Under the pieces are notes generated by a model. It worked only from the letters and a program-made list of their open reading frames with translations, did not search any database and was not told the origin of the DNA. From assembly GCF_000516515.1 (NCBI RefSeq), contig NZ_KI911784.1, forward strand, positions 4,192,633 through 4,256,632: a stretch of 64,000 bases of DNA, read 5' to 3'. Position numbers and translations under genes: made by a program. This DNA is from Chloroflexus sp. Y-396-1. Its GTDB lineage: Bacteria > Chloroflexota > Chloroflexia > Chloroflexales > Chloroflexaceae. Below, piece after piece: positions 1 to 64,000 of this stretch. The stretch's first letter is position 1. Each line of letters begins with the position of its first letter.

Positions 1-363
1 CCGGTTGTGCCCGATCACGATGTTGGCTGGTACATCTACAGCGCTAAGCCGGGGCAAGGTGAGAATATCGTGTTGTGGGGTCATGTGCTGCGCTTTCGCA
101 AAGCCCCCCAAATTCCGGCCCCCTTTGCGAATATTGATCGCTTGACCATCGGGAGTGAGATATTCCTCTACAGTGCCGATGGGACAACGTTTCGCTACGT
201 CGTGGCTCGCAAAGAGCGCGTGACTCCCGATCAAGTGCAATACATTCTGCCCACGGGTGATGAGCGATTGACTCTTGTGTCGTGTATTGGCGACCGGGTC
301 ATCGTTGATGGAACGGTTGAACTTACGCATCGTCTGATCACGATTGCAGTACCGGCGCCGTAG
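1..363 (+). CDS. Sortase, C-terminal part (truncated by window edge)
   Basis: Sortases are extracytoplasmic Cys transpeptidases. The open frame runs in from base 1, so the true start lies outside the window. Visible landmarks are a VGWY stretch, NIVLWGH holding the presumed catalytic His, TLVSC holding the catalytic Cys, and HRLI near the end with the supporting Arg. This His-Cys-Arg order and the compact barrel length match the sortase family. The class (D/E-like) and the substrate cannot be told from this fragment. No partner gene with a sorting signal is visible here. Confidence 0.8.
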   Translation, partial: PVVPDHDVGWYIYSAKPGQGENIVLWGHVLRFRKAPQIPAPFANIDRLTIGSEIFLYSADGTTFRYVVARKERVTPDQVQYILPTGDERLTLVSCIGDRVIVDGTVELTHRLITIAVPAP

Positions 364-556
364 CGGCGATCACGGCTGGAGGTGTGACTGAACATAAACG
401 GGTTAGCGTGGGCGCACAGCAATGTGTGTCTACAATGTCATACCCTACCGTGAATATAGTCCGGTATCACCACTTTTGTTCAACTGTACTATAGAGCGCG
501 GTATGCTGTCACCCGCTACGATATGGCGACGTATGTTGCGAAGAGTACGAACCCGG

Positions 557-1384
557 TCAGAACATTCTCAACTGTTCATCCCTTGGCGGGTGAAATGTAC
601 CGATGATGATAAATGGGTTGGGTGACTTTTTGTGATACTTTAGTGTCGTCCCTAGGAAGAAGTATAAGTCTTTTGTTCGAGCAAAATCATCGAAATACTT
701 TCGACGAACATCTTCAACTGCCTTTTGTTCGTTTCCTTCGTGTCTCTCTAAACAATTCCAGAAAAGTTGTCCTGTCTCCCAATCTTCAATCATCAGATTA
801 CTTTCTTTGCCAGAACTATCTCTGAATCGATATTTGAACGTATATGGTAGCTTCCGTACTATCTGAAATTCTTTCTCTAAGTCTTCTTCCTCATCGAGGA
901 AAAGTTTTAATTGTTTTCTCCTTCCTTGAATTTGCTGAAATTTTCTCATATCCCACTCTCTGTCAGTTGGCTCAGCATAGAAGTCAAGGATTTCTGTAGG
1001 TTTGAAAGTAGCTAGTGATGTGTAGAGTTGTGGATTCTTTGCCTCTGCAATCAGCTCAGCAAGGTTGTCGTAGACCTTTTTCAGACAGATACGCCTACGC
1101 TCCTCCCAAAAACGCTTCGTATCGATATGGCCGACAACTTCTATTTTTGATCCTGGTACTGGTCGATAGCTCTCTGGACGAAAATCTCGTTCGTTTCTTT
1201 CCAAATCAATGGTGATCCAGTCATACTTTTTGTACCGTTCGTCGTAGGTTTTTTTACGGAAAGGAATTGGATAAATCCTTACCCATGAACCGTCCTCACG
1301 AAATCCGGCAGTACAAACGAGTTCATCGTATCTGACCGAAATGGTGGGATACGTTTTAACGGTGATGAGCACTTTCATGCGCAT
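557..1384 (-). CDS. Conserved protein of unknown function, partner of the DUF488 gene
   Basis: A 275-residue soluble protein with no signal peptide or membrane segment. The N-terminus (KVLITVKTYP, then LVCTAGFREDGSW and RIYPIPFRK) has the look of a conserved compact domain. The middle is highly charged with a Glu/Lys-rich helix, and the end contains FFLGTTLKYH. I do not recognise a named family. The start has a good ribosome site (GAGGGGA) lying next to the end of the upstream gene, 10 bp away, so the two genes are almost certainly co-transcribed. Base composition is AT-richer than the surrounding genes, suggesting acquisition by transfer. A role with nucleic acids or defence is only a guess from context. 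Confidence 0.75.
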   Translation of the reverse strand: MRMKVLITVKTYPTISVRYDELVCTAGFREDGSWVRIYPIPFRKKTYDERYKKYDWITIDLERNERDFRPESYRPVPGSKIEVVGHIDTKRFWEERRRICLKKVYDNLAELIAEAKNPQLYTSLATFKPTEILDFYAEPTDREWDMRKFQQIQGRRKQLKLFLDEEEDLEKEFQIVRKLPYTFKYRFRDSSGKESNLMIEDWETGQLFWNCLERHEGNEQKAVEDVRRKYFDDFARTKDLYFFLGTTLKYHKKSPNPFIIIGTFHPPRDEQLRMF

Positions 1385-1394
1385 GACGATCCCC

Positions 1395-2288
1395 TCAGAG
1401 ATGTTCTACATCGTACGTAAAACCTGGTAACTTGCTGATGGCCTCAGCTAGATGGCGGCGGTGACAGCGTTGGCTCTCAGCTTCAAAGCATGTAAGGGCA
1501 ATCCGCCTGTATTGCTGGAGCAGGTACAGGATTTCGCGCTGCGTTGGGAGTGTGGTCGGCAATATCGTGCGTCGATATGCAGCAAATAGATCGTCGTAAT
1601 CATCTTGTGCCTTTAAGCCTTTCCGCAATGCAGGGATGATACCGACTTCTGGAAAGTGGCGGTATTCAATGTCAACATGTTTGCATATTCGTTCTAACTG
1701 ACGCTTACTAAATCCCGGTTTCATACTCACCGGATTGTTCCGCACATCTACCAACAGATTGATACCATTCCTGATCAAGATATTGAGATAATGCTCGAGC
1801 GAGCGTCCTTCATAGCCAATGGTAAATAATACGGTACGCTGTTCCACATGCCTGTACTGTTCTATTCGTTGTTGAGCTTCCTTCCCCAAAACATCGTTGA
1901 GCAGTTTGCTGCGGCTCGCATAGTATGGATACTGCTCATACAGCTCTCGCAGCAACTCATTTCTCGATTTCTTTCGGTATTTCGACCAGAGTGTCTGTAT
2001 CATCCGGGCATCACGAGGATGAAGACCTTGCAGGTAATCCTGTTTTTCCAAAAGGGTGATCGTATACTCATCTTCCTGTAACAACGCTTTGTCACACAAC
2101 GCATTGATATCCCACTGTACGGTGAATGAATAGCTGCCGTAGTGGTAAGGAATAAATTCGTAGACCGGTTTTTCTTGGTGCTGACCAAGCAAGAAAAGCA
2201 TTTTTTGCAGATACAGCTTGTCGATTGTGCCACCAAAGATGTCGATGAACGCTAAAAGAATTTTGCGGCGGTACAGCATGCCGTTCAT
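1395..2288 (-). CDS. Fusion protein: helical N-terminal domain plus DUF488 domain
   Basis: About 297 residues from the ATG at 2288, chosen because AAAGG lies about 9 nt upstream; the frame is open back to 2330. The C-terminal half (from about residue 155) is a DUF488 domain: FTIGYEGRSLEHYL, LVDVRNNPVS, PGFSK, and near the end LTCFEAESQRCHRRHLAEAI with the Cys and His typical of that family. The N-terminal half (LLAFIDIFGG, KLYLQKMLFLLGQ, YHYGSYS) resembles the Panacea/DUF4065 type of fold found in antitoxins and phage-related proteins; this second assignment is tentative. It is the first gene of a two-gene operon with the downstream unknown protein. No function is established; a conflict or nucleic-acid role is inferred only. 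Confidence 0.75.
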   Translation of the reverse strand: MNGMLYRRKILLAFIDIFGGTIDKLYLQKMLFLLGQHQEKPVYEFIPYHYGSYSFTVQWDINALCDKALLQEDEYTITLLEKQDYLQGLHPRDARMIQTLWSKYRKKSRNELLRELYEQYPYYASRSKLLNDVLGKEAQQRIEQYRHVEQRTVLFTIGYEGRSLEHYLNILIRNGINLLVDVRNNPVSMKPGFSKRQLERICKHVDIEYRHFPEVGIIPALRKGLKAQDDYDDLFAAYRRTILPTTLPTQREILYLLQQYRRIALTCFEAESQRCHRRHLAEAISKLPGFTYDVEHL

Positions 2289-2402
2289 GTGATAGATACC
2301 TTTGTTGAGAGGCGAGCATATCCGTGTCAAAAGATGATGTGGATTGGTAGAACGTTTTTTCTATTATATCACATTCGCTATCTGTGTTCCAGATACGTCT
2401 GT

Positions 2403-2475
2403 ACCAGATAGAGCTGTTCACCGTTTTCACCCTCCGGAGCAGAGGTGCGAAGAGATGAGAGCGGAACGCGAAACG
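2403..2475. repeat. 73-bp dispersed direct repeat, copy A
   Basis: A 73-base block beginning ACCAGATAGAGCTGTTCACC and ending GAACGCGAAACG recurs almost unchanged at 2782-2854, with only a few differences. No credible gene covers either copy. It lies in a 0.9-kb gene-free stretch (2331-3245) together with REP-like palindromes. Confidence 0.9.
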
Positions 2476-2610
2476 AGCGTAGCAGCGTGAAGAAGATGCG
2501 GGTTTCTCTCCATATCCCGTAGTGCGTGTAAAGGCACACGGCTTTCCGTTCTGACCGTGCGCTGCCCACCACTGTTTGTCTCGCCGATGATATCTGTCCC
2601 TGCCTTGCCG

Positions 2611-2631
2611 GGGCGGGTTCTCAACCCGCCC
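2611..2631. repeat. Short palindromic repeat, GGGCGGGTT-AACCCGCCC type
   Basis: A perfect inverted repeat with 9-base arms and a 3-base centre. The same core occurs at 2956-2976, and a shorter one at 47369-47385, each in non-coding DNA. This fits a REP-like dispersed element. Confidence 0.8.
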
Positions 2632-2662
2632 GCTGAAATGTCCGTCTCCAGCATTCCTAGCC

Positions 2663-2690
2663 GACGCGGGCCAGCGGCCCGCGCACCCAG
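2663..2690. repeat. REP-like element, GCGGGCC-GGCCCGCGCACC type
   Basis: Inverted repeat GCGGGCC/GGCCCGC followed by the tail GCACCCAG. The same core plus tail recurs in many non-coding gaps of this window (about 6312-6560, 9503-9770, 18664-18694, 19609-19636, 24929-24955, 30254-30280, 43665-43690). Confidence 0.8.
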
Positions 2691-2781
2691 GGAACCCATA
2701 GGGGTCGGCGATAGGATCGCGGGTGAACGATGGTCATTGGTGAATATGACCAAAACCTGCTAACTCTGAAAGGCCCTACGC

Positions 2782-2854
2782 ACCAGATAGAGCTGTTCAC
2801 CGTTTTCACCCTGCCGAGCAGAGGTGCGGAGAGATGAGAGCGGAACGCGAAACG
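2782..2854. repeat. 73-bp dispersed direct repeat, copy B
   Basis: Second copy of the block at 2403-2475, differing at a few bases. The two copies flank a segment holding one of each REP type. Confidence 0.9.
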
Positions 2855-2955
2855 TGCACCGCAACGTGCGTAGCAGTGGCAGTGTTCTGTTCCAACCGTG
2901 GTCTGTGGCCAGGCTCTTTGTGGGGAAGCCGATAGTATCCGGCAACGCACGGTAG

Positions 2956-2976
2956 GGGCGGGTTCCAAACCCGCCC
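2956..2976. repeat. Short palindromic repeat, second copy of the GGGCGGGTT type
   Basis: Nine-base arms around a 3-base centre, matching 2611-2631 in the arms but not in the centre. The rest of 2331-3245 holds no gene that I can support. Confidence 0.8.
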
Positions 2977-3245
2977 CCGATGATGTGCTCATCCGCGAGC
3001 CAATGTCTTCCCCTTGCTCACCACACCACGAAGGCGGGCAGCTCGTGTATCTGGACGACTGCGTGGGTGCGGAGTCATCGGCAGCGAGGTAATGGGTGTC
3101 GGTGCTGCTCTGTAAGTGAACCGTATCGAACGTAATCCGACAGCCTTCCATCTGTTCATAAGCGTGCGGATTTTTTCAGACGCTCTCACTTCTCTTTCTG
3201 TTGTGCTACAGTATCTATGTACCCGTCTTCTATCAGGAGTTTCCT

Positions 3246-4517
3246 ATGCTGCTCGAAGAGTCAACTGCTGCGATAGCCGCTGCATTTCAGGGGCCTGATC
3301 AGGTTCGTCCGTTGTACGATTCGTATGGATTTGCTCAGATTCCATCGACGATTGCGCATCTTCTGACCGGCGCTGCTACCGAACCACCGCCGATACCTGT
3401 CTCTCATACATTTCCATCACGACCTGCAACGGTGGTGCTCCTGATGCTCGATTCATTCGGCTGGCATTTCTTTAGCCGCTATCTCGAACAGATCTCCTTC
3501 TTGCGCCGCTTTCTTACTGACGGTCAGATTTGTCAGTTGACAACGGCATTTCCTTCTTCCACTGCGGTGCACGTGACCTTGCTGCATACCGGTCTGGCAG
3601 CCGATCAGAGCGGGATTTATGAATGGCATATCTTTGACCCTCATCTTCAGGCGGTCATTGGTTCGTTACTCTTCTCACCCTATTTCGAGCGTCAGGCCGA
3701 TGGTCTGGTTGCGTATGGGGTCGATCCGAGCCAGGTATACCCTGCGGCGAGCTTCTACCGCCAGTTAAAGATGGCAGCGGTTGATAGTGTTGTACTTTTG
3801 CCAACGGTGCTTGCCCATTCGGTGTATACCCGTACCTTGTGCCATGGTGCGTTGGTTGTACCGTTTCAGCATATTGCTGATGCAGCGGGACGTTTGCACA
3901 CGTTGTTTGAGCGTCAGGTGAATCCAACCTTCTATCACGTATACATCGATGCTGTTGATGTTGCGATGCACCGGTACGGTCCTGAATCTGCCCAGGTTCA
4001 TGCCGAAATTGTGACCACCCTTGATCAGCTTGAGCAGCATCTTTTGCCGGTGTTAAAGTCAGCACCAAAACCGGCAGTGCTGTTCGTCACTGCTGATCAT
4101 GGGCAGGTTGCGGTTGATCCGCAGCAGGTCATCATGCTCAATCGTTTGTGGCCTGACCTAGAACGCTTTTTCCGTCAGGGGGGAGATCGGCGTCCTTTAC
4201 CTCCTTCCGGTTCGCCGCGGGTGACGGTGCTCCATGTACAACCAGCAGTTGTTGGTGAGGTTCAGATAAACTTGCAGCGCCTGCTCGGTGAACGTGCAAC
4301 GGTTGTGACCGGCGCTGAGTTGATGGCAGCCGGCTATTTTGGGCCAAAGCCTGGCGAGCGGCTAGCGTCACGGTTGGGTGAGCTGGTCATTCTACCTGCG
4401 CCTGGTGAAGCAGTTATTTGGGAATATCCACATAGTCGGTCATTCGAGTATCGTGGTTTGCACGGTGGATTAACCTCAATTGAGATGTTGACAGAGCTGG
4501 CATGGTTGGTTGTTTGA
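3246..4517 (+). CDS. Alkaline-phosphatase-superfamily phosphodiesterase/nucleotide pyrophosphatase-like enzyme
   Basis: About 423 residues from ATG 3246, placed 6 nt after CAGGAG; an upstream in-frame ATG at 3201 lacks a ribosome site. The fold is that of metal-dependent phosphodiesterases: VVLLMLDSFGWHFF supplies the first metal Asp, TTAFPSSTAVH the nucleophile Ser/Thr region, YIDAVDVAMHRYGP the second Asp/His pair, and LFVTADHGQ the third metal site (DHG). A HGG near the end completes the His set. Such enzymes hydrolyse phosphodiester, pyrophosphate or phosphonate bonds; the substrate is unknown. There is no clear signal peptide, so it is probably cytoplasmic. It appears monocistronic. Confidence 0.85.
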   Translation: MLLEESTAAIAAAFQGPDQVRPLYDSYGFAQIPSTIAHLLTGAATEPPPIPVSHTFPSRPATVVLLMLDSFGWHFFSRYLEQISFLRRFLTDGQICQLTTAFPSSTAVHVTLLHTGLAADQSGIYEWHIFDPHLQAVIGSLLFSPYFERQADGLVAYGVDPSQVYPAASFYRQLKMAAVDSVVLLPTVLAHSVYTRTLCHGALVVPFQHIADAAGRLHTLFERQVNPTFYHVYIDAVDVAMHRYGPESAQVHAEIVTTLDQLEQHLLPVLKSAPKPAVLFVTADHGQVAVDPQQVIMLNRLWPDLERFFRQGGDRRPLPPSGSPRVTVLHVQPAVVGEVQINLQRLLGERATVVTGAELMAAGYFGPKPGERLASRLGELVILPAPGEAVIWEYPHSRSFEYRGLHGGLTSIEMLTELAWLVV

Positions 4518-4613
4518 GAGCTGATCGGTGTATATCGTGGGTTGGTAGAGCATCATCGTGTGTCATGTGATAAGATAGACGCAAGACACTTATACGAGAG
4601 CGGAGGCTAATTT

Positions 4614-6194
4614 GTGTCCGAGACTGAACCATCAGTGCCAAATCCCCGCCTGAGTCGTGATACGTGGTTGTTGATCGGTGCGCTTGCTTTGCTCGGGCTA
4701 GGAGTCGCACTTACCTTTTTCTTTTCGCCCGGCAGCAACATTAATGTGCCTTCACCGACGGGTTCTCCGTTGGCTCGTCCACCGACGCGGGGCGCTGCAT
4801 ATCCCGAAGCAACGATGCCGGCTGGCGCAGTAGTACCAACAACTCCGGCATACCCGGCGGCAACGACGCCAATGCCAACAATTGATGTGGCTCAAACTCA
4901 GACCAGTCTTGTGCTGGAAACCACAGCTCTGGCTGCGACTATGCAGGCCGAGGCTACGCAGACCGAAACCGCTGTCCCGGCGTATCCAGTACCAGAAGGC
5001 ACGCCACCGACACCGCCAACGATTATTCCAACCGCAACTCTGCCTCCACCAACGATCCCGTCACTGCCAACTGCGCCACCACCGCCAACACTCCCACCGC
5101 CCCCCACCCCAACGAGCGCCGATCTCATCATTGATGACAGCCCAACCAATCCGCCGCCGCCAACCGCGACTCCGTTGCCGACTTCGACACCCCTGCCAAC
5201 ACCGGTACCGGCGCTGGTATTACGTGGCAGCACGCGCTGGACGAGTGATCAGGGGCCAATCGTGCTCAACCGAGATGTACAACTGCCGCCCGGCAGCGAG
5301 TTGATCATTGAATCAGGCGTAGAGGTACGTCTGGCGCCGGGAGTCTCGATTTATGTTGATGGTGGTCGGTTAATTGCTCTCGGCCAACCTGGCCGTCCGG
5401 TACGTTTTATTGGTGCTACCGGCGCCCGCTGGAGTGGTATCTATGGCCGTCCCGGCGGTTTTGTTGCGCTTGAGCACACTGAAATTCGTGGTGGCGGCCT
5501 GGGTGGAACAGTACTGGTAAGTGAAGAAGGTGGACTGGTGGTACGTTTTAGCAGGATTACCGATAACGGTGGCGGAGTCCTGGTGGTCGATTCGCGACTC
5601 GAACTGGTGCAGAGCGAAATTGCCGGTAATGATGTGCCCTTTGGAGCTGCATTTGAGGCGGCGTACAGCCGTGGCAACAGCGTAATGCTCGTCGGGAACC
5701 GAATTGGCGGTAATCGTCTCAGTGCTGGTGCGCCGATGGTGCGGATCGCGAATCAGAATGCACGCGAAACCCTTAATCTCACAATAGAAGGGAATCTCTT
5801 CCGTGATGGTGGTGTGAACGTACAGCTCACAACTAACGGTATGTTACAGGGTACCTTAATCTGCAATGCCCTGATCGGAGGTGATTTGGGTTTGAGCCTA
5901 CGTAGTGAAACCGTACAGGTCAGGCCCGAAGGTGGTTTTCTGATGCCATTGCGGATCGAGCAAAATCTGTTTGAAGGCCACACGCCGGTGATTCGACCAA
6001 CGTACCTTACGTATGGGATCGGTCGCGGGGCTGCTAGTGAGATTGCACTTGATATGCGCAATAACTGGTGGGGGCACGCTTCTGGCCCATATGAACCTGA
6101 TGTTAATCCGCAGGGTATTGGTGATGCTGTGGGTAGTAATATCTCCTTTGCGCCCTGGTTGACGGGGCGACCAGCCTGTGTGCCAGCGCCGTAG
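4614..6194 (+). CDS. Membrane-anchored protein with Pro/Thr-rich linker and right-handed beta-helix domain
   Basis: 526 residues from GTG 4614, preceded by GCGGAGG. Residues about 18-42 form one hydrophobic segment (LLIGALALLGLG), so the rest is likely exported and anchored. Residues about 45-195 are extremely rich in Pro, Thr and Ala (PPPPTLPPPPTPT), a stalk or cell-wall-spanning linker. The C-terminal part (about 200-525) has repeated short strands with turns such as EIRGGGLGG, RITDNGGGV, EIAGNDV, NRIGGNRL and EGNLFRDGG, typical of pectate-lyase-like/NosD beta-helix domains. It may bind or cut a surface polysaccharide, but catalytic residues cannot be assigned. Substrate unknown. Confidence 0.8.
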   Translation: MSETEPSVPNPRLSRDTWLLIGALALLGLGVALTFFFSPGSNINVPSPTGSPLARPPTRGAAYPEATMPAGAVVPTTPAYPAATTPMPTIDVAQTQTSLVLETTALAATMQAEATQTETAVPAYPVPEGTPPTPPTIIPTATLPPPTIPSLPTAPPPPTLPPPPTPTSADLIIDDSPTNPPPPTATPLPTSTPLPTPVPALVLRGSTRWTSDQGPIVLNRDVQLPPGSELIIESGVEVRLAPGVSIYVDGGRLIALGQPGRPVRFIGATGARWSGIYGRPGGFVALEHTEIRGGGLGGTVLVSEEGGLVVRFSRITDNGGGVLVVDSRLELVQSEIAGNDVPFGAAFEAAYSRGNSVMLVGNRIGGNRLSAGAPMVRIANQNARETLNLTIEGNLFRDGGVNVQLTTNGMLQGTLICNALIGGDLGLSLRSETVQVRPEGGFLMPLRIEQNLFEGHTPVIRPTYLTYGIGRGAASEIALDMRNNWWGHASGPYEPDVNPQGIGDAVGSNISFAPWLTGRPACVPAP

Positions 6195-6311
6195 GATGGG
6201 GGGGATAGGTGATAGAAGTGAGTAGGGGGCCTGGGGAAGTGATCAGTTCCAACCGCAGCCTCCAACAAGGTGTGTTTGCGCACCCAGATTGGGTGTTCCA
6301 GCCGCGACTTT

Positions 6312-6560
6312 TACCACGCGGGTCGGCGGCCCGCGCACCCAGCGCAGCGTGCGTTGCGGTGCAATGGCGCGGCGCGTGATGCTTGTACTACGCGGGCCGG
6401 TGGCCCGCGCACCCAGCGCAGTGTGCGTTGCGGTGCAATGGCGCGTGATGCTTGCACTACGCGGGCCGGTGGCCCGCGCACCCTGTGCAGCGTGCGTTGC
6501 GGTGAAATAGCGTGTGATGCTCGTACTACGCGGGCCGGAGGCCCACGCACCTAGTGCTTA
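6312..6560. repeat. Tandem array of 69-bp units each containing a REP-like palindrome
   Basis: Units start at about 6312, 6386, 6455 and 6524. The second and third units are 69 bp; the first is 74 bp because of a small GGCGC duplication, and the fourth is cut short. Each begins TACNACGCGGG, carries the GCGGGCC/GGCCCGC palindrome with a GCACC tail, and continues with CGTGCGTTGCGGTG. Long frames reading through it are artefacts of the repeat. It ends just before the DsbA-like gene at 6576. Confidence 0.9.
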
Positions 6561-6575
6561 GATGAGGAGGTTTGC

Positions 6576-7340
6576 TTGATACGTTCATTCTTTTGGTTAT
6601 TTATCCTGCTAATTCTGGTGGCATGTACTTCATCAGTACCGACGACCGAATCGCCGTCGCCGTTACGCACTACAACTCCTTCTCCGTCAGCAGCGATCAT
6701 TGTTGAACCAACCAGTACGACAGCCTCAACGATCACGCCAACTTCTCCCGTTGCAGTAGCCGCAACTCCAACGCCAATACCGGCCGTAACCTATCGGGGA
6801 GCGCTGGTTGGTCGTGATGCGAATGGCGCCTTCACCCTCGGCGATCCGGCAGCGCCGCTTACCCTTATCGATTATTCAGACTTTCTCTGAACAGCGTGCC
6901 GCCGTCACGTGTTGACGGTCGAACCAATATTGATTGAACGTTACGTCGTTACCGGCAAGATTTTGTACATCTTCCGTCCGGTACTCAACCACGGCGTTGC
7001 TTCGCTCGTGACTACTGCGGCGGCGTTTTGTGCCGGCGAACAAGATGCTTTCTGGCCGATGCATGAATTACTCTTTGCACGGCAGAGTGAGGTGGCGGCA
7101 ACTCGCGACACCGATTTACCGAACCTAATGAGCAGGTACGCGGCTGAATTAGGCCTTACTGTCACGACGTTTACCACGTGTTTGGAAGGGGGAGCTACCC
7201 AGCAATTGGCAGAAAATCTCGACGCCGAGCAGCGACAGCGTGGTATTCGCGTGCAACCGGTTTTCGAGATAGGCGAGATTCGGCTGATCGGCTTGCAACC
7301 GTTTGAACGATTTGCCGAAATTATTGAACGGCAACCATAG
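6576..7340 (+). CDS. DsbA-like thioredoxin-fold lipoprotein with in-frame TGA at the first catalytic Cys (candidate selenoprotein or nonsense pseudogene)
   Basis: TTG start at 6576, 5 nt after GAGGAGG. The N-terminus is a lipoprotein signal ending LVAC, followed by a Ser/Thr/Pro linker and a thioredoxin domain (LGDPAAPLTLIDYSDF). The frame meets TGA at 6888-6890 and then stays open in the same frame to 7340 (TAC-RRHVLTVEP and onward). Aligned with the intact paralogue at 42741-43493 (DYE-CPFC-ARFV), the TGA falls exactly on the first Cys of CxxC (codon 105); the second Cys is kept (codon 108). Read through, the protein is 254 residues, against 250 for the paralogue. Nothing else is broken. 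Either TGA encodes selenocysteine (UTAC motif) or a mutation inactivated the gene; TGCCCA to TGAACA would need two adjacent changes. Confidence 0.7.
6902..6918 (+). promoter_or_regulatory. SECIS-like stem-loop just downstream of the in-frame TGA
   Basis: CCGTCA and TGACGG form a perfect 6-bp stem around the 5-base loop CGTGT. The stem begins 11 nt after the TGA, and 17 nt separate the TGA from the loop. There is a G among the first two loop bases. These values fit the usual description of bacterial SECIS elements (short stem, small apical loop with an early G, close to the UGA). Function is inferred; short hairpins also arise by chance. Confidence 0.4.
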
Positions 7341-7356
7341 CCTGCGTAGTGCAAGG

Positions 7357-8592
7357 TTATAGTTGACGTAATTGTGGTGCGTGCCATTCTACACTCAACA
7401 CCAGGAGCCATCCGATGAAGGCACTGCCAGCGACGACCATCGGCACATTGCCGACCAGCTCAGCAACACTTCCAGCCAACATCCCACCCAACGGACTCAC
7501 CCCCATAAGCGAGAGGGTAAATACACTCATCACCCGTCCGCGTAGATCATCGGGTACGATTAGTTGAATAAGGGTATTGGTAAGCGCCATGGTGGTAACG
7601 CCGGCCCAACCACACAGTCCAATCAGCAGTAGAGCAAGCGGTACAATTCGGGTTTGAGTAAAACTGATCAGGAGGGGTGCGTACAGCAGGGCTGCAACTG
7701 TTAAAAGTTTCCCACGCGGTGAGTTATCGCCGAGCTGAGCAAGGATGAGTGCGGCGAGCAGGGAACCACATCCACTAGAGGCCGACAACCAGCCCAAACC
7801 GGCAGCACCGATATGTAAAACATCGCGTGCAAAGACCGGTAAGAGCGGAATATGGACGAAATAGAAAAAACTTACTGCACCGGCGCGCAGTAAGAGGGCG
7901 CGGATATTAGGTTCATGGATAATGTAGTGTAGCCCTGCGCGCACTGTATTGCCGTGCCGTGCAGCGGTTGATCGCTGCGTGTCGAGGTGCATCAGCGATA
8001 GACTGGTCAACACCGCGCCAAAACTAAGCGCATTGAACAAAAAAGCCGGCCCTTCCCCAATCCAGGCCACGACAATCCCAGCAACCGCTGGTCCGATAGT
8101 ACGTGCACCGTTGAAGATGGAAGAGTTAAGTGCAATCGCATTTAACAAGTCTTCGCGTCCCACCATCTCGACGGTAAATGCCTGACGGGCCGGTGCATCA
8201 AACGCATTAACGATACCTAACAAAAGCGCAAGGATCAGAACATGGGTAATATGCACGGTACCACTGAGGGTCAGGCCAGCCAGCGTAGCCGCCAGCAGCA
8301 TTGCCGTAGATTGGGTAATCAGCAAAATCCGACGTTTGGGAAAGCGATCGGCAATCGTACCGGCAAAGAGGGAAAACAACAATACCGGCAACGAATTGGC
8401 TGCCGCCACCAATCCAAGGAGAAAGGGTGAATCGGTCAATCGCAGGACAAGCCAGCCCTGTGCTACGCTCTGCATCCATGTGCCGGTCAGCGAAATCAGT
8501 TGCCCATAGAAAAATAGGCGATAATTGCGGTGACGAAGTGCGCGAAACATCGCCGAACGGCGCATTGTCGCACGGGCTTGAATTGATCTCAT
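7357..8592 (-). CDS. Major facilitator superfamily efflux transporter
   Basis: 411 residues with about twelve hydrophobic segments. The start region RALRHRNYRLFFYGQLISLT and the loop ADRFPKRR between helices 2 and 3 match the MFS_3/enterobactin-exporter-like group, which mostly exports drugs or siderophores. The gene begins 2 bp after the end of the MarR gene, so the pair forms one operon in which the regulator probably controls the pump. Substrate unknown. Confidence 0.88.
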   Translation of the reverse strand: MRSIQARATMRRSAMFRALRHRNYRLFFYGQLISLTGTWMQSVAQGWLVLRLTDSPFLLGLVAAANSLPVLLFSLFAGTIADRFPKRRILLITQSTAMLLAATLAGLTLSGTVHITHVLILALLLGIVNAFDAPARQAFTVEMVGREDLLNAIALNSSIFNGARTIGPAVAGIVVAWIGEGPAFLFNALSFGAVLTSLSLMHLDTQRSTAARHGNTVRAGLHYIIHEPNIRALLLRAGAVSFFYFVHIPLLPVFARDVLHIGAAGLGWLSASSGCGSLLAALILAQLGDNSPRGKLLTVAALLYAPLLISFTQTRIVPLALLLIGLCGWAGVTTMALTNTLIQLIVPDDLRGRVMSVFTLSLMGVSPLGGMLAGSVAELVGNVPMVVAGSAFIGWLLVLSVEWHAPQLRQL

Positions 8593-8594
8593 AA

Positions 8595-9065
8595 TCAGTC
8601 GGTGTTTTCCTGATCCTGATGCGTGAGCAACGCCTCGTATAGATGCTGCATTGCCCGATGAAAGGCCGCCAGTTCTTCAGCCGACAAATAACTCAGCCGC
8701 TGCTCAACTAGACGGCGATGACGTGGCCGTAGTTCATCGATCAGTGCTTTCCCGGCCGGAGTCAGTTGGACGAGTGTGACTCGACGGTCTCGCGGATCGG
8801 TGGCTCGCCGCACCAGACCACGACGTTCTAACCGGTCAACCAGTCGGGTCAGGTTCGAGTTGTCGGCCAGCATCTCATTACAGATATAACTGAGCGGTAC
8901 TCCCTCTTCTGTAGCGTAGAACAGGATAGCGTACTGCGGCGTCGAAAGATCGTAAGGGCGAAACTCTTCCCGATTTAACTCCTGAAAGCGACGGTGTAGC
9001 TTTAGGAAGAGGCGGTATGCTTCAATTTGTGGCGAGTCGCAGTTGCTGATTTCTGGCATAGTCAT
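8595..9065 (-). CDS. MarR-family transcriptional regulator
   Basis: 156 residues with a winged helix-turn-helix. LSTPQYAILFYATEEGVPLSYICNEM is the start of the DNA-binding domain, and LVDRLERRGLVRRATDPRDRR is the classic recognition helix and wing of MarR proteins. Regulators of this type usually repress an adjacent transporter and release DNA on binding a small phenolic or toxic compound. The downstream MFS pump begins 2 bp later. The AT-rich stretch just upstream (9066-9115, TTGTCAATTATTG) is the likely promoter/operator region. Confidence 0.9.
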   Translation of the reverse strand: MTMPEISNCDSPQIEAYRLFLKLHRRFQELNREEFRPYDLSTPQYAILFYATEEGVPLSYICNEMLADNSNLTRLVDRLERRGLVRRATDPRDRRVTLVQLTPAGKALIDELRPRHRRLVEQRLSYLSAEELAAFHRAMQHLYEALLTHQDQENTD

Positions 9066-9168
9066 TATCCTAGACTTGTCAATTATTGTACCAATAAATT
9101 TCGATTTGGCAAGAATAGATTGCGCCTACCCCCACATTTTGGAGGAAGGCGCAATAGTGGCGATGGCG

Positions 9169-9282
9169 CTACCAATAGAAAGCAAACAGCCAGACCATGA
9201 GCAGAAATGCAATTGCTCCGGTCAACGTAACAGCGAGCAATACCGGTTTGACTTCGGGATCACCGCTCCACTCTGGTTGCAT
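9169..9282 (-). CDS. 37-residue single-span membrane peptide
   Basis: ATG at 9282 is preceded by GAGGAG at good spacing. The product starts MQPEWSGDPEVKP and then has one hydrophobic helix (LLAVTLTGAIAFLLMVWLFAFYW). A long frame through the neighbouring repeats contains it, but only this part has a ribosome site and protein-like composition. Small single-span peptides often belong to respiratory or photosynthetic complexes; no partner gene adjoins it here, so the role is unknown. Confidence 0.55.
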   Translation of the reverse strand: MQPEWSGDPEVKPVLLAVTLTGAIAFLLMVWLFAFYW

Positions 9283-9502
9283 ACTGCACTCCTCGTTACA
9301 AATTGCTGGATGTGTTTCCGTCCTTATGTGACACATTGTACCGCGTTTTGAGATCATCGGTAGCAGCAAAGAGGCTGGTTCGTTGTGGAGAGAGGGGTTT
9401 GAAACGAGTGGGGATGGCATGGCAATGACCAGAAGGGCGACTGCCCACCGATTTCCGCTCACGGAGGAGCCTGGATGGGGGATGGGGCGTAAGCCACGTA
9501 TT

Positions 9503-9770
9503 GCACGATGCGGGCCGAAGGCTTGCGCCCCCACGGGGTTGCACGATGCGGGCCGGAGGCTTGCGCCCCCACCGGGTCGCACGATGCGGGCCGGAGGCTG
9601 GCGCCCCCACCGGGTCGCACGATGCGGGCCGGAGGCTGGCGCCCCCACCGGGTCGCACGATGCGGGCCGGAGGCCCACGCCCCACGGAATTGCACGAGGC
9701 GGGCCGGAGGCCCACGCCCCACGGGATTGCACGATGCGGGCCGGCGGCCCGCGCCCCCACGGGGTTGCAC
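9503..9770. repeat. Tandem array of seven 37-38-bp GC-rich units
   Basis: Copies of GCACGATGCGGGCCGGAGGC begin at 9503, 9541, 9579, 9617, 9655, 9692 and 9729, with a partial copy at 9767. Each holds the GCGGGCC/GGCCCGC-type core. All six frames stay open through the array because the GC-rich unit lacks stops, which gives several false long frames. No gene is supported between 9283 and 10141. Confidence 0.92.
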
Positions 9771-9853
9771 GGTCGGGAGTCATCGGCAGTAGGTGCGCGA
9801 TGTTCGTCGGCGGCACTCCGCTAGTGTATTATTCGATCAGCGAAGAATCATAC

Positions 9854-9893
9854 TTGACATAAATTTTATTAAACGATAAATTTTATTAAACAT
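9854..9893 (+). promoter_or_regulatory. Promoter candidate with 17-bp tandem AT-rich repeat upstream of the sugar ABC operon
   Basis: TTGACA (9854-9859), 17 bp, then TAAATT (9877-9882) make a sigma-70-like promoter. The spacer and -10 region consist of two adjacent copies of TAAATTTTATTAAAC (9860-9876 and 9877-9893), a marked AT-rich island in GC-rich DNA. A tandem 17-bp repeat overlapping a promoter could be a regulator site. The first gene starts 250 bp downstream. Confidence 0.5.
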
Positions 9894-10141
9894 CCGCTCA
9901 CGAGGTACGGCCGCAGGCCTGCCATCTCCAACCTCCTTTAGCGACTCGCGGAATGACGGCTGGCGCTATGAACTTGCATAGTTCGCACAACAACAATATA
10001 ATGTCGCCTACCACATGTCGGTCTGCCACGTGCGACGTTGCGCATAGTGATGGCACGCCACGTCTGTCTATGGCGGCGAGCGTTGGTCGGGCACGTGTGG
10101 TAGATGGTTGGGGGTTATTTGCTGAGAAAGGAACAGCAACG

Positions 10142-11458
10142 ATGCTACGGAAACACACCCTGTCGTGGATTGCGCTGATGGCTTTGTTAGCCACGTTGCT
10201 GGCTGCATGTGGCGGCGGCCAGCCTTCAACTGGTGGTACTGGAGGTGGCAGTGGCGGTACTGGTGATCAGCAACAAACGGTGACCATCCGCTGGCGTACT
10301 CGCCCTGGTGATGCTGCCGAACAGCGCGTCTATGAAGAGTTAAATGCCCTGGTGAATGAGAAGCTTAAGGATAAGGGGATTACTGCGGTATACGATCCGG
10401 CGCCTAATCAGGGTTACTTCGAGAAGTTGAAGACCGAACTGGCTGCCGGAAATGCTCCTGACATCTTCTGGATCGGTGGTGTTGAGTTAGCAGATTTTGT
10501 CAACACCGGTCAGATACTCGACCTCAAACCTCTGATCGATGCCGACAGTAGTTTCCAGTTAAGCAATTTCTATCCAAACGTCATCGCGCAATTGACCCGC
10601 GATGGCAAAATCTACGGTTTGCCACGTGACATCTCGACGATGGTTGTCTATTACAACGAAGACCTGTTTAAGGCGGCGGGTCTGAAGACACCAAAAGAGC
10701 TGGCAGCCGAAGGCAACTGGAACTGGAACACCATGCTCGAGGCAGCGCGGAAGCTCACCGATCCGGCGAACCAGCAATATGGCCTCGGCTTTGGCAACTG
10801 GTGGGGACCAGCCTGGGGTTATTTCATCAATGCAGCCGGTGGTAGTCCGTTTACACCTGACCGACGTGGCTGTGCTTTGAACACACCGGAATCTATCGAG
10901 GGCGCCAAGATGGTTCGTCTCCTGTACGACGAGAAGTTGTTACCCGCCGGTGATGCTGATGGTGAGGCGCTGTTTAATGCCGGGAAGGTCGCGATGTATT
11001 TCAATGGCCGCTGGTTTACCCCTGGCGTGCGCACCAATGCCAAGTTCAACTGGGACGTGGCAGTGATGCCTGAAGGTAAAGTCAAGAGCACTTGGCTCTT
11101 CTGGGGGCCGTATCTGGTCAATGCGAAGACAGCGAATACGCAGGCGGCCTGGGAAGTGCTGAAGGTACTGACCAGTGCCGAGGCAACGGCGAAAGTTGCC
11201 GCATTGGGAACCAACATCCCGCCGCGCAGCGATAAGGCCGCAGTTGATGCCTTCCTTGCTTCGACGCCGCCGGCCAACAACCAGGCTTTCCTCGATGGCA
11301 TCCCCTACGCTGCCCTCGAGGCGCCCGTCTGGGATGGTAGCTGGGCCGATTTCAGTGGCATTGTCCAGAGCCTCTGGGATCAGATGATTGCAGGTCAGCT
11401 CACACCTGAGCAGTTTGGGCAGCAGGCCTGCGAGCAGACGGCCAGTACGTTCAAATAG
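10142..11458 (+). CDS. Extracellular sugar-binding lipoprotein of an ABC importer
   Basis: 438 residues from ATG 10142, preceded by AAAGGA. The signal ends LLAACGGG, with a lipobox Cys, followed by a Gly/Ser-rich linker, so it is a lipid-anchored solute-binding protein. The body has the family 1 (maltose-type) pattern: APDIFWIGG, DGKIYGLPRDISTMVVYYNEDLF and KVAMYFNGRWF. Two permease genes follow at once, making an operon that ends with galT, so a galactose-containing sugar is a plausible but unproven ligand. No ATPase gene is present; a shared MsmK/UgpC-type ATPase from elsewhere would be needed. Confidence 0.9.
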   Translation: MLRKHTLSWIALMALLATLLAACGGGQPSTGGTGGGSGGTGDQQQTVTIRWRTRPGDAAEQRVYEELNALVNEKLKDKGITAVYDPAPNQGYFEKLKTELAAGNAPDIFWIGGVELADFVNTGQILDLKPLIDADSSFQLSNFYPNVIAQLTRDGKIYGLPRDISTMVVYYNEDLFKAAGLKTPKELAAEGNWNWNTMLEAARKLTDPANQQYGLGFGNWWGPAWGYFINAAGGSPFTPDRRGCALNTPESIEGAKMVRLLYDEKLLPAGDADGEALFNAGKVAMYFNGRWFTPGVRTNAKFNWDVAVMPEGKVKSTWLFWGPYLVNAKTANTQAAWEVLKVLTSAEATAKVAALGTNIPPRSDKAAVDAFLASTPPANNQAFLDGIPYAALEAPVWDGSWADFSGIVQSLWDQMIAGQLTPEQFGQQACEQTASTFK

Positions 11459-11581
11459 ATCATGGTACTGCGGCGAGCGGTGGGCGTGCACCGCTCGCCA
11501 GACAATAGATGCGTGTATCAGTACCTTCTAGCACGTTGGGTACATGTGCCATACATTGCTACGTTCCCTGGAGGTGATACA

Positions 11582-12523
11582 ATGACTAAACAGGCGCCGG
11601 CAGCGCTGCCTGCAACTCACTCGCGTCGCCATCTCAGTCGGCGTGTGAGACTGTGGATTGATGCTTTCGGTATGTTGCTGCCGACGATACTGGGTGTGCT
11701 GATCTTCTTTCTCGTGCCACTCGCAATCTCTTTTTATTTGAGTTTTACCGATGCACGCCTCTTTGGTGAACCGAACCTTGTCGGGTTTAACAACTACCTG
11801 CGTGCCCTTTCCGATCCGACCTTTTACCGGGCAATGTGGAATACCGCGGCGTTTTCGATGGTGACGCTGGTTGTTTCGACGGTACCGGCCCTGGTTCTGG
11901 CTGTTATCCTCAATGAAAGAATTGCCGGTCGCACCTTTTTTCGAGCAGTGTTTTTCATTCCGGTGGTTGCTTCCGTGGTTGGGGTAACCCTGCTCTGGCG
12001 TTATCTGCTCAACATTGATTTTGGCTTTGTGAATTACGTGATTCGCCTGTTCGGTTTTGAACCGATTCCATGGTTAACCAGCCCAGAATGGGGCTTGATC
12101 AGCGTGATCATGGTCTTCTCGTGGAAGACCATTGGCTACAATATGGTCATCTTTCTGGCCGGTTTGCAGGGTGTGCCGCCACAACTCTACGAAGCAGCTA
12201 GCCTTGATGGAGCCAGTCGCTGGCAGCAATTTCTTTTCATTACCGTGCCGATGCTCTCGCCCACAACATTCTTTGTGCTGGTAACAACGCTGATCAATTG
12301 TTTGCAGGTGTTCGATGTACCGGTTGCCCTTGGGCTGACTCGTTCAAATACGATTGGTCCGGCAGACTCGATGCTGACGATTGTGCCATTACTCTGGCGC
12401 GAGGCGTTCATCGGTGGCCGCATGGGGTACGCTTCGGCACTGGCCTGGTTGTTGTTCATGATTATTTTGCTGTTGACCCTGATCCAGTTCCGGGTATCGC
12501 GGCGATGGGTTCACTACGAGTAA
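11582..12523 (+). CDS. Sugar ABC transporter permease, MalF/UgpA type
   Basis: 313 residues from ATG 11582, chosen because GGAGGTG lies just upstream; the frame opens earlier at 11462 without such a site. About six membrane helices are seen, beginning GMLLPTILGVLIFFLVPLAIS. The EAA loop that contacts the ATPase is YEAASLDGASRWQQFLFITVP. It pairs with the next gene 12 bp downstream to form the membrane channel for the binding protein at 10142. Confidence 0.9.
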   Translation: MTKQAPAALPATHSRRHLSRRVRLWIDAFGMLLPTILGVLIFFLVPLAISFYLSFTDARLFGEPNLVGFNNYLRALSDPTFYRAMWNTAAFSMVTLVVSTVPALVLAVILNERIAGRTFFRAVFFIPVVASVVGVTLLWRYLLNIDFGFVNYVIRLFGFEPIPWLTSPEWGLISVIMVFSWKTIGYNMVIFLAGLQGVPPQLYEAASLDGASRWQQFLFITVPMLSPTTFFVLVTTLINCLQVFDVPVALGLTRSNTIGPADSMLTIVPLLWREAFIGGRMGYASALAWLLFMIILLLTLIQFRVSRRWVHYE

Positions 12524-12535
12524 GCGAGGCAGAGC

Positions 12536-13375
12536 ATGGCGAGTGCGATCTTACGTCGACCGTGGGAGCGATTGCTAGCCTATTTAGTGCTGAGTATTAC
12601 TGGCTTCATCATGGTCTTTCCGTTCATTTATATGTTCCTGTCATCGCTCAAGCCTTCGGCTGAGGTTGTGCAGGTGCCACCGACGCTGTGGCCGAGCGAG
12701 GTGCGCTGGTCGAATTATCTGGAAGTGTTGAGTATTGTACCGTTGGGTACCCAGTTGCTCAATACCATTATTGTCACTGTCCTTGTCGTGTTGGGGTGGG
12801 TCTTGACATCAGTTTTGGCCGGTTATGCCTTTGCCCGGCTAGAGTTCCCCGGTCGTGAATGGTTGTTTGGGGCATATCTGGCAACGCTGATGGTGCCGTT
12901 CGCGGTGCTAATTGTGCCGATGTACCGTCTGATGCTGGTATTTGGGTGGGTTGATCGCCTGGAAGCACTCATTATTCCCTGGCTGTTCACGGCCTACGGC
13001 ACCTTCCTGCTACGACAGTTCTTTATGAGTGTGCCAAGAGATTTGGAAGATGCCGCGTTGATTGATGGCGCATCACACTGGGGCATTCTCTTCCGTATCT
13101 TTTTACCGCTCGCCCGCCCTGCTATTGCGACGCTGGCAACATTTGCCTTTCTCTATGCCTGGAATAGCTTTCTCTGGCCATTGATCATCATTAGTAGTCC
13201 GTCTCGTAAGGTTGTGACGCAGGGCCTAGTTGATCTTCAGGCACTCTACGCTGCGCGGGTTGATCTGATCATGGCTGGTTCGACCCTGGCTGTGCTGCCG
13301 ACGCTAATTGTCTTCCTCTTTGCCCAGCGCTATTTTATCGAAGGCATTGCAACCTCTGGTCTGGCCGGGCGCTAA
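12536..13375 (+). CDS. Sugar ABC transporter permease, MalG/UgpE type
   Basis: 279 residues with six predicted helices. FPFIYMFLSSLKP near the start and the EAA loop LEDAALIDGASHWGILFRIFLP are typical of the second permease of carbohydrate importers. It starts 12 bp after the first permease and is followed 17 bp later by galT, so all four genes are likely one transcript. Confidence 0.9.
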   Translation: MASAILRRPWERLLAYLVLSITGFIMVFPFIYMFLSSLKPSAEVVQVPPTLWPSEVRWSNYLEVLSIVPLGTQLLNTIIVTVLVVLGWVLTSVLAGYAFARLEFPGREWLFGAYLATLMVPFAVLIVPMYRLMLVFGWVDRLEALIIPWLFTAYGTFLLRQFFMSVPRDLEDAALIDGASHWGILFRIFLPLARPAIATLATFAFLYAWNSFLWPLIIISSPSRKVVTQGLVDLQALYAARVDLIMAGSTLAVLPTLIVFLFAQRYFIEGIATSGLAGR

Positions 13376-13392
13376 GGGAGTGAGATGTACGC

Positions 13393-14439
13393 ATGGAACA
13401 GCATGAACTTTTTACCCGGCCTCACCGCCGTCTGAACCGACTGACCGGCGAGTGGGTATTAGTTTCTCCGCATCGTACCCAACGTCCGTGGTTGGGGCAG
13501 GTTGAGCAACTGCCACCTGCCGGGCTACCGACGTATGACCCGCATTGTTATCTGTGTCCAGGGAATACACGGGCCAACGGTGTTCAAAATCCGTTGTATA
13601 CCGAGACCTTTGTATTCGAGAACGATTTTGCCGCACTGCTGCCTGATATTCCACTAGATCGAGTAAGCATTCGGGTATCACCTGACAACGAAACGGGACC
13701 GGTGTTGCTCCACGCCGAAGCTGAGCGTGGTATCTGTCGGGTAGTCTGTTTCTCGCCGCGTCACGATCTGACACTGGCGCAGATGACGCAGACTGAGGTG
13801 CGGCGCGTGGTTGAGGTCTGGGTTGAGCAGTATCATGAATTGGCCGCCATTGATTGGGTGCAGTCGGTGCTGATTTTTGAGAATCGCGGGGCAATGATGG
13901 GCGCTTCTAATCCTCACCCGCACGGTCAAATCTGGGCCAACGAGCAATTGCCCAACGAGATGCGCAAAGAGCTGTCAACTCAGACCGCATACTGGCAGGA
14001 GCATCAGCAGTGTCTGCTCTGCGATTATCTGAAGCTGGAGCTGACGCTGGGTGAACGGATTGTATGCGCAAATGAGACGTGGGTAGCACTGGTTCCCTTC
14101 TGGGCAATCTGGCCGTTCGAGACACTGGTACTACCACGGGTTCACGCCGGGGCTATCGGTGATTTGGATGATCAGGGCCGTGAGGGTCTGGCCGCCATCT
14201 TGCGCGAGCTGACCGGCCGTTATGATCGGCTGTTTAATGTTCCCTTTCCCTACAGTATGGGTTTTCACCAGCGTCCGACCGACGGTTTACCCCATCCAGG
14301 ATGGCACCTCCATGCCCATTTTTACCCACCATTGTTGCGTTCGGCGACGGTGCGTAAATTTATGGTTGGCTACGAAATGCTCGGCCAGCCGCAGCGCGAT
14401 CTGACTCCGGAACAGGCGGCAGCCCGTTTGCGCCAGTAG
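13393..14439 (+). CDS. galT: Galactose-1-phosphate uridylyltransferase
   Basis: 348 residues of the HIT superfamily. GalT exchanges UMP between UDP-glucose and galactose-1-phosphate in the Leloir pathway. Diagnostic parts are [21 protein letters not shown] at the start, zinc-type Cys pairs (CYLCPG), the active-site stretch [10 protein letters not shown] with the HPH nucleophile, and [19 protein letters not shown] and [10 protein letters not shown] near the end are the second-domain motifs. Its place as last gene of the sugar-importer operon suggests intake and use of a galactoside. The cytoplasmic location is expected. Confidence 0.92.
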
Positions 14440-14842
14440 AGGCGAAAGATTTTTGCCGTAAGGACGCAGTAGGGGGTGCGGCGCCACTGCGCTCTAGTGA
14501 CACTGTGCCCCCGACGGCGCCCGCCTACGCAATGATGTTGAGGCTCTTCGCACGCGCTACGGACGAGTTGGGAACGCGCTTTCCCTGCTTACCCTTCTTT
14601 TTCTCTTCCCTATCTCCTCATGCCTCATATATACGGTTTCTTGCTTCGCCAGAACGACCGTCGATGAAGCCCCTATTTGTCATCTCCTGCTCATCTAAGA
14701 CTCTTCTCGCCGGCCCCGTAACTTTCTACAATGCAGCGCAGAAGATGTATCTGAGCAATTGGTCGGCTGCGTATCGCTCTTTCCCACCGAGGGAAAAGGT
14801 ATCGACAGCTCACCTGCTCATCAAGATGAAGCGAGGAACGTT
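14440..14842. other. Gene-free spacer, 403 bp
   Basis: No coding frame with a ribosome site and protein-like composition is seen. A weak TACAAT at 14727-14732 might be a -10 element for the sigma-like gene, but no good -35 accompanies it. Confidence 0.5.
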
Positions 14843-15616
14843 ATGATTGCGTCGACAATGACTACCGCTCGCCAATCGACAGAGTTTTCTGTGGCAGTTC
14901 ATCCGCTTATCGATGCAGCGGTTGGCAGCGAACACGACATCAAGACCATGGATGTGGCAGAACTGGCCCAACGCTGTGCAATTGAAAGTGACCGGTTCTA
15001 TCGCGGGCAATCACACGACTCGCGGTACAGCTATGAGCTATTTCGGCGCGCTCTAGTAGAACGTGATGAGGTAGCCTGGAACTATCTCTTTCAACACTAT
15101 AGCCCTCTGGTAGAAGGGTGGATTCGGCGGTGCAGTGCTTTTGTCAATAGTGGTGAAAGCAGTGAGTACTTTGTGATCGGCGCCTTCGTGAAGTTTTGGC
15201 GGGCAGTGACACCAGAGCGTTTTGCTGCTTTTCCAAATCTGGCTTCACTGCTACAGTATTTGCAACTCTGCGCTTCGAGTGTTGTCATTGATTCTGTTCG
15301 CGCCCAGTCGTGGGCGGAAATGATGCCCGAAGAGAAGATTGATACGCAACAGACCGCGAAGACTGCCCCCGATGAGGAGGCCATGCAGCGGGTTGACCGA
15401 CAGGAGTTCTGGCGTTATATCGATAGCCTGTTACACAATGAGAGCGAACGGGTGGTGGTCTACGGATCGTTTGTATTGGGGCTCACACCACGGGCGATCT
15501 TTGAACGCTATCATATGCTCTTTGAGAGTGTCTACGATGTGTACAATGTCAAGCGCAATGTTTTGAATCGACTTAGTCGCAACCACCATCTCCAGGCTTT
15601 AGTTCGACAGGCGTAA
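14843..15616 (+). CDS. Sigma-70-family-like regulator (ECF type)
   Basis: 257 residues from ATG 14843 preceded by GCGAGGAACG. Region 2-like sequence is seen in the middle (RALVERDEVAWNYLFQHYSP, then AFVKFWRAVTPERF and VVIDSVRAQS), and a region 4-like helix-turn-helix at the end (VYGSFVLGLTPRAIFERYH). The spacing resembles extracytoplasmic-function sigma factors but the conservation is weak. The following gene has zinc-finger anti-sigma motifs, supporting a sigma/anti-sigma pair. A hairpin lies between the two. Confidence 0.7.
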   Translation: MIASTMTTARQSTEFSVAVHPLIDAAVGSEHDIKTMDVAELAQRCAIESDRFYRGQSHDSRYSYELFRRALVERDEVAWNYLFQHYSPLVEGWIRRCSAFVNSGESSEYFVIGAFVKFWRAVTPERFAAFPNLASLLQYLQLCASSVVIDSVRAQSWAEMMPEEKIDTQQTAKTAPDEEAMQRVDRQEFWRYIDSLLHNESERVVVYGSFVLGLTPRAIFERYHMLFESVYDVYNVKRNVLNRLSRNHHLQALVRQA

Positions 15617-15638
15617 ACTCTTTGCCGAAATAGTAGCT

Positions 15639-15665
15639 ACGGGGACGTGAAAAACGTCCCCGTTT
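15639..15665 (+). terminator. Intrinsic terminator or attenuator hairpin
   Basis: ACGGGGACGT and ACGTCCCCGT form a perfect 10-bp stem around GAAAA, followed by TTTA. It sits 23 bp after the sigma-like gene and before the zinc-finger gene, so it either ends the transcript or reduces expression of the partner. Confidence 0.7.
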
Positions 15666-15730
15666 ACGTTTCTTTCAATTAGGAACCCAGTTGCAGATTG
15701 GTCTGCCTATGGTTTGGAGGCGCGCCGATT

Positions 15731-16114
15731 ATGGAAGAAGAGCAGTTCAAGGACGGCGCAAACCATCTTTCTGGTCTTGAGTTGATTGCTGCGGTAGATG
15801 GTGAACTCGATGAGGCGATTGCTCAACATCTTCACCATTGTGATCTTTGTTCTCAACGCTTGACGATGCTGCGGAGTCTACAACGTGCGCTGCGGCGCAG
15901 ACTGTACCGCGTGCTTTGTCCGACGACCGATCAGTTGATTGACTATTGTCAGGGTTTGCTCTCTCCATCACAACAGGATACTATTGCTCATCATCTGACA
16001 TCGTGCCCGTATTGTCAATCTGAGGTTGAGTTACTGCTACAACGCGATCCGCTGATCGACCGTCTGCTGCTCAGTCATTTGCTTGATGGGTATGGGTTTC
16101 GTTCCTGGTGTTAA
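15731..16114 (+). CDS. Small protein with two anti-sigma-type zinc-binding motifs
   Basis: 127 residues from ATG 15731; GGAGG lies about 12 nt upstream. Two H-x3-C-x2-C motifs are present: HLHHCDLCSQ (about residue 35) and HHLTSCPYCQ (about residue 98). The first is the normal ZAS (zinc anti-sigma) pattern. There is no membrane segment, unlike many anti-sigma factors, so it would act in the cytoplasm. It follows the sigma-like gene and probably binds it. The doubling of the motif is unusual. Confidence 0.7.
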   Translation: MEEEQFKDGANHLSGLELIAAVDGELDEAIAQHLHHCDLCSQRLTMLRSLQRALRRRLYRVLCPTTDQLIDYCQGLLSPSQQDTIAHHLTSCPYCQSEVELLLQRDPLIDRLLLSHLLDGYGFRSWC

Positions 16115-16154
16115 ATGCCTTATGATTTGTTCATTCGGAAGGTAAACTTGCGTA

Positions 16155-16176
16155 GGGGACGGCATGCGCCGTCTCC
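16155..16176. repeat. Inverted repeat in the spacer before the VWA gene
   Basis: GGGGACGGC and GCCGTCTCC pair with one wobble around ATGC. No T-run follows, so a terminator is uncertain. The spacer 16115-16353 otherwise shows nothing clear. Confidence 0.4.
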
Positions 16177-16353
16177 ATTCATTATTTCTATCGCCAATGT
16201 GGGTTATATCCAATCATCAGACCCGCCCTCAGCAACAGCTAACCTGCTCGTTGTGCGCTACAATATACACAGTTGCAACCGTTGCCAGCCTCGTATCGTC
16301 GCATACGTCGAAGTCATTGTTATATTGCGATCGCGTTAGCCGAGGAGTTTATT

Positions 16354-17613
16354 ATGGCTGGAGAAGTTACGCTACGTGCAGCCCTGGCGCGCCCCTTTCT
16401 CGCCGCTACGACCACACCCCAAGTAGCATACGTGTTACTAGAAGCGCAACCGGCAGCGCAGTTGGTGCAGGTGCGGATGCCGGTGAATGTCTGTTTTGTA
16501 CTCGACCGTAGCGGTTCAATGAAGGGCGAGAAGATTGAGCGTCTTCGTCAGGCGGTGGTGCGCGCAATCGAGCAGCTTGACGAGCAGGATACGCTGTCGA
16601 TCGTCATTTTCGATCATCGAACCGAAGTGTTGGTTCCGGCTCAGCCGGTACGCAATCGGACAACCATTCTCGATCTGGTGCATCGCATCCGTGATGCTGG
16701 CGGAACGCGCATCGCTCCGGCGCTTGAGAAGGGGTTGCAAGAGTTGCAGAAGGTACCGCATGGTGTCCGCCGTCTGATTCTACTGACCGACGGCCAGACT
16801 GAGCACGAGAAGGAATGCCTGTTACGCGCAGAAGATGCAGGTCGGCTGGGGATACCCATCACCGCTCTTGGCATCGGCAAAGATTGGAACGAAGACCTGC
16901 TGATCGAGATGGCGAACCGTTCGCGGGGCATCGCCGATTATATCGCTCAACCTTCCTCAATTGTGAACTACTTTCAGCATACTGTGCAGCGTGCGCAACA
17001 GACGGCGATTCAGAATAGTGTGCTCACGCTACGCCTGGTGCAGGGGGTAACGCCGCGAGCCGTCTGGCAGGTCACGCCGCTCATTGATAATCTCGGTTAT
17101 CAGCCGCTAAATGATCGCGCCGTCAGTATCAATCTCGGCGAGCTGGAGAGTGGGCAGGTGCGTGCCCTGCTGATCGAACTGATCGTTGATCCACGTCCAA
17201 TCGGAACGTACCGTATTGGTCAGGCAGAGCTTAGCTACGATGTGCCACCGCTACGTCTGGTCGGGGAAAAGACCAGGCTTGACATTATGCTTACCTTTAC
17301 CGCCGATCCGACTCAATTGCAGCAGGTTACTCCGAACGTGATGAACATTGTCGAGAAGATCAGTGCGTTTAAGTTGCAGACCCGTGCCTTGCAAGACCTG
17401 GCTGCTGGCGATGTCAGTGGGGCGACTCAGAAATTGAAGAGTGCGGTAACCCGCTTGCTCAATCAGGGAGAAGTAGAACTGGCTGCTACAATGCAGCAAG
17501 AGATTGCCAACCTTGAACAACAGGGTCAGATGTCGAGCGAAGGACAGAAGACGATCAAGTTTCAGGGACGTAAAACGGTACGTCTGACCGATATTGAGTT
17601 GCCGAAGGAGTAA
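16354..17613 (+). CDS. von Willebrand factor A domain protein
   Basis: 419 residues from ATG 16354. The VWA domain has a complete MIDAS metal site: FVLDRSGSMKG (DxSxS), a Thr in GGTRIAPAL, and LTDGQTEHE. No signal peptide or membrane segment is seen, so it is cytoplasmic. The C-terminal third is helical and Gln/Glu-rich (LNQGEVELAATMQQEIANLEQQ). Such proteins act as metal-dependent scaffolds for protein complexes. It ends 1 bp before surE and follows the sigma/anti-sigma pair at a distance. Confidence 0.88.
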   Translation: MAGEVTLRAALARPFLAATTTPQVAYVLLEAQPAAQLVQVRMPVNVCFVLDRSGSMKGEKIERLRQAVVRAIEQLDEQDTLSIVIFDHRTEVLVPAQPVRNRTTILDLVHRIRDAGGTRIAPALEKGLQELQKVPHGVRRLILLTDGQTEHEKECLLRAEDAGRLGIPITALGIGKDWNEDLLIEMANRSRGIADYIAQPSSIVNYFQHTVQRAQQTAIQNSVLTLRLVQGVTPRAVWQVTPLIDNLGYQPLNDRAVSINLGELESGQVRALLIELIVDPRPIGTYRIGQAELSYDVPPLRLVGEKTRLDIMLTFTADPTQLQQVTPNVMNIVEKISAFKLQTRALQDLAAGDVSGATQKLKSAVTRLLNQGEVELAATMQQEIANLEQQGQMSSEGQKTIKFQGRKTVRLTDIELPKE

Positions 17614-17614
17614 T

Positions 17615-18388
17615 ATGTACATTTTGGTCACGAACGACGATGGCTACCAGAGTCCAGGTTTGGTGGCGCTACGGGCAGTGCTTAGCGAGATTGGTGAAGT
17701 GGTGGTGGTTGCCCCTGACCGTAACTGGAGCGCTGCCGGTCATTATCGGAAGTTATTCGATCCGTTACGGGCTTGGGAAGGTACTTTAAGTGATGGTTCA
17801 CCGGCACTGATTTGTGATGGTACACCAGCCGACTGTGTGGCCCTGGCCGTAATGGGACTTCTCGACCGTAAGCCCGATCTGGTTGTGTCGGGGATTAATC
17901 TGGGGGCGAATCTCGGTACCGATCTTCTCTATTCGGGGACGGTGGCAGCGGCGATGGAAGCTCTCGTCTTTGGTATTCCGGGACTAGCCGTATCGCAGGT
18001 GCGCCCTAAAGATGGGAAGTGGGATTTCGGAGCGGCACAAGTAGCAGTGCGGCATTTGGTAACGCTGATCCGTGAGCGCGGCCTGCCGGCAGAGATTCTG
18101 TTAAATTTGAACATTCCGCCAGTTGCCCCAACCGAATTGCGCGGGATCAGGGTGGGTCGTCTGGGGCGCCGGGTCTACCGCGATGCGCTGGTCGTGCGCT
18201 ACGACCCACGGGGCCGACCGTATTACTGGATCGATGGCGCTGAACCGGAAGATCATTACGAAGATGGTACCGATATTGCTGCGATCAGTGATGGCTATGC
18301 AAGCCTGACACCGGTACAGATGGATTTGACCAGTCATCGCTGGTTAGACGAGCTGCGTCATTGGGAGTGGGATGGCAAGCGTTTATGA
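17615..18388 (+). CDS. surE: 5'-nucleotidase SurE
   Basis: 257 residues from ATG 17615, with GGAG in the end of the VWA gene. SurE removes phosphate from nucleoside monophosphates in the cytoplasm. The metal-binding start MYILVTNDDGYQSPGL, APDRNWSAAGH, GTPADCV and SGINLGANLGTDLLYSGTV are the family signatures. The Ser-rich SA-GH segment is somewhat altered from the usual QSG form (WSAAGH). The C-terminal half is of normal length. Confidence 0.93.
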   Translation: MYILVTNDDGYQSPGLVALRAVLSEIGEVVVVAPDRNWSAAGHYRKLFDPLRAWEGTLSDGSPALICDGTPADCVALAVMGLLDRKPDLVVSGINLGANLGTDLLYSGTVAAAMEALVFGIPGLAVSQVRPKDGKWDFGAAQVAVRHLVTLIRERGLPAEILLNLNIPPVAPTELRGIRVGRLGRRVYRDALVVRYDPRGRPYYWIDGAEPEDHYEDGTDIAAISDGYASLTPVQMDLTSHRWLDELRHWEWDGKRL

Positions 18389-18699
18389 ATGTGAGAAAAA
18401 GGGCCGCCCACTCATCTTCACCTGGAGAGGGTTAAAGAAGCAGGCTCCCAACCTATCTACAGCACGTGCGAGAACGTGCAGCTTCCTGCTCTGAGGTGCT
18501 CTGCAACTGGGTTCTTGTTATCTTATGCAAGTCACGGCATTGGGCAAGCCGGGTTCTCTCCCCTCCGCGTGAGGGGCGTGCTGGGGCCTGAAGGGGTGAT
18601 GTAAGCAGGGGTGGGGGTGATGGTGTGCTGATGCGCCAACTTATGGGTTCAGTCGTGCCCTTCACGACGCGGGCCGGAGGCCCACGCTCCCAGGCAAAT
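18389..18699. other. Gene-free spacer with a REP-like element
   Basis: No coding frame is supported. A REP-like element occupies about 18664-18694 (GCGGGCC, GGAGG, CCCACGCTCC). Confidence 0.6.
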
Positions 18700-19419
18700 T
18701 CATAATACTACTTCAAGCCATTGCGCCTCAGCACAAGCGCGTACTCCCCAGCCGAGGCGGCCGGTTGGACGAACAATTGCGTACTGATTGTCGATCCAAA
18801 TGACCAGACTAAGCGGGCCACGCGGTGAGGGCGCGCGCAGAATGGACTGACCGTCAACCAGTAATTCACTTTCGCTTACCTCCCAGCGAATCTCGTAGTC
18901 GTGCCACTGCGCGATGTCTTGAGGTACGACTGCTTCGGCGATACCGGCAGCGCGTTGGATAGAAGGCCAGAGCCGACGGTAGATCGGGGGCAGGTTGAGG
19001 AGCGGTACGATGAGCGGCGCAAGGGGTAGCCACTTAAGGGCTGCCGGGCGGCCGGTGTCGATGGTTGCTGCTTTCCAACCGTGACCGGGAATGCCCATTG
19101 CCAGCGACATGTCGTGAGGCGCTGCCCCGAAGAAGAACCAGATGGCTTGCGGCATCCGGGGTGGCCAGGCCCATGGGTAGCTCCACAGGCCAAAGCCGGC
19201 AGTGCCGATCAGTTTTGTAACCGGATGCGATGCGCGAGCACGAAGGCGTAGGGTGAACGGCGGCCATAGTGAACGGGCCGGGCCTGGTCGTCGCCCGAAG
19301 TCGTCGAGCTGAGCGTTCCGATACCGGTCGGCCGGGCCAGGTGGTCGGATGAGCCGCAGGCCGGTTGCAGTCTGAATAACCCCTGCTCCGCCGCTGCATC
19401 GTGGACGTAAGTACCACAT
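18700..19419 (-). CDS. Hypothetical protein, possible jelly-roll/concanavalin-like fold
   Basis: 239 residues, Trp- and Pro-rich, with no ribosome site that I can see at the ATG (19419). Segments such as FTLRLRARASHPV, GTAGFGLWSYPW, AIWFFFGAAPHDM and WHDYEIRWEVSESELLVDGQ, together with LSLVIWIDNQYA at the end, look like the beta-strand pattern of LamG/GH16-like sandwich domains. Catalytic Glu residues typical of GH16 are not evident. A Leu/Pro-rich segment in the middle (LPLAPLIVPLLNLPPIYRR) may be membrane-contacting. Next to the 3-HP block but separated from it by 284 bp. Function unknown. Confidence 0.65.
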   Translation of the reverse strand: MWYLRPRCSGGAGVIQTATGLRLIRPPGPADRYRNAQLDDFGRRPGPARSLWPPFTLRLRARASHPVTKLIGTAGFGLWSYPWAWPPRMPQAIWFFFGAAPHDMSLAMGIPGHGWKAATIDTGRPAALKWLPLAPLIVPLLNLPPIYRRLWPSIQRAAGIAEAVVPQDIAQWHDYEIRWEVSESELLVDGQSILRAPSPRGPLSLVIWIDNQYAIVRPTGRLGWGVRACAEAQWLEVVL

Positions 19420-19703
19420 ATGACTACCGAAATGACAGAGAGTGCAGAGGTTTGTTCACACCATAGGGTTCCTAGATTGCATGTTACACCTTATCTCTCC
19501 TGGCGCGCCGACAATGGCCATCACCGTATCGGTAGGGGCAGGTGTTCCAACCCTGCCCCAACGGCGTTCTCCCAAGACAAGCGCGGGGTTAACGGCTGCC
19601 AGCGCCGGATGCGGGCCAGAGGCCCGCGCTCTCAGGAAAAAGGTACGCTTAATCCTCTGTGCCACTGGCGTGAGCATTCCTGTCGAGCCACGCCAAATCC
19701 CGC
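19420..19703. other. Spacer with degenerate palindromes
   Basis: Holds GGGGCAGGTGTTCCAACCCTGCCCC (imperfect copy of the GGGCGGGTT type, about 19535-19559) and a REP-like element at 19609-19636. No gene is supported. Confidence 0.55.
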
Positions 19704-20762
19704 TTATCCTCGTCGTGGCATCAACACCGTATAATCAAAATCGAGTACCACTGCCGGATCGTAGTTTCCTTCCGCATCCCGATACGGAAAATCGTGACAC
19801 GGGCGATCCTTGGTGGCGACGGTGCGTATCCGCAGCGCACCAATATCCGTTCGCCCCGGAATTTCCATTTTGGCGAGGATTTCCGACCAGGCGTAGATGG
19901 TGTCGCCGGCGAAACTGGGGTTGGTGTGGCGACCGCTGTTAATGGCAGCAATGCTCAGCGCGTTAGCCAGACCGTTGAACGAGAGCGAACGGGCCAGACT
20001 GATGATGTGCCCGCCATAAACGATTCGGCGTCCGAACCGCCCTTCGCGTTCAACGTGGAGATTGAAGTGAACCCGCGCTGTGTTCTGGTAAAGCCGGGTA
20101 GCCTGCATATGTTCGGCTTCTTCAATCGTCACGCCATCGACGTGATCGATCTTCTCACCAACCTCGTAGTCTTCCCACAGGTAGGTGCTGCCGGCATGAT
20201 CCAGATTGTACGTAGCAGGTGATACCTGATAGGGTACGGTCAATTGATCAACCGGCACCGAATCGGGTAGCGTCGGTACAACCGGTTCGGGCGCCGGTGC
20301 GTTGAGGTCGCGCTTGCGTACCATCACCCAGCGAGTGTATTCGAGCACCATCTCACCACGCTGATTAGTCCCAACCGAATGCACATACACCACGCCGGTT
20401 TTGCCGTCTTTGTTTTGGCGGAGACCAATGACGGTTGAGGTGGTCGAAAGGGTATCGCCGGGATAGACGATGGCCCCAAAGCGACCTCCGGCGTAGCCGA
20501 GATTGGCAATGGCGTTGAGTGAAATATCGGGGACAGTCTTGCCAAACACGATATGGAAAACGAGCAGACTATCGAGCGGCGCTCGCGCTAAGCCAAGCGC
20601 CTGGGCAAACGGGGTTGATGAGGTCAGTGCAAAGCGGGAACCGTAGAGCGATGTGTAGAGCGCCACATCGCCCTCGGTGACGGTACGTGGTGTCGCATGC
20701 ACAATTGTTTGCCCGACGCGAAAATCCTCGAAGAAGTTACCGGGATTGGTCTTGACACTCAT
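19704..20762 (-). CDS. mch: Mesaconyl-C1-CoA hydratase (beta-methylmalyl-CoA dehydratase)
   Basis: 352 residues; ATG 20762 follows AAGGAGA. Mch dehydrates beta-methylmalyl-CoA to mesaconyl-C1-CoA in the second loop of the 3-HP bi-cycle. The protein is a double hot-dog MaoC-like dehydratase: the first half starts NPGNFFEDFRVGQTIVHATP, and the second has YEVGEKIDHVDGVTIEEAEH, FGRRIVYGGHIISLARSLSF and NPSFAGDTIYAWSEI. It follows mcl by 29 bp in the same direction, so its substrate is made by the product of the upstream gene. Assignment rests on family plus the unmistakable cluster context. Confidence 0.93.
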   Translation of the reverse strand: MSVKTNPGNFFEDFRVGQTIVHATPRTVTEGDVALYTSLYGSRFALTSSTPFAQALGLARAPLDSLLVFHIVFGKTVPDISLNAIANLGYAGGRFGAIVYPGDTLSTTSTVIGLRQNKDGKTGVVYVHSVGTNQRGEMVLEYTRWVMVRKRDLNAPAPEPVVPTLPDSVPVDQLTVPYQVSPATYNLDHAGSTYLWEDYEVGEKIDHVDGVTIEEAEHMQATRLYQNTARVHFNLHVEREGRFGRRIVYGGHIISLARSLSFNGLANALSIAAINSGRHTNPSFAGDTIYAWSEILAKMEIPGRTDIGALRIRTVATKDRPCHDFPYRDAEGNYDPAVVLDFDYTVLMPRRG

Positions 20763-20791
20763 CCCTTATCTCCTTTTGCGCAAGCGCAGCA

Positions 20792-21838
20792 CTAGAAGCC
20801 GTATGCCTTCGCCAGTTCGGGGTCTTTTTTCGCAATCATGCGGGCCAGATCGACAATGACCTTGGCTTGCTTCCAAGTTGCGTCATCTTGCATCTTGCCG
20901 TCGATCATCGCTACTCCCGAACCATCGGGCATCGCTTCGAGAATCCGTTTGGCAAACAATACTTCATTCACATCAGGGCTGAAGACGCGCTTGGCAATCG
21001 GAATCTGGTTGGGCGCCAGTGACCATGCGCCGGTACAGCCGAGCAGGAAAGCGTTGCGGAACTGGGCTTCGCAGGCTGCTTCGTCTTTGATGTCACCAAA
21101 CGGGCCATAGAAGGCGCGCAGGCCGTGCGCGACGGCGACATCAACCATGCGGGCAATTGTGTAGTGCCACAGGTCTTGCTGGTAGAAGGGCCGTTCGGTC
21201 TGGCCTTCTTGGGGGTCGGCGAGAACGCCGTAGAATGGGTGCCCGCCGCCGACGCGCGTCGTCTTCATACCACGTGAAGCAGCCAGATCGGCTGGGCCGA
21301 GGCTGAAACCGTGCATGCGGGGGCTAGCGCCGGCAATTGCCTCCAGATTGACCATACCCTGGGCGGTTTCGAGCAGCGCATGGATCAGGATCGGTTTCTG
21401 GATGTGGTATTTGGCTTCGAGCAAGGCCAAAAATTGATCAACAAAGTGAATATCCCATGGGCCTTCAACTTTGGGGATCATGATTACATCGAGTTTGTTC
21501 CCTACCGCAGCGACGATTTCGGTGATGTCGTCGAGTACCCATGGGCTGTTGAGTGCATTCACCCGTACCCAGAGCGCAGTATCGCCAAAATCGGTATTGC
21601 GCACAACTTCGATGAAGCCGGCGCGAGCCGCCTCTTTGGCGTCTACCGGAATGGCATCTTCGAGATTACCGCAGAGAACGTCTACCTGTTTGGCGACTTC
21701 AGGAATGCGGGCACGAATCTTTTCAACGTGGGGCGGGAAGAAGTGAACGACTCGTTCGGGACGCACCGGTAGTTCGCGAATGGGTTGCGGTGCGCCGATA
21801 GCGAGAGGGTTGTAGAAGTTGCGGGGTAGTTTGTGCAT
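20792..21838 (-). CDS. mcl: Trifunctional malyl-CoA / beta-methylmalyl-CoA / citramalyl-CoA lyase
   Basis: 348 residues of the CitE/HpcH aldolase family; ATG 21838 follows GAGGAGG. Mcl cleaves malyl-CoA to acetyl-CoA and glyoxylate, joins glyoxylate with propionyl-CoA, and cleaves citramalyl-CoA to acetyl-CoA and pyruvate. Visible family parts are [47 protein letters not shown] (metal Glu) and [13 protein letters not shown] (metal Asp). It lies between mct and mch, separated by 56 and 29 bp, and is very likely co-transcribed with them. Cytoplasmic, Mg-dependent. Confidence 0.94.
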
Positions 21839-21894
21839 ACATCCTCCTCTGATACAATTATGAAGGGTGTCGTACTCTCATCGCAGAAAAGCAA

Positions 21895-23121
21895 TTATCG
21901 TCCGTCTGGTCCGGCCACGATGCCTTCGTCGTGCAAGCGACCCACTTCCCCTTCGCTCAGGCCAAGCACCTCAAGCAAAATCTCGTCGGTGTGTTCGCCA
22001 AGGCGCGGCGCAGGTTGCGCAGGCAGCCGTGGTACCTGACTGAAATCGAGCGGTGAGGCTGGCATCAGATAGCTCCCGATACCGGGCTGTTCGACCATCG
22101 CGAACATCGGGTTGTCGGTTGAACAATCGGGGTCCTGAGCAATCGCTTCGCGTACTGTGCGGTATGGTGCCCAAGTAACCTGGTGCTGCTCGAAGATGCG
22201 GCGTACTTCCGCAAGGGTACGGGCGTGGAACCAGGGTTCGAGCAGCGCAGCAATTTCGTGGCGGGCGCGGAATCGGTCGCCTTCCTCATCCATGTTAAGA
22301 CCGAGACGTTCGCCCAGGGCCTGAAATGCAGCCGTCAGACCGGTTGCTTTGCCCAGAGCTTTCCACTGCGAGCTGGTCAGACCAACCACCATCACCCGCT
22401 TACCGTCAAGGGTCTCGAAATCGCGACCAAATGCGCCGTAGAGATAGTTTCCCTGTTTAGGGCGGTCGGTATCGTTGATCATCACCTCGGCGATCATACC
22501 CAGGTGACCGATCATCGCCAAACCAACATCTTTGAGTGCGATTTTGACCAGTTGCCCTTCGCCGGTTAAGCGCCGGTGACGTTCGGCAGCCAGGAGGCCG
22601 AGCGCGATCATCTGGCCGGTCACAATATCCCAGGCCGGTAAGACATGGTTGACGACATCGGGTGAAGTGACCGGCCCCGTCATAAACGGCAGCCCGAGCT
22701 GCGGATTAACCGTGTAATCTACTTCCGAGCCGCCGTCCCGTCGTCCAACCAGGTTGACCATAATGAGATCGGCACGGTGCTGTTTGAGATGGTCGTAGCT
22801 AAGCCAGCCACGGGCCGGAAAGTTGGTGATGAACAGACCAGCATTCTCGCCGGGCGCACAGATGAGCTGCGTGAGCAGCTCTTGCCCGCGCGGATGGCGG
22901 ATGTCAATCGCAATTGATCGTTTGCCCTTATTAAGCCCGGCCCAGAACAAACTATGTTTGCCATCGAGGGTGACCGGCCAGCGTTTGTAATCTAGCCCGC
23001 CTCCAATTGGATCGAAGCGAATGACATCGGCTCCTAGTTGCGCCAGTGTCATGCCGCCGAGCGGCGCAGCAACGAAAGCTGAACCTTCAACCACTCGCAA
23101 ACCGTGCAAAATACCGTTCAT
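21895..23121 (-). CDS. mct: Mesaconyl-CoA C1-C4 CoA transferase
   Basis: 408 residues, family III (CaiB/BaiF) CoA transferase. Mct moves CoA within mesaconyl-CoA from C1 to C4 without release of free acid. The fold markers are the start LRVVEGSAFVAAPLGGMTLAQLGADVIRF, and LPAWDIVTGQM, which carries the presumed catalytic Asp. It is clearly more distant from SmtA and SmtB than they are from each other, as expected for the intramolecular enzyme. ATG 23121 has GAGGA upstream. Mch, the supplier of its substrate, is encoded two genes downstream. Confidence 0.92.
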   Translation of the reverse strand: MNGILHGLRVVEGSAFVAAPLGGMTLAQLGADVIRFDPIGGGLDYKRWPVTLDGKHSLFWAGLNKGKRSIAIDIRHPRGQELLTQLICAPGENAGLFITNFPARGWLSYDHLKQHRADLIMVNLVGRRDGGSEVDYTVNPQLGLPFMTGPVTSPDVVNHVLPAWDIVTGQMIALGLLAAERHRRLTGEGQLVKIALKDVGLAMIGHLGMIAEVMINDTDRPKQGNYLYGAFGRDFETLDGKRVMVVGLTSSQWKALGKATGLTAAFQALGERLGLNMDEEGDRFRARHEIAALLEPWFHARTLAEVRRIFEQHQVTWAPYRTVREAIAQDPDCSTDNPMFAMVEQPGIGSYLMPASPLDFSQVPRLPAQPAPRLGEHTDEILLEVLGLSEGEVGRLHDEGIVAGPDGR

Positions 23122-23420
23122 GCGTCTTCCTCATCACAGCACGCTGTTATCGTCATACGAATACCTTTGCGACATCGTCGCGAGGACGGTGGTAGATTCG
23201 CACGTAGCCGTACACGTCGGCTGCGCGTGGACCCGGCTGGGTCGCTCGTTCGTGCACTTCCTCGAGCAGAACCGGAGAGATAGGCACCAGCGATGGATGT
23301 CGTGAGCAGGTGTGAAGCAGGAACCCACGACCATCCCATCTACACTTCACCCTACGCCGGGTAGCGGAAACCGTCTGGCAAGACATTCCCGGTGTGTATG
23401 GGGTATCTGCCGGTATCACC
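23122..23420. other. 299-bp spacer between smtB and mct
   Basis: No gene, clear terminator or strong promoter is seen. The short frames here lack ribosome sites. Confidence 0.5.
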
Positions 23421-24638
23421 CTAAATCACCCGCTTCGCCCGTAACTCACCAATTTCTGTTTCGCTCATTCCCAGCCATTCCTTGAGCACCTCTTCCGTGT
23501 GTTCACCAAGTTTCGGGCCGAGGGTGCGAATACTGCCAGGCGTTTCGGAGAGCTTGGGCACAACGTTCGGCATGATCAGCGTTTCACCAATATCTTCGGC
23601 ATCAATCGCAACCAGATTGCGCCGGGCGTGAACGTGGCGATCACCGAAAAAGTCGGCAATGTCGTTGAGCGGCGCGGCTGGCGTGGCCGTTGCGTAGCAT
23701 CGCTCAAGCACTTCAGCGCGAGTCAGCGAGCTACACCAGTCACGAACAATCTCGTTTACATCACTGGCGTGTGCCAGACGTACCTTCTGGTCGCCGTAGA
23801 CACTCGATGACGCCAGTTCCGGGCGCCCCATTGCATTCGCCAGGCGCGCAAAGAGTTTGTCGGTCGCACACGAAATCGCGACCCACTTACCGTCTTTCGT
23901 CTGGAAGTGACCGTGCGGACAGGCAAATTCGTTATAGTGCGATCCGTGGCGCTCACGCACTTTGCGATACATGCCGTAGGCTGGCACCAGCTCGTCACTA
24001 CAGCGGAAGACCGACTCGTACAATGCGGCATCAACGTACTGGCCACATCCGGTCTGCTCACGGTAACGCAAGGCCAGCAAAACCCCAATACAACCGTAGA
24101 GGCCGGTCATGTAGTCGGCGAGGGTGGTTGAACCCGGTGTTACCGGCGTGCCTCTGGGCATGCCGGCCAGATACGCAATACCGCCCACGGCGTGGGCAAT
24201 ACGGGCAAAGCCGGGGCGATCACGATAGGGGCCGGTCTGGCCGTAGCCGGTCACCCGTAGCATAATCAGCCGTGGATTAATCTTATGCAATACCTCCCAA
24301 CCTAGTCCCCACTTTTCGAGCGTGCCCGGACGAAAGTTTTCACAGAGTACGTCAGCCTGCGCAATCAGTTCTTTGAATACCCGCGCCCCGTCAGGATGTT
24401 GGAGGTTGAGCGTCACCGAGCGCTTGTTGCGCGACTCGCTCAGCCAGGTCAACGTATCGCCGCGGGAAGTGGGGGTACCGAAGCGACGTAACGCATCGCC
24501 GCCGATAGGATGTTCCACCTTCAAAACGTCGGCGCCAAACTCACCGAGTAATGTAGCACAAAACGGCGCGGCAATTACCGTCGCCGCATCAATAACCTTG
24601 ATTCCGGCCAGAGGTAATGTTGTTGTAGTTTCGCCCAT
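23421..24638 (-). CDS. smtB: Succinyl-CoA:L-malate CoA-transferase, B subunit
   Basis: 405 residues from ATG 24638, which has GAGGTG 7 nt upstream; the frame is open a further 42 codons but without protein-like sequence. SmtAB transfers CoA from succinyl-CoA to malate, giving malyl-CoA for Mcl. The family III pattern is clear: [64 protein letters not shown], and [12 protein letters not shown] with the catalytic Asp. It closely resembles SmtA over its whole length, consistent with an origin by duplication. It lies 299 bp before mct and 452 bp after smtA. Confidence 0.93.
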
Positions 24639-24740
24639 GCGTTTCACCTCAATGTTATGAACGTGTTCAGCGTCTGGTATGGAAACTTCACTTTCGCCTC
24701 GGCCTCCTTCCCCGGCTATATGAACGAGGAAGAAGGAGTC

Positions 24741-24840
24741 AGTACAGGCAACTAAAGGAAACATCTGGTCAATTGTGTTGGCCCAAAGCTACTTCCCAAG
24801 GTCCTAGTACAGGCAATCCGTAGGACGGGAACATCTGGTC
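24741..24840. repeat. Direct repeat in the smtA-smtB spacer
   Basis: AGTACAGGCA followed about 10-15 bp later by ACATCTGGTC occurs twice, at 24741-24770 and 24806-24840. The pair lies about 100-200 bp upstream of smtB. It may be a regulator site or simply decayed duplicated DNA. Confidence 0.5.
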
Positions 24841-24928
24841 GCCCTCTTTCCTCTGCCTGCACACTACCTCCACAAAGGAGAGTGGTGGCAAATGGGCCGT
24901 GTACCTGAACAGTGCTTCTACTGCCTGG

Positions 24929-24955
24929 GAGCGCGGGCCAGCAGCCCGCGTACCA
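24929..24955. repeat. REP-like element in the smtA-smtB spacer
   Basis: GCGGGCC, AGC, AGCCCGCG, TACC: a slightly decayed copy of the common REP type. The whole spacer 24639-25090 contains no supported gene. Confidence 0.65.
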
Positions 24956-25090
24956 GTATGGAGGAAGCGCTACACCGCTCTTGCCGAGGCGAGGTGGGCA
25001 TGCAGATGTCGCCAGGTGTGCTTGGTCAGCTTCTCGGCGCAGCGTTGCAAACCGTCTGGCAACTTCATCTTTCCCTCGGCGCCCTCCCGC

Positions 25091-26458
25091 TTAAATAATC
25101 TTGCGACTGCGCAATTGCTTGATCTCTTCCGCCGAAATATCGAGCAGCTCACGTAGCACCTCGTAAGTCGCATTGCCCAGTGGTGGGCCGAGGTTGGTAA
25201 TTCGACCTGGCGTCTCGGATAGGGTCGGAATCACATTCGGCACGACGACCTCACCGATACCTTCGGCTTCGATACGGGCAAAGTTGCCACGGGCCTGGAA
25301 ATGCTCATCGTTGAACATATCGGCAACACTGTTCAATGGGCCAACCGGCACCTCTTTTTCAAGACAGCGCCGCATCACTTCATCACGGGTCAGTGAACCA
25401 ACCCATTCGATAGTGATCTGGTTCACGACGTCACGGGCGGCCAGTCGCTTGCGCTGATCGCCGTACATCTCCGGTGCGGCCAGCTCTGGTCGTTCCATCG
25501 CCTCGGCCAATCGTTCAAACATCTTATCGGTCGTACAGGCGATAGCAACCCACTTACCATCTTTGGTGCGGAAGTGACCGTGTGGTACGGCAATAAAGCT
25601 GCCTGCGCCCTCACGCTCACGAATCTTGCCGAACAGGCCATACGCCGGGGCAATCTCATCGAGGATGCGGAACACCGCCTCGTAGATACCAACATCGATC
25701 AACTGTCCCCGGCCGGTCTTCTCGCGGTGACGGAGAGCAATCAGAATCCCAATTGCGCCAAACAGACTGGCGATGTAGTCTCCCAGCGGGGCAGTGCCTG
25801 GCAACACAGGCGTTTCGCCGGGGAAGCCGGCCAGGTACGAGAGGCCGCTGAAGGCATGGGCGATATGGGCAAACCCCGAGCGACGCCGGTATGGGCCAGT
25901 CTGACCATACCCAGATACGCGCAGCATAATCAGGCCGGGATTGGTCGCCTGCAACACCGGCCAGCTCAGGCCCCACTCTTCCATCGTGCCGGGGCGAAAG
26001 TTCTCGATCAGAATGTCTGACTTCGCAACCAGTTTGAGAAAGAGCGCCACTCCTTCTTTCTGCCGCAGATCAATTGTTACCGACTTCCGATTGCGCGCCT
26101 CGCTCAGCCAGGCGAGTGTCGCATCGTGACGAGCAGTGGCGGTGCCGAAACGACGCATCGGGTCGCCGCCAATCGGGTGCTCAACCTTGAGCACTTCGGC
26201 GCCGAACTCACCCAGAATTGATGCCGCATACGGGCCGGCCAGGAAATTGCCAACGTCGATTACCCGAATCCCACTGAGCGGCAACCGCTCTTGACCGGGT
26301 ATCGGTAACGGTTGCGGATCGCGTACCGGTGACGGATGGTCGCTATCAGCCTGCGCGTCGCCTGAATCGGGTCGTGGTGTGGTAAGGATGGTACTGTCTG
26401 CGGTTGGTGTTTCAGTGGTCTGATCGGCTGATCTGTTCAGGCGTGAACCTTTTGGCAT
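25091..26458 (-). CDS. smtA: Succinyl-CoA:L-malate CoA-transferase, A subunit
   Basis: 455 residues; ATG 26458 follows GAGAGGGA. Like SmtB it is a family III CoA transferase: [71 protein letters not shown], and [12 protein letters not shown] with the catalytic Asp. It differs from SmtB by an N-terminal Thr/Pro/Asp-rich extension of about 55 residues that looks disordered. It is the first gene of the minus-strand 3-HP block, reading away from meh, with a shared 299-bp control region between them. Confidence 0.93.
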
Positions 26459-26583
26459 CGTTTTATCCCTCTCCTCACAGCATTGTAAACAGCAAAAAAC
26501 CCATCACGCCGCCCTGGCTACAATAAGGCCACCATGGCCGCCTGTCTCTAGCCCAAGATATGAAATCAAAACTGCGTATTTAT

Positions 26584-26612
26584 AACATAGCACAAAAGCA
26601 AAACCTGTGCAA
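26584..26612 (-). promoter_or_regulatory. Promoter candidate for smtA and the minus-strand 3-HP genes
   Basis: On the minus strand TTGCAC (26612-26607), 17 bp, then TATGTT (26589-26584). It lies about 126 bp before the smtA start in AT-rich DNA. Confidence 0.5.
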
Positions 26613-26646
26613 TTACCGGTTTGCAAGAGTTAACTGTGAGTTAATA

Positions 26647-26660
26647 TAAGTAAATACTTA
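26647..26660. promoter_or_regulatory. Perfect palindrome between smtA and meh, operator candidate
   Basis: TAAGTA-AA-TACTTA, 14 bp, in the divergent control region. GAGTTAA also occurs twice just before it (26627-26645). It sits between the two opposed promoter candidates and could be bound by one regulator of both directions. Confidence 0.4.
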
Positions 26661-26691
26661 CCTCTCCTTGCTGATAAATGGTGTATTCAAA

Positions 26692-26700
26692 TGGTATAAT
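26692..26700 (+). promoter_or_regulatory. Extended -10 promoter candidate for meh
   Basis: TGGTATAAT matches the extended -10 form TGnTATAAT exactly. The expected transcript start near 26707 leaves a leader of about 50 nt holding the AAGGAGGT site at 26740. Confidence 0.55.
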
Positions 26701-26757
26701 ATGCCCATTCCGCTGATCAAACGTATCAATATCTGGTGTAAAGGAGGTCAATTGACC

Positions 26758-27636
26758 ATGAGCAGCGCAGACTGGATGGCGTGGATCGGGCGTACCGAGT
26801 TGGTAGAAGATGATATATGTCTGACGCAGGCCCTGGCTGCCGCCGCTACGCTCGAACCGCCATCTGGGCCACCAACCGTCGGCAGTCCCCTGCCACCTCT
26901 CTGGCACTGGTTCTACTTTTTACCGCGTGCGCCACAGTCGCAGCTTAGCAGTGATGGTCACCCCCAGCGCGGTGGTTTCATTCCACCGATCCCCTATCCG
27001 CGACGCATGTTTGCCGGCGCCCGCATCTGCTTTCATCACCCCCTCCTGGTCGGTCAGCCGGCGCGTCGCGAGGGGGTCATCCGCAATATCACCCAGAAGA
27101 GTGGACGCAGCGGCCCCCTGGCGTTTGTAACGGTTGGCTACCAGATTTACCAGCACGATACGCTGTGTATCGAAGAGGAACAAGACATCGTCTACCGCGA
27201 GCCAGGTCCTCCCGTTCCGGCGCCAACACCGATTGAATTGCCGCCGGTTACCGACGCCATCAGCCGCATGGTCGTTCCTGATACTCGGTTGTTATTCCGA
27301 TTTTCGGCCCTCACCTTCAACGCCCATCGCATTCACTACGACCGGCCCTATGCCCAGCAGGAAGAGGGGTACCCGGGCCTGGTCGTGCATGGTCCGCTGG
27401 TTGCCGTACTGTTGATGGAACTGACCCGCCACCACACCAGCCGCCCCATCACCGGTTTCAGCTTCCGCAGTCAGGCCCCGCTATTTGATCTGGCACCGTT
27501 CCGCCTGCTAGCGCGGATTGGCGCCGAGCGAGCGGAGCTAGAAGCCCAGGGGCCGGATGGCAATATTGCGCTGAGTGCAACCGCCGAACTGGGGGCAGCA
27601 CAGACCGTTACGGCCAGCACTGCCCAGTCTCGCTGA
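26758..27636 (+). CDS. meh: Mesaconyl-C4-CoA hydratase
   Basis: 292 residues from ATG 26758, placed 9 nt after AGGAGGT; an upstream frame extension to 26668 has no such site. Meh hydrates mesaconyl-C4-CoA to citramalyl-CoA, the last step before Mcl releases acetyl-CoA and pyruvate. The protein has the two-part hot-dog build of FAS1-like/MaoC hydratases: GGFIPPIPYPRRMFAGARI with VIRNITQKSGRSG in the first half, and FSALTFNAHRIHYDRPYA, YPGLVVHGPL, FSFRSQAPLFD in the second. It is divergent from smtA. Its end overlaps the end of the convergent NTPase gene by 29 bp. Confidence 0.92.
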   Translation: MSSADWMAWIGRTELVEDDICLTQALAAAATLEPPSGPPTVGSPLPPLWHWFYFLPRAPQSQLSSDGHPQRGGFIPPIPYPRRMFAGARICFHHPLLVGQPARREGVIRNITQKSGRSGPLAFVTVGYQIYQHDTLCIEEEQDIVYREPGPPVPAPTPIELPPVTDAISRMVVPDTRLLFRFSALTFNAHRIHYDRPYAQQEEGYPGLVVHGPLVAVLLMELTRHHTSRPITGFSFRSQAPLFDLAPFRLLARIGAERAELEAQGPDGNIALSATAELGAAQTVTASTAQSR

Positions 27637-29782
27637 TCGCGATCGCCAGCGCTGCTAACATTGTGGGTTGTCGCCGCTTAGCCAACGCCGCCAACCACGG
27701 TAGCAGCGTCCGCAGATCGGCGAGCAACTCCGGCCGCCCCCGTTGCGCCAGCCTGCGCAGCGTTGGCGCAAACTGTTCATCGAGCGCAGGGGTTGCCGCC
27801 AGGTGGGGGGCGAGCGCGGCCAGCGCTCTGGCGCGGGCATCATCCCACATGATCGCTCGGGCGGCGGCGAGGGCGTCGGCGAGCAGGGGCGGGGGCAGGT
27901 GGGGGGCGAGCGCGGCCAGCGCTCTGGCGCGGGCATCATCCCACTTAATCGCTCGGGCGGCGGCGAGGGCGTCGGCGAGCACGTCGGCGAGCAGGGGCGG
28001 GGGCAGGTGGGGGGCGAGCGCGGCCAGCGCCTCGGACCGCGCCTCCTCGTCCGCAATCGCCTGTGCAACCTCAAGCGCCCGCGCCCATGGCAAAGCGATA
28101 CCCGCCGCCAGCAGCGCCTGTAGACTATCCGCCTGGCGCTTGCTGTCAGGCATGAGCGCGATATGCTCCAGCGCCGCGGCTGCGCTCCATTTGCCTGCCG
28201 GCGTGCCAACCTGCACCAGCCCGACCAGCAATTTCGGACTCAGGTTCCCGCTCTGGCCGCGCAGGCTGGCTGCGATCAGCGCGCAGCGCAGCGCCAGCTC
28301 CAGGTCGCCCCGCTGTTCGGCCCACCCCCACAGCCGCTCCAGATCGCCTATGTAACCACTGTTACTGCCCTCGGCGGCGTAGCGCGCCGTTTGCCAGGGT
28401 TGTTCGACGCCACTCCCGTCCCGCGTCGGCACGATCGCACTGACCACTTCACGGATCAGATCCCATTCGCCCACCTCGGCGCAGTGCAGCAGCCAGAAGC
28501 GGCGCAGGTATTCGGAAAGCGGCTGACGACGGTCGGCCCACCAGGCTTTGCCGTACTCCACCAACCGCCGGTGCAGCCGTTCACGCTCTGTGGGCGGGTA
28601 AATCCGTTCGAGGAAGACTTCGCGCAGGCGCTGGTGGCTGAAGACGTAACTGTGCTCGCCGACGGTGATGATGAAGCGGGCGACCTCATCGCTATGCACG
28701 GCATCAACAATCACACTCTGGTCGCTAAATACCGTTGGCGCCAGTGCTGATAGATCGTTGCTGGTCAGCGGCCCATACGCGATGGCGCAGAGCGCCAGTA
28801 GCTCGCGGATCGCGTCACTCTCCTGGCGTTTTTTGCGCAGGGTTTCGACCCAGTCGTGGAGAAAGGCTTCCAGACCAGGCAGGCGTCGGCTCAGGTCGGT
28901 GGGGGATAGGGTATTGCCAAGCAGGGCTTTGATCAGCAGGTTGCAGGTCAGTGGATCGCCTTCACTGACGCGCTTGAACTCGGCCACGAAGGCCGGATCG
29001 TCGGCCAGGGCGGCCAGGCGCTCGCCCTGCGCTTTTAGCAGCGCAATCAGCGCGGCGCGGTCGAGATTGGCAAGGGAGAAAGCGCGGGTGCGGTGCGGCT
29101 GCCAGCCCAGGTGTTCGCGCCAGTCTTCATACCCACGGTCGGCGCGCTGGCGGGCAGCGGCCACAATTTTCAATGGACTGCCCGGCGGCAATACACAGAG
29201 GGGACCAACTTCCCAGCCTACCGCTTCGTCGATCCCATCGAGTACCAGCAGGCAGCGCGTCTCTGCTGGCAAAGGACGGTGCAGGTAATCGCTGATCATC
29301 GCTCGCAGGCTAAACGGTGAACGGTCAGAGCGCTGGAATTGGGCTGTATCTTTGTGCAGGTCAGCCAGACTGGCCGCCAACATTTCGAGCGCCATCTGTT
29401 CGCCGGCTGTTCCAAAACGGATGCTGATCGGCACAAAGATCACTCGCCAATCGCCTCGCTGGAGGAGACGGTCAACCCAATGCACGAGGAGCGCCGTTTT
29501 ACCCCGTCCGGTTGGAGCCACCAGCAGGGTGTAGAGCCGTTCGTCACGCAATACACTATCGAGTGCGGCTAGCTCGGCATCGCGGCCGCCAAACACGTTA
29601 TCGGTGTAGTAGGTGATGAAACGTTGCACTGCGCCACGCGCCGATACCGGTAGTGGTTGCAAGATGGTCTGGAAGACAGCGATGTTGTGGTCGCCGGTGA
29701 TAAGCAGGCTCTGTTCGATATTGCCGTTAGCCTGTACCGAACGGTCACCACGTGGCTGGTTGTGAGGGGGCTGCGTGTTCAT
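27608..29782 (-). CDS. STAND/NACHT-type NTPase with alpha-helical repeat sensor region
   Basis: 724 residues, no membrane segment. Residues about 15-42 are a short Gly/Asn-rich segment (QSLLITGDHNIAVFQTI). The NTPase follows: Walker A APTGRGKTAL (about 89-98), Walker B CLLVLDGIDEAV, and RAFSLANLDRAALIALL as a sensor region. A winged-helix-like part (FSHQRLREVFLERIYPP) and an alpha-helical region come next. The C-terminal part holds near-identical repeats ALAALAPHLPPPLLAD. This is the build of NLR-like signalling ATPases used in bacterial conflict and cell-death systems. A caspase-like gene lies upstream on the same strand and shares the TGDxN segment. Target and trigger are unknown. Confidence 0.82.
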   Translation of the reverse strand: MNTQPPHNQPRGDRSVQANGNIEQSLLITGDHNIAVFQTILQPLPVSARGAVQRFITYYTDNVFGGRDAELAALDSVLRDERLYTLLVAPTGRGKTALLVHWVDRLLQRGDWRVIFVPISIRFGTAGEQMALEMLAASLADLHKDTAQFQRSDRSPFSLRAMISDYLHRPLPAETRCLLVLDGIDEAVGWEVGPLCVLPPGSPLKIVAAARQRADRGYEDWREHLGWQPHRTRAFSLANLDRAALIALLKAQGERLAALADDPAFVAEFKRVSEGDPLTCNLLIKALLGNTLSPTDLSRRLPGLEAFLHDWVETLRKKRQESDAIRELLALCAIAYGPLTSNDLSALAPTVFSDQSVIVDAVHSDEVARFIITVGEHSYVFSHQRLREVFLERIYPPTERERLHRRLVEYGKAWWADRRQPLSEYLRRFWLLHCAEVGEWDLIREVVSAIVPTRDGSGVEQPWQTARYAAEGSNSGYIGDLERLWGWAEQRGDLELALRCALIAASLRGQSGNLSPKLLVGLVQVGTPAGKWSAAAALEHIALMPDSKRQADSLQALLAAGIALPWARALEVAQAIADEEARSEALAALAPHLPPPLLADVLADALAAARAIKWDDARARALAALAPHLPPPLLADALAAARAIMWDDARARALAALAPHLAATPALDEQFAPTLRRLAQRGRPELLADLRTLLPWLAALAKRRQPTMLAALAIAISETGQCWP
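27801..28040 (-). repeat. Near-identical in-frame repeats inside the NTPase gene
   Basis: Copies start at 27801, 27897 and 28005 on the plus strand, 96 and 108 bp apart (32 and 36 codons). The 12-bp difference is an in-frame insertion (four residues). The DNA is almost identical between the first two copies, so duplication is recent or the units are kept alike by conversion. Confidence 0.88.
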
Positions 29783-29991
29783 AAGCTATGTTCCTTCCTA
29801 TGTATGGCTACGTTGGCCCTGCTATGCACTGCTATCATTTAGCAATCACCTGATCCTTCACATCGCCGGTAGAGATCGAATCTCCCATCTCCATCGCCCT
29901 CCCTCTGCTCGCGTTATGGTCTTTGAGGAAATATAGCAATTCTCGCAGGTCTGCCGTGTCACGCGAGCCGCCCCGTTTTCGGCAAAGCGTA

Positions 29992-30011
29992 GACCGAAAT
30001 TCATTTCGGTC
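29992..30011. repeat. Perfect 20-bp inverted repeat
   Basis: GACCGAAAT-TC-ATTTCGGTC, with 9-bp arms, in the spacer between the caspase and NTPase genes. It could be an operator or mRNA hairpin. Confidence 0.6.
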
Positions 30012-30100
30012 ACGGTGTCGGGAGTGCGACTCTAGGAGCGTTTACCCCTGTCCCATTGGTTCAACCTCTGCGGGAACTGCTATAGTAAGCCTTTCCTGAA

Positions 30101-30250
30101 CGCCATAAATGGCGATCTACGGCTTGAGCAGGGCGCTCCTGCCGCACGTGTTCCACGCGGTGACCGCCATAAATGGCGGTCTACACGGCTTGAGCACGGC
30201 GCTCCTGCCGCACGTGTTCCACGCGGTGACCGCCATGAATGTCGGTTTAC
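30101..30250. repeat. Tandem repeat of 64-66 bp between caspase and NTPase genes
   Basis: Units start CGCCATAAATGGCG at 30101 and 30165, with a partial unit CGCCATGAATGTCG at 30231. Each contains the small palindrome CGCCATAAATGGCG and the stretch CTTGAGCANGGCGCTCCTGC. A REP-like element follows at 30254-30280. The 524-bp spacer 29783-30306 has no other content that I can support. Confidence 0.85.
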
Positions 30251-30306
30251 GTAATGCGGGCGGGGACGCCCGCGCACCCAGGATGTCAATCATTCTGCAC
30301 ATCTGC

Positions 30307-31680
30307 TCAATTTCCATCACGCTGCACCTGGAGCGCTGCCCGTACTGCCGCTGCACAAATAGACTGTGTTTGCAGGATCGTCACCACCGGCGCAAAGATG
30401 TCGGGTGCGGTGGTAGCCAGTGCGCGCAGCAACCGGATCAGGCGCTGTTCATTCGCCTGAGCGCCCCGCGCTACCTCGTCGGCGATCCATCTGACCGTCG
30501 CCAGCAATTCATCCTTCGTCACCGTCGGATCGTCAGGGCGCTGCCGGATAGTCTTCTCAACCGGCACGAAAAGCGCGGCTACCGACGCGGCGGCGGATGG
30601 TATCCCCTGCACATGCGCCTGCGCCCCGCGCCCAATCGCAATCCCGCTGCCGCTGATATGACCGGTATTGATAACATCACCCTGCACGACGGTATTACCA
30701 TCGCCGGTAATGATCGTGCTGTCGTTGACCGCATCGGCAACTACCGCCCGCTCGCTAACGATCTGCTGGAACGCCCAACGGCTGCGTGATGGCTCAACCG
30801 TGCGTATCGCCGTCTCCGGCGGCGGGGTATGGTCGGCGGGAAAATCGCCGAGCTGGGTTGCGCCACGGAAGAGGGCGACCGCAAACGGCCCCACCCCCTT
30901 CAGCACCGTTAGCTCCGGCTCCTGAGTCATGGTGTAGCACTGTCGCAAGGCTAGCGGTACCTGCCGTTCCACCGCCTCGCGCACGGTGAAATAGAGGTAG
31001 GTGTAGAGGTCAAAGGCGCTGATGAACCCGGCACGTCCACTCACCCCCTGCCCACGCAGTCCGTTGGTCAATGCTTGGGCGAAAATCGTCAATGGGCCGG
31101 AACCGATGTACGCTACCTGGTCTTGACGGCAGGCAGTAATAATGATCCGCCCGCTGCCGGTGGTGAGCAGAGCGTCAGCCGTTTGCTGCGGAAATGGCTG
31201 CCCGACGACCGCCGGTTGACCGGCGCCGAGGGTCGGCGAGAGTTCACCGGCGTGGCAGGCGTTGATTAGCACCAGCACCCGTTGAGCCGGAATTGCCCGC
31301 AGCGCAGTGATCAGGTCGGTCTGACTAACAGCAGTGCCGGCTACAACCTTACCACCGTTGTCAAAGCGGGTGTCGTGAGTGGTCAGCACATAGGCACCAT
31401 CGGCGCTATACTCACCGTGACCACTGTAGAAGAGCAGAATCGTATCGGCGAGCGTGGTGCGCTTGGCGAGAGCGTCAAGCGCCGTCAGCACTACGTCGCG
31501 AGTAGCCTGCTCGCCGGTGAGGAGCGTCACGTTTGCAGGGGGATAACCGCAAAAATGGGGATCACACAATACCTTCGCTACCGCTTCGGCATCGTTCACG
31601 GTACACGGTACGTTCAGATAAGGTGCAAAGCGGTAATGACCAACACCGACAATCAGAGCATAGCCGTGGAGGAAAGACAT
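30307..31680 (-). CDS. Metacaspase-like (peptidase C14) protein
   Basis: 457 residues from ATG 31680, where the caspase fold begins at once (HGYALIVGVGHYRF); the frame opens at 31737. The catalytic dyad is present: His88 in LLFYSGHGEYS and Cys142 in VLINACHAGELS. A middle linker is followed at about 321-360 by a Gly/Asn-rich stretch (STIITGDGNTVVQGDVI, then ISGSGIAIG), and the end is helical. Such proteases cut proteins after Arg/Lys or Asp and act in bacterial suicide or conflict systems. The NTPase downstream, 524 bp away on the same strand, carries a related TGDxN segment, suggesting that they meet. Cytoplasmic. Confidence 0.85.
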   Translation of the reverse strand: MSFLHGYALIVGVGHYRFAPYLNVPCTVNDAEAVAKVLCDPHFCGYPPANVTLLTGEQATRDVVLTALDALAKRTTLADTILLFYSGHGEYSADGAYVLTTHDTRFDNGGKVVAGTAVSQTDLITALRAIPAQRVLVLINACHAGELSPTLGAGQPAVVGQPFPQQTADALLTTGSGRIIITACRQDQVAYIGSGPLTIFAQALTNGLRGQGVSGRAGFISAFDLYTYLYFTVREAVERQVPLALRQCYTMTQEPELTVLKGVGPFAVALFRGATQLGDFPADHTPPPETAIRTVEPSRSRWAFQQIVSERAVVADAVNDSTIITGDGNTVVQGDVINTGHISGSGIAIGRGAQAHVQGIPSAAASVAALFVPVEKTIRQRPDDPTVTKDELLATVRWIADEVARGAQANEQRLIRLLRALATTAPDIFAPVVTILQTQSICAAAVRAALQVQRDGN

Positions 31681-31721
31681 AGGCACAAGCAAGACGCAAG
31701 AATGTCGTTCATGATACGAGT

Positions 31722-31730
31722 AGTATACCA
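31722..31730 (-). promoter_or_regulatory. Extended -10 promoter candidate for the caspase gene
   Basis: On the minus strand TGGTATACT (31730-31722), an extended -10 element. The expected transcript start falls about 35 nt before ATG 31680, supporting that start over the one at 31737. Confidence 0.5.
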
Positions 31731-31940
31731 TAATCATCGGTTGTGAAGCGGAACGAGAAGATAGAAAAAAACAGGAGTGGAAGGAACCGATTCTGCTCCG
31801 CTAGTGGGAGAAGATAAGGGCTGAGGGTTTGGTAAGAGGGCTGGGGAGTAGTGCGGGAGAAGTTAGCTCCCTATTCCTCTCCGCTTGTGGGAGAGGAATG
31901 GGCTGGGGGAGTGGTGAGGGGTTTTTACGTTTTTGGTCAT

Positions 31941-31995
31941 GTTCACCCGTGAACGTCACCCCCTGCCCCCTTACCCCCCCCCGCATGCGGGGGGG
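31941..31995. repeat. Two short perfect palindromes upstream of the patatin gene
   Basis: GTTCAC-CC-GTGAAC at 31941-31954 and a 20-bp palindrome of seven C, GCATGC, seven G at 31976-31995. They may be regulator or structure-forming sites. The rest of 31738-32025 shows nothing clear. Confidence 0.6.
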
Positions 31996-32021
31996 TAGAG
32001 TGCGGATGTATACAGATAATG

Positions 32022-32027
32022 TATAAT
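32022..32027 (+). promoter_or_regulatory. TATAAT element overlapping the patatin start
   Basis: A perfect TATAAT, whose expected transcript start (about 32034) coincides with ATG 32035. There is no ribosome site, so a leaderless mRNA is possible. No convincing -35 is seen. Confidence 0.4.
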
Positions 32028-32034
32028 GGGGAAT

Positions 32035-33072
32035 ATGAATATCATACGCTGGCTTAAACACATTCGAGAACGAAGCAACCAGCCCGCACCATCGGCAGAA
32101 CGGCGGCTGGGTCTGGCACTCAGCGGGGGTGGTGGGAAAGGCGCTGCCCACATCGGCGTCTTACAGGTCATTCGTGAACTGGAAATTCCCATTGACCTCA
32201 TCGTCGGCACCTCAGCCGGTGGTGCAGTCGCAGTCCTTTACGCAGCGGGATTTGATCTCCCTGCGATCCAAGATGTCTTTCGCCAGAGCGCCCTGCGCCG
32301 GATCGCCACCCCTGATCCGACCGGTACCGGCATCATCGGTCAGCGTCGGCGTGAAGAGATGCTGTACCGTCTCCTCGGCCAGCGCACGTTTGCCGACCTC
32401 AGCATTCCGTGTGCTGTCGTAGCGACCGATCTGGTCAGTGGTGAGATGGTCGTCTTGCGCGAAGGGCCGCTGGTGCCGGCGTTGCTGGCAACGACTGCCT
32501 TACCGGCGCTCTTCCCTCCGGTACCCTACGGCGATATGCTGTTGGCTGATGGTGGTATTCTCAACAATTTACCGGTTGACGTGGCCTACGGATTAGGTGC
32601 GCAGCGGGTGATTGCCGTTGATCTGCGCGATGCTCAGGCCGGATTTTCGCTCCAGCCTGAAGAGAATGACAGTCTGTTTGCCCGCTTCATGTTCGCGCCA
32701 AAACAGTTTGCCGTTGCGCAGCGGGCGTTGAGCCTGCTCATGGCCGAAGCGACCGAACTGCGCTTGCAGCAATATCCGCCCGACTTGCTGATCCAACCGG
32801 ATGTTACTTCAATTGCAACTCTTGATTTGAGTACGCCCGAAAAGGGGTATGCCATCGGGTTGGCTGCGGCGCGTGAGCTAGCCGGCGAATTGATCGATCT
32901 CCGATTGTGGCGCAACGGCATCGAACTGGCTGCTCAGTCCAGAAAGCCGCGGAGCCGAACGTACAAGGTGCAAGCGACCAGACTCACCAGCGCTGCCAGC
33001 AATCGTATGCGAGCGAGCGGTACGCCACTTGCGAACGGGAAGGTTGACAACCCGCCGCTACCGGTTTCGTGA
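32035..33072 (+). CDS. Patatin-like phospholipase, RssA type
   Basis: 345 residues from ATG 32035 (another in-frame ATG is at 32026). The patatin fold is complete: the oxyanion-hole loop SGGGGKGAAHIGVL, the nucleophile elbow GTSAGG, and the catalytic Asp in LLADGGILNNLP. These lipid acyl hydrolases cut phospholipids or acyl esters. No signal peptide is seen, so it is cytoplasmic or peripheral. The C-terminal 50 residues are Arg-rich and poorly ordered. It stands alone, next to the metacaspase; patatins also occur as effectors in anti-phage systems, but the RssA-like sequence here fits an ordinary lipase equally well. Confidence 0.87.
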   Translation: MNIIRWLKHIRERSNQPAPSAERRLGLALSGGGGKGAAHIGVLQVIRELEIPIDLIVGTSAGGAVAVLYAAGFDLPAIQDVFRQSALRRIATPDPTGTGIIGQRRREEMLYRLLGQRTFADLSIPCAVVATDLVSGEMVVLREGPLVPALLATTALPALFPPVPYGDMLLADGGILNNLPVDVAYGLGAQRVIAVDLRDAQAGFSLQPEENDSLFARFMFAPKQFAVAQRALSLLMAEATELRLQQYPPDLLIQPDVTSIATLDLSTPEKGYAIGLAAARELAGELIDLRLWRNGIELAAQSRKPRSRTYKVQATRLTSAASNRMRASGTPLANGKVDNPPLPVS

Positions 33073-33118
33073 GTAGGTGCTCTGTGCGCTCGGTGGTCAT
33101 ACCCTAACCGATGGTGTA

Positions 33119-33857
33119 TTGCACCACCGAGCGCACAGAGGGCACGGAGGATGCCCCCTCTGTGTGCTCGGTGTGCTCGGTGGTAATTCTCGGTATATGG
33201 CACCACCGAGCGCACAGAGGGCACGGAGGATGCCCCCTCTGTGTGCTCGGTGTGCTCGGTGGTAATTCTCGGTATATGGCACCACCGAGAGCACGGAGGG
33301 CACGGAGGATGCCCCCTCTGTGTGCTCGGTGGTAATTCTCGGTATATGGCACCACCGAGAGCACAGAGGGCACGGAGGATGCCCTCTCTGTGTGCTCTGT
33401 GTGCTCGGTGGTAACTCTCGGTATATGGCACCACGGAGAGCACAGAGAGCACGGAGGATACCCCCTCTGTGTGCTCGGTGGTAATTCTCGGTATATGGCA
33501 CCACCGAGCGCACAGAGGGCACGGAGGATGCCCCCTCTGTGTGCTCGGTGTGCTCGGTGGTAATTCTCGGTATATGGCACCACCGAGCGCACAGAGGGCA
33601 CGGAGGATGCCCTCTCTGTGTGCTCGGTGGTAACTCTCGGTATATGGCACCACCGAGAGCACAGAGGGCACGGAGGATGCCCCCTCTGTGTGCTCTGTGC
33701 GCTCGGTGGTAACTCTCGGTATATGGCACCACCGAGAGCACAGAGGGCACGGAGGATGCCCTCTCTGTGTGCTCGGTGGTAACTCTCAGGTGTATTGCAC
33801 CACGGAGAGCACAGCGGGCACGGAGGATGCCCCCCTCTGTGTGCTCTGTGCGCTCGG
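33119..33857. repeat. Array of about ten hairpin-forming repeats with alternating 79/70-bp period
   Basis: CACCACCGAG-type unit starts lie near 33122, 33201, 33280, 33350, 33429, 33499, 33578, 33648, 33727 and 33798. Steps are 79, 79, 70, 79, 70, 79, 70, 79 and 71; the long form has an extra TGTGCTCGG. Each unit is an imperfect palindrome of about 20-bp arms (CACCGAGCGCACAGAGGG with CCCTCTGTGTGCTCGGTG) around GCACGGAGGATG, joined by TAATTCTCGGTATATGG. There are no unique spacers, so it is not CRISPR. Frames through it code only for artefacts such as TEHTEHTE. Confidence 0.95.
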
Positions 33858-33866
33858 TGGTGCCGT

Positions 33867-34631
33867 TTAAGAATATCGCTGTTTACGTTCTTTAACTGAC
33901 AAACGAGCCGAGTTAAATCTGATCAAATTCTCCCAATTTATATCACCATTTTCACAGAATGCCGCGATAAATTCTTGCGTAAATGCGTTTACAATCGCGG
34001 CGTAGGCTCGTTGAAACGCTTCATTTCGCTCCTTTGCCTCGAATCCTAGTGGTTCGACAATTTGTGTGTATAGTTCGTCAACACCGCCTGAGATAAATGA
34101 CCAGAATGCTTGACCACAGAGCTTCTCATAGCCTCCTTTATCTCCGTTATCTTGGCCATAACAACAACCATTGATTGCAAAGACTTGAAGTTTAGGATTT
34201 GACTTCTTGATGTCTATAATTGCGTCCTGAAAATTTTCGCGCATTTTGCGGATTTGATCGGCATTTCCCCAATTTGGCCCTGACTTGATAGATACTAGAT
34301 AATATTCCTGTCCTTTTTGAAACTCTAGGTCAATGCTTGGGCGAATAGATTTCCGCCCTTTAAACGTTTCCTGGCAAATGTAAATCGCTAGACCTTCAAG
34401 AAACTCACCAAACATAGTTTCTTCTTGTGAAGAGAGATGAGCATCGAGAAGTGATCGAATCAGATCAGAAGCAACGAGAATATTTTTTGCTCGGAACAGA
34501 TACGGATTTTTACGTTTCAATAACTGTTTTAGCTCCAGATTGCGCAAGCTGTTTAATCTGGACTCGTGAAACGTTCCGATATGTGTCTGTACATACTGCC
34601 TTACTTTTTCGATCAGGCTTGCGTCGTTCAT
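33867..34631 (-). CDS. Type II restriction endonuclease (PmeII-like)
   Basis: 254 residues, overlapping the methyltransferase by 4 bp (ATGA), a translationally coupled pair. The middle has a PD-(D/E)xK-like core: SIDLEFQKGQEYYLVSIKSG followed by PNWGNADQIRKM, with Asp and the Lys of IKSG in the right order. The surrounding sequence (NPYLFRAKN, LVASDLIRSLLDAHLSSQEE, FGEFLEGLAIYI) resembles PmeII-type restriction enzymes; that subtype is from memory. AT-richer than its neighbours, as usual for mobile restriction systems. The recognition site is unknown. Confidence 0.75.
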   Translation of the reverse strand: MNDASLIEKVRQYVQTHIGTFHESRLNSLRNLELKQLLKRKNPYLFRAKNILVASDLIRSLLDAHLSSQEETMFGEFLEGLAIYICQETFKGRKSIRPSIDLEFQKGQEYYLVSIKSGPNWGNADQIRKMRENFQDAIIDIKKSNPKLQVFAINGCCYGQDNGDKGGYEKLCGQAFWSFISGGVDELYTQIVEPLGFEAKERNEAFQRAYAAIVNAFTQEFIAAFCENGDINWENLIRFNSARLSVKERKQRYS

Positions 34632-35452
34632 AAAAGTCTTGGTGCTTCTCGAGCAATTTCCTCTTCCGCCAATGCAAAATACTCAGGAAGAATCTCGATA
34701 CCAATCGCACGACGGTTCATCCGAAGGGCAACTTTAATAGTTGTGCCAGAACCCATAAACGGATCAAGGACCATATCACCTTCCTGAGTGAAGAGTTTGA
34801 TAAACCACTCAGGGAGAGCCTCTGGAAATACGGCGCTGTGGCGACGGTTTTTCGTTTCGGTTGCCAAATGGAGCACATTCGTTGGATATACCATCTGCCG
34901 ATCCAGCCAGTTTGCTACTCGCTTTCCGAAGCCGCTTCCTACTCTTGAATTATCACGAACCTGATCAGTTTGACTGAGATTCTTGAGCCGTTTATCGGCC
35001 CATTGCCCCATCGGTATCATAACCGCTTCTTGAAACATCTTGAAGCGTCTAGTTTTGTTGAACTGAAGCAGACGTTCCCAGGCATCACGAAACCGATTCG
35101 GCCATTTTCCAGGGTAGCAGTTCTTTTTGTGCCAGATAAACTCCTCTGTCCACAACCATCCCTGTTTGCGCAGCGCAAGGATCAACTCAATAACATACGT
35201 GTGGCGTTCACCATTTTCCGCTTTTTCCTTGATGTTGAGAATGAACGTCCCATCAGGTTTGAGGACTCGTAAGAGTTCTTGACCGATCGGGAGGAACCAT
35301 TCCACATATTCATCAGGATGAATCCCCCCGTATGTGTTTTTACGGCGATCAGCGTAAGGTGGTGAGGTAAAGATAAGATCAACTGAATTGTCTGGTATCT
35401 CTTTCAATACCTCTCGACAATCACCTAAAATGAGCTTCGTGCTTTCGTTCAT
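34628..35452 (-). CDS. Site-specific DNA methyltransferase (N4-cytosine or N6-adenine, beta order)
   Basis: 274 residues from ATG 35452; the frame is open far upstream only as a shadow of sua5. The catalytic motif TSPPYADRR comes first (about residue 30) and the SAM-binding motif DPFMGSGTT last (about residue 235), the permuted beta order. TSPPY with Ser favours N4-cytosine methylation. It protects host DNA from the endonuclease gene that overlaps its end. AT-rich. It begins 43 bp after sua5, so it may be read from the ppc-sua5 operon or from its own promoter. Confidence 0.88.
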   Translation of the reverse strand: MNESTKLILGDCREVLKEIPDNSVDLIFTSPPYADRRKNTYGGIHPDEYVEWFLPIGQELLRVLKPDGTFILNIKEKAENGERHTYVIELILALRKQGWLWTEEFIWHKKNCYPGKWPNRFRDAWERLLQFNKTRRFKMFQEAVMIPMGQWADKRLKNLSQTDQVRDNSRVGSGFGKRVANWLDRQMVYPTNVLHLATETKNRRHSAVFPEALPEWFIKLFTQEGDMVLDPFMGSGTTIKVALRMNRRAIGIEILPEYFALAEEEIAREAPRLL

Positions 35453-35495
35453 AAGTCTTTCAATCCAACACAAATGAAGAACATGATTTCGTATT

Positions 35496-36557
35496 TTATG
35501 CTGTTCTTCCTTCTCCGTCAACCACAATGACCCGCGCCGCTGCCCGACGCAGCCGGTCGCGGAGGGCACGACCCAGGCCGGTATCGTCGAAATCACGGGC
35601 AAACATGCGATCAGGTTGGCGCTCGTCGAGTGCGCGCAGGGCAGCGTAGAGCCGTCGGGCCATTGCCTCTGGATCAGCGATTGGGCCGAGCGATTCGACC
35701 TCTGCCGGTAGATCACGCATGAGCGCCAGGTCTTCCTCGGGTAGAAGCAACCCGATGCGCATGCCGCTGGCAAGTGCTTGTTCGGCCTCGACTCGCAGGT
35801 ACGCTAGTGCGACCTCTGGTCGGCCACTAAAGAGCCATAGCTCGTGATCGGGAGCGTAGTGACGCTCAAGCAGTCCAGGTGAGATCAGACCTTGCATTTC
35901 GTCGGTATCGGTCTTGGACAGACGGTGAATCTGTATCGGGCCAATTGAGGCCGTTAATGTTTCAAGGCTCACTCCGCCAGGACGCAACAGCGTAGGTGGG
36001 CTGGTGGTACAGTCAAGAACCGTCGATTCGATCCCGATTGGGGTCGGGCCGCCATCAATCACGGCAGCGATCCGTCCATCAAGATCGGCCAGCACGTGAT
36101 CGGCTGTCGTTGGGCTGGTATGGCCAAAGCGGTTCGCACTCGGTGCGGCGACCGGTACCCCAGCGGCCTGCAAGAGCGCTCGCGCGACCGGATGGGCAGG
36201 TACGCGCACCGCTACCGTCTCGCGCCCGGCAGTGACCGCGAGCGGCACCTGTGGATGCCGCGGGACAATGAGAGTCAGCGGGCCGGGCCAGAAGGTTGCC
36301 GCCAGTTGCGCCGCCAGTGGCGGGACGCTGGCAGCAACGTGCGGCAGATCACGACGATCGGCCAGATGAACGATCAGGGGATCGCTCGCCGGACGGCCCT
36401 TAGCGATGAAGATGGCCTGTACTGCTTGTTCGTCGAGCGCATGACCACCCAAACCGTAGACTGTCTCGGTTGGGAAGGCGACCAGTTCGCCGCGACGGAT
36501 CAGCGCAGCAGCCAGTTCAATTGCAGTGGGTGATGTATCGAGTCGTTTAGTTTGCAT
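35496..36557 (-). CDS. sua5: L-threonylcarbamoyladenylate synthase, Sua5 type
   Basis: 353 residues. It makes threonylcarbamoyl-AMP from Thr, bicarbonate and ATP for the t6A modification of tRNAs. The YrdC domain shows RRGELVAFPTETVYGLGGHA, KGRPASDPLIVHL, WPGPLTLIV and VAAPSANRFGHTSPT. The Sua5 C-terminal domain follows (SPGLLERHYAPDHELWLF), so it is the long form. Its ATG overlaps the ppc stop (TGATG), indicating translational coupling. The restriction-modification pair lies immediately downstream. Confidence 0.94.
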   Translation of the reverse strand: MQTKRLDTSPTAIELAAALIRRGELVAFPTETVYGLGGHALDEQAVQAIFIAKGRPASDPLIVHLADRRDLPHVAASVPPLAAQLAATFWPGPLTLIVPRHPQVPLAVTAGRETVAVRVPAHPVARALLQAAGVPVAAPSANRFGHTSPTTADHVLADLDGRIAAVIDGGPTPIGIESTVLDCTTSPPTLLRPGGVSLETLTASIGPIQIHRLSKTDTDEMQGLISPGLLERHYAPDHELWLFSGRPEVALAYLRVEAEQALASGMRIGLLLPEEDLALMRDLPAEVESLGPIADPEAMARRLYAALRALDERQPDRMFARDFDDTGLGRALRDRLRRAAARVIVVDGEGRTA

Positions 36558-39358
36558 CAGCCTGTATTCTTCAAGCCTGCTGCGATGCCGTTAATCGACA
36601 TCAGAAGCACTGTTTCCAGTTCAACCTGTTCTTCGGGTGGCGCAGCCCGTAAACGTTTCAGCAACTCGATCTGAATGAAACTTAGCGGATCGATGTACGG
36701 ATTGCGCTGCCGGATCGCTCGTTGCAGAACGGGTTGATGTGCTAAGAGATCGTTCTGTTCGGTGATCTGGCAAATCATCCGTTCAGTGCGCCGGAATTCG
36801 TTCTCAATTTGCCGGAAGATGCGCTCGGCAAGCTGTTGATCTGGTACCAAACCGGCGTAGGCGCGAGCGATGTTCATATCGGCTTTTAACATAATCATCT
36901 GCGCGTTGTCGAGCAGAGTGGTAAAAAACGGCCAGTGGCGGTACATTGTGCGCAGCAGATGCAGATGATTGGGATCGGCTTCGACAAAGGACTCCAGCGC
37001 ACTCCCTAGCCCAAACCAGCCGGGTAGCGTGTGTCGGCTTTGCATCCAGCTAAACACCCACGGAATGGCGCGCAAGTCTTCGATCCGGTCACTCTTACGC
37101 CGCGAGACCGGACGTGATCCGATCCGTAAGCGGTTGAATTCAGCAACCGGAGTTGCGTTGCGAAAATAGATCAGAAAATCAGGGTCTTCGTAGACTAGAC
37201 TTCGATAGACAACCCGTGCCGTTTCGGCCATGCGCTCCATTGCGGCAACCCACTCTGGTTCGGGGTGGCGAGCCATGCCGGGGAAACCGGCGCGGAGCAC
37301 TGCATTCACCACCTGTTCAAGATGACGATGAGCGGTGCGCGGATCGAGATAGCGATCTGAAATCATCTCACCCTGATCGGTCACTTTAATCTGACCGTGG
37401 AGCGTACCCGGCGGTTGGGCCAGAATCGCCTGACCAGCCGGGCCACCGCCGCGCCCAACGGCGCCACCCCGACCGTGGAACAGTCGTAAACGGACACCGT
37501 GCCGGTCTGTGACTGCTGTCAATTCAACCTGTGCCCGGTAGAGTGCCCAGTTTGCGGCGACAAAGCCACCCTCTTTGTTGCTATCGGAATAACCGAGCAT
37601 CACCTCTTGCAGGTTATCGCGCAGCGCCAGATGTTCGCGGTACACCGGCAATTGCAGCAATTCGTCGAGCAAGAGTGGTGCCCGTTGTAAGTCTTCACCG
37701 GTCTCGAACAGTGGCACGATATTCAACTGACTGTATTGGCCGGGCTGATACAAACCGGCATCACGGCAGAAGAGCAAGACGGCCAGCAGATCACTGACTT
37801 GGCTGGTGGTTGAGATGATGTAGGTCTGAAAAATCTCGGGATCGAGCTGTTCGCTAATCGCCGCCATGACGCGAAATGTTTCCACCGTCTCTGCCGTTGC
37901 CGGGCTCAGGTGGCTGAGGCGACTGGGAGTGAGTGGACGAGGTCGTCGAATTTCGACACTCAGCACTGCCACTCGTTCAGCTTCATCGAGGGCTTCATAG
38001 TTACTCACGACACCGGCGGCAGCCAGGATTTCACTCAGCGCAGTGGTATGCCGACTCGCGTGCTGGCGAACGTCAAGGGTGGCGGTGTGCAGACGAAAGG
38101 CAGCTACATTTGTGCGGACATCGCGGAGCAGGCCATCGGCAATTAAGGCGCCACCATTGTTGCGCAGACTGGCATCGATCAGATCGAGATCGGCTAACAG
38201 TTCACGACTATGGTAGTAGATGTCGCGCATGCGCGGTGGCTGCGGATCGGCCCCCCAACGAGGCGTATGATGTAACGTGTAGTGCAGTGTTTTCTGCAAG
38301 CGGGCTTGAATGAAGTGACATAATTGACGGTACGGTTCGCAGCGGTAATGTGGGTTGAGCGTTGCCGCCGCATCAGGCATCAGTTCACGGTACTCGGCAA
38401 TCCGGTCGATGATCACAGTATCAACCTTCACCTGCTGTACCGACTGACTGAGATCGGTAATCAGGCGATCAAGGCATCCAATCAGATAACGCAGCATTGC
38501 GCTGCGCATCAGACGTACCGTCTCGACCGTGACTTCTGGTGTCACAAAGGGATTGCCATCGCGGTCACCACCCATCCAGCTTCCGAAGCGGAGGAAGGGC
38601 GGCAGATGCCACTGATGGTCGGGGTACGCGGCAGTAAGCGCCTCGGCAGTCTCACGGTAAAGGAGTGGCAACAGGTCCCAGAGCACCGTCTGAAAATAAA
38701 ACAGGCCGTTCTCGACCTCATCGAGCACTGAGGGTCGCCGGTTCCGAACATCATCACTCTGCCAGAGACCAACGATTTCGCGTTCGATGGCCGTGATAGC
38801 GGCCTGACGGTCAGCCGGTAAAACTAGCCGCTCCCCGAGTGTCAGATCGATCAGCCTATCGAAGATGCGGCGCAGCTTGATCAAAATTGTTCGCCGTCGT
38901 GACTCGGTGGGATGTGCGGTAAGCACCGGCATAATGAGGGCGTGATCCAGCCATTCCTGGATTGCCGCTGGCGGTACTCCATGTTGCTTTAGCAAGTGGA
39001 TAGCGTCGGCAATGCTCTCGGCGCGGGGCGCAGGGGCATGACGAACATCGCGGGCGCGCAGCGCACGGAGACGTTCAACCCCTTCGGCCAGATTGACCAA
39101 ACCGAAATAGAGGGTAAATGCTTTGACCAGACTTTGTAACTGTGAGAGGCTGAGGTCAGCGATCAGGCGCGGCAGGGCATCGGGATCGGTTTGCGTAGGA
39201 GCATTACGCAATTCCTTAGCCATACGGCGCACTTGTTCAACGAGGTTCAGCGTTGCTTCACCGTGCTGTCCGGTGATCACCCGACCAAGAATATCACCCA
39301 GCGCTCGGATGTTTGCCGACAGCAGATCATGTTCAATACCGGTCGTTCGTCCGCTCAT
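36557..39358 (-). CDS. ppc: Phosphoenolpyruvate carboxylase
   Basis: 933 residues, the usual bacterial length. It adds bicarbonate to PEP to give oxaloacetate, replenishing C4 acids; in this organism it may complement the 3-HP bi-cycle. Both signature regions are intact: VLTAHPTESRRRTILIKL with the catalytic His, and GYSDSNKEGGFVAANW. FHGRGGAVGRGGGP and the active-site region IPWVFSWMQSRHTLPGWFG are present, and the C-terminus ends NTG, as usual for the effector-binding end. It starts 4 bp after a phosphatase gene and overlaps sua5. Confidence 0.96.
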   Translation of the reverse strand: MSGRTTGIEHDLLSANIRALGDILGRVITGQHGEATLNLVEQVRRMAKELRNAPTQTDPDALPRLIADLSLSQLQSLVKAFTLYFGLVNLAEGVERLRALRARDVRHAPAPRAESIADAIHLLKQHGVPPAAIQEWLDHALIMPVLTAHPTESRRRTILIKLRRIFDRLIDLTLGERLVLPADRQAAITAIEREIVGLWQSDDVRNRRPSVLDEVENGLFYFQTVLWDLLPLLYRETAEALTAAYPDHQWHLPPFLRFGSWMGGDRDGNPFVTPEVTVETVRLMRSAMLRYLIGCLDRLITDLSQSVQQVKVDTVIIDRIAEYRELMPDAAATLNPHYRCEPYRQLCHFIQARLQKTLHYTLHHTPRWGADPQPPRMRDIYYHSRELLADLDLIDASLRNNGGALIADGLLRDVRTNVAAFRLHTATLDVRQHASRHTTALSEILAAAGVVSNYEALDEAERVAVLSVEIRRPRPLTPSRLSHLSPATAETVETFRVMAAISEQLDPEIFQTYIISTTSQVSDLLAVLLFCRDAGLYQPGQYSQLNIVPLFETGEDLQRAPLLLDELLQLPVYREHLALRDNLQEVMLGYSDSNKEGGFVAANWALYRAQVELTAVTDRHGVRLRLFHGRGGAVGRGGGPAGQAILAQPPGTLHGQIKVTDQGEMISDRYLDPRTAHRHLEQVVNAVLRAGFPGMARHPEPEWVAAMERMAETARVVYRSLVYEDPDFLIYFRNATPVAEFNRLRIGSRPVSRRKSDRIEDLRAIPWVFSWMQSRHTLPGWFGLGSALESFVEADPNHLHLLRTMYRHWPFFTTLLDNAQMIMLKADMNIARAYAGLVPDQQLAERIFRQIENEFRRTERMICQITEQNDLLAHQPVLQRAIRQRNPYIDPLSFIQIELLKRLRAAPPEEQVELETVLLMSINGIAAGLKNTG

Positions 39359-39362
39359 ACGT

Positions 39363-39992
39363 CTACTCGCCGCCTTCTACCACCAGGTCTTCAAGGTGGG
39401 CGACATCGTTCATCCGTAATAGCCGCCAGCCACTTCGCCCGCGGACGATTTCGCTCAACGAACCATTGTCGAGCCATAATTTACCGAAGTTTGCCAGATC
39501 AAGACCGATAATATGACAAAATAATGCCCGAATCGAGCCACCGTGCGAGACCACGATAATCGTTTCACCTGTCCGGTGGGCTGCCTCGATCTGCGCGAAA
39601 GCTCGCAACACTCTTGCCTGGAGTTGGGCATAACTTTCACCACCGAGACGAACGGTACGCGCCGGGTCACGGTCGTACTCTCGCATATGGTCAGGGAACC
39701 GTTGATACAGCTCCGTTGGCGTTAATCCTTGCCACAATCCGACATCAATCTCACGCAGATCGGGCATTGCAATCGGGCGGAGACGAACATACTCGCCGAT
39801 GATCTCGGCAGTTTCCCAGGCGCGGGGCAGATCGCTACTGTAGAGTGCCACCGCCCCACTGCGAGCCAGGCGCTGTCCTGCCCGACGTGCCTGTTCGCGT
39901 CCACGCTCGTTGAGCGGGATTGGCGCCTGGCCCTGATATTGCAATGTTCGATTCCACGGCGTCTCGCCGTGTCGCACGAAAATCAGACGCAT
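39363..39992 (-). CDS. Histidine phosphatase family protein
   Basis: 209 residues. The phosphohistidine site LIFVRHGETPWNR is at the N-terminus, LYSSDLPRAWETAEII follows, and VVSHGGSIRALF carries the second His. The family includes cofactor-dependent phosphoglycerate mutases, alpha-ribazole phosphatases and general phosphatases; the length and sequence do not decide between them. It is the first gene of a tight operon with ppc and sua5 (4-bp gap). Confidence 0.9.
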   Translation of the reverse strand: MRLIFVRHGETPWNRTLQYQGQAPIPLNERGREQARRAGQRLARSGAVALYSSDLPRAWETAEIIGEYVRLRPIAMPDLREIDVGLWQGLTPTELYQRFPDHMREYDRDPARTVRLGGESYAQLQARVLRAFAQIEAAHRTGETIIVVSHGGSIRALFCHIIGLDLANFGKLWLDNGSLSEIVRGRSGWRLLRMNDVAHLEDLVVEGGE

Positions 39993-40031
39993 AGCTTCTA
40001 TAAGAGCGACGCAGCGCCGCCGTCTGTTTGA

Positions 40032-41171
40032 TCAGCGCACCAGTTCACGGCTGATCACCAGGCGCTGAATCTCACTCGTTCCCTCATAAATCTCCGTAAT
40101 CTTGGCATCACGGAAGAAGCGTTCTACCGGATATTCCTTTGAATAGCCATTCGATCCGTGGAGTTGCACGGCCTTGGTGGCGACCCACATTGCCGTCTCT
40201 GACGCAAAGAGTTTCGCCATTGAAGCATCTTTGATAAAGTCAAGGCCCTGATCTTTACGCCAGGCAGCTTCGTAGGTGAGCAGCCGTGCAGCCTTAATGC
40301 GGGTAGCCATATCGGCCAGCGTAAAGCCCACCGCTTGGAATTCGTAAATCGGTTTGCCGAACTGTTCACGTACCTTGCTGTATTCGAGGGCCGCCTCGAA
40401 TGCCCCCTGCGCAATCCCGACTGCTTGTGCGGCAATACCGATTCGTCCGGCGTTGAGGATGGTCATCGCGATTTTGAAACCCTGACCTTCTTCACCGAGG
40501 CGGCGCCACGCCGGTAGACGGTAATTGTCATACGCCATCTGGCAGCTATGGGCGCTGCGAATACCCAGCTTGTTTTCAACCTTGACCACGCGACATCCGG
40601 GAGCGTGGGTGTCGACCAGGAAGGCAGTAATTCCTTTGGTACCTTTGCTCGGATCGGTCATTGCCATCAGAATGATAGTATCGGCGTGATCGCCGTTAGT
40701 CACCCAATTCTTCACCCCGTTGATGATATAGTAATCGCCATCACGCACGGCAGTGGTGCGCTGAGCGGCAGCATCCGACCCAGCACCCGGTTCGCTGAGC
40801 GAGAACGCACCGAGCATCCGACCGCTAGCGAGTGGTGTCAACAACTCACGCTTTTGCTCTTCGGTGCCAAACTTCTCGATCCCGTAGCAAACCAGCGAGT
40901 TATTCACCGAGGCGATCACGCCCAGCGATGGATCGACCCGCGACAATTCCTCGATCACGATCGCATACGAGACATAATCCATCCCGGCGCCGCCATATTC
41001 CTCGCTGACGGCAACCCCCATCAGGCCGAGTTCACCCATCTTGCGTACCAGCTCGGTCGGCCAGCGGGCATGTTCGTCTCGCTCGGCGACGGTTGGTTTG
41101 ACCTCTTTCTCGGCAAACTGCCGCACCATGTCGCGCAGCATCAGTTGATCTTCGGTAAGCTGGAATTCCAT
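40032..41171 (-). CDS. Acyl-CoA dehydrogenase
   Basis: 379 residues. An FAD enzyme that oxidises acyl-CoA to enoyl-CoA and passes electrons to ETF. The three-domain build is complete: [47 protein letters not shown] in the middle, and the catalytic Glu in [18 protein letters not shown] at the end. The short-chain/butyryl-CoA type is the best fit. It follows a hydrolase gene by 60 bp. A role in fatty acid or branched-chain acid breakdown is likely; the chain length is not determined. Confidence 0.93.
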
Positions 41172-41231
41172 GATCGCCTCCTCGGTATATGTATTGTCCT
41201 TCTATTGACCGCTGTTTTCATTCTACGTGAG

Positions 41232-42002
41232 CTACTTATTGCAGGCAAGCAGCAGGTGTGAAAGCTGATCACACAGTCGGTCAGGCGCTTCCAACATCGG
41301 CATGTGACCAACGTTGGTCATAAGATGATGTGCAACACCAAGCCCAGCCGCCAGCTCGGCGCCGAGTTTTGGTGGCGTCAGTCGATCTTCAGTTCCGGTG
41401 ATCACCAGCGCCGGACAACGAATTTCAGCAAGTCGTGAACGGAGATCAAAACCGTCACAGGCGCGGAGATCGGCCAGTAAGAGTGCCGGATCGAGCGCGG
41501 TGTATTCGGCCAGGGCATCGGTGATCAGGTCGGGGCTAGCCGTTGGGCTGAATAACCAGTTGACCAGCGTTGCGATCGCTTCACGGCGCGCCGGGAGATC
41601 ACCGGCCAGACCGGTGAGTAGCGCCGGAGCAACACGCAAACGGGCTGCGGTGCTCACCAATCCCAGCCCGGCCACCATGTGCGGCGCAGTCAATGCCATC
41701 TGCAATGCGATGGCGCCACCCATTGAATGACCGACGACAAGTGCCGGTGGTAGTTCAAGGGCCTGGTGCAAGGAAACCACGTGCGTGGCATAGTCGGCAA
41801 TAGAAATCGGCTCGCACGCCGGCGACCGCCCATGGCCGGGCAGATCAACCGCGATCATCTGGATGGTCGGTGGCAACAGGGCAAACAATCGTCCCCAATG
41901 CCGACTACTGCCACCGGCGCCGTGAATAAAGATAAGCGGCAGCCCGCTTGCGCCACGTCGCATCACAAATAACTTGCCAGTTGTCGTGGTTATGAGTGGC
42001 AT
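41232..42002 (-). CDS. Alpha/beta hydrolase
   Basis: 256 residues with the full triad: Ser in VVGHSMGGAIAL, Asp in VITGTEDRLTPP and His in TNVGHMPMLEAP. The HGAGGSSRHW oxyanion loop is near the start. The family covers esterases, lactonases and MenH-like enzymes; nothing decides the substrate. Its ATG overlaps the stop of the pterin dehydratase gene (TGATG), so the two are coupled. Confidence 0.9.
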   Translation of the reverse strand: MPLITTTTGKLFVMRRGASGLPLIFIHGAGGSSRHWGRLFALLPPTIQMIAVDLPGHGRSPACEPISIADYATHVVSLHQALELPPALVVGHSMGGAIALQMALTAPHMVAGLGLVSTAARLRVAPALLTGLAGDLPARREAIATLVNWLFSPTASPDLITDALAEYTALDPALLLADLRACDGFDLRSRLAEIRCPALVITGTEDRLTPPKLGAELAAGLGVAHHLMTNVGHMPMLEAPDRLCDQLSHLLLACNK

Positions 42003-42283
42003 CAGCCCATGATCTCATCAATGGCAGCCGCTAACGCAAAGTCTTTCTCGGTTAATCCTCCTGCATCGTGCGTGGTCAGTGCCAGCCGTACCCGATTATA
42101 CCGAATATCAATGTCGGGATGATGGCCGGCTGCCTCAGCCAGAAATGCAACGTGGGTCACGAAGGCAATCGCAGCGGGGAAGTTAGCCAGGCGAAAAGTA
42201 CGAACGATCTCGTTATTCTCAAGGCTCCAATCTGGACGTTGTGCTAAATGCTCGGCGATCTCGGCATCACTTAGACGCGGCAT
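42002..42283 (-). CDS. Pterin-4a-carbinolamine dehydratase
   Basis: 93 residues, the normal size. PCD regenerates the pterin cofactor of aromatic amino acid hydroxylases by dehydrating the 4a-hydroxy form. The active-site region is AEAAGHHPDIDIRYNRVRLAL with the His pair, followed by HDAGGLTEKDFALA. In bacteria without such hydroxylases it may serve in folate or molybdopterin metabolism. Coupled to the hydrolase gene downstream. Confidence 0.93.
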   Translation of the reverse strand: MPRLSDAEIAEHLAQRPDWSLENNEIVRTFRLANFPAAIAFVTHVAFLAEAAGHHPDIDIRYNRVRLALTTHDAGGLTEKDFALAAAIDEIMG

Positions 42284-42740
42284 AGCGGTTTACACTCCTT
42301 ATACTACAAGAACACGCTGTAAAGAAGACAACAGGCTATCAGCACTGTGTATGATACCACAGAGTGGTTGTCACATCGGTTAGGTTTTCTACAACCTGGA
42401 GATGCAGGGGTTTCAGTGCATGGGTTGTGAAGTATACCTATACCCATACGGACCTAAGTGCCTATCCGGACAATTCGTTGTCTTTCGACCATGCGTGAAA
42501 CACGGCTCACCACTAAGTTCGCTCTCTACCGAACTGCTGTAATGGGATCACGCTGATGTCCCTGTCATTGTCACGGATAGGGTACGGCGCCGATAATGGC
42601 GATCGGATCGCCACCGTTGGTACGAACATTCCACCCGAATACCCACCATTGAACGTATCGATGGGATGGACAGGCCAATGGCGGTGACACGGACTATTGC
42701 CAGCCAGGAAAAACCTGTTGAGAAACCCTATTCGCAGCCC
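42284..42740. other. Gene-free spacer, 457 bp
   Basis: No coding frame, RNA gene, terminator or repeat of the families above is recognised here. Confidence 0.5.
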
Positions 42741-43493
42741 CTACTGTCTAAGCAGTTGCCGGATCAGGCTGGCAAAGTTCTCGAATGGCAAGGCGCCACG
42801 CACAATTTGACCGTTGATAATGAAGTTGGGGGTTGAGTTGATACCTAGTCGCGTTGCTGTCTCGATCTCGGCGATAATCGTCGCTTCAGTCGTTGGATCG
42901 TCGAGGCAGGTCGTCAATTGATCGGTATCGATGCCTAACCCGCCAGCCAGTTCGATCAAGACAGCCCGATCACGGCGTGGGACACCGCCCCACTCGACAC
43001 CGTGGCTCTGGAAGAGCTGCTCGTACATCGGCCAGAACTGATTCTGCGCAGCCGCGCAGTGGGCAACACTGGCTGCTAGTACTGCCGAAGGGTGGATCGA
43101 TGTCAGCGGAAAGTCGCGAACCACCAGCCTGACGAGGCCGGTCTCGACGAATTCACGGATCAGGCGTGGCCGGGTTTCACTGACAAAGCGGGCACAGAAC
43201 GGGCATTCGTAGTCGGTGAATTCGATCATCAACACTGGAGCGTTCGGATCACCCAAAGCCCGCGGATCATTAGCGGTCAGATTGAGGAACTCGACCAGGT
43301 CAATCGGCGGCGAAGGCGTTACCGTCGGCCGGCGTAATTCATCTGGTACTGGCGGCACTGTCGGTAGACCCTGGAGGGTAAGTTGGGTCTGACGAAGTTC
43401 TACTGCTGAACGAGTTGGTACTGGTGGCGCAACACTGCCACAACCGGTAATCAGGAGGATGAGCACGATGGCAAAGTGTTTAATCAACTGCAT
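42741..43493 (-). CDS. DsbA-like thioredoxin-fold lipoprotein (intact CPFC)
   Basis: 250 residues from ATG 43493, which begins a clear lipoprotein signal (FAIVLILLITGCGS). A Pro-rich linker leads to a DsbA-type domain: RALGDPNAPVLMIEFTDYE, the CPFC active site, LVVRDFPLTSIHPSA, QNQFWPMYEQLFQ, and the cis-Pro region INSTPNFIINGQ. It would oxidise, reduce or isomerise disulfides of exported proteins on the outer face of the membrane. It is the paralogue used to interpret the TGA-interrupted gene at 6576-7340, with which it aligns without gaps around the active site. Confidence 0.92.
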   Translation of the reverse strand: MQLIKHFAIVLILLITGCGSVAPPVPTRSAVELRQTQLTLQGLPTVPPVPDELRRPTVTPSPPIDLVEFLNLTANDPRALGDPNAPVLMIEFTDYECPFCARFVSETRPRLIREFVETGLVRLVVRDFPLTSIHPSAVLAASVAHCAAAQNQFWPMYEQLFQSHGVEWGGVPRRDRAVLIELAGGLGIDTDQLTTCLDDPTTEATIIAEIETATRLGINSTPNFIINGQIVRGALPFENFASLIRQLLRQ

Positions 43494-43664
43494 AGGTTTG
43501 AAGAAAAAGACAGGAACATAGCTGCACTTCTTCTGCACCCAACCCTGGGTGAGGAAGAGCAAGAAAGGTAACTGTTAGTATTTATATCCGCATCAAGCGG
43601 TGGCGTCAACTCACCTGACTGTACTATTAAGGGTTTTCAACGTTTCTGGATTATTGTTTCCTGG

Positions 43665-43690
43665 AAGCGCGGGCCGCTGGCCCGCACCCT
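43665..43690. repeat. REP-like element
   Basis: GCGCGGGCC, GCT, GGCCCGCACCC: a copy of the common REP type, just upstream of the MITE-like element. Confidence 0.75.
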
Positions 43691-43711
43691 TGATGAAAAG
43701 AACGTTGAGTG

Positions 43712-43913
43712 CACTGCAAAAACTTACCACGGAGCACACAGAGTACACAGAGCGTGTAAGGTTTATGAATAATATGAGTAAAAGGGTGATTTTTCAACCT
43801 TTTAAGGCATATAAGAAAAATTTTTACGCTCTATTTTGGACAGAAGATAAACCTATCTTTAGTCTCTGTGATCTCTGTGGTCTCTGTGGTGAGACGATGA
43901 CCTTTTTGCAGTG
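43712..43913. mobile_element. 202-bp MITE-like element with terminal inverted repeats
   Basis: CACTGCAAAAA (43712-43722) and TTTTTGCAGTG (43903-43913) are exact inverted repeats. Just inside them lie CCACGGAGCACACAGAG on the left and CTCTGTGGTCTCTGTGG on the right, a second, imperfect inverted pair. The core is strongly AT-rich, unlike its surroundings. The inner motif is related to the hairpin array at 33.1-33.9 kb. No clear target-site duplication is visible. A frame of 104 codons through it is not a credible gene. Confidence 0.6.
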
Positions 43914-43943
43914 AAGTCACCTCTGAAAACTCCGTCTGCTCTA

Positions 43944-45293
43944 TCAACCATCTGCAGCCGCTAATGTGGCCGTTGCACCAAGTGGCCTTGCTTCACCGCG
44001 CGCAAAACTGGGAACGTCAACTTGCTGTAAGATCGCAATACAGGCGATCAGGCCAAGCGCCTCTAACAGAAAGACACTGGCGTAGGCAATGGCATACGAC
44101 CCGCTAATGCCGAGTGCAACATCGCGTACCGCACCACCGGCAAAAATCCCCAGACCTCGGAAAAGGAGTTGGGTCATCGACCAGAGGCCGAGATAAGCTG
44201 CCGCATGGCGTTCGGTAGTCATTGCGGCTAAGAGCGAAACCGCTCCTACGGTGTAAATACCAAAGCCCAGGCCAAACATCACCAGTACCGGGATTAGAAG
44301 CACCTGCCATTCTGTGACTGCCAGAACGCTCAGGAGAAAGAGCGGCAACGCAGTCAGCGCCAAGCCAATCTTGGTTACACCGGTCTGCTCGTGCGCAGCG
44401 CGATGGCGGGTGAAATAGACGGTTGCCAGCAGACTGATCACGACACCAACACCCCAATAGGCGTTGAAGCGCGTGGTCTGGCCGTTATCAAGCCCAAACA
44501 CATCGCCGCCAAACGGTTCGAGGACCGCATCCTGGGCAAAGGCACTGACGGCGCCCAACGCCAGAAAGAGGAAAAAGCGGCGTGCGCGCACATCAGACCA
44601 CATCTGGCGTAAGAGGGGTAAGAAAGGCTCAGGTGGAGTTGGATCGACATCAGCAGTTGTACCGGTCGGTTTTTCAGCACCCCAGAGAGCAAAGGCAATA
44701 AAGCCAAACGCAATGGCCATACCGATCAACACCAAGCGCCAGAAGCTCTCCTGGTCGTAGACCGGCATCAACCGACCATAGATCACACCGGCTACCGGAA
44801 AACTGATCACCAGGAAGACCTGCACAATAGCCAGGGCTTGCCCACGGCGGGCTGGTGGTGCGCTATCACGCACCAGACTGAGGTACGTACTGCCAGAAAT
44901 AAGGGTACCGACGCCATAGATGAGAAACGCGAATAGCGCTAACGTCCAACCCGCCACCGATGCGGGATCGGTAGCCAATAACGCGGTCACAATTGGCAGC
45001 AGCGGGAGCGAAAGGAGCATTGGCAAGCGTCCTCCCCAGATGAAGGGCAAGCGACGTAACGTACCGGGGGGACGGAGATCAGAACGGTAACCCGCCCATA
45101 TACTCAGCGGCGCCAATAGATACCGCAAGGCCGAAAGGAGCGCGACCGGTGTTGCAGGGAGAGCCAGATCCGTGATCAGTACGCGATTGAGCACTCCTGA
45201 GGTCAACAGATCGATAAATGATGAACCAATGTGAAAGGTACCCAGCTTAAGCGTGCGTGGTACATTCAAACGTTGATCGGTGTCGGTCTTCAC
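43944..45293 (-). CDS. pucC: PucC/BCD-family carrier (bacteriochlorophyll-associated MFS protein)
   Basis: 449 residues; GTG start at 45293 with GGAGGAG upstream. About twelve membrane helices. The sequence (LGTFHIGSSFIDLLTSGVLN, GYRSDLRPPGTLRRLPFIWG, RDSAPPARRGQALAIVQV) fits the BCD family, which in other phototrophs is needed for assembly of light-harvesting complexes and possibly moves bacteriochlorophyll. It lies 3 bp after a MerR/BldC-type regulator gene, so control by that regulator is likely. The pigment role is inferred from the family. Confidence 0.85.
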   Translation of the reverse strand: MKTDTDQRLNVPRTLKLGTFHIGSSFIDLLTSGVLNRVLITDLALPATPVALLSALRYLLAPLSIWAGYRSDLRPPGTLRRLPFIWGGRLPMLLSLPLLPIVTALLATDPASVAGWTLALFAFLIYGVGTLISGSTYLSLVRDSAPPARRGQALAIVQVFLVISFPVAGVIYGRLMPVYDQESFWRLVLIGMAIAFGFIAFALWGAEKPTGTTADVDPTPPEPFLPLLRQMWSDVRARRFFLFLALGAVSAFAQDAVLEPFGGDVFGLDNGQTTRFNAYWGVGVVISLLATVYFTRHRAAHEQTGVTKIGLALTALPLFLLSVLAVTEWQVLLIPVLVMFGLGFGIYTVGAVSLLAAMTTERHAAAYLGLWSMTQLLFRGLGIFAGGAVRDVALGISGSYAIAYASVFLLEALGLIACIAILQQVDVPSFARGEARPLGATATLAAADG

Positions 45294-45296
45294 AGT

Positions 45297-45923
45297 TTAC
45301 TCCTCCGTTTCGTATCCACGAACGACTGCCAGTTGTACCTCGTTGGCAACCCGACTGATTCGGCGTAGCAGCCGGGCACTCTCTGACGGTCGTACATGCG
45401 CTTCTTCGGGAAGGTCCATCGTCGCTTCAACCAGCGAGTCGCGGAAAAACAGCGCGGCGGCGATGGCATCGCTTAACGAGAGACCGGCGTTACGTGCCAG
45501 GCGAGCGTAGCTCTTGCCGACGGCGCGTGCTTCTTCCAGGAGTGGACTCTGCTCATCATGCGTACTCACATACCGCAAAACAATCCCCATAAGTTGCTGA
45601 CCAACTCGCCGCCACGCCAGCCGTTCCTGTTCACTCATCGTTGCCATCCAGGCCGGCACCGATGGCGAATGCGCCAGTTCATTGCGTGTTTGCGCCAGAG
45701 CTTTACTGGCGAGAACACTACTGATCGATTGGGTCGGCAATGGTCGGCGCGATGCCAGCGCTAAAATATCGGCACGCGCAAAACGGCGGTGACCACCCGG
45801 TGTAATGTACACCGGCACTGCGCCTTCATCTGCCCAGCGTCGAAGAGTCGAGGCGTGCACGCCGAGTAACCGACTGGCTGCCGATAATGAGAGATAGGTT
45901 GGTGGTTCCTTATCGTCCATCAT
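45297..45923 (-). CDS. MerR/BldC-type HTH regulator with all-helical C-terminal domain
   Basis: 208 residues. The N-terminal part (YLSLSAASRLLGVHASTLRRW, then YITPGGHRRFARADIL) is a winged helix of the MerR/BldC kind. The C-terminal 110 residues are helical (LGKSYARLAR-like, LSLSDAIAAALFFRDSLVEA) and may be a sensing or dimer domain; no B12-binding motif of the CarH type is present. It is the first gene of an operon with pucC, so it may tie light-harvesting assembly to a signal. Three 10-bp direct repeats just upstream are a likely own operator. Confidence 0.8.
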   Translation of the reverse strand: MMDDKEPPTYLSLSAASRLLGVHASTLRRWADEGAVPVYITPGGHRRFARADILALASRRPLPTQSISSVLASKALAQTRNELAHSPSVPAWMATMSEQERLAWRRVGQQLMGIVLRYVSTHDEQSPLLEEARAVGKSYARLARNAGLSLSDAIAAALFFRDSLVEATMDLPEEAHVRPSESARLLRRISRVANEVQLAVVRGYETEE

Positions 45924-45929
45924 CGTAAT

Positions 45930-45964
45930 CTACACAAAACTACTCAAAACTATACTAAAGTATA
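45930..45964 (-). promoter_or_regulatory. Operator/promoter candidate: three 10-bp direct repeats plus a palindrome
   Basis: CTACACAAAA, CTACTCAAAA and CTATACTAAA follow each other at 10-bp steps (45930-45959), one DNA turn apart. TATACT-AA-AGTATA (45951-45964) is a perfect palindrome and offers -10-like sequence on both strands. The HTH gene starts 7 bp away. BldC-type proteins are known to bind direct repeats head to tail, so autoregulation is plausible. Confidence 0.5.
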
Positions 45965-45969
45965 ACACA

Positions 45970-46003
45970 TCTCCCGCCAGGTTCTTCACCATCTGGCGGG
46001 AGA
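45970..46003 (-). terminator. Terminator hairpin after the nitroreductase gene
   Basis: TCTCCCGCCAG and CTGGCGGGAGA form a perfect 11-bp stem around 12 bases. It begins 26 bp past the nitroreductase stop. Confidence 0.65.
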
Positions 46004-46029
46004 GCGACATGATCGTGCGAAATGTTGTC

Positions 46030-46860
46030 TTATTTCAACCGAAAACCAAGGCGATGCAGCACATCGCGCAACACATCTCGGCCCGATAACGTATGTGGTC
46101 CGGCTACACGACGGGCAGAGTGATCGACCCAATCGCCTTCAACGTTCATCTGTTGAGCAGCGTAGAATGCTTTCATTGTCTCATTGTAACGCTCTACTGC
46201 TGGTGGAATCTGTTCAGGCCGGTACACTTCACGGTGAAGGACGGCATCCTGCGGAAGGCGCGGCTTGATGGCCGCCGGTCGAGCTGGGTTAGGGCGACCA
46301 ACGCACATCCCAAAGACCGGCATTACCAGCGGAGGAAGCTGTAACTCTGCGGCTACTTCGAGTGGATGATTGCGAATAGCACCGATGTAGACAGTGCCAA
46401 GACCGAGCGACTCGGCAGCAACAACGGCGTTTTGAGCAGCGAGCGCTGCATCGATGACGCCAACCAACCACATTTCGAGGTAGTCAAGACCTTCGTGTGG
46501 CATCTGACGCGCCGCTGCTGCCTGAGCAATGCGGGCCAGATCGGCTAGCCAGACGAGAAAGAGTGGCGCACGTCGAATCTGGTTTTGGTCGCCCGCTAGC
46601 GTAGCCAATCGATGTTTCCGTTCTGGATCGGTGACTGCCACTACACTCCAGGTTTGCAAGTTTGAAGAAGTAGCTGCCGACTGCGCAGCGGCGATCATGG
46701 TCTCTAGCGTTCCCTCTGGGAGCGGCTCATTGCTGTATGAACGTACCGAGCGGTGGCTCAGTAACAGGTCGATAACCGGACTGCTGATAATTGAGGGCGG
46801 AATATCATCACCGTAACGCTGGCGTAAGAGTTCCTGAGTTGTTATTGTGGTCTCGGTCAT
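46030..46860 (-). CDS. Nitroreductase-family FMN oxidoreductase (NfsA-like)
   Basis: 276 residues. NAD(P)H-dependent flavoenzyme that reduces nitro groups, quinones or flavins. The FMN-binding start LLLSHRSVRSYSNEPLPEGTL, then AAAQSAATSSNLQTWSVVAV, and LGLGTVYIGAIRNHP with MPVFGMCVGRPNP are typical of the NfsA/FRP branch. It appears to be a single-gene unit ending in a strong hairpin. Confidence 0.9.
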   Translation of the reverse strand: MTETTITTQELLRQRYGDDIPPSIISSPVIDLLLSHRSVRSYSNEPLPEGTLETMIAAAQSAATSSNLQTWSVVAVTDPERKHRLATLAGDQNQIRRAPLFLVWLADLARIAQAAAARQMPHEGLDYLEMWLVGVIDAALAAQNAVVAAESLGLGTVYIGAIRNHPLEVAAELQLPPLVMPVFGMCVGRPNPARPAAIKPRLPQDAVLHREVYRPEQIPPAVERYNETMKAFYAAQQMNVEGDWVDHSARRVAGPHTLSGRDVLRDVLHRLGFRLK

Positions 46861-47448
46861 ACGTTATTGTTCCTCGTCTTTGTTTCTGTCATGTCAAATA
46901 TACTACGAATTATACTCGATAGCTTGACATCAATGCGACGCAACTTTTACCAGCAATAAGGTGTCCCCCCTCCCAACATCGTTCAGCTAAAGGGGAGCGC
47001 CTCTTTCAAAGCCGCTAAGGGGCGATAGGTTGGAGAGACGGAGAGGGGTGGATAGCGGCGGTGTGTGGGTGGGACGAGGAACCTCCGCCGACAGTTGCGA
47101 GGATGGGCAGAGGATTGGGGGCTAGGGGGGAAGGTGAAGGGCACCACCCGTTTCCATCGCCTCAAAGAGACGCATGCGTTGCTCGCCAACATTCCCCGAA
47201 CCATTTTGAAGATGCCACAGGTGGCCGCGACAATCGTCACGGAGCGTCTCTCCAACCTATCCTGTTCAGCAGCAGACCGATCGGGGCGCAACAGCGCTAC
47301 GCCCGTCTATCCATCGATGGGTTACACCGCTGCACCGTGAGACGATTCTTCAGATAGACGCTAATAGAGCGGGTTGGCAACCCGCCCCTACGATACAAAA
47401 TATCAGTTTGTCCTACGCACAAGATGAACAGGATGTTCGAGCACGCGC
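46861..47448. other. Gene-free spacer, 588 bp, with one short palindromic repeat
   Basis: GCGGGTT-GGC-AACCCGC at 47369-47385 belongs to the GGGCGGGTT repeat type. The open frames around 46983-47357 overlap on both strands and lack ribosome sites; none is supported. Confidence 0.55.
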
Positions 47449-49428
47449 TCAATTGCTCGAGTCGGATGCTGGCGACTGTTCACCCGCCGGATCATCCCGA
47501 CGTTGGGCATCAATAATCGTGATCTCCGGCTTTGGTCGATTTGGTGTTGGCAGCGCAACCGTCTCACGGCGACGGCGAACCAGGGTGGTTTGCGAACGGG
47601 TCAGCGCGGCAGCGAAACCGAAAGCCGGTCGTTCAGGCTTCTCATTTGGTGGCAGATATGGGTGTTCAGCTTCAACTCGCGCCAATATCTCCTTCACATC
47701 AATGTCGGTCAGCTCATTGCGTAGGATCAACGCTTCGGCGATAGCGATCACAGCCATGCGGTTCTGCTCAAGCATTTGCTTCACGATCCGGTACTGCTCT
47801 TGCAGAATTGCTTCGACGCGCGGTTTGACATCGGGCGCCGATAGACCCTGCATCCCGAACAGTAGGTAAGAGAAGAAGCTGTTGTCCATACCATAGGCGC
47901 CAACCATCATCGCAGCGATACCGGTAGCACTCTGAAGATCGCTGGTGACGCCGCTCATCTGTGTGCCAAGGAAGAGTTCTTCGGCTGCTCGGCTGGCCAG
48001 TGCAATCTTGATCCGATCAAGCAGCTCTTCCCGGGTACGGGTATGAATCTCCTCTTCTGGTTTCCAGGCTGCGAAACCGAGCGCATTCCCATGGCGCACG
48101 ATAGTCACCTTAGTCAGCCGCTCCTTCTTCAGCAATTTCACGGCTGCATAAGCATGACCTGCCTCATGGTAAGCAATACGACGCCGCTCTTCATACGACA
48201 TACTGCGGATTGGTTGCTTTAGCCCCCACTCGTGAATCTCGCGAGCCTGGGTGAAATCCCAGTAGTTAATCGCCGACCGCCCATCGAAGTGCGCGTGGAT
48301 CGTCGCTTCGTTGATGACGTACTTAATTGCCACAGGTGTATAGCCAATCGTATCGGCGACCATGCGATCAATCGGCATTGGTTCATGCTTTACTTTACTT
48401 AGGTAATATTCGATCACCTCACGGCGACCATCAGCATCGGGTGGCTCTACTGCTATCTTGCGGTCGAAACGACCGGGACGGAGGAGCGCAGCATCGAGGG
48501 TTTCTGCAAGGTTGGTGGCCGCCATCGTCAACACGGGAGGCATCTCCGCTTTACCGCGGCGCAGTCCAACTAGGCGGAGAAGCTTCCCCCACCAGGTTTG
48601 CTCCTGCGGTGGTGGATCCATCTGGAGCAACAACTCGTTGAGCAGGCTGCTGCCGCCACCCATCATACCGCCAACCCCCATCACCACGTTCTCGCGGTTG
48701 TTCATTCCGGCACCGGCTGCCCCTGCGCCCATGAGGTTTGGGCTACGAGCCATCCCGATAGCGTCAATTTCATCAATGAAGAGGATGCACGCACCGTACT
48801 CACGCGCCAAACGACGAGCCTTGCGGTACAGGTTCATCACCTTAATATTGCCCATACCCATCCATGCCGAGAGCAGCGATGGGGCGCTGAGATAACCAAA
48901 CGGCACGCCAGCTTCGGTAGAAATAGCTTGTGCCAAGTAGCTTTTCCCGGTACCGGGCGGGCCAACCAGTAGAATGCCACGGGTAACTTCGCCACCCATC
49001 TGTTTAAACTCTTTGGCCCCCTTAAGCAAGGTTACCACCCGACGGGCAGCTTCCAAGACTTCTGGATTACCACGATAATCCTTGAAACTCACCCCGGTCT
49101 CACCGGGCTTTACCCAGTAAATACGGGTGCGGGCCATGAAAAAGTACATGAGCCAGAATTGAAAGCCGATGAAGAAGAATAGATAGACGGCTACCGGGAT
49201 GATTTGTAGAATAATGTCACCGATTTCGCCGGTGATGATGACATTGAATATTCCCGGTAACAGATTCACTGCCAGCCAGACACCGATCGCCAAAAACAGC
49301 ATCGCTCGCAAGAACCGGAAGAGTTTCCAATTCCAGCGCTCGAAGAGTTTAGCGATCTTCTTTTCCAGCTCTTGCTCGCGATTAGTAGTGTTCTGGTCAG
49401 GGGTTGGGCGGTAAGGCTCAATTGCCAT
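47449..49428 (-). CDS. FtsH-like membrane AAA+ zinc metalloprotease, divergent
   Basis: 659 residues. Two membrane helices (about 40-62 and 72-98) enclose only a short loop, much shorter than the periplasmic domain of classical FtsH. The AAA domain has Walker A GPPGTGKS (156-163), Walker B ILFIDEID (215-222) and the second region of homology AATNLAETLDAALLRPGRFD. Between them is an insertion rich in Gly and Met (about 230-260). The protease site HEAGH (421-425) and the third ligand Asp in SDLQSATG are present. It unfolds and degrades membrane or soluble proteins. The short loop and the insertion set it apart from the housekeeping enzyme, which would be encoded elsewhere. Confidence 0.88.
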   Translation of the reverse strand: MAIEPYRPTPDQNTTNREQELEKKIAKLFERWNWKLFRFLRAMLFLAIGVWLAVNLLPGIFNVIITGEIGDIILQIIPVAVYLFFFIGFQFWLMYFFMARTRIYWVKPGETGVSFKDYRGNPEVLEAARRVVTLLKGAKEFKQMGGEVTRGILLVGPPGTGKSYLAQAISTEAGVPFGYLSAPSLLSAWMGMGNIKVMNLYRKARRLAREYGACILFIDEIDAIGMARSPNLMGAGAAGAGMNNRENVVMGVGGMMGGGSSLLNELLLQMDPPPQEQTWWGKLLRLVGLRRGKAEMPPVLTMAATNLAETLDAALLRPGRFDRKIAVEPPDADGRREVIEYYLSKVKHEPMPIDRMVADTIGYTPVAIKYVINEATIHAHFDGRSAINYWDFTQAREIHEWGLKQPIRSMSYEERRRIAYHEAGHAYAAVKLLKKERLTKVTIVRHGNALGFAAWKPEEEIHTRTREELLDRIKIALASRAAEELFLGTQMSGVTSDLQSATGIAAMMVGAYGMDNSFFSYLLFGMQGLSAPDVKPRVEAILQEQYRIVKQMLEQNRMAVIAIAEALILRNELTDIDVKEILARVEAEHPYLPPNEKPERPAFGFAAALTRSQTTLVRRRRETVALPTPNRPKPEITIIDAQRRDDPAGEQSPASDSSN

Positions 49429-49571
49429 GCACGACTCCCGTTTCTCTATGGATAACTAAACCGTATCAGGATAGCACCAGTATGAGGGGGTTGTTCTAGC
49501 TACTGTATAATGAAGTATACCGATGGAAAGATATTCGGTCAAGGCAAGAAAAATGAGAAAGCTCTAAGGAA

Positions 49572-50369
49572 ATGCGAGCGGTTAGCCGGCGACGATGGAT
49601 TGATGGTCTGGCAGTGGTAGTGTTACTGGCTTACGGCTGGTTGGCTTGGAGTGTACAGTCCGGTACTCCTGCTATCGATCCGGTGTACGCCAGCATACGT
49701 GAGCGGGGTGTCTTGCGGGTAGCTGTTGATGCCGGGTATCGGCCATTTGTCGAAGAACGTAATAGTGAGCTAGTTGGTTTTGACATTGACCTAGTCCAGG
49801 CGCTGGCAAATGAAATGGGAGTAGAGGTTACGTTTGTGCGGAGTGGATTTGATGCGCTGTACGACCAGCTAACCAGTCGCCAGGCCGATCTGATTGCCTC
49901 GGCATTGCCATACGCGCCAGAGCAGGGGTATCGCGCCCGGTTTTCGCGTCCGTATTTCGACGGTGGGTTAATGTTGGTAACCACTCCGGAGAGTAAGATT
50001 ACCGGTCTTGCCGATCTCCGTGAGCGTTCAATTGGCGTCGTGCTAGGAAGTGAGGGTGATGCTCTGGTTCGTCGGTTTGCTTTGACAACGCCAGTAGCGC
50101 GTTATGCTGCCGATGAGCCTGGGCCTTTGATTGATGCCTTGCGGGCTAGAGCGATAGATGCAGTGATTCTCGACCACGTTACTGCCTTGGGTGTGGTAGC
50201 AACTGGTGATCTCCGTATCGCTACAGCCTTGAGCTATGAGCCGTATGTCTTGGCGATGCCAGCAGCAGCGTTTCAGCTTGAGTACGAGATCAATCGTGCC
50301 CTTACCCGTTTGGATGAGCAGGGTGTGCTGATCGAGTTGCAGCGTCGCTGGATGATGCCTGATCGGTGA
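49572..50369 (+). CDS. Family 3 extracellular solute-binding protein (amino-acid type)
   Basis: 265 residues from ATG 49572 with AAGGA upstream. One N-terminal hydrophobic segment (LAVVVLLAYGWLAWSV) acts as signal or anchor. The binding fold is typical: GVLRVAVDAGYRPFVEE, ELVGFDIDLVQALANEMGVE, LTSRQADLIASALPY, RARFSRPYFDGGLMLV. These bind amino acids for ABC importers or serve as sensor parts. No permease or ATPase gene is adjacent, so it is an orphan here. Confidence 0.88.
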   Translation: MRAVSRRRWIDGLAVVVLLAYGWLAWSVQSGTPAIDPVYASIRERGVLRVAVDAGYRPFVEERNSELVGFDIDLVQALANEMGVEVTFVRSGFDALYDQLTSRQADLIASALPYAPEQGYRARFSRPYFDGGLMLVTTPESKITGLADLRERSIGVVLGSEGDALVRRFALTTPVARYAADEPGPLIDALRARAIDAVILDHVTALGVVATGDLRIATALSYEPYVLAMPAAAFQLEYEINRALTRLDEQGVLIELQRRWMMPDR

Positions 50370-50727
50370 TACGCTGCCTGTTGTGGTGTGCCACACTGTT
50401 CCCGCTACATATCACCCAGTCTCTACCCCTGCACCGACCGGCCTGATCGTCAAGCACAGGGGAGTTCGCAGACCATCGTCAACATAGGAAGCTGCCTATG
50501 CTGCCGACAGTTGGGAACCGACCGATTCCGTGCATCCCCCCCTTCGCTACCGGTCAGGCGGCAACCGTTACACCCCTTGTGCTGGCCGCTGCCTGCCACG
50601 ATCACGGTGCGTCCGAACAAGGCGACGTACCAATACGCCCGCCAATGGCGACGGGGCGGGGCGCATACCACCTCTACAATACGATGGGCACGGGTGGTTC
50701 CCAGTGCCGCCGTGCCCCTTCCATGCC
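50370..50727. other. Spacer with a hairpin after torD
   Basis: GGGCACGG (50686-50693) and CCGTGCCC (50710-50717) can pair 10 bp past the torD-like stop, a possible terminator without a T-run. No gene is supported in this 358-bp stretch. Confidence 0.4.
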
Positions 50728-51690
50728 CTACCCTGGCTGTTGTGATTCCAAACCGGTACGAACGATGTGGATGCTCTGCGTAAGCCGTTGCAACCACGGT
50801 TGCAGTAACGGCTGCCAGGCCGATTGAGTAGCGATCAGACGGTGCAGTTCTTGTATTTCATTTGACATAATATTTGCAAGCGCAGTAACCAGATCGAGCA
50901 CCTGCTCAAACTGCCCTGCCGTCTCGAAGAGGGTTCGCACCATCGTGAAGCGATCACCGATAGGAACTGAAAAGCTCAACTGACGGGCAAGTATCGTACA
51001 ATCGGCGCGACTGAGGAAGATTCCCGCTCGCACCGGTGTGATCAGGTGGCGAACGAGCGCACCAAGTTCATCGACGTCTGCCGGAGCTGTCGCCGATTGT
51101 AATGGGATGTATGCCGGGAGGGTGGGTACCGACGGAGAGAGCCGCTCGAGTTCGCTACCGATGAATTCAACGGTGAGCCTTGCCAGAGTCTGGTAGAACG
51201 GATGGGCCGGAATACGTTGCACGGCCCGCGCCCAAACAGGTACCCAGACCGCAAGATGGTCAATAAGAAAACCGGCCATCTGTTGCCGTGCCCAATGGTA
51301 GTGGTCTGGATTCCCGTCGGCCAATGCGGTTGCTTCGGTAGCGATCAGCCGCGCCAGAAAGATGAACTCCAAGCCGAGATGATCGGGCGCGCCCACGTTT
51401 TGCGTTGGCAAGAACCCACAGGCATTGTAGGTAACAGCAACCTGCTCGGCGGTTGCCGTGTTGAGCATAAGCTCCTCGTCGCGGTACAGCGACTCGTAGG
51501 GGTAGACATTACGCCCGAAAACGTACTCGTAGGCAACCGCCAGCGCTTCTGGCCGATCATCGGTTATTGCAGCTAGATGAGCTAGTACTGCCGCCTCCTC
51601 CCATAAAGCAGGCGAAGGAGGCGCGAGCAGTAATCGACCAAGCATATCGGCCAGGTTCTGACGAGCTACCAGGGTCGTATAGTCGTTCAC
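50728..51690 (-). CDS. TorD/DmsD-family molybdoenzyme chaperone
   Basis: 320 residues, all-helical. Such chaperones bind the catalytic subunit during insertion of the molybdenum cofactor. The core is AVAYEYVFGRNVYPYESLYRD, the family's YxxLF/P-type segment, then ACGFLPTQNVGAPDHLGLEFIFLARL with the conserved H-x3-ELEF-like stretch. It is longer than E. coli TorD by a C-terminal extension of about 120 residues. Its start overlaps the end of the catalytic subunit gene by 4 bp (ATGA), which fits the chaperone role. Confidence 0.87.
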   Translation of the reverse strand: MNDYTTLVARQNLADMLGRLLLAPPSPALWEEAAVLAHLAAITDDRPEALAVAYEYVFGRNVYPYESLYRDEELMLNTATAEQVAVTYNACGFLPTQNVGAPDHLGLEFIFLARLIATEATALADGNPDHYHWARQQMAGFLIDHLAVWVPVWARAVQRIPAHPFYQTLARLTVEFIGSELERLSPSVPTLPAYIPLQSATAPADVDELGALVRHLITPVRAGIFLSRADCTILARQLSFSVPIGDRFTMVRTLFETAGQFEQVLDLVTALANIMSNEIQELHRLIATQSAWQPLLQPWLQRLTQSIHIVRTGLESQQPG

Positions 51691-54656
51691 GACTTCTTTC
51701 CCTTCCCCGGTAAGAAATACGCTTCACGGGCCGGACGGAAGGGGCGCAGAAGCCAGTGCGGACGCCGCATACCGTTGGGCGACACCTTTGAAGCCGGGCG
51801 AGTCATTGCCAGCCATTCGCGGTAAACTTCATGCGCCCGTTTGGTATCGACATAAATATCACCGTAGCGGTCATTCGGGCCGGCCGGCTCAAGCCGTACC
51901 TTCTGATGCCAGCAGTGCATGCCACTGACCGGATCAGGATGGACGGCGAAGGTCAGGTTTTGATGCACACCGGCATCTTCCCACCAGATGCGAGCGGTAT
52001 CGGGATCATCACTCTCGTATGGGCGGATGCCGTGAATCTGGCGCATACGCCATTCTCCTTGCCCCTCTTGCTTGAGTTCAACCAGCGCAGTAGACAGCCG
52101 ACCTCCACCGTCTTCCTGTAATCGCCATCGCCCCAGATGGTGCGAACAGGCGATCACGCCGGGGCGAATGCCTTCCGTCACCCAAACCCGATCAACGAAG
52201 TAGCCGATCTCGGTAATGACCTTGATCAGATCGCCGGTGCGTAAACCGAGCCGTTCAGCATCACTGGTATGAATCCAAACCGGATTTTTGTGGCTGATTT
52301 CGTACAGCCATTTCGCATTCCCACTGCGGGTGTGGATCAAGGTGGGCAGGCGGAATGTCGATAGGAGTACTGCCTCGTTCTTGCTGCGATCAATCTTACT
52401 CGGATGGACGTGGCTATGGATGTAGGTCGGGATCGCATATTCCGGCCATCCCCAATCGCGCAGCGTGGTTGAATAGAACTCAAGTCGACGCGAGGGTGTG
52501 GGGAAACCGGCCACAATGGAACCATCCTCCAGCTTGATGCCAATCGGTCGGCCCCGTTCGGGGTCAGGCTCGAAATATGGTAGTGGTGTGATGTTCGACG
52601 ATGGCGGCGCCGGGGTTTTGGTATAAACAATGCCGGTATCTGGATCGATGGTCGCATCAGCCAGTTCGGCGGAACTGAGCGGCTTATCGAACGTGGGTTG
52701 CACCCCTTTCCGAATTTCAAACGCACCGTAGCGGCGCATATACTCAAGTGGGGTCAGCCCCTCTTTCGCGGCGGCTTCCGGCAGGCCCGGTACATGGTTC
52801 TCGAACATCCAGCCGTAGAGTTCATCGACCGTTATCTTTTGGCCGGGGCGGTACGGACTCTCGAAGGTTTTACGAATGCCCAGCTTTCCATCGGGGTCAA
52901 TCCGCCACGACAACTCAATCCAAAACTCAACTTCTTCCCAGACTTCACCGGGATTCGCGTCACGGGTATCCTTTACCGGCTTCCCCAACCGACGCATAGC
53001 CTCACGGAGTACCGGTTGACGGAAAGCGATCCAGCAACCGGCGTGGGTTTCCTGGCTCATCATATCGTGTCGCTCGGCGCCCACTCCCATCGGCAAAATA
53101 TAGTCGGCAAACCAACCCGTTTCACTCCACGTCGGCGAGAGATGGACGTGTAAACCAATTTTGCTCTCGTCGGTCAGCACTTCCAGCCAGCTCATGCCGT
53201 CGGGATTTGTCCAAATAGGGTTGTAGACGCGGGTGAAGTAAGTATCGACCTTGCCCCGCCCTTCTTTGAGGAAGTGGGGCAGTAAGATACTCATCTCATA
53301 GAAGTTGAGTGGATACTCTTGCGGCCATGTTAGCTCGTTCCAGACTTTGGGATGCGGCGCCATGTTGGGGTGGCGAGGAATCCACTTATCCCAAACGTTA
53401 GCTGAGGTACCGCCTTCAACGCCGATTGAACCGGTCAGTACGTTGAGGAACCACAGACAACGGGCAACCATCCAGCCACCCAGATTAGAGCTCGTAGCGC
53501 TGCGCCAGCTATGGGTTGCCAGCTTTCCTTCACAGCGGGCAATGATCTTCGCCACCCGTTCAATTTGCTCGGCGCTGACCCCACTCTCTTGGGCGGCAAA
53601 TTCAAAGGTATACTGAGCGTAAAGCTCTTGCAACTTCATTTCAAAATGCTCGAAACTGACCGGTAGATCGGGGTGCTCAGCGCGTAGATAATCAGCCCAG
53701 TTCACCCAGCGCCGGACAAAATCGCGATTGTACTGACCGGTGCGGATCAGGTAATTGGCAATCGCCAGGAGGATAGCCGTCTCGCTGCCCGGCCACGGCG
53801 AGAGCCATTCGTCGGCGAGTGAGGCCGTGTTCGAGAGACGGGTATCGAGCACTATCAACTTGGCACCAGCCATTTTACCCTCCATAATCCGCTGTGCGTG
53901 CGGGTTGAAGTAATGGCCGGTTTCGAGATGAGAGCTGATTAGCAGAATGACACGGGCGTTCGCATGATCGGGTGATGGTCGATCAAGCCCCATCCACATT
54001 GCCTGTCCACAACGTGCTCCTGATGAACAGACATTTGTGTGCGAATTGTGCCCATCAATCCCCCATCCTGTTAACACCCACTCCATAAAACCATCATGAC
54101 CGGGGCGACCCACGTGATAGATAACCTCTGTTTGTCGCTGTTCGATAATTGCCTTACGAATCCGACCGGCAATCTCGTTGAGGGCTTCATCCCAGGAAAC
54201 GCGCACCCATTTCCCTTCACCACGTTTCCCGGCCCGCTTCAGTGGGTACAGAATACGGTCGGGGTCATAGACCTGATTAAGGGTGGCCGGGCCTTTGGCA
54301 CAGTTGCGGCCACGACTGCCCGGATGCAGCGGATTACCCTCGAATTTCTTGATCTTGAGCGTCTCGACATCAACATACGCCAGCAGACCACAAGCGCTCT
54401 CACAATTGAAACAGACGGTCGGCACCAACGTGTAACGACGAGCAACTTTTCGAGGCCATTCCTTTGGATCGTACTCTGTCCAATCATTCCACCGTTCCAC
54501 CGGTGGATAATCGCGCAGTTCCTGACTGCTGATCGGTGTTGCAGCAGGTGCTGTGCTCTTCACATAGGCCTGCACTGGCGGGGTCAGCGGCTCAACCCGC
54601 GATTGCGCACGCTGACCGAATGTTCCTAACAACCGATTGAGCAATGATGTCGTCAT
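51687..54656 (-). CDS. Molybdopterin oxidoreductase catalytic subunit (DMSO reductase superfamily)
   Basis: 989 residues. It has an N-terminal 4Fe-4S site (CFNCESACGLLAY, then GRNCAKG), the bis-MGD core, and a C-terminal dinucleotide-binding domain. The Mo ligand is probably Cys in SHTNVCSSGARCG. No twin-arginine signal is present at the N-terminus, so it should work on the cytoplasmic side. It is encoded after an FeS-NrfD fusion protein (12-bp gap) and before its chaperone, making a complex iron-sulfur molybdoenzyme. The substrate (sulfur compound, formate, arsenic or other) cannot be told from the sequence. Confidence 0.9.
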   Translation of the reverse strand: MTTSLLNRLLGTFGQRAQSRVEPLTPPVQAYVKSTAPAATPISSQELRDYPPVERWNDWTEYDPKEWPRKVARRYTLVPTVCFNCESACGLLAYVDVETLKIKKFEGNPLHPGSRGRNCAKGPATLNQVYDPDRILYPLKRAGKRGEGKWVRVSWDEALNEIAGRIRKAIIEQRQTEVIYHVGRPGHDGFMEWVLTGWGIDGHNSHTNVCSSGARCGQAMWMGLDRPSPDHANARVILLISSHLETGHYFNPHAQRIMEGKMAGAKLIVLDTRLSNTASLADEWLSPWPGSETAILLAIANYLIRTGQYNRDFVRRWVNWADYLRAEHPDLPVSFEHFEMKLQELYAQYTFEFAAQESGVSAEQIERVAKIIARCEGKLATHSWRSATSSNLGGWMVARCLWFLNVLTGSIGVEGGTSANVWDKWIPRHPNMAPHPKVWNELTWPQEYPLNFYEMSILLPHFLKEGRGKVDTYFTRVYNPIWTNPDGMSWLEVLTDESKIGLHVHLSPTWSETGWFADYILPMGVGAERHDMMSQETHAGCWIAFRQPVLREAMRRLGKPVKDTRDANPGEVWEEVEFWIELSWRIDPDGKLGIRKTFESPYRPGQKITVDELYGWMFENHVPGLPEAAAKEGLTPLEYMRRYGAFEIRKGVQPTFDKPLSSAELADATIDPDTGIVYTKTPAPPSSNITPLPYFEPDPERGRPIGIKLEDGSIVAGFPTPSRRLEFYSTTLRDWGWPEYAIPTYIHSHVHPSKIDRSKNEAVLLSTFRLPTLIHTRSGNAKWLYEISHKNPVWIHTSDAERLGLRTGDLIKVITEIGYFVDRVWVTEGIRPGVIACSHHLGRWRLQEDGGGRLSTALVELKQEGQGEWRMRQIHGIRPYESDDPDTARIWWEDAGVHQNLTFAVHPDPVSGMHCWHQKVRLEPAGPNDRYGDIYVDTKRAHEVYREWLAMTRPASKVSPNGMRRPHWLLRPFRPAREAYFLPGKGKKS

Positions 54657-54668
54657 GACTACACCTTT

Positions 54669-56348
54669 CTAACTGTTTGGCACGTGTTGCGGCGCCATGA
54701 CGAAAGCGTATTCAAAGGCGTACAACCCGGCAATAGCGGTCAAACCGGCGATAGCCAGCAGCGGAGCGGCAAGGGCCGGTGTCAGTACGGCCAAACCGAT
54801 CAATACTGCCGGTACAACATGACCAAGAAGAATAGCCCCTTGCCAGAAATGGCGACGGAAGCGGCCATGGCTGATGTCGTGGGCGGCGCGGGCAGCCACC
54901 TCACTGGCATGCGGAATGCCGAACTCGCCGAGCAAGAGCATGAAGAGATCAAGCAACAGACTGCCCGCAAACGTCCAGCCAAGTAGGTTGAACAACGCTG
55001 CTGGCATCGCAACAAAGGGTGCAAGCAGCAGCAGGGTACCACTTCCGACCATCAGGGCCTGCACCAAAAGATGGGCCGGCAAGAGTGGACTCTGCCAGAG
55101 GTCGCGACCCTCAGCTTGTGCGAAGAGGAATGCGGTGTAGATAGCGGCCATCACGGCCAGAGGCATCCCGACCCAGGCCAGGACAGGTCGCAATCCCGAA
55201 ATTGCGGCTTCCGGCCATATATTCAGAGCAGCACCGGCTTCGGCCAGGAACCAAAGCCCAGCCACCACAGAGAAGGCCACCAGGATAAACGCGCCGCGCG
55301 TCAACCAGCTTCGCCATTGGGGTCGGGTGAGAATGGTAAAGAACATGTGTGGTCGTTCCAGATCAAAGACCAGCAAGGCGGTGGTTATGCCAATAAAGAG
55401 CAGACTCACAAAGAGCGTGATCGCCAGTAACGGTGCAGCTAGGGGAGCCAACCCCAAACCAACGGCGGCAGCCACGACCATGAAGACACCACTCCCGATA
55501 CCTTTTGTGACCAGATAGGCTGGCACCGGCCAGTGCCACGGTATCTTGTGCTGCGCGTTATAGCCGGTTTGCACCATATGACCGGCGACTCGCCCACCAA
55601 GCATTAAGGCACTCTGACCGATTCCCAGTCCCTGCTCGCGTGGTGGACGTATCTTTGCGCCGGAGGCGGCGGTGAGCGGGATCACCTCGCGCACCGGTTG
55701 ACGATGACCATTGCCGTTGTGATGGCCAACCAGTTGCTCACTCACTACATCGGCCCACATAAACGTTGACGCAACCGCCGGCGCTGTTGGCGTCAGTGTC
55801 GTCTGATCGGCATCGATATAGAACAACTTCGGCGCCGTTCCCTGTTCAGGCTTGCGCACTGCTACCGGCTCACGAGCGATCAATTGGCTGATAAGACTGT
55901 TGGGATCGTCGAGATCGCCAGAGATAATCGCCTGTTCAGGACAGACAATCTCGCAAGCCGGTTTCAGCCCTTGATCGATGCGGTGGGCGCAGAAATGGCA
56001 TTTCGCCGCATTGTGCGATTCTGGGTCGATGTAAATCGCGTCATAGGGGCAGGCTTGCAAACAGGCTTTGCAGCCGATACACACCTTCGGATCGAACTCC
56101 ACGATCCCATCGGTGCGCTGGTACATGGCGGTAACCGGACAAATGCGGACACAGGGCGGATTGGCACAGTGATTGCAGCGAGTCACCTGAAAATGGCGAC
56201 GGGTGTGAGGGAAGGTACCGGTTTCAACGTATTTTACCCACGTTCGATAAACCCCAAGCGGAACTTCATTTTCCGACTTGCAGGCAGTGCTGCATGCGTG
56301 GCAACCGATACACTTCCGCTGATCGATGAGGAAGCCGTAGTTTGTCAT
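54669..56348 (-). CDS. Fused electron-transfer FeS subunit and NrfD-type quinone-binding membrane subunit
   Basis: 559 residues. The first 190 have four 4Fe-4S cluster motifs (CIGCHACSTACKSEN, CNHCANPPCVRICP, CIGCKACLQACP, CHFCAHRIDQGLKPACEIVCP). From about 265 on are eight or nine membrane helices of the NrfD/PsrC type. In most organisms these are two separate proteins (DmsB and DmsC or PsrB and PsrC). Electrons would pass between menaquinone in the membrane part and the Mo subunit. The linker (190-260) is low complexity. First gene of the operon. Confidence 0.9.
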   Translation of the reverse strand: MTNYGFLIDQRKCIGCHACSTACKSENEVPLGVYRTWVKYVETGTFPHTRRHFQVTRCNHCANPPCVRICPVTAMYQRTDGIVEFDPKVCIGCKACLQACPYDAIYIDPESHNAAKCHFCAHRIDQGLKPACEIVCPEQAIISGDLDDPNSLISQLIAREPVAVRKPEQGTAPKLFYIDADQTTLTPTAPAVASTFMWADVVSEQLVGHHNGNGHRQPVREVIPLTAASGAKIRPPREQGLGIGQSALMLGGRVAGHMVQTGYNAQHKIPWHWPVPAYLVTKGIGSGVFMVVAAAVGLGLAPLAAPLLAITLFVSLLFIGITTALLVFDLERPHMFFTILTRPQWRSWLTRGAFILVAFSVVAGLWFLAEAGAALNIWPEAAISGLRPVLAWVGMPLAVMAAIYTAFLFAQAEGRDLWQSPLLPAHLLVQALMVGSGTLLLLAPFVAMPAALFNLLGWTFAGSLLLDLFMLLLGEFGIPHASEVAARAAHDISHGRFRRHFWQGAILLGHVVPAVLIGLAVLTPALAAPLLAIAGLTAIAGLYAFEYAFVMAPQHVPNS

Positions 56349-56430
56349 GGCCAGCTCTTTCTGGCTATGGAATAATGCTTATACCCTGCTGTTATCTTAG
56401 CAGAGAGTGTATTATCGAACAAGTAGATAT

Positions 56431-56484
56431 TTTCGATAATTTATATCGAAATTGTGCATAGATTGTTAGATTATTATGCACAAT
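56431..56484. promoter_or_regulatory. Two inverted repeats between the molybdoenzyme operon and the LysR gene
   Basis: TTTCGATA-5-TATCGAAA (56431-56451) and ATTGTGCATA-14-TATGCACAAT (56451-56484) are both perfect. They lie in the AT-rich divergent control region, 83 bp before the FeS-NrfD start. Two half-sites of this kind fit a LysR-type regulator and its partners. Confidence 0.6.
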
Positions 56485-56682
56485 CATCGGTTCTTCGTCT
56501 CATGAATGTACCACGGGCAACAGCCGCAACCCGAAGCCATCTGTTCTGCGGTACAATAAAACAGTTACGCTGAAAGCCCAAGTAGAGATACTGTCTGTAG
56601 GTAGCATCGGGAGACGGAAGAGGCATTGCTGTTATCTCGGTCACTTGATCACGCACATCTGCAAGTGGTTGTAGGAGGAAGT

Positions 56683-57564
56683 GTGACACTCAACCTGCAT
56701 CTGTTACGGATTTACGTCGCTGTGCTCGAGCAGGGTAGTTTCACACGGGCAGCCGAGGTACTAACCATGAGCCAGTCGGCTGTATCACGTGCTGTACAAG
56801 AACTTGAACGGCAACTGGGAACTATCTTGCTCGAACGGCGTCCTCGTGGGGTAACACCAACGATAGCCGGTGCTATTCTGGGCGAGCATGCTCGACGCAT
56901 TTTCACGCATGAACGGCTGGCTATCGAGGCCCTGAACGAACTGCGCGGTCTCCAACGAGGACGGTTGGCAATTGGCGCTAGCAGTACGATTGGTATCTAT
57001 CTCCTACCACCTCTCCTCGGCCACTATCACCGCCGCTATCCGGGCATCGAACTCTTTCTCGACATCGGCAACACACAGCAAGTCATGGAACATCTGCTCA
57101 CATATCGGATTGATGTCGCCTATGTCGAAGGGCCGGTAGCGCCTGACGAGCATTTAGATATTATGCCCTGGCGGAGTGACGAGCTGGTCGTTATTGCCTC
57201 TCCCGATCATCCTCTTGCGCGACGGGTGACCATCAGTTGTACCGATCTGCAGGACGCACCGTTTGTCTTCCGCGAACCCGGTTCGGGCACGCGCGAAGTG
57301 ATGGAGCAGGCTCTGGCATCACGCGGAATTACAGTACGACCGATCATGGAACTGGGTAGCACCGAAGCCATCAAGCAGGCAGTGAGTGCCGGTTTAGGTC
57401 TGAGTATGGTTTCGCGGGTGACTATTCAGTCGGAGTTGATTGCCGGTAGGCTGCGGGTACTCAATATCCCTGATCTGACGGTTCAACGTCAGTTGAGTCG
57501 GGTGCGTTTGAATGACCGGCCCCTGAGTCAGGCACTTGAGGCGTGGTTCAAGCATCGTGGTTGA
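56683..57564 (+). CDS. LysR-family transcriptional regulator
   Basis: 293 residues from GTG 56683, 4 nt after AGGAGG; the frame opens at 56626 without such a site. The N-terminal helix-turn-helix is clear (LLRIYVAVLEQGSFTRAAEV, then SQSAVSRAVQELERQLG), followed by a periplasmic-binding-like effector domain (LAIGASSTIGIYLLPPLLG). The effector domain resembles CysB/CbbR-like members. It is divergent from the molybdoenzyme operon and probably controls it. Confidence 0.92.
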   Translation: MTLNLHLLRIYVAVLEQGSFTRAAEVLTMSQSAVSRAVQELERQLGTILLERRPRGVTPTIAGAILGEHARRIFTHERLAIEALNELRGLQRGRLAIGASSTIGIYLLPPLLGHYHRRYPGIELFLDIGNTQQVMEHLLTYRIDVAYVEGPVAPDEHLDIMPWRSDELVVIASPDHPLARRVTISCTDLQDAPFVFREPGSGTREVMEQALASRGITVRPIMELGSTEAIKQAVSAGLGLSMVSRVTIQSELIAGRLRVLNIPDLTVQRQLSRVRLNDRPLSQALEAWFKHRG

Positions 57565-57765
57565 CATAAATTTAAAACATTTTCCTGGCAACGTGGATGG
57601 TGCGCAGGTAAAGCCTGCACACGTTGCGTCCGCACGCTCCGCTCCCTAGGCAGGTTCTGAACCCGTCCGATGCAGTACCCGGCAGATCGGCAGACTCGTC
57701 AGTGCGCCATCTGAGCAGGTTGAGAACTCGCCCCTACCGATTGCGATGCTCTATAGCAAAACATC

Positions 57766-58053
57766 TCACGTTGGCTCGATCCGAACACCGCGCCAAAATG
57801 CGATGTAGCCGGCAATCTGGCTGGCCGCCGCTTTCGGGGTTGGATAATACCAGGCTGCATCGCGATTAACCTGACCATTTACCACCACGTCGTAGTAGCT
57901 GGCAGTACCTTTCCACGGACAGACGGTATGCGTCTGGCTGTCGCGCAGGTATTCACGTTTCACCGCGTCGGGCGGGAAGTAATGATTACCCTCCACAACG
58001 ATAGTTGCATCGCTCTCGGCGATTACGGCTCCATTCCAGATTGCACGTGGCAT
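57766..58053 (-). CDS. DUF427 family protein
   Basis: 95 residues from ATG 58053. The family core is complete: AVIAESDATIVVEGNHYFPP, TVCPWKGTASYYDVVVNG, DAAWYYPTPKAAASQIAGY. The function of DUF427 is not established. GGGAGA lies just upstream of the start. It is a single gene, convergent with nothing close. Confidence 0.9.
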   Translation of the reverse strand: MPRAIWNGAVIAESDATIVVEGNHYFPPDAVKREYLRDSQTHTVCPWKGTASYYDVVVNGQVNRDAAWYYPTPKAAASQIAGYIAFWRGVRIEPT

Positions 58054-58237
58054 AGCATTCTCCCTGTTTTGGTAAACACTTTTCTCCATGATGCCACAAT
58101 TTGCGTATCTTTTGCGGCTGATAAACGGTTTCTTTATATAGAGCATCTATCCCTCCCTTTCGTATATGGTGGGTAGTACCAGGGGGAGCGGTTCTGGGGA
58201 GGTGCTCAGTCACGCTCGCATAAGAACGGATGGAAAT

Positions 58238-59323
58238 ATGGAAGATGTTGTACGCTACTACGTTGGTTTCAACCTGGTACCGGGGATTGGCCCACTGCGC
58301 TTAGCGCGTTTGATCGAACGGTGCGGGTCGATAGCCGCTGCCTGGCATGCCGATGAGACGATGATGATTGCTGCCGGCCTTGATGCACGCAGTATGGCGG
58401 GTTTGCAAGAAGCGCGCCGGCGAATCGATCTTGATGCCGAGCTAGAACGTCTCCGCGCTGTTGGGGTAACACCAATATCGATTGCCGATCCGCGTTACCC
58501 GCCACTCCTGCGGATGATTCCGGCACCGCCGCCGCTGCTCTACCTGTGCGGCACGCTTACTCCTGCCGATCAGCGGGCAGTTGCAATTGTTGGGACGCGC
58601 CATCCCAGTCATTATGGCCGTGAAGCAGCACGACGGCTGGCACGCGATCTAGCATCTGCCGGGATGACGATCGTGAGTGGGTTGGCATTAGGGATCGATA
58701 CGATTGCCCACACTGCGGCGCTCGAAGCCGGTGGTCGCACGATTGCCGTGTTGGCCAGCGGCATTGATCGGGTCTATCCAGAGCGAAATCGGGCGCTGGC
58801 CGAGCGGATCAAAACATCTGGCGCGCTCTTGAGTGATTATCCGCTCGGTACCCCACCGGCGCCGCTCAATTTTCCGCCACGCAACCGAATTATCTCTGGG
58901 TTGAGTCTGGCGACGCTGGTGGTGGAGGCAGGCGAAAGTAGCGGTGCGCTCATCACGGTACAATTTGCGCTCGATCAGGGGCGTGAGGTGATGGCAGTAC
59001 CGGGGTCGATCTTCAACCCGCTCAGTGCTGGGCCGCATCGCCTGATCCGTGATGGCGCTGCGATTGTTACCGGCGCCGACGATGTGCTGGCGGTGCTCAA
59101 CCTTGATCGGCAGACTACATTGGCTGATACGCCACTCGATGTGGCACTCACGCCTGAGGAAGAAGCGATCTACGCTGTAGTTATGGCAGAACCGCAGCAT
59201 ATTGACATGATCGGTCGCGCTGCCGGTCAGTCGGCAGCAGCGACGGCTGCGGCTTTAGCGCTGTTGGAATTGAAGGGGTTGGTGCGTCAGGTGGCACCAC
59301 TCTACTACGCACGGGGGAGGTGA
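58238..59323 (+). CDS. dprA: DNA processing protein DprA
   Basis: 361 residues from ATG 58238. DprA loads RecA on incoming single-stranded DNA during natural transformation. A short N-terminal helix-hairpin-helix part (LVPGIGPLRLARLIERCG) precedes the Rossmann-like domain: VAIVGTRHPSHYGREAARRL, TIVSGLALGIDTIAHTAAL, NFPPRNRIISGLSLATLVVE and GREVMAVPGSIFNPLSAG. The C-terminal winged-helix domain is present (IGRAAGQSAAATAAALALLE). Length is normal. The ribosome site is weak. Confidence 0.94.
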   Translation: MEDVVRYYVGFNLVPGIGPLRLARLIERCGSIAAAWHADETMMIAAGLDARSMAGLQEARRRIDLDAELERLRAVGVTPISIADPRYPPLLRMIPAPPPLLYLCGTLTPADQRAVAIVGTRHPSHYGREAARRLARDLASAGMTIVSGLALGIDTIAHTAALEAGGRTIAVLASGIDRVYPERNRALAERIKTSGALLSDYPLGTPPAPLNFPPRNRIISGLSLATLVVEAGESSGALITVQFALDQGREVMAVPGSIFNPLSAGPHRLIRDGAAIVTGADDVLAVLNLDRQTTLADTPLDVALTPEEEAIYAVVMAEPQHIDMIGRAAGQSAAATAAALALLELKGLVRQVAPLYYARGR

Positions 59324-59397
59324 AATGCTCGGCGGGTTAAGTGGTTTGATGTCTGTATGGTGTCAGGAATGTGCCCATACCCGCCTCCGCACGGTTG

Positions 59398-59871
59398 TCA
59401 AAAATCAAAATGTGCTTCTGCACGGTTAGCAAACGCATCAGCCAGCATGCGGCGGGTGCGATTGAGTAACGGTGGCAAGTGATTGGGATCGAAAAATTTT
59501 ACGTTGACATTTTCGTCGCCGGCCTGTTGAAGTTCACCACCGACAATGCGGGCAGCGAAGAAGATCGCCAGAATCTGGGACTGATCGCCATTGGGATAGC
59601 TCCAGGCGAAATCGGGGCCGCTGTAGACGCCGATAAGTTTTTCTGGTTTCAACAGCAGACCGGTTTCTTCGTATACTTCGCGCACCAGACCACGGGCTGG
59701 TGATTCGTCGAGGTTAATTGTTCCTCCCGGTACATCCCAGAGCATGACATCAGCCCGGCGGCAGAGTAGTATGTGACCGGCTTCATTGCGAACAAAGCCA
59801 CTTGCACGCACCTGTAGGATTCGTTGATGACCAACATAGCTACGCAACCAGCGCGTATATTTGACTGTCAT
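59398..59871 (-). CDS. NUDIX hydrolase
   Basis: 157 residues from ATG 59871, after GGAGCC; the frame opens at 59901. The Nudix box is complete: GGTINLDESPARGLVREVYE followed by ETG (G-x5-E-x7-REVYEETG). It hydrolyses a nucleoside diphosphate linked to another group. Substrate unknown. Single-gene unit, convergent with dprA. Confidence 0.92.
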   Translation of the reverse strand: MTVKYTRWLRSYVGHQRILQVRASGFVRNEAGHILLCRRADVMLWDVPGGTINLDESPARGLVREVYEETGLLLKPEKLIGVYSGPDFAWSYPNGDQSQILAIFFAARIVGGELQQAGDENVNVKFFDPNHLPPLLNRTRRMLADAFANRAEAHFDF

Positions 59872-60014
59872 ACCTGGCTCCTTTGCTCGTTTGCCGGTCA
59901 TTATAACAGATTGTGCTTCAGCATCACGCTGCCGGGCTTGGGTTGGGCAGTGGCCTCGCGGAACTCGCCACTTTCGTCGTTAGTCGTGTTCGCGCTGGTA
60001 ATCCTTTCGCGCTC

Positions 60015-61205
60015 CTAATGCTCCTCGCCACGTAGCACAGTCGCAATGGCCGTTACAACCCGCTCAAGATCGGTCTGTTCAATCACCAATGGAGGGAGCA
60101 GACGTAGGACATTGGGTCCGGCGGGCAATGCCAGCACACCCTGGTCAATCAAGGAAGTAATCACCGGTTGGACACGGCTCTTCAGCTCAAGGCCAACCAG
60201 CAAGCCTAATCCGCGTACTTCTCGCACCGCCGGCAAGCGCAGATCGCGCAGCGCCTGGATCAGCCAGGCACCTTTCCTTGCCGCCTGTTCGGGAATACGT
60301 TCGGTCTGATAGACCTGAAGGGCAGCCCGTGCCGCAGCGCACGCCAGTGGGTTGCCACCGAAAGTTGAGCCGTGAGCTCCCGCCGGTAACGTGCCATGCC
60401 GTTCGTGTATCGCCACCGCACCCATCGGTACACCGGCAGCAATACTCTTGGCAAGAATGAGGATGTCGGGCGTCACGCCACTATGTTCAATTGCAAAGAG
60501 CTTACCGGTACGGCCAAAACCGGTCTGGACTTCATCAACCAGCAAGAGCGAACCATTGGCGGCGCAGATGGCAGCAACCTGTTCGAGATAGCCGGCCGGT
60601 GCCGGACGTACACCACCTTCGCCTTGTACCGGCTCAACGATTACAGCCGCTGTGTGCGGGCCAACTGCCGATTGTAGGGCCTCAAGATTGCCGTAGGGTA
60701 CGTGGCTAAATTCGGGTACGAGTGGCAAAAATGGCTCACGGTATTTGCTCTCCCAGGTGGCGCTTAGGGCGCCCATGGTGCGCCCATGAAATCCGCGCAT
60801 TGTCGCCACAATACCAGGACGACCGGTCAACAGACGGGCAAACTTGAGCGCAGCTTCCACCGCTTCGGCACCACTGTTGCAAAGGAAGATACGAGCAGGG
60901 AATGGCAGTGCTGCTGCCAGCTCGCTCAGGTACGCAGCCCGCACATCATTGGGAAAAATTTCGGGACAACTGATCAAACGTTCAGCCTGTTCACGAATCG
61001 CTGCCACGATAACCGGATGAGCGTGACCGAGGTTGGCAGCCCCCTGACCGCCAACACAATCGATGTACATCCGACCCTCGGCATCGTAGAGATGAGCACC
61101 CGCGCCACGCACAATCGCGAGCGGCCGTTTTGGGTATAGTCCGGTGGTATACCGACTCTCTTGCGCAATAATTTCGGCATTTGTACTGAGCGTAATGTTC
61201 GTCAT
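60015..61205 (-). CDS. Acetylornithine/acetyl-lysine aminotransferase-like PLP enzyme
   Basis: 396 residues from ATG 61205, with AAGGA about 8 nt upstream; the frame opens at 61229. Class III aminotransferase: [53 protein letters not shown], and PLP Lys in [13 protein letters not shown]. ArgD and LysJ cannot be separated here. It lies 25 bp after menD, so it is in the same transcript although functionally unrelated. Confidence 0.9.
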
Positions 61206-61230
61206 GGGTGTATCCTTAGATACTTGCATA

Positions 61231-62994
61231 TCAGGTAGGTTGTATCACACCAACGCGCTCTAAGGCCGCACTGACCAGTGGCCAGATCGTGCGGTGATCG
61301 CGAACATTCTGATCGCGCCGAGTCCGAATTTCGATGAGATGCAATCCTCCGGCAAAACTGCTCTGTAGTGCGGTATACACTGTTGCCCAATCGAAGGCGA
61401 GGGTATACTGTGCGCCGTACAGGGCCGCCAGTGGTGCAAAATCAGTGCCATGAGGCGTCCCGAAGAGGAGTTCAAACTGATCGGTTTCACTGGCCTGGGG
61501 TAAAAACGAGAAGATACCACCGCCGTCGTTGTTGATGAGTAAGATGGTTGCATCGAGTCGATGGAGACGAGCGGCGATCAAGCCATTGGTGTCGTGGATC
61601 AGCGAGAGATCACCGAGCGCCATCACCAGGGGCGTGGCGTCGCCAGCCGCGAGGCCAAGTGCGGTGGAAACTAAGCCATCGATCCCATTTGCGCCGCGAT
61701 TTCCAATGACATACAACGGTGTCGAACGAGGAGCAAGAAACGTGTCGCAATCGCGCACCGGCATCGAATTGCCAACGAAAAGTGTTGTTCCGTTGGGCAG
61801 CCAGGTACCAAGGCGTGCAAACAACCCCGGTTCACTGATCGTCTCCTGCGCCAGCAAATGGGCTTGTATCGTTGTGCGCGCCGTTTGCTCGGCAGTTTGC
61901 CAGGCCCGCAGCCAGAGCGTCGGTCCCTCGCGTTGCGATGACGCCAAAGCATCGGCCAGCGCCAAACAAAACCAGTGTTCATCAACCTGGAGATGCTCTC
62001 GGGCCAGGCCGGTTGGCTCGCGCCAGCCGGCGCCGCCGTCGATTACAAGCTGACGCGCTTGCGGATGGTGCTGCAAATAGAGCAAGAGCGGTTTACTGGT
62101 TGGCATCGCACCAAAACGCAACACGACTTCTGGAGCATAATGGGTAACAAAACGTTCATCACGCAGGAAAGCATCGTAGGCACCAAGGATGTAGTCATCG
62201 GTATGCGGACCGTAGCGCACCCCTGACAGTGGATCGGCCAGGACAGGGAAGCGTAAACGGTGAGCAAGGATGGTCAGTAAAGGTCCGAGATCGGCAGGAC
62301 AATCAGGACCGGCGATGATCAGACCGCGTCGATATTCAATCAAACTGCTCGCCAGCGTTGCCAGCTCAGCGCCACCGAGCATCCGCCGCGCCGGAGTTAC
62401 CTGCACCGATGACGGTGTCTGAGCCAGCAGTGTTGCCATCAGTGAACGATCGGGCACAAGTGGTTCGCGGAAGGGCAGATTGAGATGCACCGGTCCAGCC
62501 GGAGCGCTCTGGGTCAACCCAATGGCCCGGCCCAACGTGGCGCGTAGAAACGGCAAGAGCGTCATCTGCGGGACGGGTAGATCAATAAACCAGCGCACAT
62601 TGCGACCAAAAATACCGATCTGATCAATTGTCTGCGGCGCACCATTGTCACGTAGTTCCGGTGGACGGTCGGCAGTGAGCAGCAGCAATGGGACGCGAGC
62701 AAGATGGGCTTCGACGACGGCGGGTAAGAGGTTGGCAACGGCGGTGCCAGAGGTGCAAAGAACAGCGGCGGGGTGATGACGAGCACGCGCTATGCCCAGC
62801 GCGAAAAAGCCGGCCGAGCGCTCATCGAGATGCATCCAGACCCGCAACGCCGGATGACGTGCTACGGCTAACGCTAGTGGCGTGCTCCGCGAACCTGGGC
62901 ACACAACCACATCCTTCACCCCATGGGCTGCCAAACTTTGCGCAATTTCAACCACCCAGTGGGTCAGCGCCTCGATATGCGCTGTGACCTCCAT
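61231..62994 (-). CDS. menD: 2-succinyl-5-enolpyruvyl-6-hydroxy-3-cyclohexene-1-carboxylate synthase
   Basis: 587 residues from ATG 62994, after GAGGTG; an in-frame GTG is at 63000. MenD is a thiamine-diphosphate enzyme that joins isochorismate with 2-oxoglutarate on the way to menaquinone. VVVCPGSRSTPLALAVARHP, HLDERSAGFFALGIARA, CTSGTAVANLLPAVVEA and the ThDP motif ALGDLSLIHDTNGL to INNDGGGIFSFLPQ are the family signatures. It starts 11 bp after menF. Menaquinone is the usual quinone of Chloroflexus and would serve the molybdoenzyme at 51.7-56.3 kb. Confidence 0.94.
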   Translation of the reverse strand: MEVTAHIEALTHWVVEIAQSLAAHGVKDVVVCPGSRSTPLALAVARHPALRVWMHLDERSAGFFALGIARARHHPAAVLCTSGTAVANLLPAVVEAHLARVPLLLLTADRPPELRDNGAPQTIDQIGIFGRNVRWFIDLPVPQMTLLPFLRATLGRAIGLTQSAPAGPVHLNLPFREPLVPDRSLMATLLAQTPSSVQVTPARRMLGGAELATLASSLIEYRRGLIIAGPDCPADLGPLLTILAHRLRFPVLADPLSGVRYGPHTDDYILGAYDAFLRDERFVTHYAPEVVLRFGAMPTSKPLLLYLQHHPQARQLVIDGGAGWREPTGLAREHLQVDEHWFCLALADALASSQREGPTLWLRAWQTAEQTARTTIQAHLLAQETISEPGLFARLGTWLPNGTTLFVGNSMPVRDCDTFLAPRSTPLYVIGNRGANGIDGLVSTALGLAAGDATPLVMALGDLSLIHDTNGLIAARLHRLDATILLINNDGGGIFSFLPQASETDQFELLFGTPHGTDFAPLAALYGAQYTLAFDWATVYTALQSSFAGGLHLIEIRTRRDQNVRDHRTIWPLVSAALERVGVIQPT

Positions 62995-63005
62995 ACCCAC
63001 CTCAC

Positions 63006-64000
63006 TCAGCCGATCATCTCATCACTTGCACCGAGGGCTTCCAACATTGCCCGTAGCTTGATGCGGGTTTCGGCTAATTCCCGTTCGGGATTAGAAGCAG
63101 CCACGATCCCACACCCGGCAAAGAGCGTTGCCTCACGCCGCCCGATCAGTGCTGAACGAAGCGCAACAGCAAACTCACCGTCACCACGAGCATCAACCCA
63201 ACCAACCGGTGCTGCGTACCAGCCACGATCAAGCCGTTCACGGGCGCGAATCCAGGCCAGTGCCGTTGGGCCGGGCTTACCACCGACCGCTGGCGTTGGG
63301 TGCAACCGACCGACCAGATCGAAAATGTCGTAGCCGGGGCGGATGCGGGCAGTGACGGGAGTAAATAGATGCTGAACATTCCGCACCCGCATTATTTCGG
63401 GTGAATCTGACGCAGACACCTGTTCACAAAACTCGGCTAGCGCCGAACAGATCATCTGTACCACAAAAGCATGCTCGGTACGATCCTTTGTGCTCTTTAG
63501 TAAGGCCTCGGCAAGGGCGCGATCCTCTTCAGGCGTTTTGCCACGCGGCGCCGAACCGGCCAGAGCTGAAGCTGCTACTGCACCATGACGCAACGCAACC
63601 AATCGTTCTGGTGACGCACCCAGAAAGGTACGACCGCCACGAGCAACCGCGAAGACGAACGTGTGCGGATAATTCTTACGCAATACATCAAGTGTGGCTG
63701 CCGTATCAAACGGTTCAGCACTGCGCAGGCGAACAGCACGAGCCAGCACCACTTTTTCTAACCGACCGGCGCGCAGATCGGCTACTGCATCAGCGACAAT
63801 TGCTTTCCACTCGTCTGGATCGAGCGATACATCAACTTGTAAATCGGTCGGCAACCGCTGTGGACGAAACGGTAAGCCGATCAAGGCTTGCAGACGGCGG
63901 GCAGCCGCTGCACCCAGCGCCAACGTCGAACTGCGCTCATCAACCATGCCATTGACCGTCAGCGTAGTCAAGTCGCCGTGGCGCACAATCAACAAGCGTG
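63006..64000 (-). CDS. menF: Isochorismate synthase, C-terminal part (truncated by window edge)
   Basis: Open from the window edge to 63006, so the N-terminus lies outside. The chorismate-binding domain is seen: GRLEKVVLARAVRLRS, YPHTFVFAVARGGRTFLGASPERLV, SALAGSAPRGKTPEED, DLVGRLHPTPAVGGKP and FAGCGIVAASNPERELAET. It turns chorismate into isochorismate, the first step to menaquinone, and the next gene is menD. A siderophore-type isochorismate synthase is unlikely because of this neighbour. Confidence 0.92.
   Translation of the reverse strand, partial: RLLIVRHGDLTTLTVNGMVDERSSTLALGAAAARRLQALIGLPFRPQRLPTDLQVDVSLDPDEWKAIVADAVADLRAGRLEKVVLARAVRLRSAEPFDTAATLDVLRKNYPHTFVFAVARGGRTFLGASPERLVALRHGAVAASALAGSAPRGKTPEEDRALAEALLKSTKDRTEHAFVVQMICSALAEFCEQVSASDSPEIMRVRNVQHLFTPVTARIRPGYDIFDLVGRLHPTPAVGGKPGPTALAWIRARERLDRGWYAAPVGWVDARGDGEFAVALRSALIGRREATLFAGCGIVAASNPERELAETRIKLRAMLEALGASDEMIG

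Follow-up and report, generated by a model that had tools for sequence, protein, structure and literature searches.

The window, the whole stretch of 64,000 nucleotides from Chloroflexus sp. Y-396-1 that was analysed, carries on its plus strand a reading frame (6576-7340) that is closed by TAG and has a sole internal stop codon, the TGA at codon 105 (6888-6890). The original prediction had described this single in-frame TGA together with an intact start, ribosome site and lipoprotein signal, and all of these can be read from the sequence (TTG, GAGGAGG and LVAC with Cys17). In the translation, the TGA takes the first active-site position as had been predicted, in the context YSDFL-U-TAC (U105-T-A-C108). 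The features of the locus are as follows:

6564-6570, plus strand: Shine-Dalgarno-like GAGGAGG, 5 nt upstream of the TTG start, read from the sequence
6576-7340, plus strand: candidate selenoprotein gene with TTG start, TGA codon 105 taken as selenocysteine and TAG stop; 254 aa
6576-6626, plus strand: predicted lipoprotein signal peptide, lipobox LVAC, lipidated Cys17 (codon 6624-6626), by motif only
6627-6788, plus strand: Pro/Thr/Ser-rich linker (residues 18-71), of low confidence, between lipid anchor and fold
6789-7337, plus strand: predicted thioredoxin-fold domain (residues 72-254), from pLDDT and a structural match to BdbD (3eu3)
6888-6890, plus strand: in-frame TGA (predicted Sec codon), residue 105, N-terminal to helix 106-124
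6897-6899, plus strand: putative resolving Cys, residue 108, second member of the pair in U-T-A-C
6902-6918, plus strand: predicted bacterial SECIS hairpin with a 6-bp stem and the loop CGUGU (6908-6912), by comparison between sequences

A standard gene caller would break the gene at the TGA, and reading the codon as Sec corrects this. Cys17 of the lipobox is also present in the orthologue from a second genome of the genus (G002). A scan of 6150-7500 for promoters and terminators gave no match. Two GC-rich intergenic tandem repeats, at 6308-6551 (69 bp x 3.5) and 9501-9771 (38 bp x 7.2), share the common core GCGGGCCGG.

Selenocysteine decoding in the genome

The host genome is a single contig of 4,890,986 bases whose near relatives are Chloroflexota. 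The original prediction had proposed a search for selA, selB, selC and selD, and all four were found, which makes the Sec-decoding trait complete: selA scores 563.3 bits, selB is over the cut-off with 318.3 bits for its main piece and 340.9 bits with the neighbouring piece (616-aa ORF), tRNA-Sec (selC) scores 70.8 bits and is called tRNA-SeC by ARAGORN, with a TCA anticodon, and selD scores 382.8 bits. All of them are located outside the window. The earlier statement that the window itself holds no Sec machinery stands for the RNA part, as an Rfam search of the whole window matched no family; the protein genes were located genome-wide. selD (L159, G000:C1:2451845-2452768, minus strand) has one in-frame TGA of its own in the context ACAG-U-AAKLGP, which is conserved in five genomes of the genus. 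The presence of selA, selB, tRNA-Sec and a TGA-bearing selD implies that Sec decoding is present in this genome and serves at least one further gene. With the window gene, Sec decoding in this genus of phototroph-type Chloroflexota would be in use outside SelD.

Across a sample of the taxonomic family, 34 of 41 genomes have a selA above the cut-off and 33 of 41 a tRNA-Sec above its own. Within the genus, the single-contig genome G001 has a tRNA-Sec of 70.9 bits (L090, G001:C1:4496440-4496532) but neither a match to selA, nor a selD above the cut-off, nor the TGA form of the lipoprotein gene; its tRNA-Sec looks like the remnant of a Sec trait that was lost. Two further members, the drafts G007 (99% completeness) and G004 (82%), have selA and tRNA-Sec but lack a selD match above the cut-off. 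As another possible user of Sec, formate dehydrogenase alpha (TIGR01591) was considered: none of the eight genus genomes has a match over the cut-off, and the matches listed in them have no internal stop. A molybdopterin oxidoreductase-like gene lies close to selA in the host genome (G000:C1:1027592-1029514, plus strand); it is below the cut-off of the formate dehydrogenase alpha model and has no internal stop. Similar matches lie near selA in G002, G003, G004, G005, G006 and G007.

The hairpin downstream of the TGA

The hairpin has the 6-bp stem and 5-base loop that had been described before, its stem (6902-6907 pairing with 6913-6918) begins 11 nt after the TGA, and the spacing from UGA to loop is 17 nt. 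Its stability is what chance would give (z -0.34; 63 of 200 shuffled sequences equal or exceed it), and the stability of the single hairpin was rejected as evidence; the weight of the hairpin rests on the comparison between species. Among 12 TGA sequences 71 of 72 cells are paired, five of the six pairs show double changes, and 25 cells carry a double change versus 8.5 +/- 2.4 after shuffling; 0 of 500 shuffles reached 25. RNAalifold recovered the same stem from these sequences unaided. With 25 TGA sequences, 142 of 150 cells are paired and 47 double-change cells are found versus 15.2 +/- 3.5 in shuffled alignments (0 of 500 as high), and a shift of the partner by 1-3 columns leaves 23-56% paired. 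In neither set did the number of double-change pairs or the number of pair types exceed the shuffles, as expected with six short columns. The loop positions G22 and U23 of the alignment are invariant (25 of 25); the outermost pair is absent in eight of the 25 sequences and one, L155, has a different loop. Left out of this alignment are L129 and L131, which duplicate the G002 gene and the window gene, L151, whose 40 nt equal those of L114, the second of the two copies in each of G278 and G316, L128, which is of another subfamily, and those TGA matches under the cut-off that were not retrieved.

Among 22 relatives with Cys, pairing in these columns drops to 50.8%, with 22 double-change cells versus 16.0 shuffled. 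The slid registers give 35.6-42.4%, slightly less than the true register, which is due in part to close relatives among the Cys members and to L149, in which the hairpin is preserved. These 22 sites were found by a motif pattern on the plus strand of the fetched loci, so that Cys loci in the opposite orientation fall outside the set.

The bacterial SECIS model in the legend of Fig. 2 of a 2026 review (PMC13188914) allows 3-9 nt for the apical loop and 4-16 bp for the stem, calls for G in the first two positions of the loop, with G or U often coming next, places the apical loop 16-37 nt from the UGA, and sets an MFE of at most -7.5 kcal/mol. The loop of 5 nt, the stem of 6 bp and the spacing of 17 nt found here lie within these limits, and CGUGU has G at position 2 followed by U. 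The 43 nt from the UGA (-10.4 kcal/mol) and the 23-nt core (-9.5 kcal/mol) are below the energy limit, whereas the bare 17-nt hairpin falls short of it with -6.9 kcal/mol.

A covariance model (R1) was built from the 25 SECIS sequences, with those of the window gene and G002 included. Over the eight genus genomes these two genes stand out with 53.2 and 50.6 bits, as matches by construction, and the next match has 25.2 bits. Seven of the weaker matches were inspected as candidates for further selenoproteins: one is without TGA at its start and none of the remaining ones lies in a convincing gene (L171 has 74 codons before and 64 after). As the model missed selD, some SECIS elements of the genome lie beyond its reach.

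These data bear on whether the UGA could be read by an ordinary tRNA, for example that for Trp, or be skipped, in either case without selenium. Bacteria do show low-level UGA readthrough, but the codon stands at the catalytic Cys and not at a Trp site, the element that covaries with the TGA is absent as a set from the Cys forms, and Sec genes are present, in the host as in all nine TGA-bearing genomes of the taxonomic family, which have selA and tRNA-Sec over their cut-offs. Such a readthrough is highly improbable, and decoding of the UGA as Sec is the preferred reading.

Conservation of the TGA codon

Among the eight genomes of the genus, G002 is the only other carrier of the orthologue. It is 72% identical and has kept the TGA; thus the comparison of codon 105 in relatives that had been proposed gave TGA and not TGC or TGT in the close orthologue. 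The neighbourhood is conserved as well: the upstream gene (4614-6194) at 80% and the downstream MFS-like gene (7357-8592) at 83-87%. The other six genomes have paralogues only, with at most 43% identity and without a stop. For the 149 codons 3' of the TGA, dN is 0.152 and dS 1.68 between the host and G002 (ratio 0.091; own Nei-Gojobori script), a rough estimate since dS is high; directly 5' of the TGA it is saturated. A stretch that is not translated would not show such a ratio. Residues 1-71 are under weaker constraint (dN/dS 0.34).

A scan of genome contigs with the two-sequence alignment of the host and G002 gave 19 loci. Ten of them (L111-L120) have the TGA at the same YSDF(L/M)-U-xxC site and eight (L110, L121-L127) have Cys there; the active-site stretch of L110 is also that of G012. 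The last, L128, has its TGA in a more distant DsbA-type protein. This second protein, from a Chloroflexi MAG and of a different subfamily, has its active-site TGA at L128:3031-3033 in the context YGDYQ-U-PSC. The comparison genomes are mostly MAGs; the recurrence of the same TGA in independent genomes argues against a sequencing error.

According to the original prediction, a double change could instead have turned the Cys codon into a stop and killed the gene. The Cys paralogues indeed have TGC or TGT at this site, and the genome has other DsbA-like copies. Against a pseudogene stand the TGA that is common to the syntenic orthologue and ten further loci, the low dN/dS after it, the covarying hairpin and the lack of any second lesion; the signs of decay that were to be looked for are not seen in the frame, which has no other stop. 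A dead gene is, in our view, extremely unlikely, and the frame is better read as a conserved gene with a Sec codon.

Fold, family and proposed function

The AlphaFold2 model, computed on a 13-row alignment, has a mean pLDDT of 86.0, with about 47-64 in the linker up to residue 70 and means of 89-99 for blocks of 10 residues from residue 71. In the model, residue 105 directly precedes helix 106-124, the position in which the nucleophile of a thioredoxin fold is usually found. With Foldseek and VIA-align, the model was grouped with BdbD, alpha-DsbA1 and other DsbA proteins, and a profile search of PDB sequences agrees; the fold is thus predicted to be DsbA/BdbD-like. BdbD of Bacillus subtilis (3eu3) aligns with Z 22.0 and an rmsd of 2.2 over 171 residues, alpha-DsbA1 of Wolbachia (3f4s) with Z 21.5 and 1.8 over 170 residues; both are 21-25% identical to the window protein and have Cys where it would have Sec. 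Cys152 and Cys202 are invariant (13 of 13 rows) and perhaps form a structural disulfide. The conserved Pro228, which we infer from the model to be a cis-Pro, is preceded by Gln or Arg in 41 of the 41 family rows with letters there (Gln in the window protein); in the five ordinary paralogues of the alignment, Thr precedes the equivalent Pro.

The model also speaks against two separate genes, a short lipoprotein that ends at 6890 and a GTG-started ORF of 143 aa (6909-7340), a split that we regard as extremely unlikely, since it would sever a single thioredoxin domain right at the active site although both parts belong to one fold in the model, its GTG is the near-invariant hairpin loop itself, and Cys orthologues such as L110, L142 and L154 have one open frame. 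Pseudogene, simple readthrough and split gene were all rejected on this evidence.

We consider it almost certain from the comparisons of sequences that the window gene encodes a selenoprotein in which UGA 105 is Sec in the active site of a redox protein anchored to the membrane, since many Chloroflexota genomes have preserved the UGA at one position of the active site, a covarying SECIS hairpin follows it at a fixed distance, and selA, selB, tRNA-Sec and selD are in the same genome. The possibility of Sec raised in the original prediction is thereby supported, and the refuting conditions it had set, where checked on the genome and its relatives, did not hold. Points against it are that the single hairpin is not unusually stable and in its bare form falls short of the energy limit, that some of the 25 TGA sequences deviate in the outermost pair or the loop, that the gene is found in two of the eight genus genomes, and that MAGs make up most of the genomes compared.

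The window protein, with the TGA translated as Cys, matches NCBIfam NF041057, the 'Rcas_1661 family thioredoxin-like (seleno)lipoprotein', over its whole length (residues 7-253 to profile positions 2-247) with 295.4 bits at a cut-off of 190. It has the lipobox (by motif only) and the UxxC of this family. In Pfam it matches PF13462 Thioredoxin_4 (79.7 bits); PF01323, the DSBA domain, gave no match at E up to 0.001. The original prediction had compared the gene with a paralogue at 42741-43493, which exists with CPFC as described and lies on the minus strand; a nearer Cys relative, with CTSC at the active site, is elsewhere in the genome (G000:C1:2469119-2469790). The window paralogue likewise has PF13462, a lipobox and the same fold family. 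It differs from the window gene in CPFC, an additional PF01323 match and STP before the loop Pro, and, unlike the window gene, is not over the NF041057 cut-off.

NF041057 is an already described selenoprotein family of which the window gene is a well-supported member, and the novelty is lower for that reason. The family is listed in the 2026 review as 'DsbG-like protein' with UxxC, predicted with high confidence (PMC13188914), and lists of 2005-2006 have DsbG-like and DsbA-like selenoproteins (PMC1088965, PMC1794560), one of them counting three selenoprotein families in Chloroflexi (PMC1794560). Other DsbA-like selenoproteins, 45 in 41 organisms in one survey (PMC5029168), share the UxxC on a DsbA-type fold and are of PF01323, from which the window protein differs in that PF13462 is its only Pfam match at E up to 0.001. 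Our literature search found no paper naming the window gene. The comparison provides the family with a clean covarying SECIS.

In a sample of 400 genomes of the phylum, 29 are over the NF041057 cut-off (below it, figures hold among the matches listed): 16 with a TGA-bearing match, 12 with an uninterrupted one, and G217 with tandem adjoining matches of both kinds. Two loci, L151 (G278:C13) and L153 (G316:C300), each have two neighbouring family copies, both with TGA. Among the matches listed are 23 genomes of the taxonomic family, 17 of which have a member over the cut-off. Nine of the 17 are the TGA-bearing genomes with selA and tRNA-Sec; eight have Cys forms only, three of them (G001, G012, G021) without selA. 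Over a tree of 26 Sec and 21 Cys rows, 47 in total, the Sec/Cys label needs six changes, at least five of which are forced by well-supported branches. The window gene falls into a mainly Sec clade of 11 rows (nine Sec, two Cys; support 99/99), separate from the Cys paralogue that occurs in its genus, and no difference excludes its membership in the family. The two Cys rows are G012 and G021, which belong to the same taxonomic family. In genus g11, G027 has TGC amid TGA-bearing relatives (G023, G024, G026) and has kept the letters of the hairpin, which points to a recent Sec/Cys exchange.

According to the mechanism that we propose, SelB bound to the hairpin would deliver Sec-tRNA to the UGA at codon 105, and after export the product would receive its lipid at Cys17 and stay attached to the outer face of the membrane. 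There, Sec105 and Cys108 (UxxC), carried by the DsbA/BdbD-like fold, would form a redox pair of the selenenylsulfide/dithiol type that takes part in disulfide exchange with exported proteins. The modelled fold agrees with a role as disulfide oxidase or isomerase. A VKOR homologue (83.9 bits) is encoded in the same genome, and nothing links it to the selenoprotein.

It is tempting, if rather speculative, to see in the NF041057 lipoproteins a distinct extracytoplasmic line of Se-dependent thiol redox proteins, with UxxC and an unusual Gln or Arg before the loop Pro, one type of SECIS with a near-invariant CGUG loop, Sec and Cys swapped several times in step with gain and loss of Sec decoding, and a chemistry unlike that of DsbA oxidases. 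Such a line could serve, for example, as a reductase or as a peroxide/selenenylsulfide relay outside the membrane. Closely related pairs of a Sec and a Cys orthologue, with and without selA, lend themselves to a natural comparison of the value of selenium for an extracytoplasmic thiol protein.
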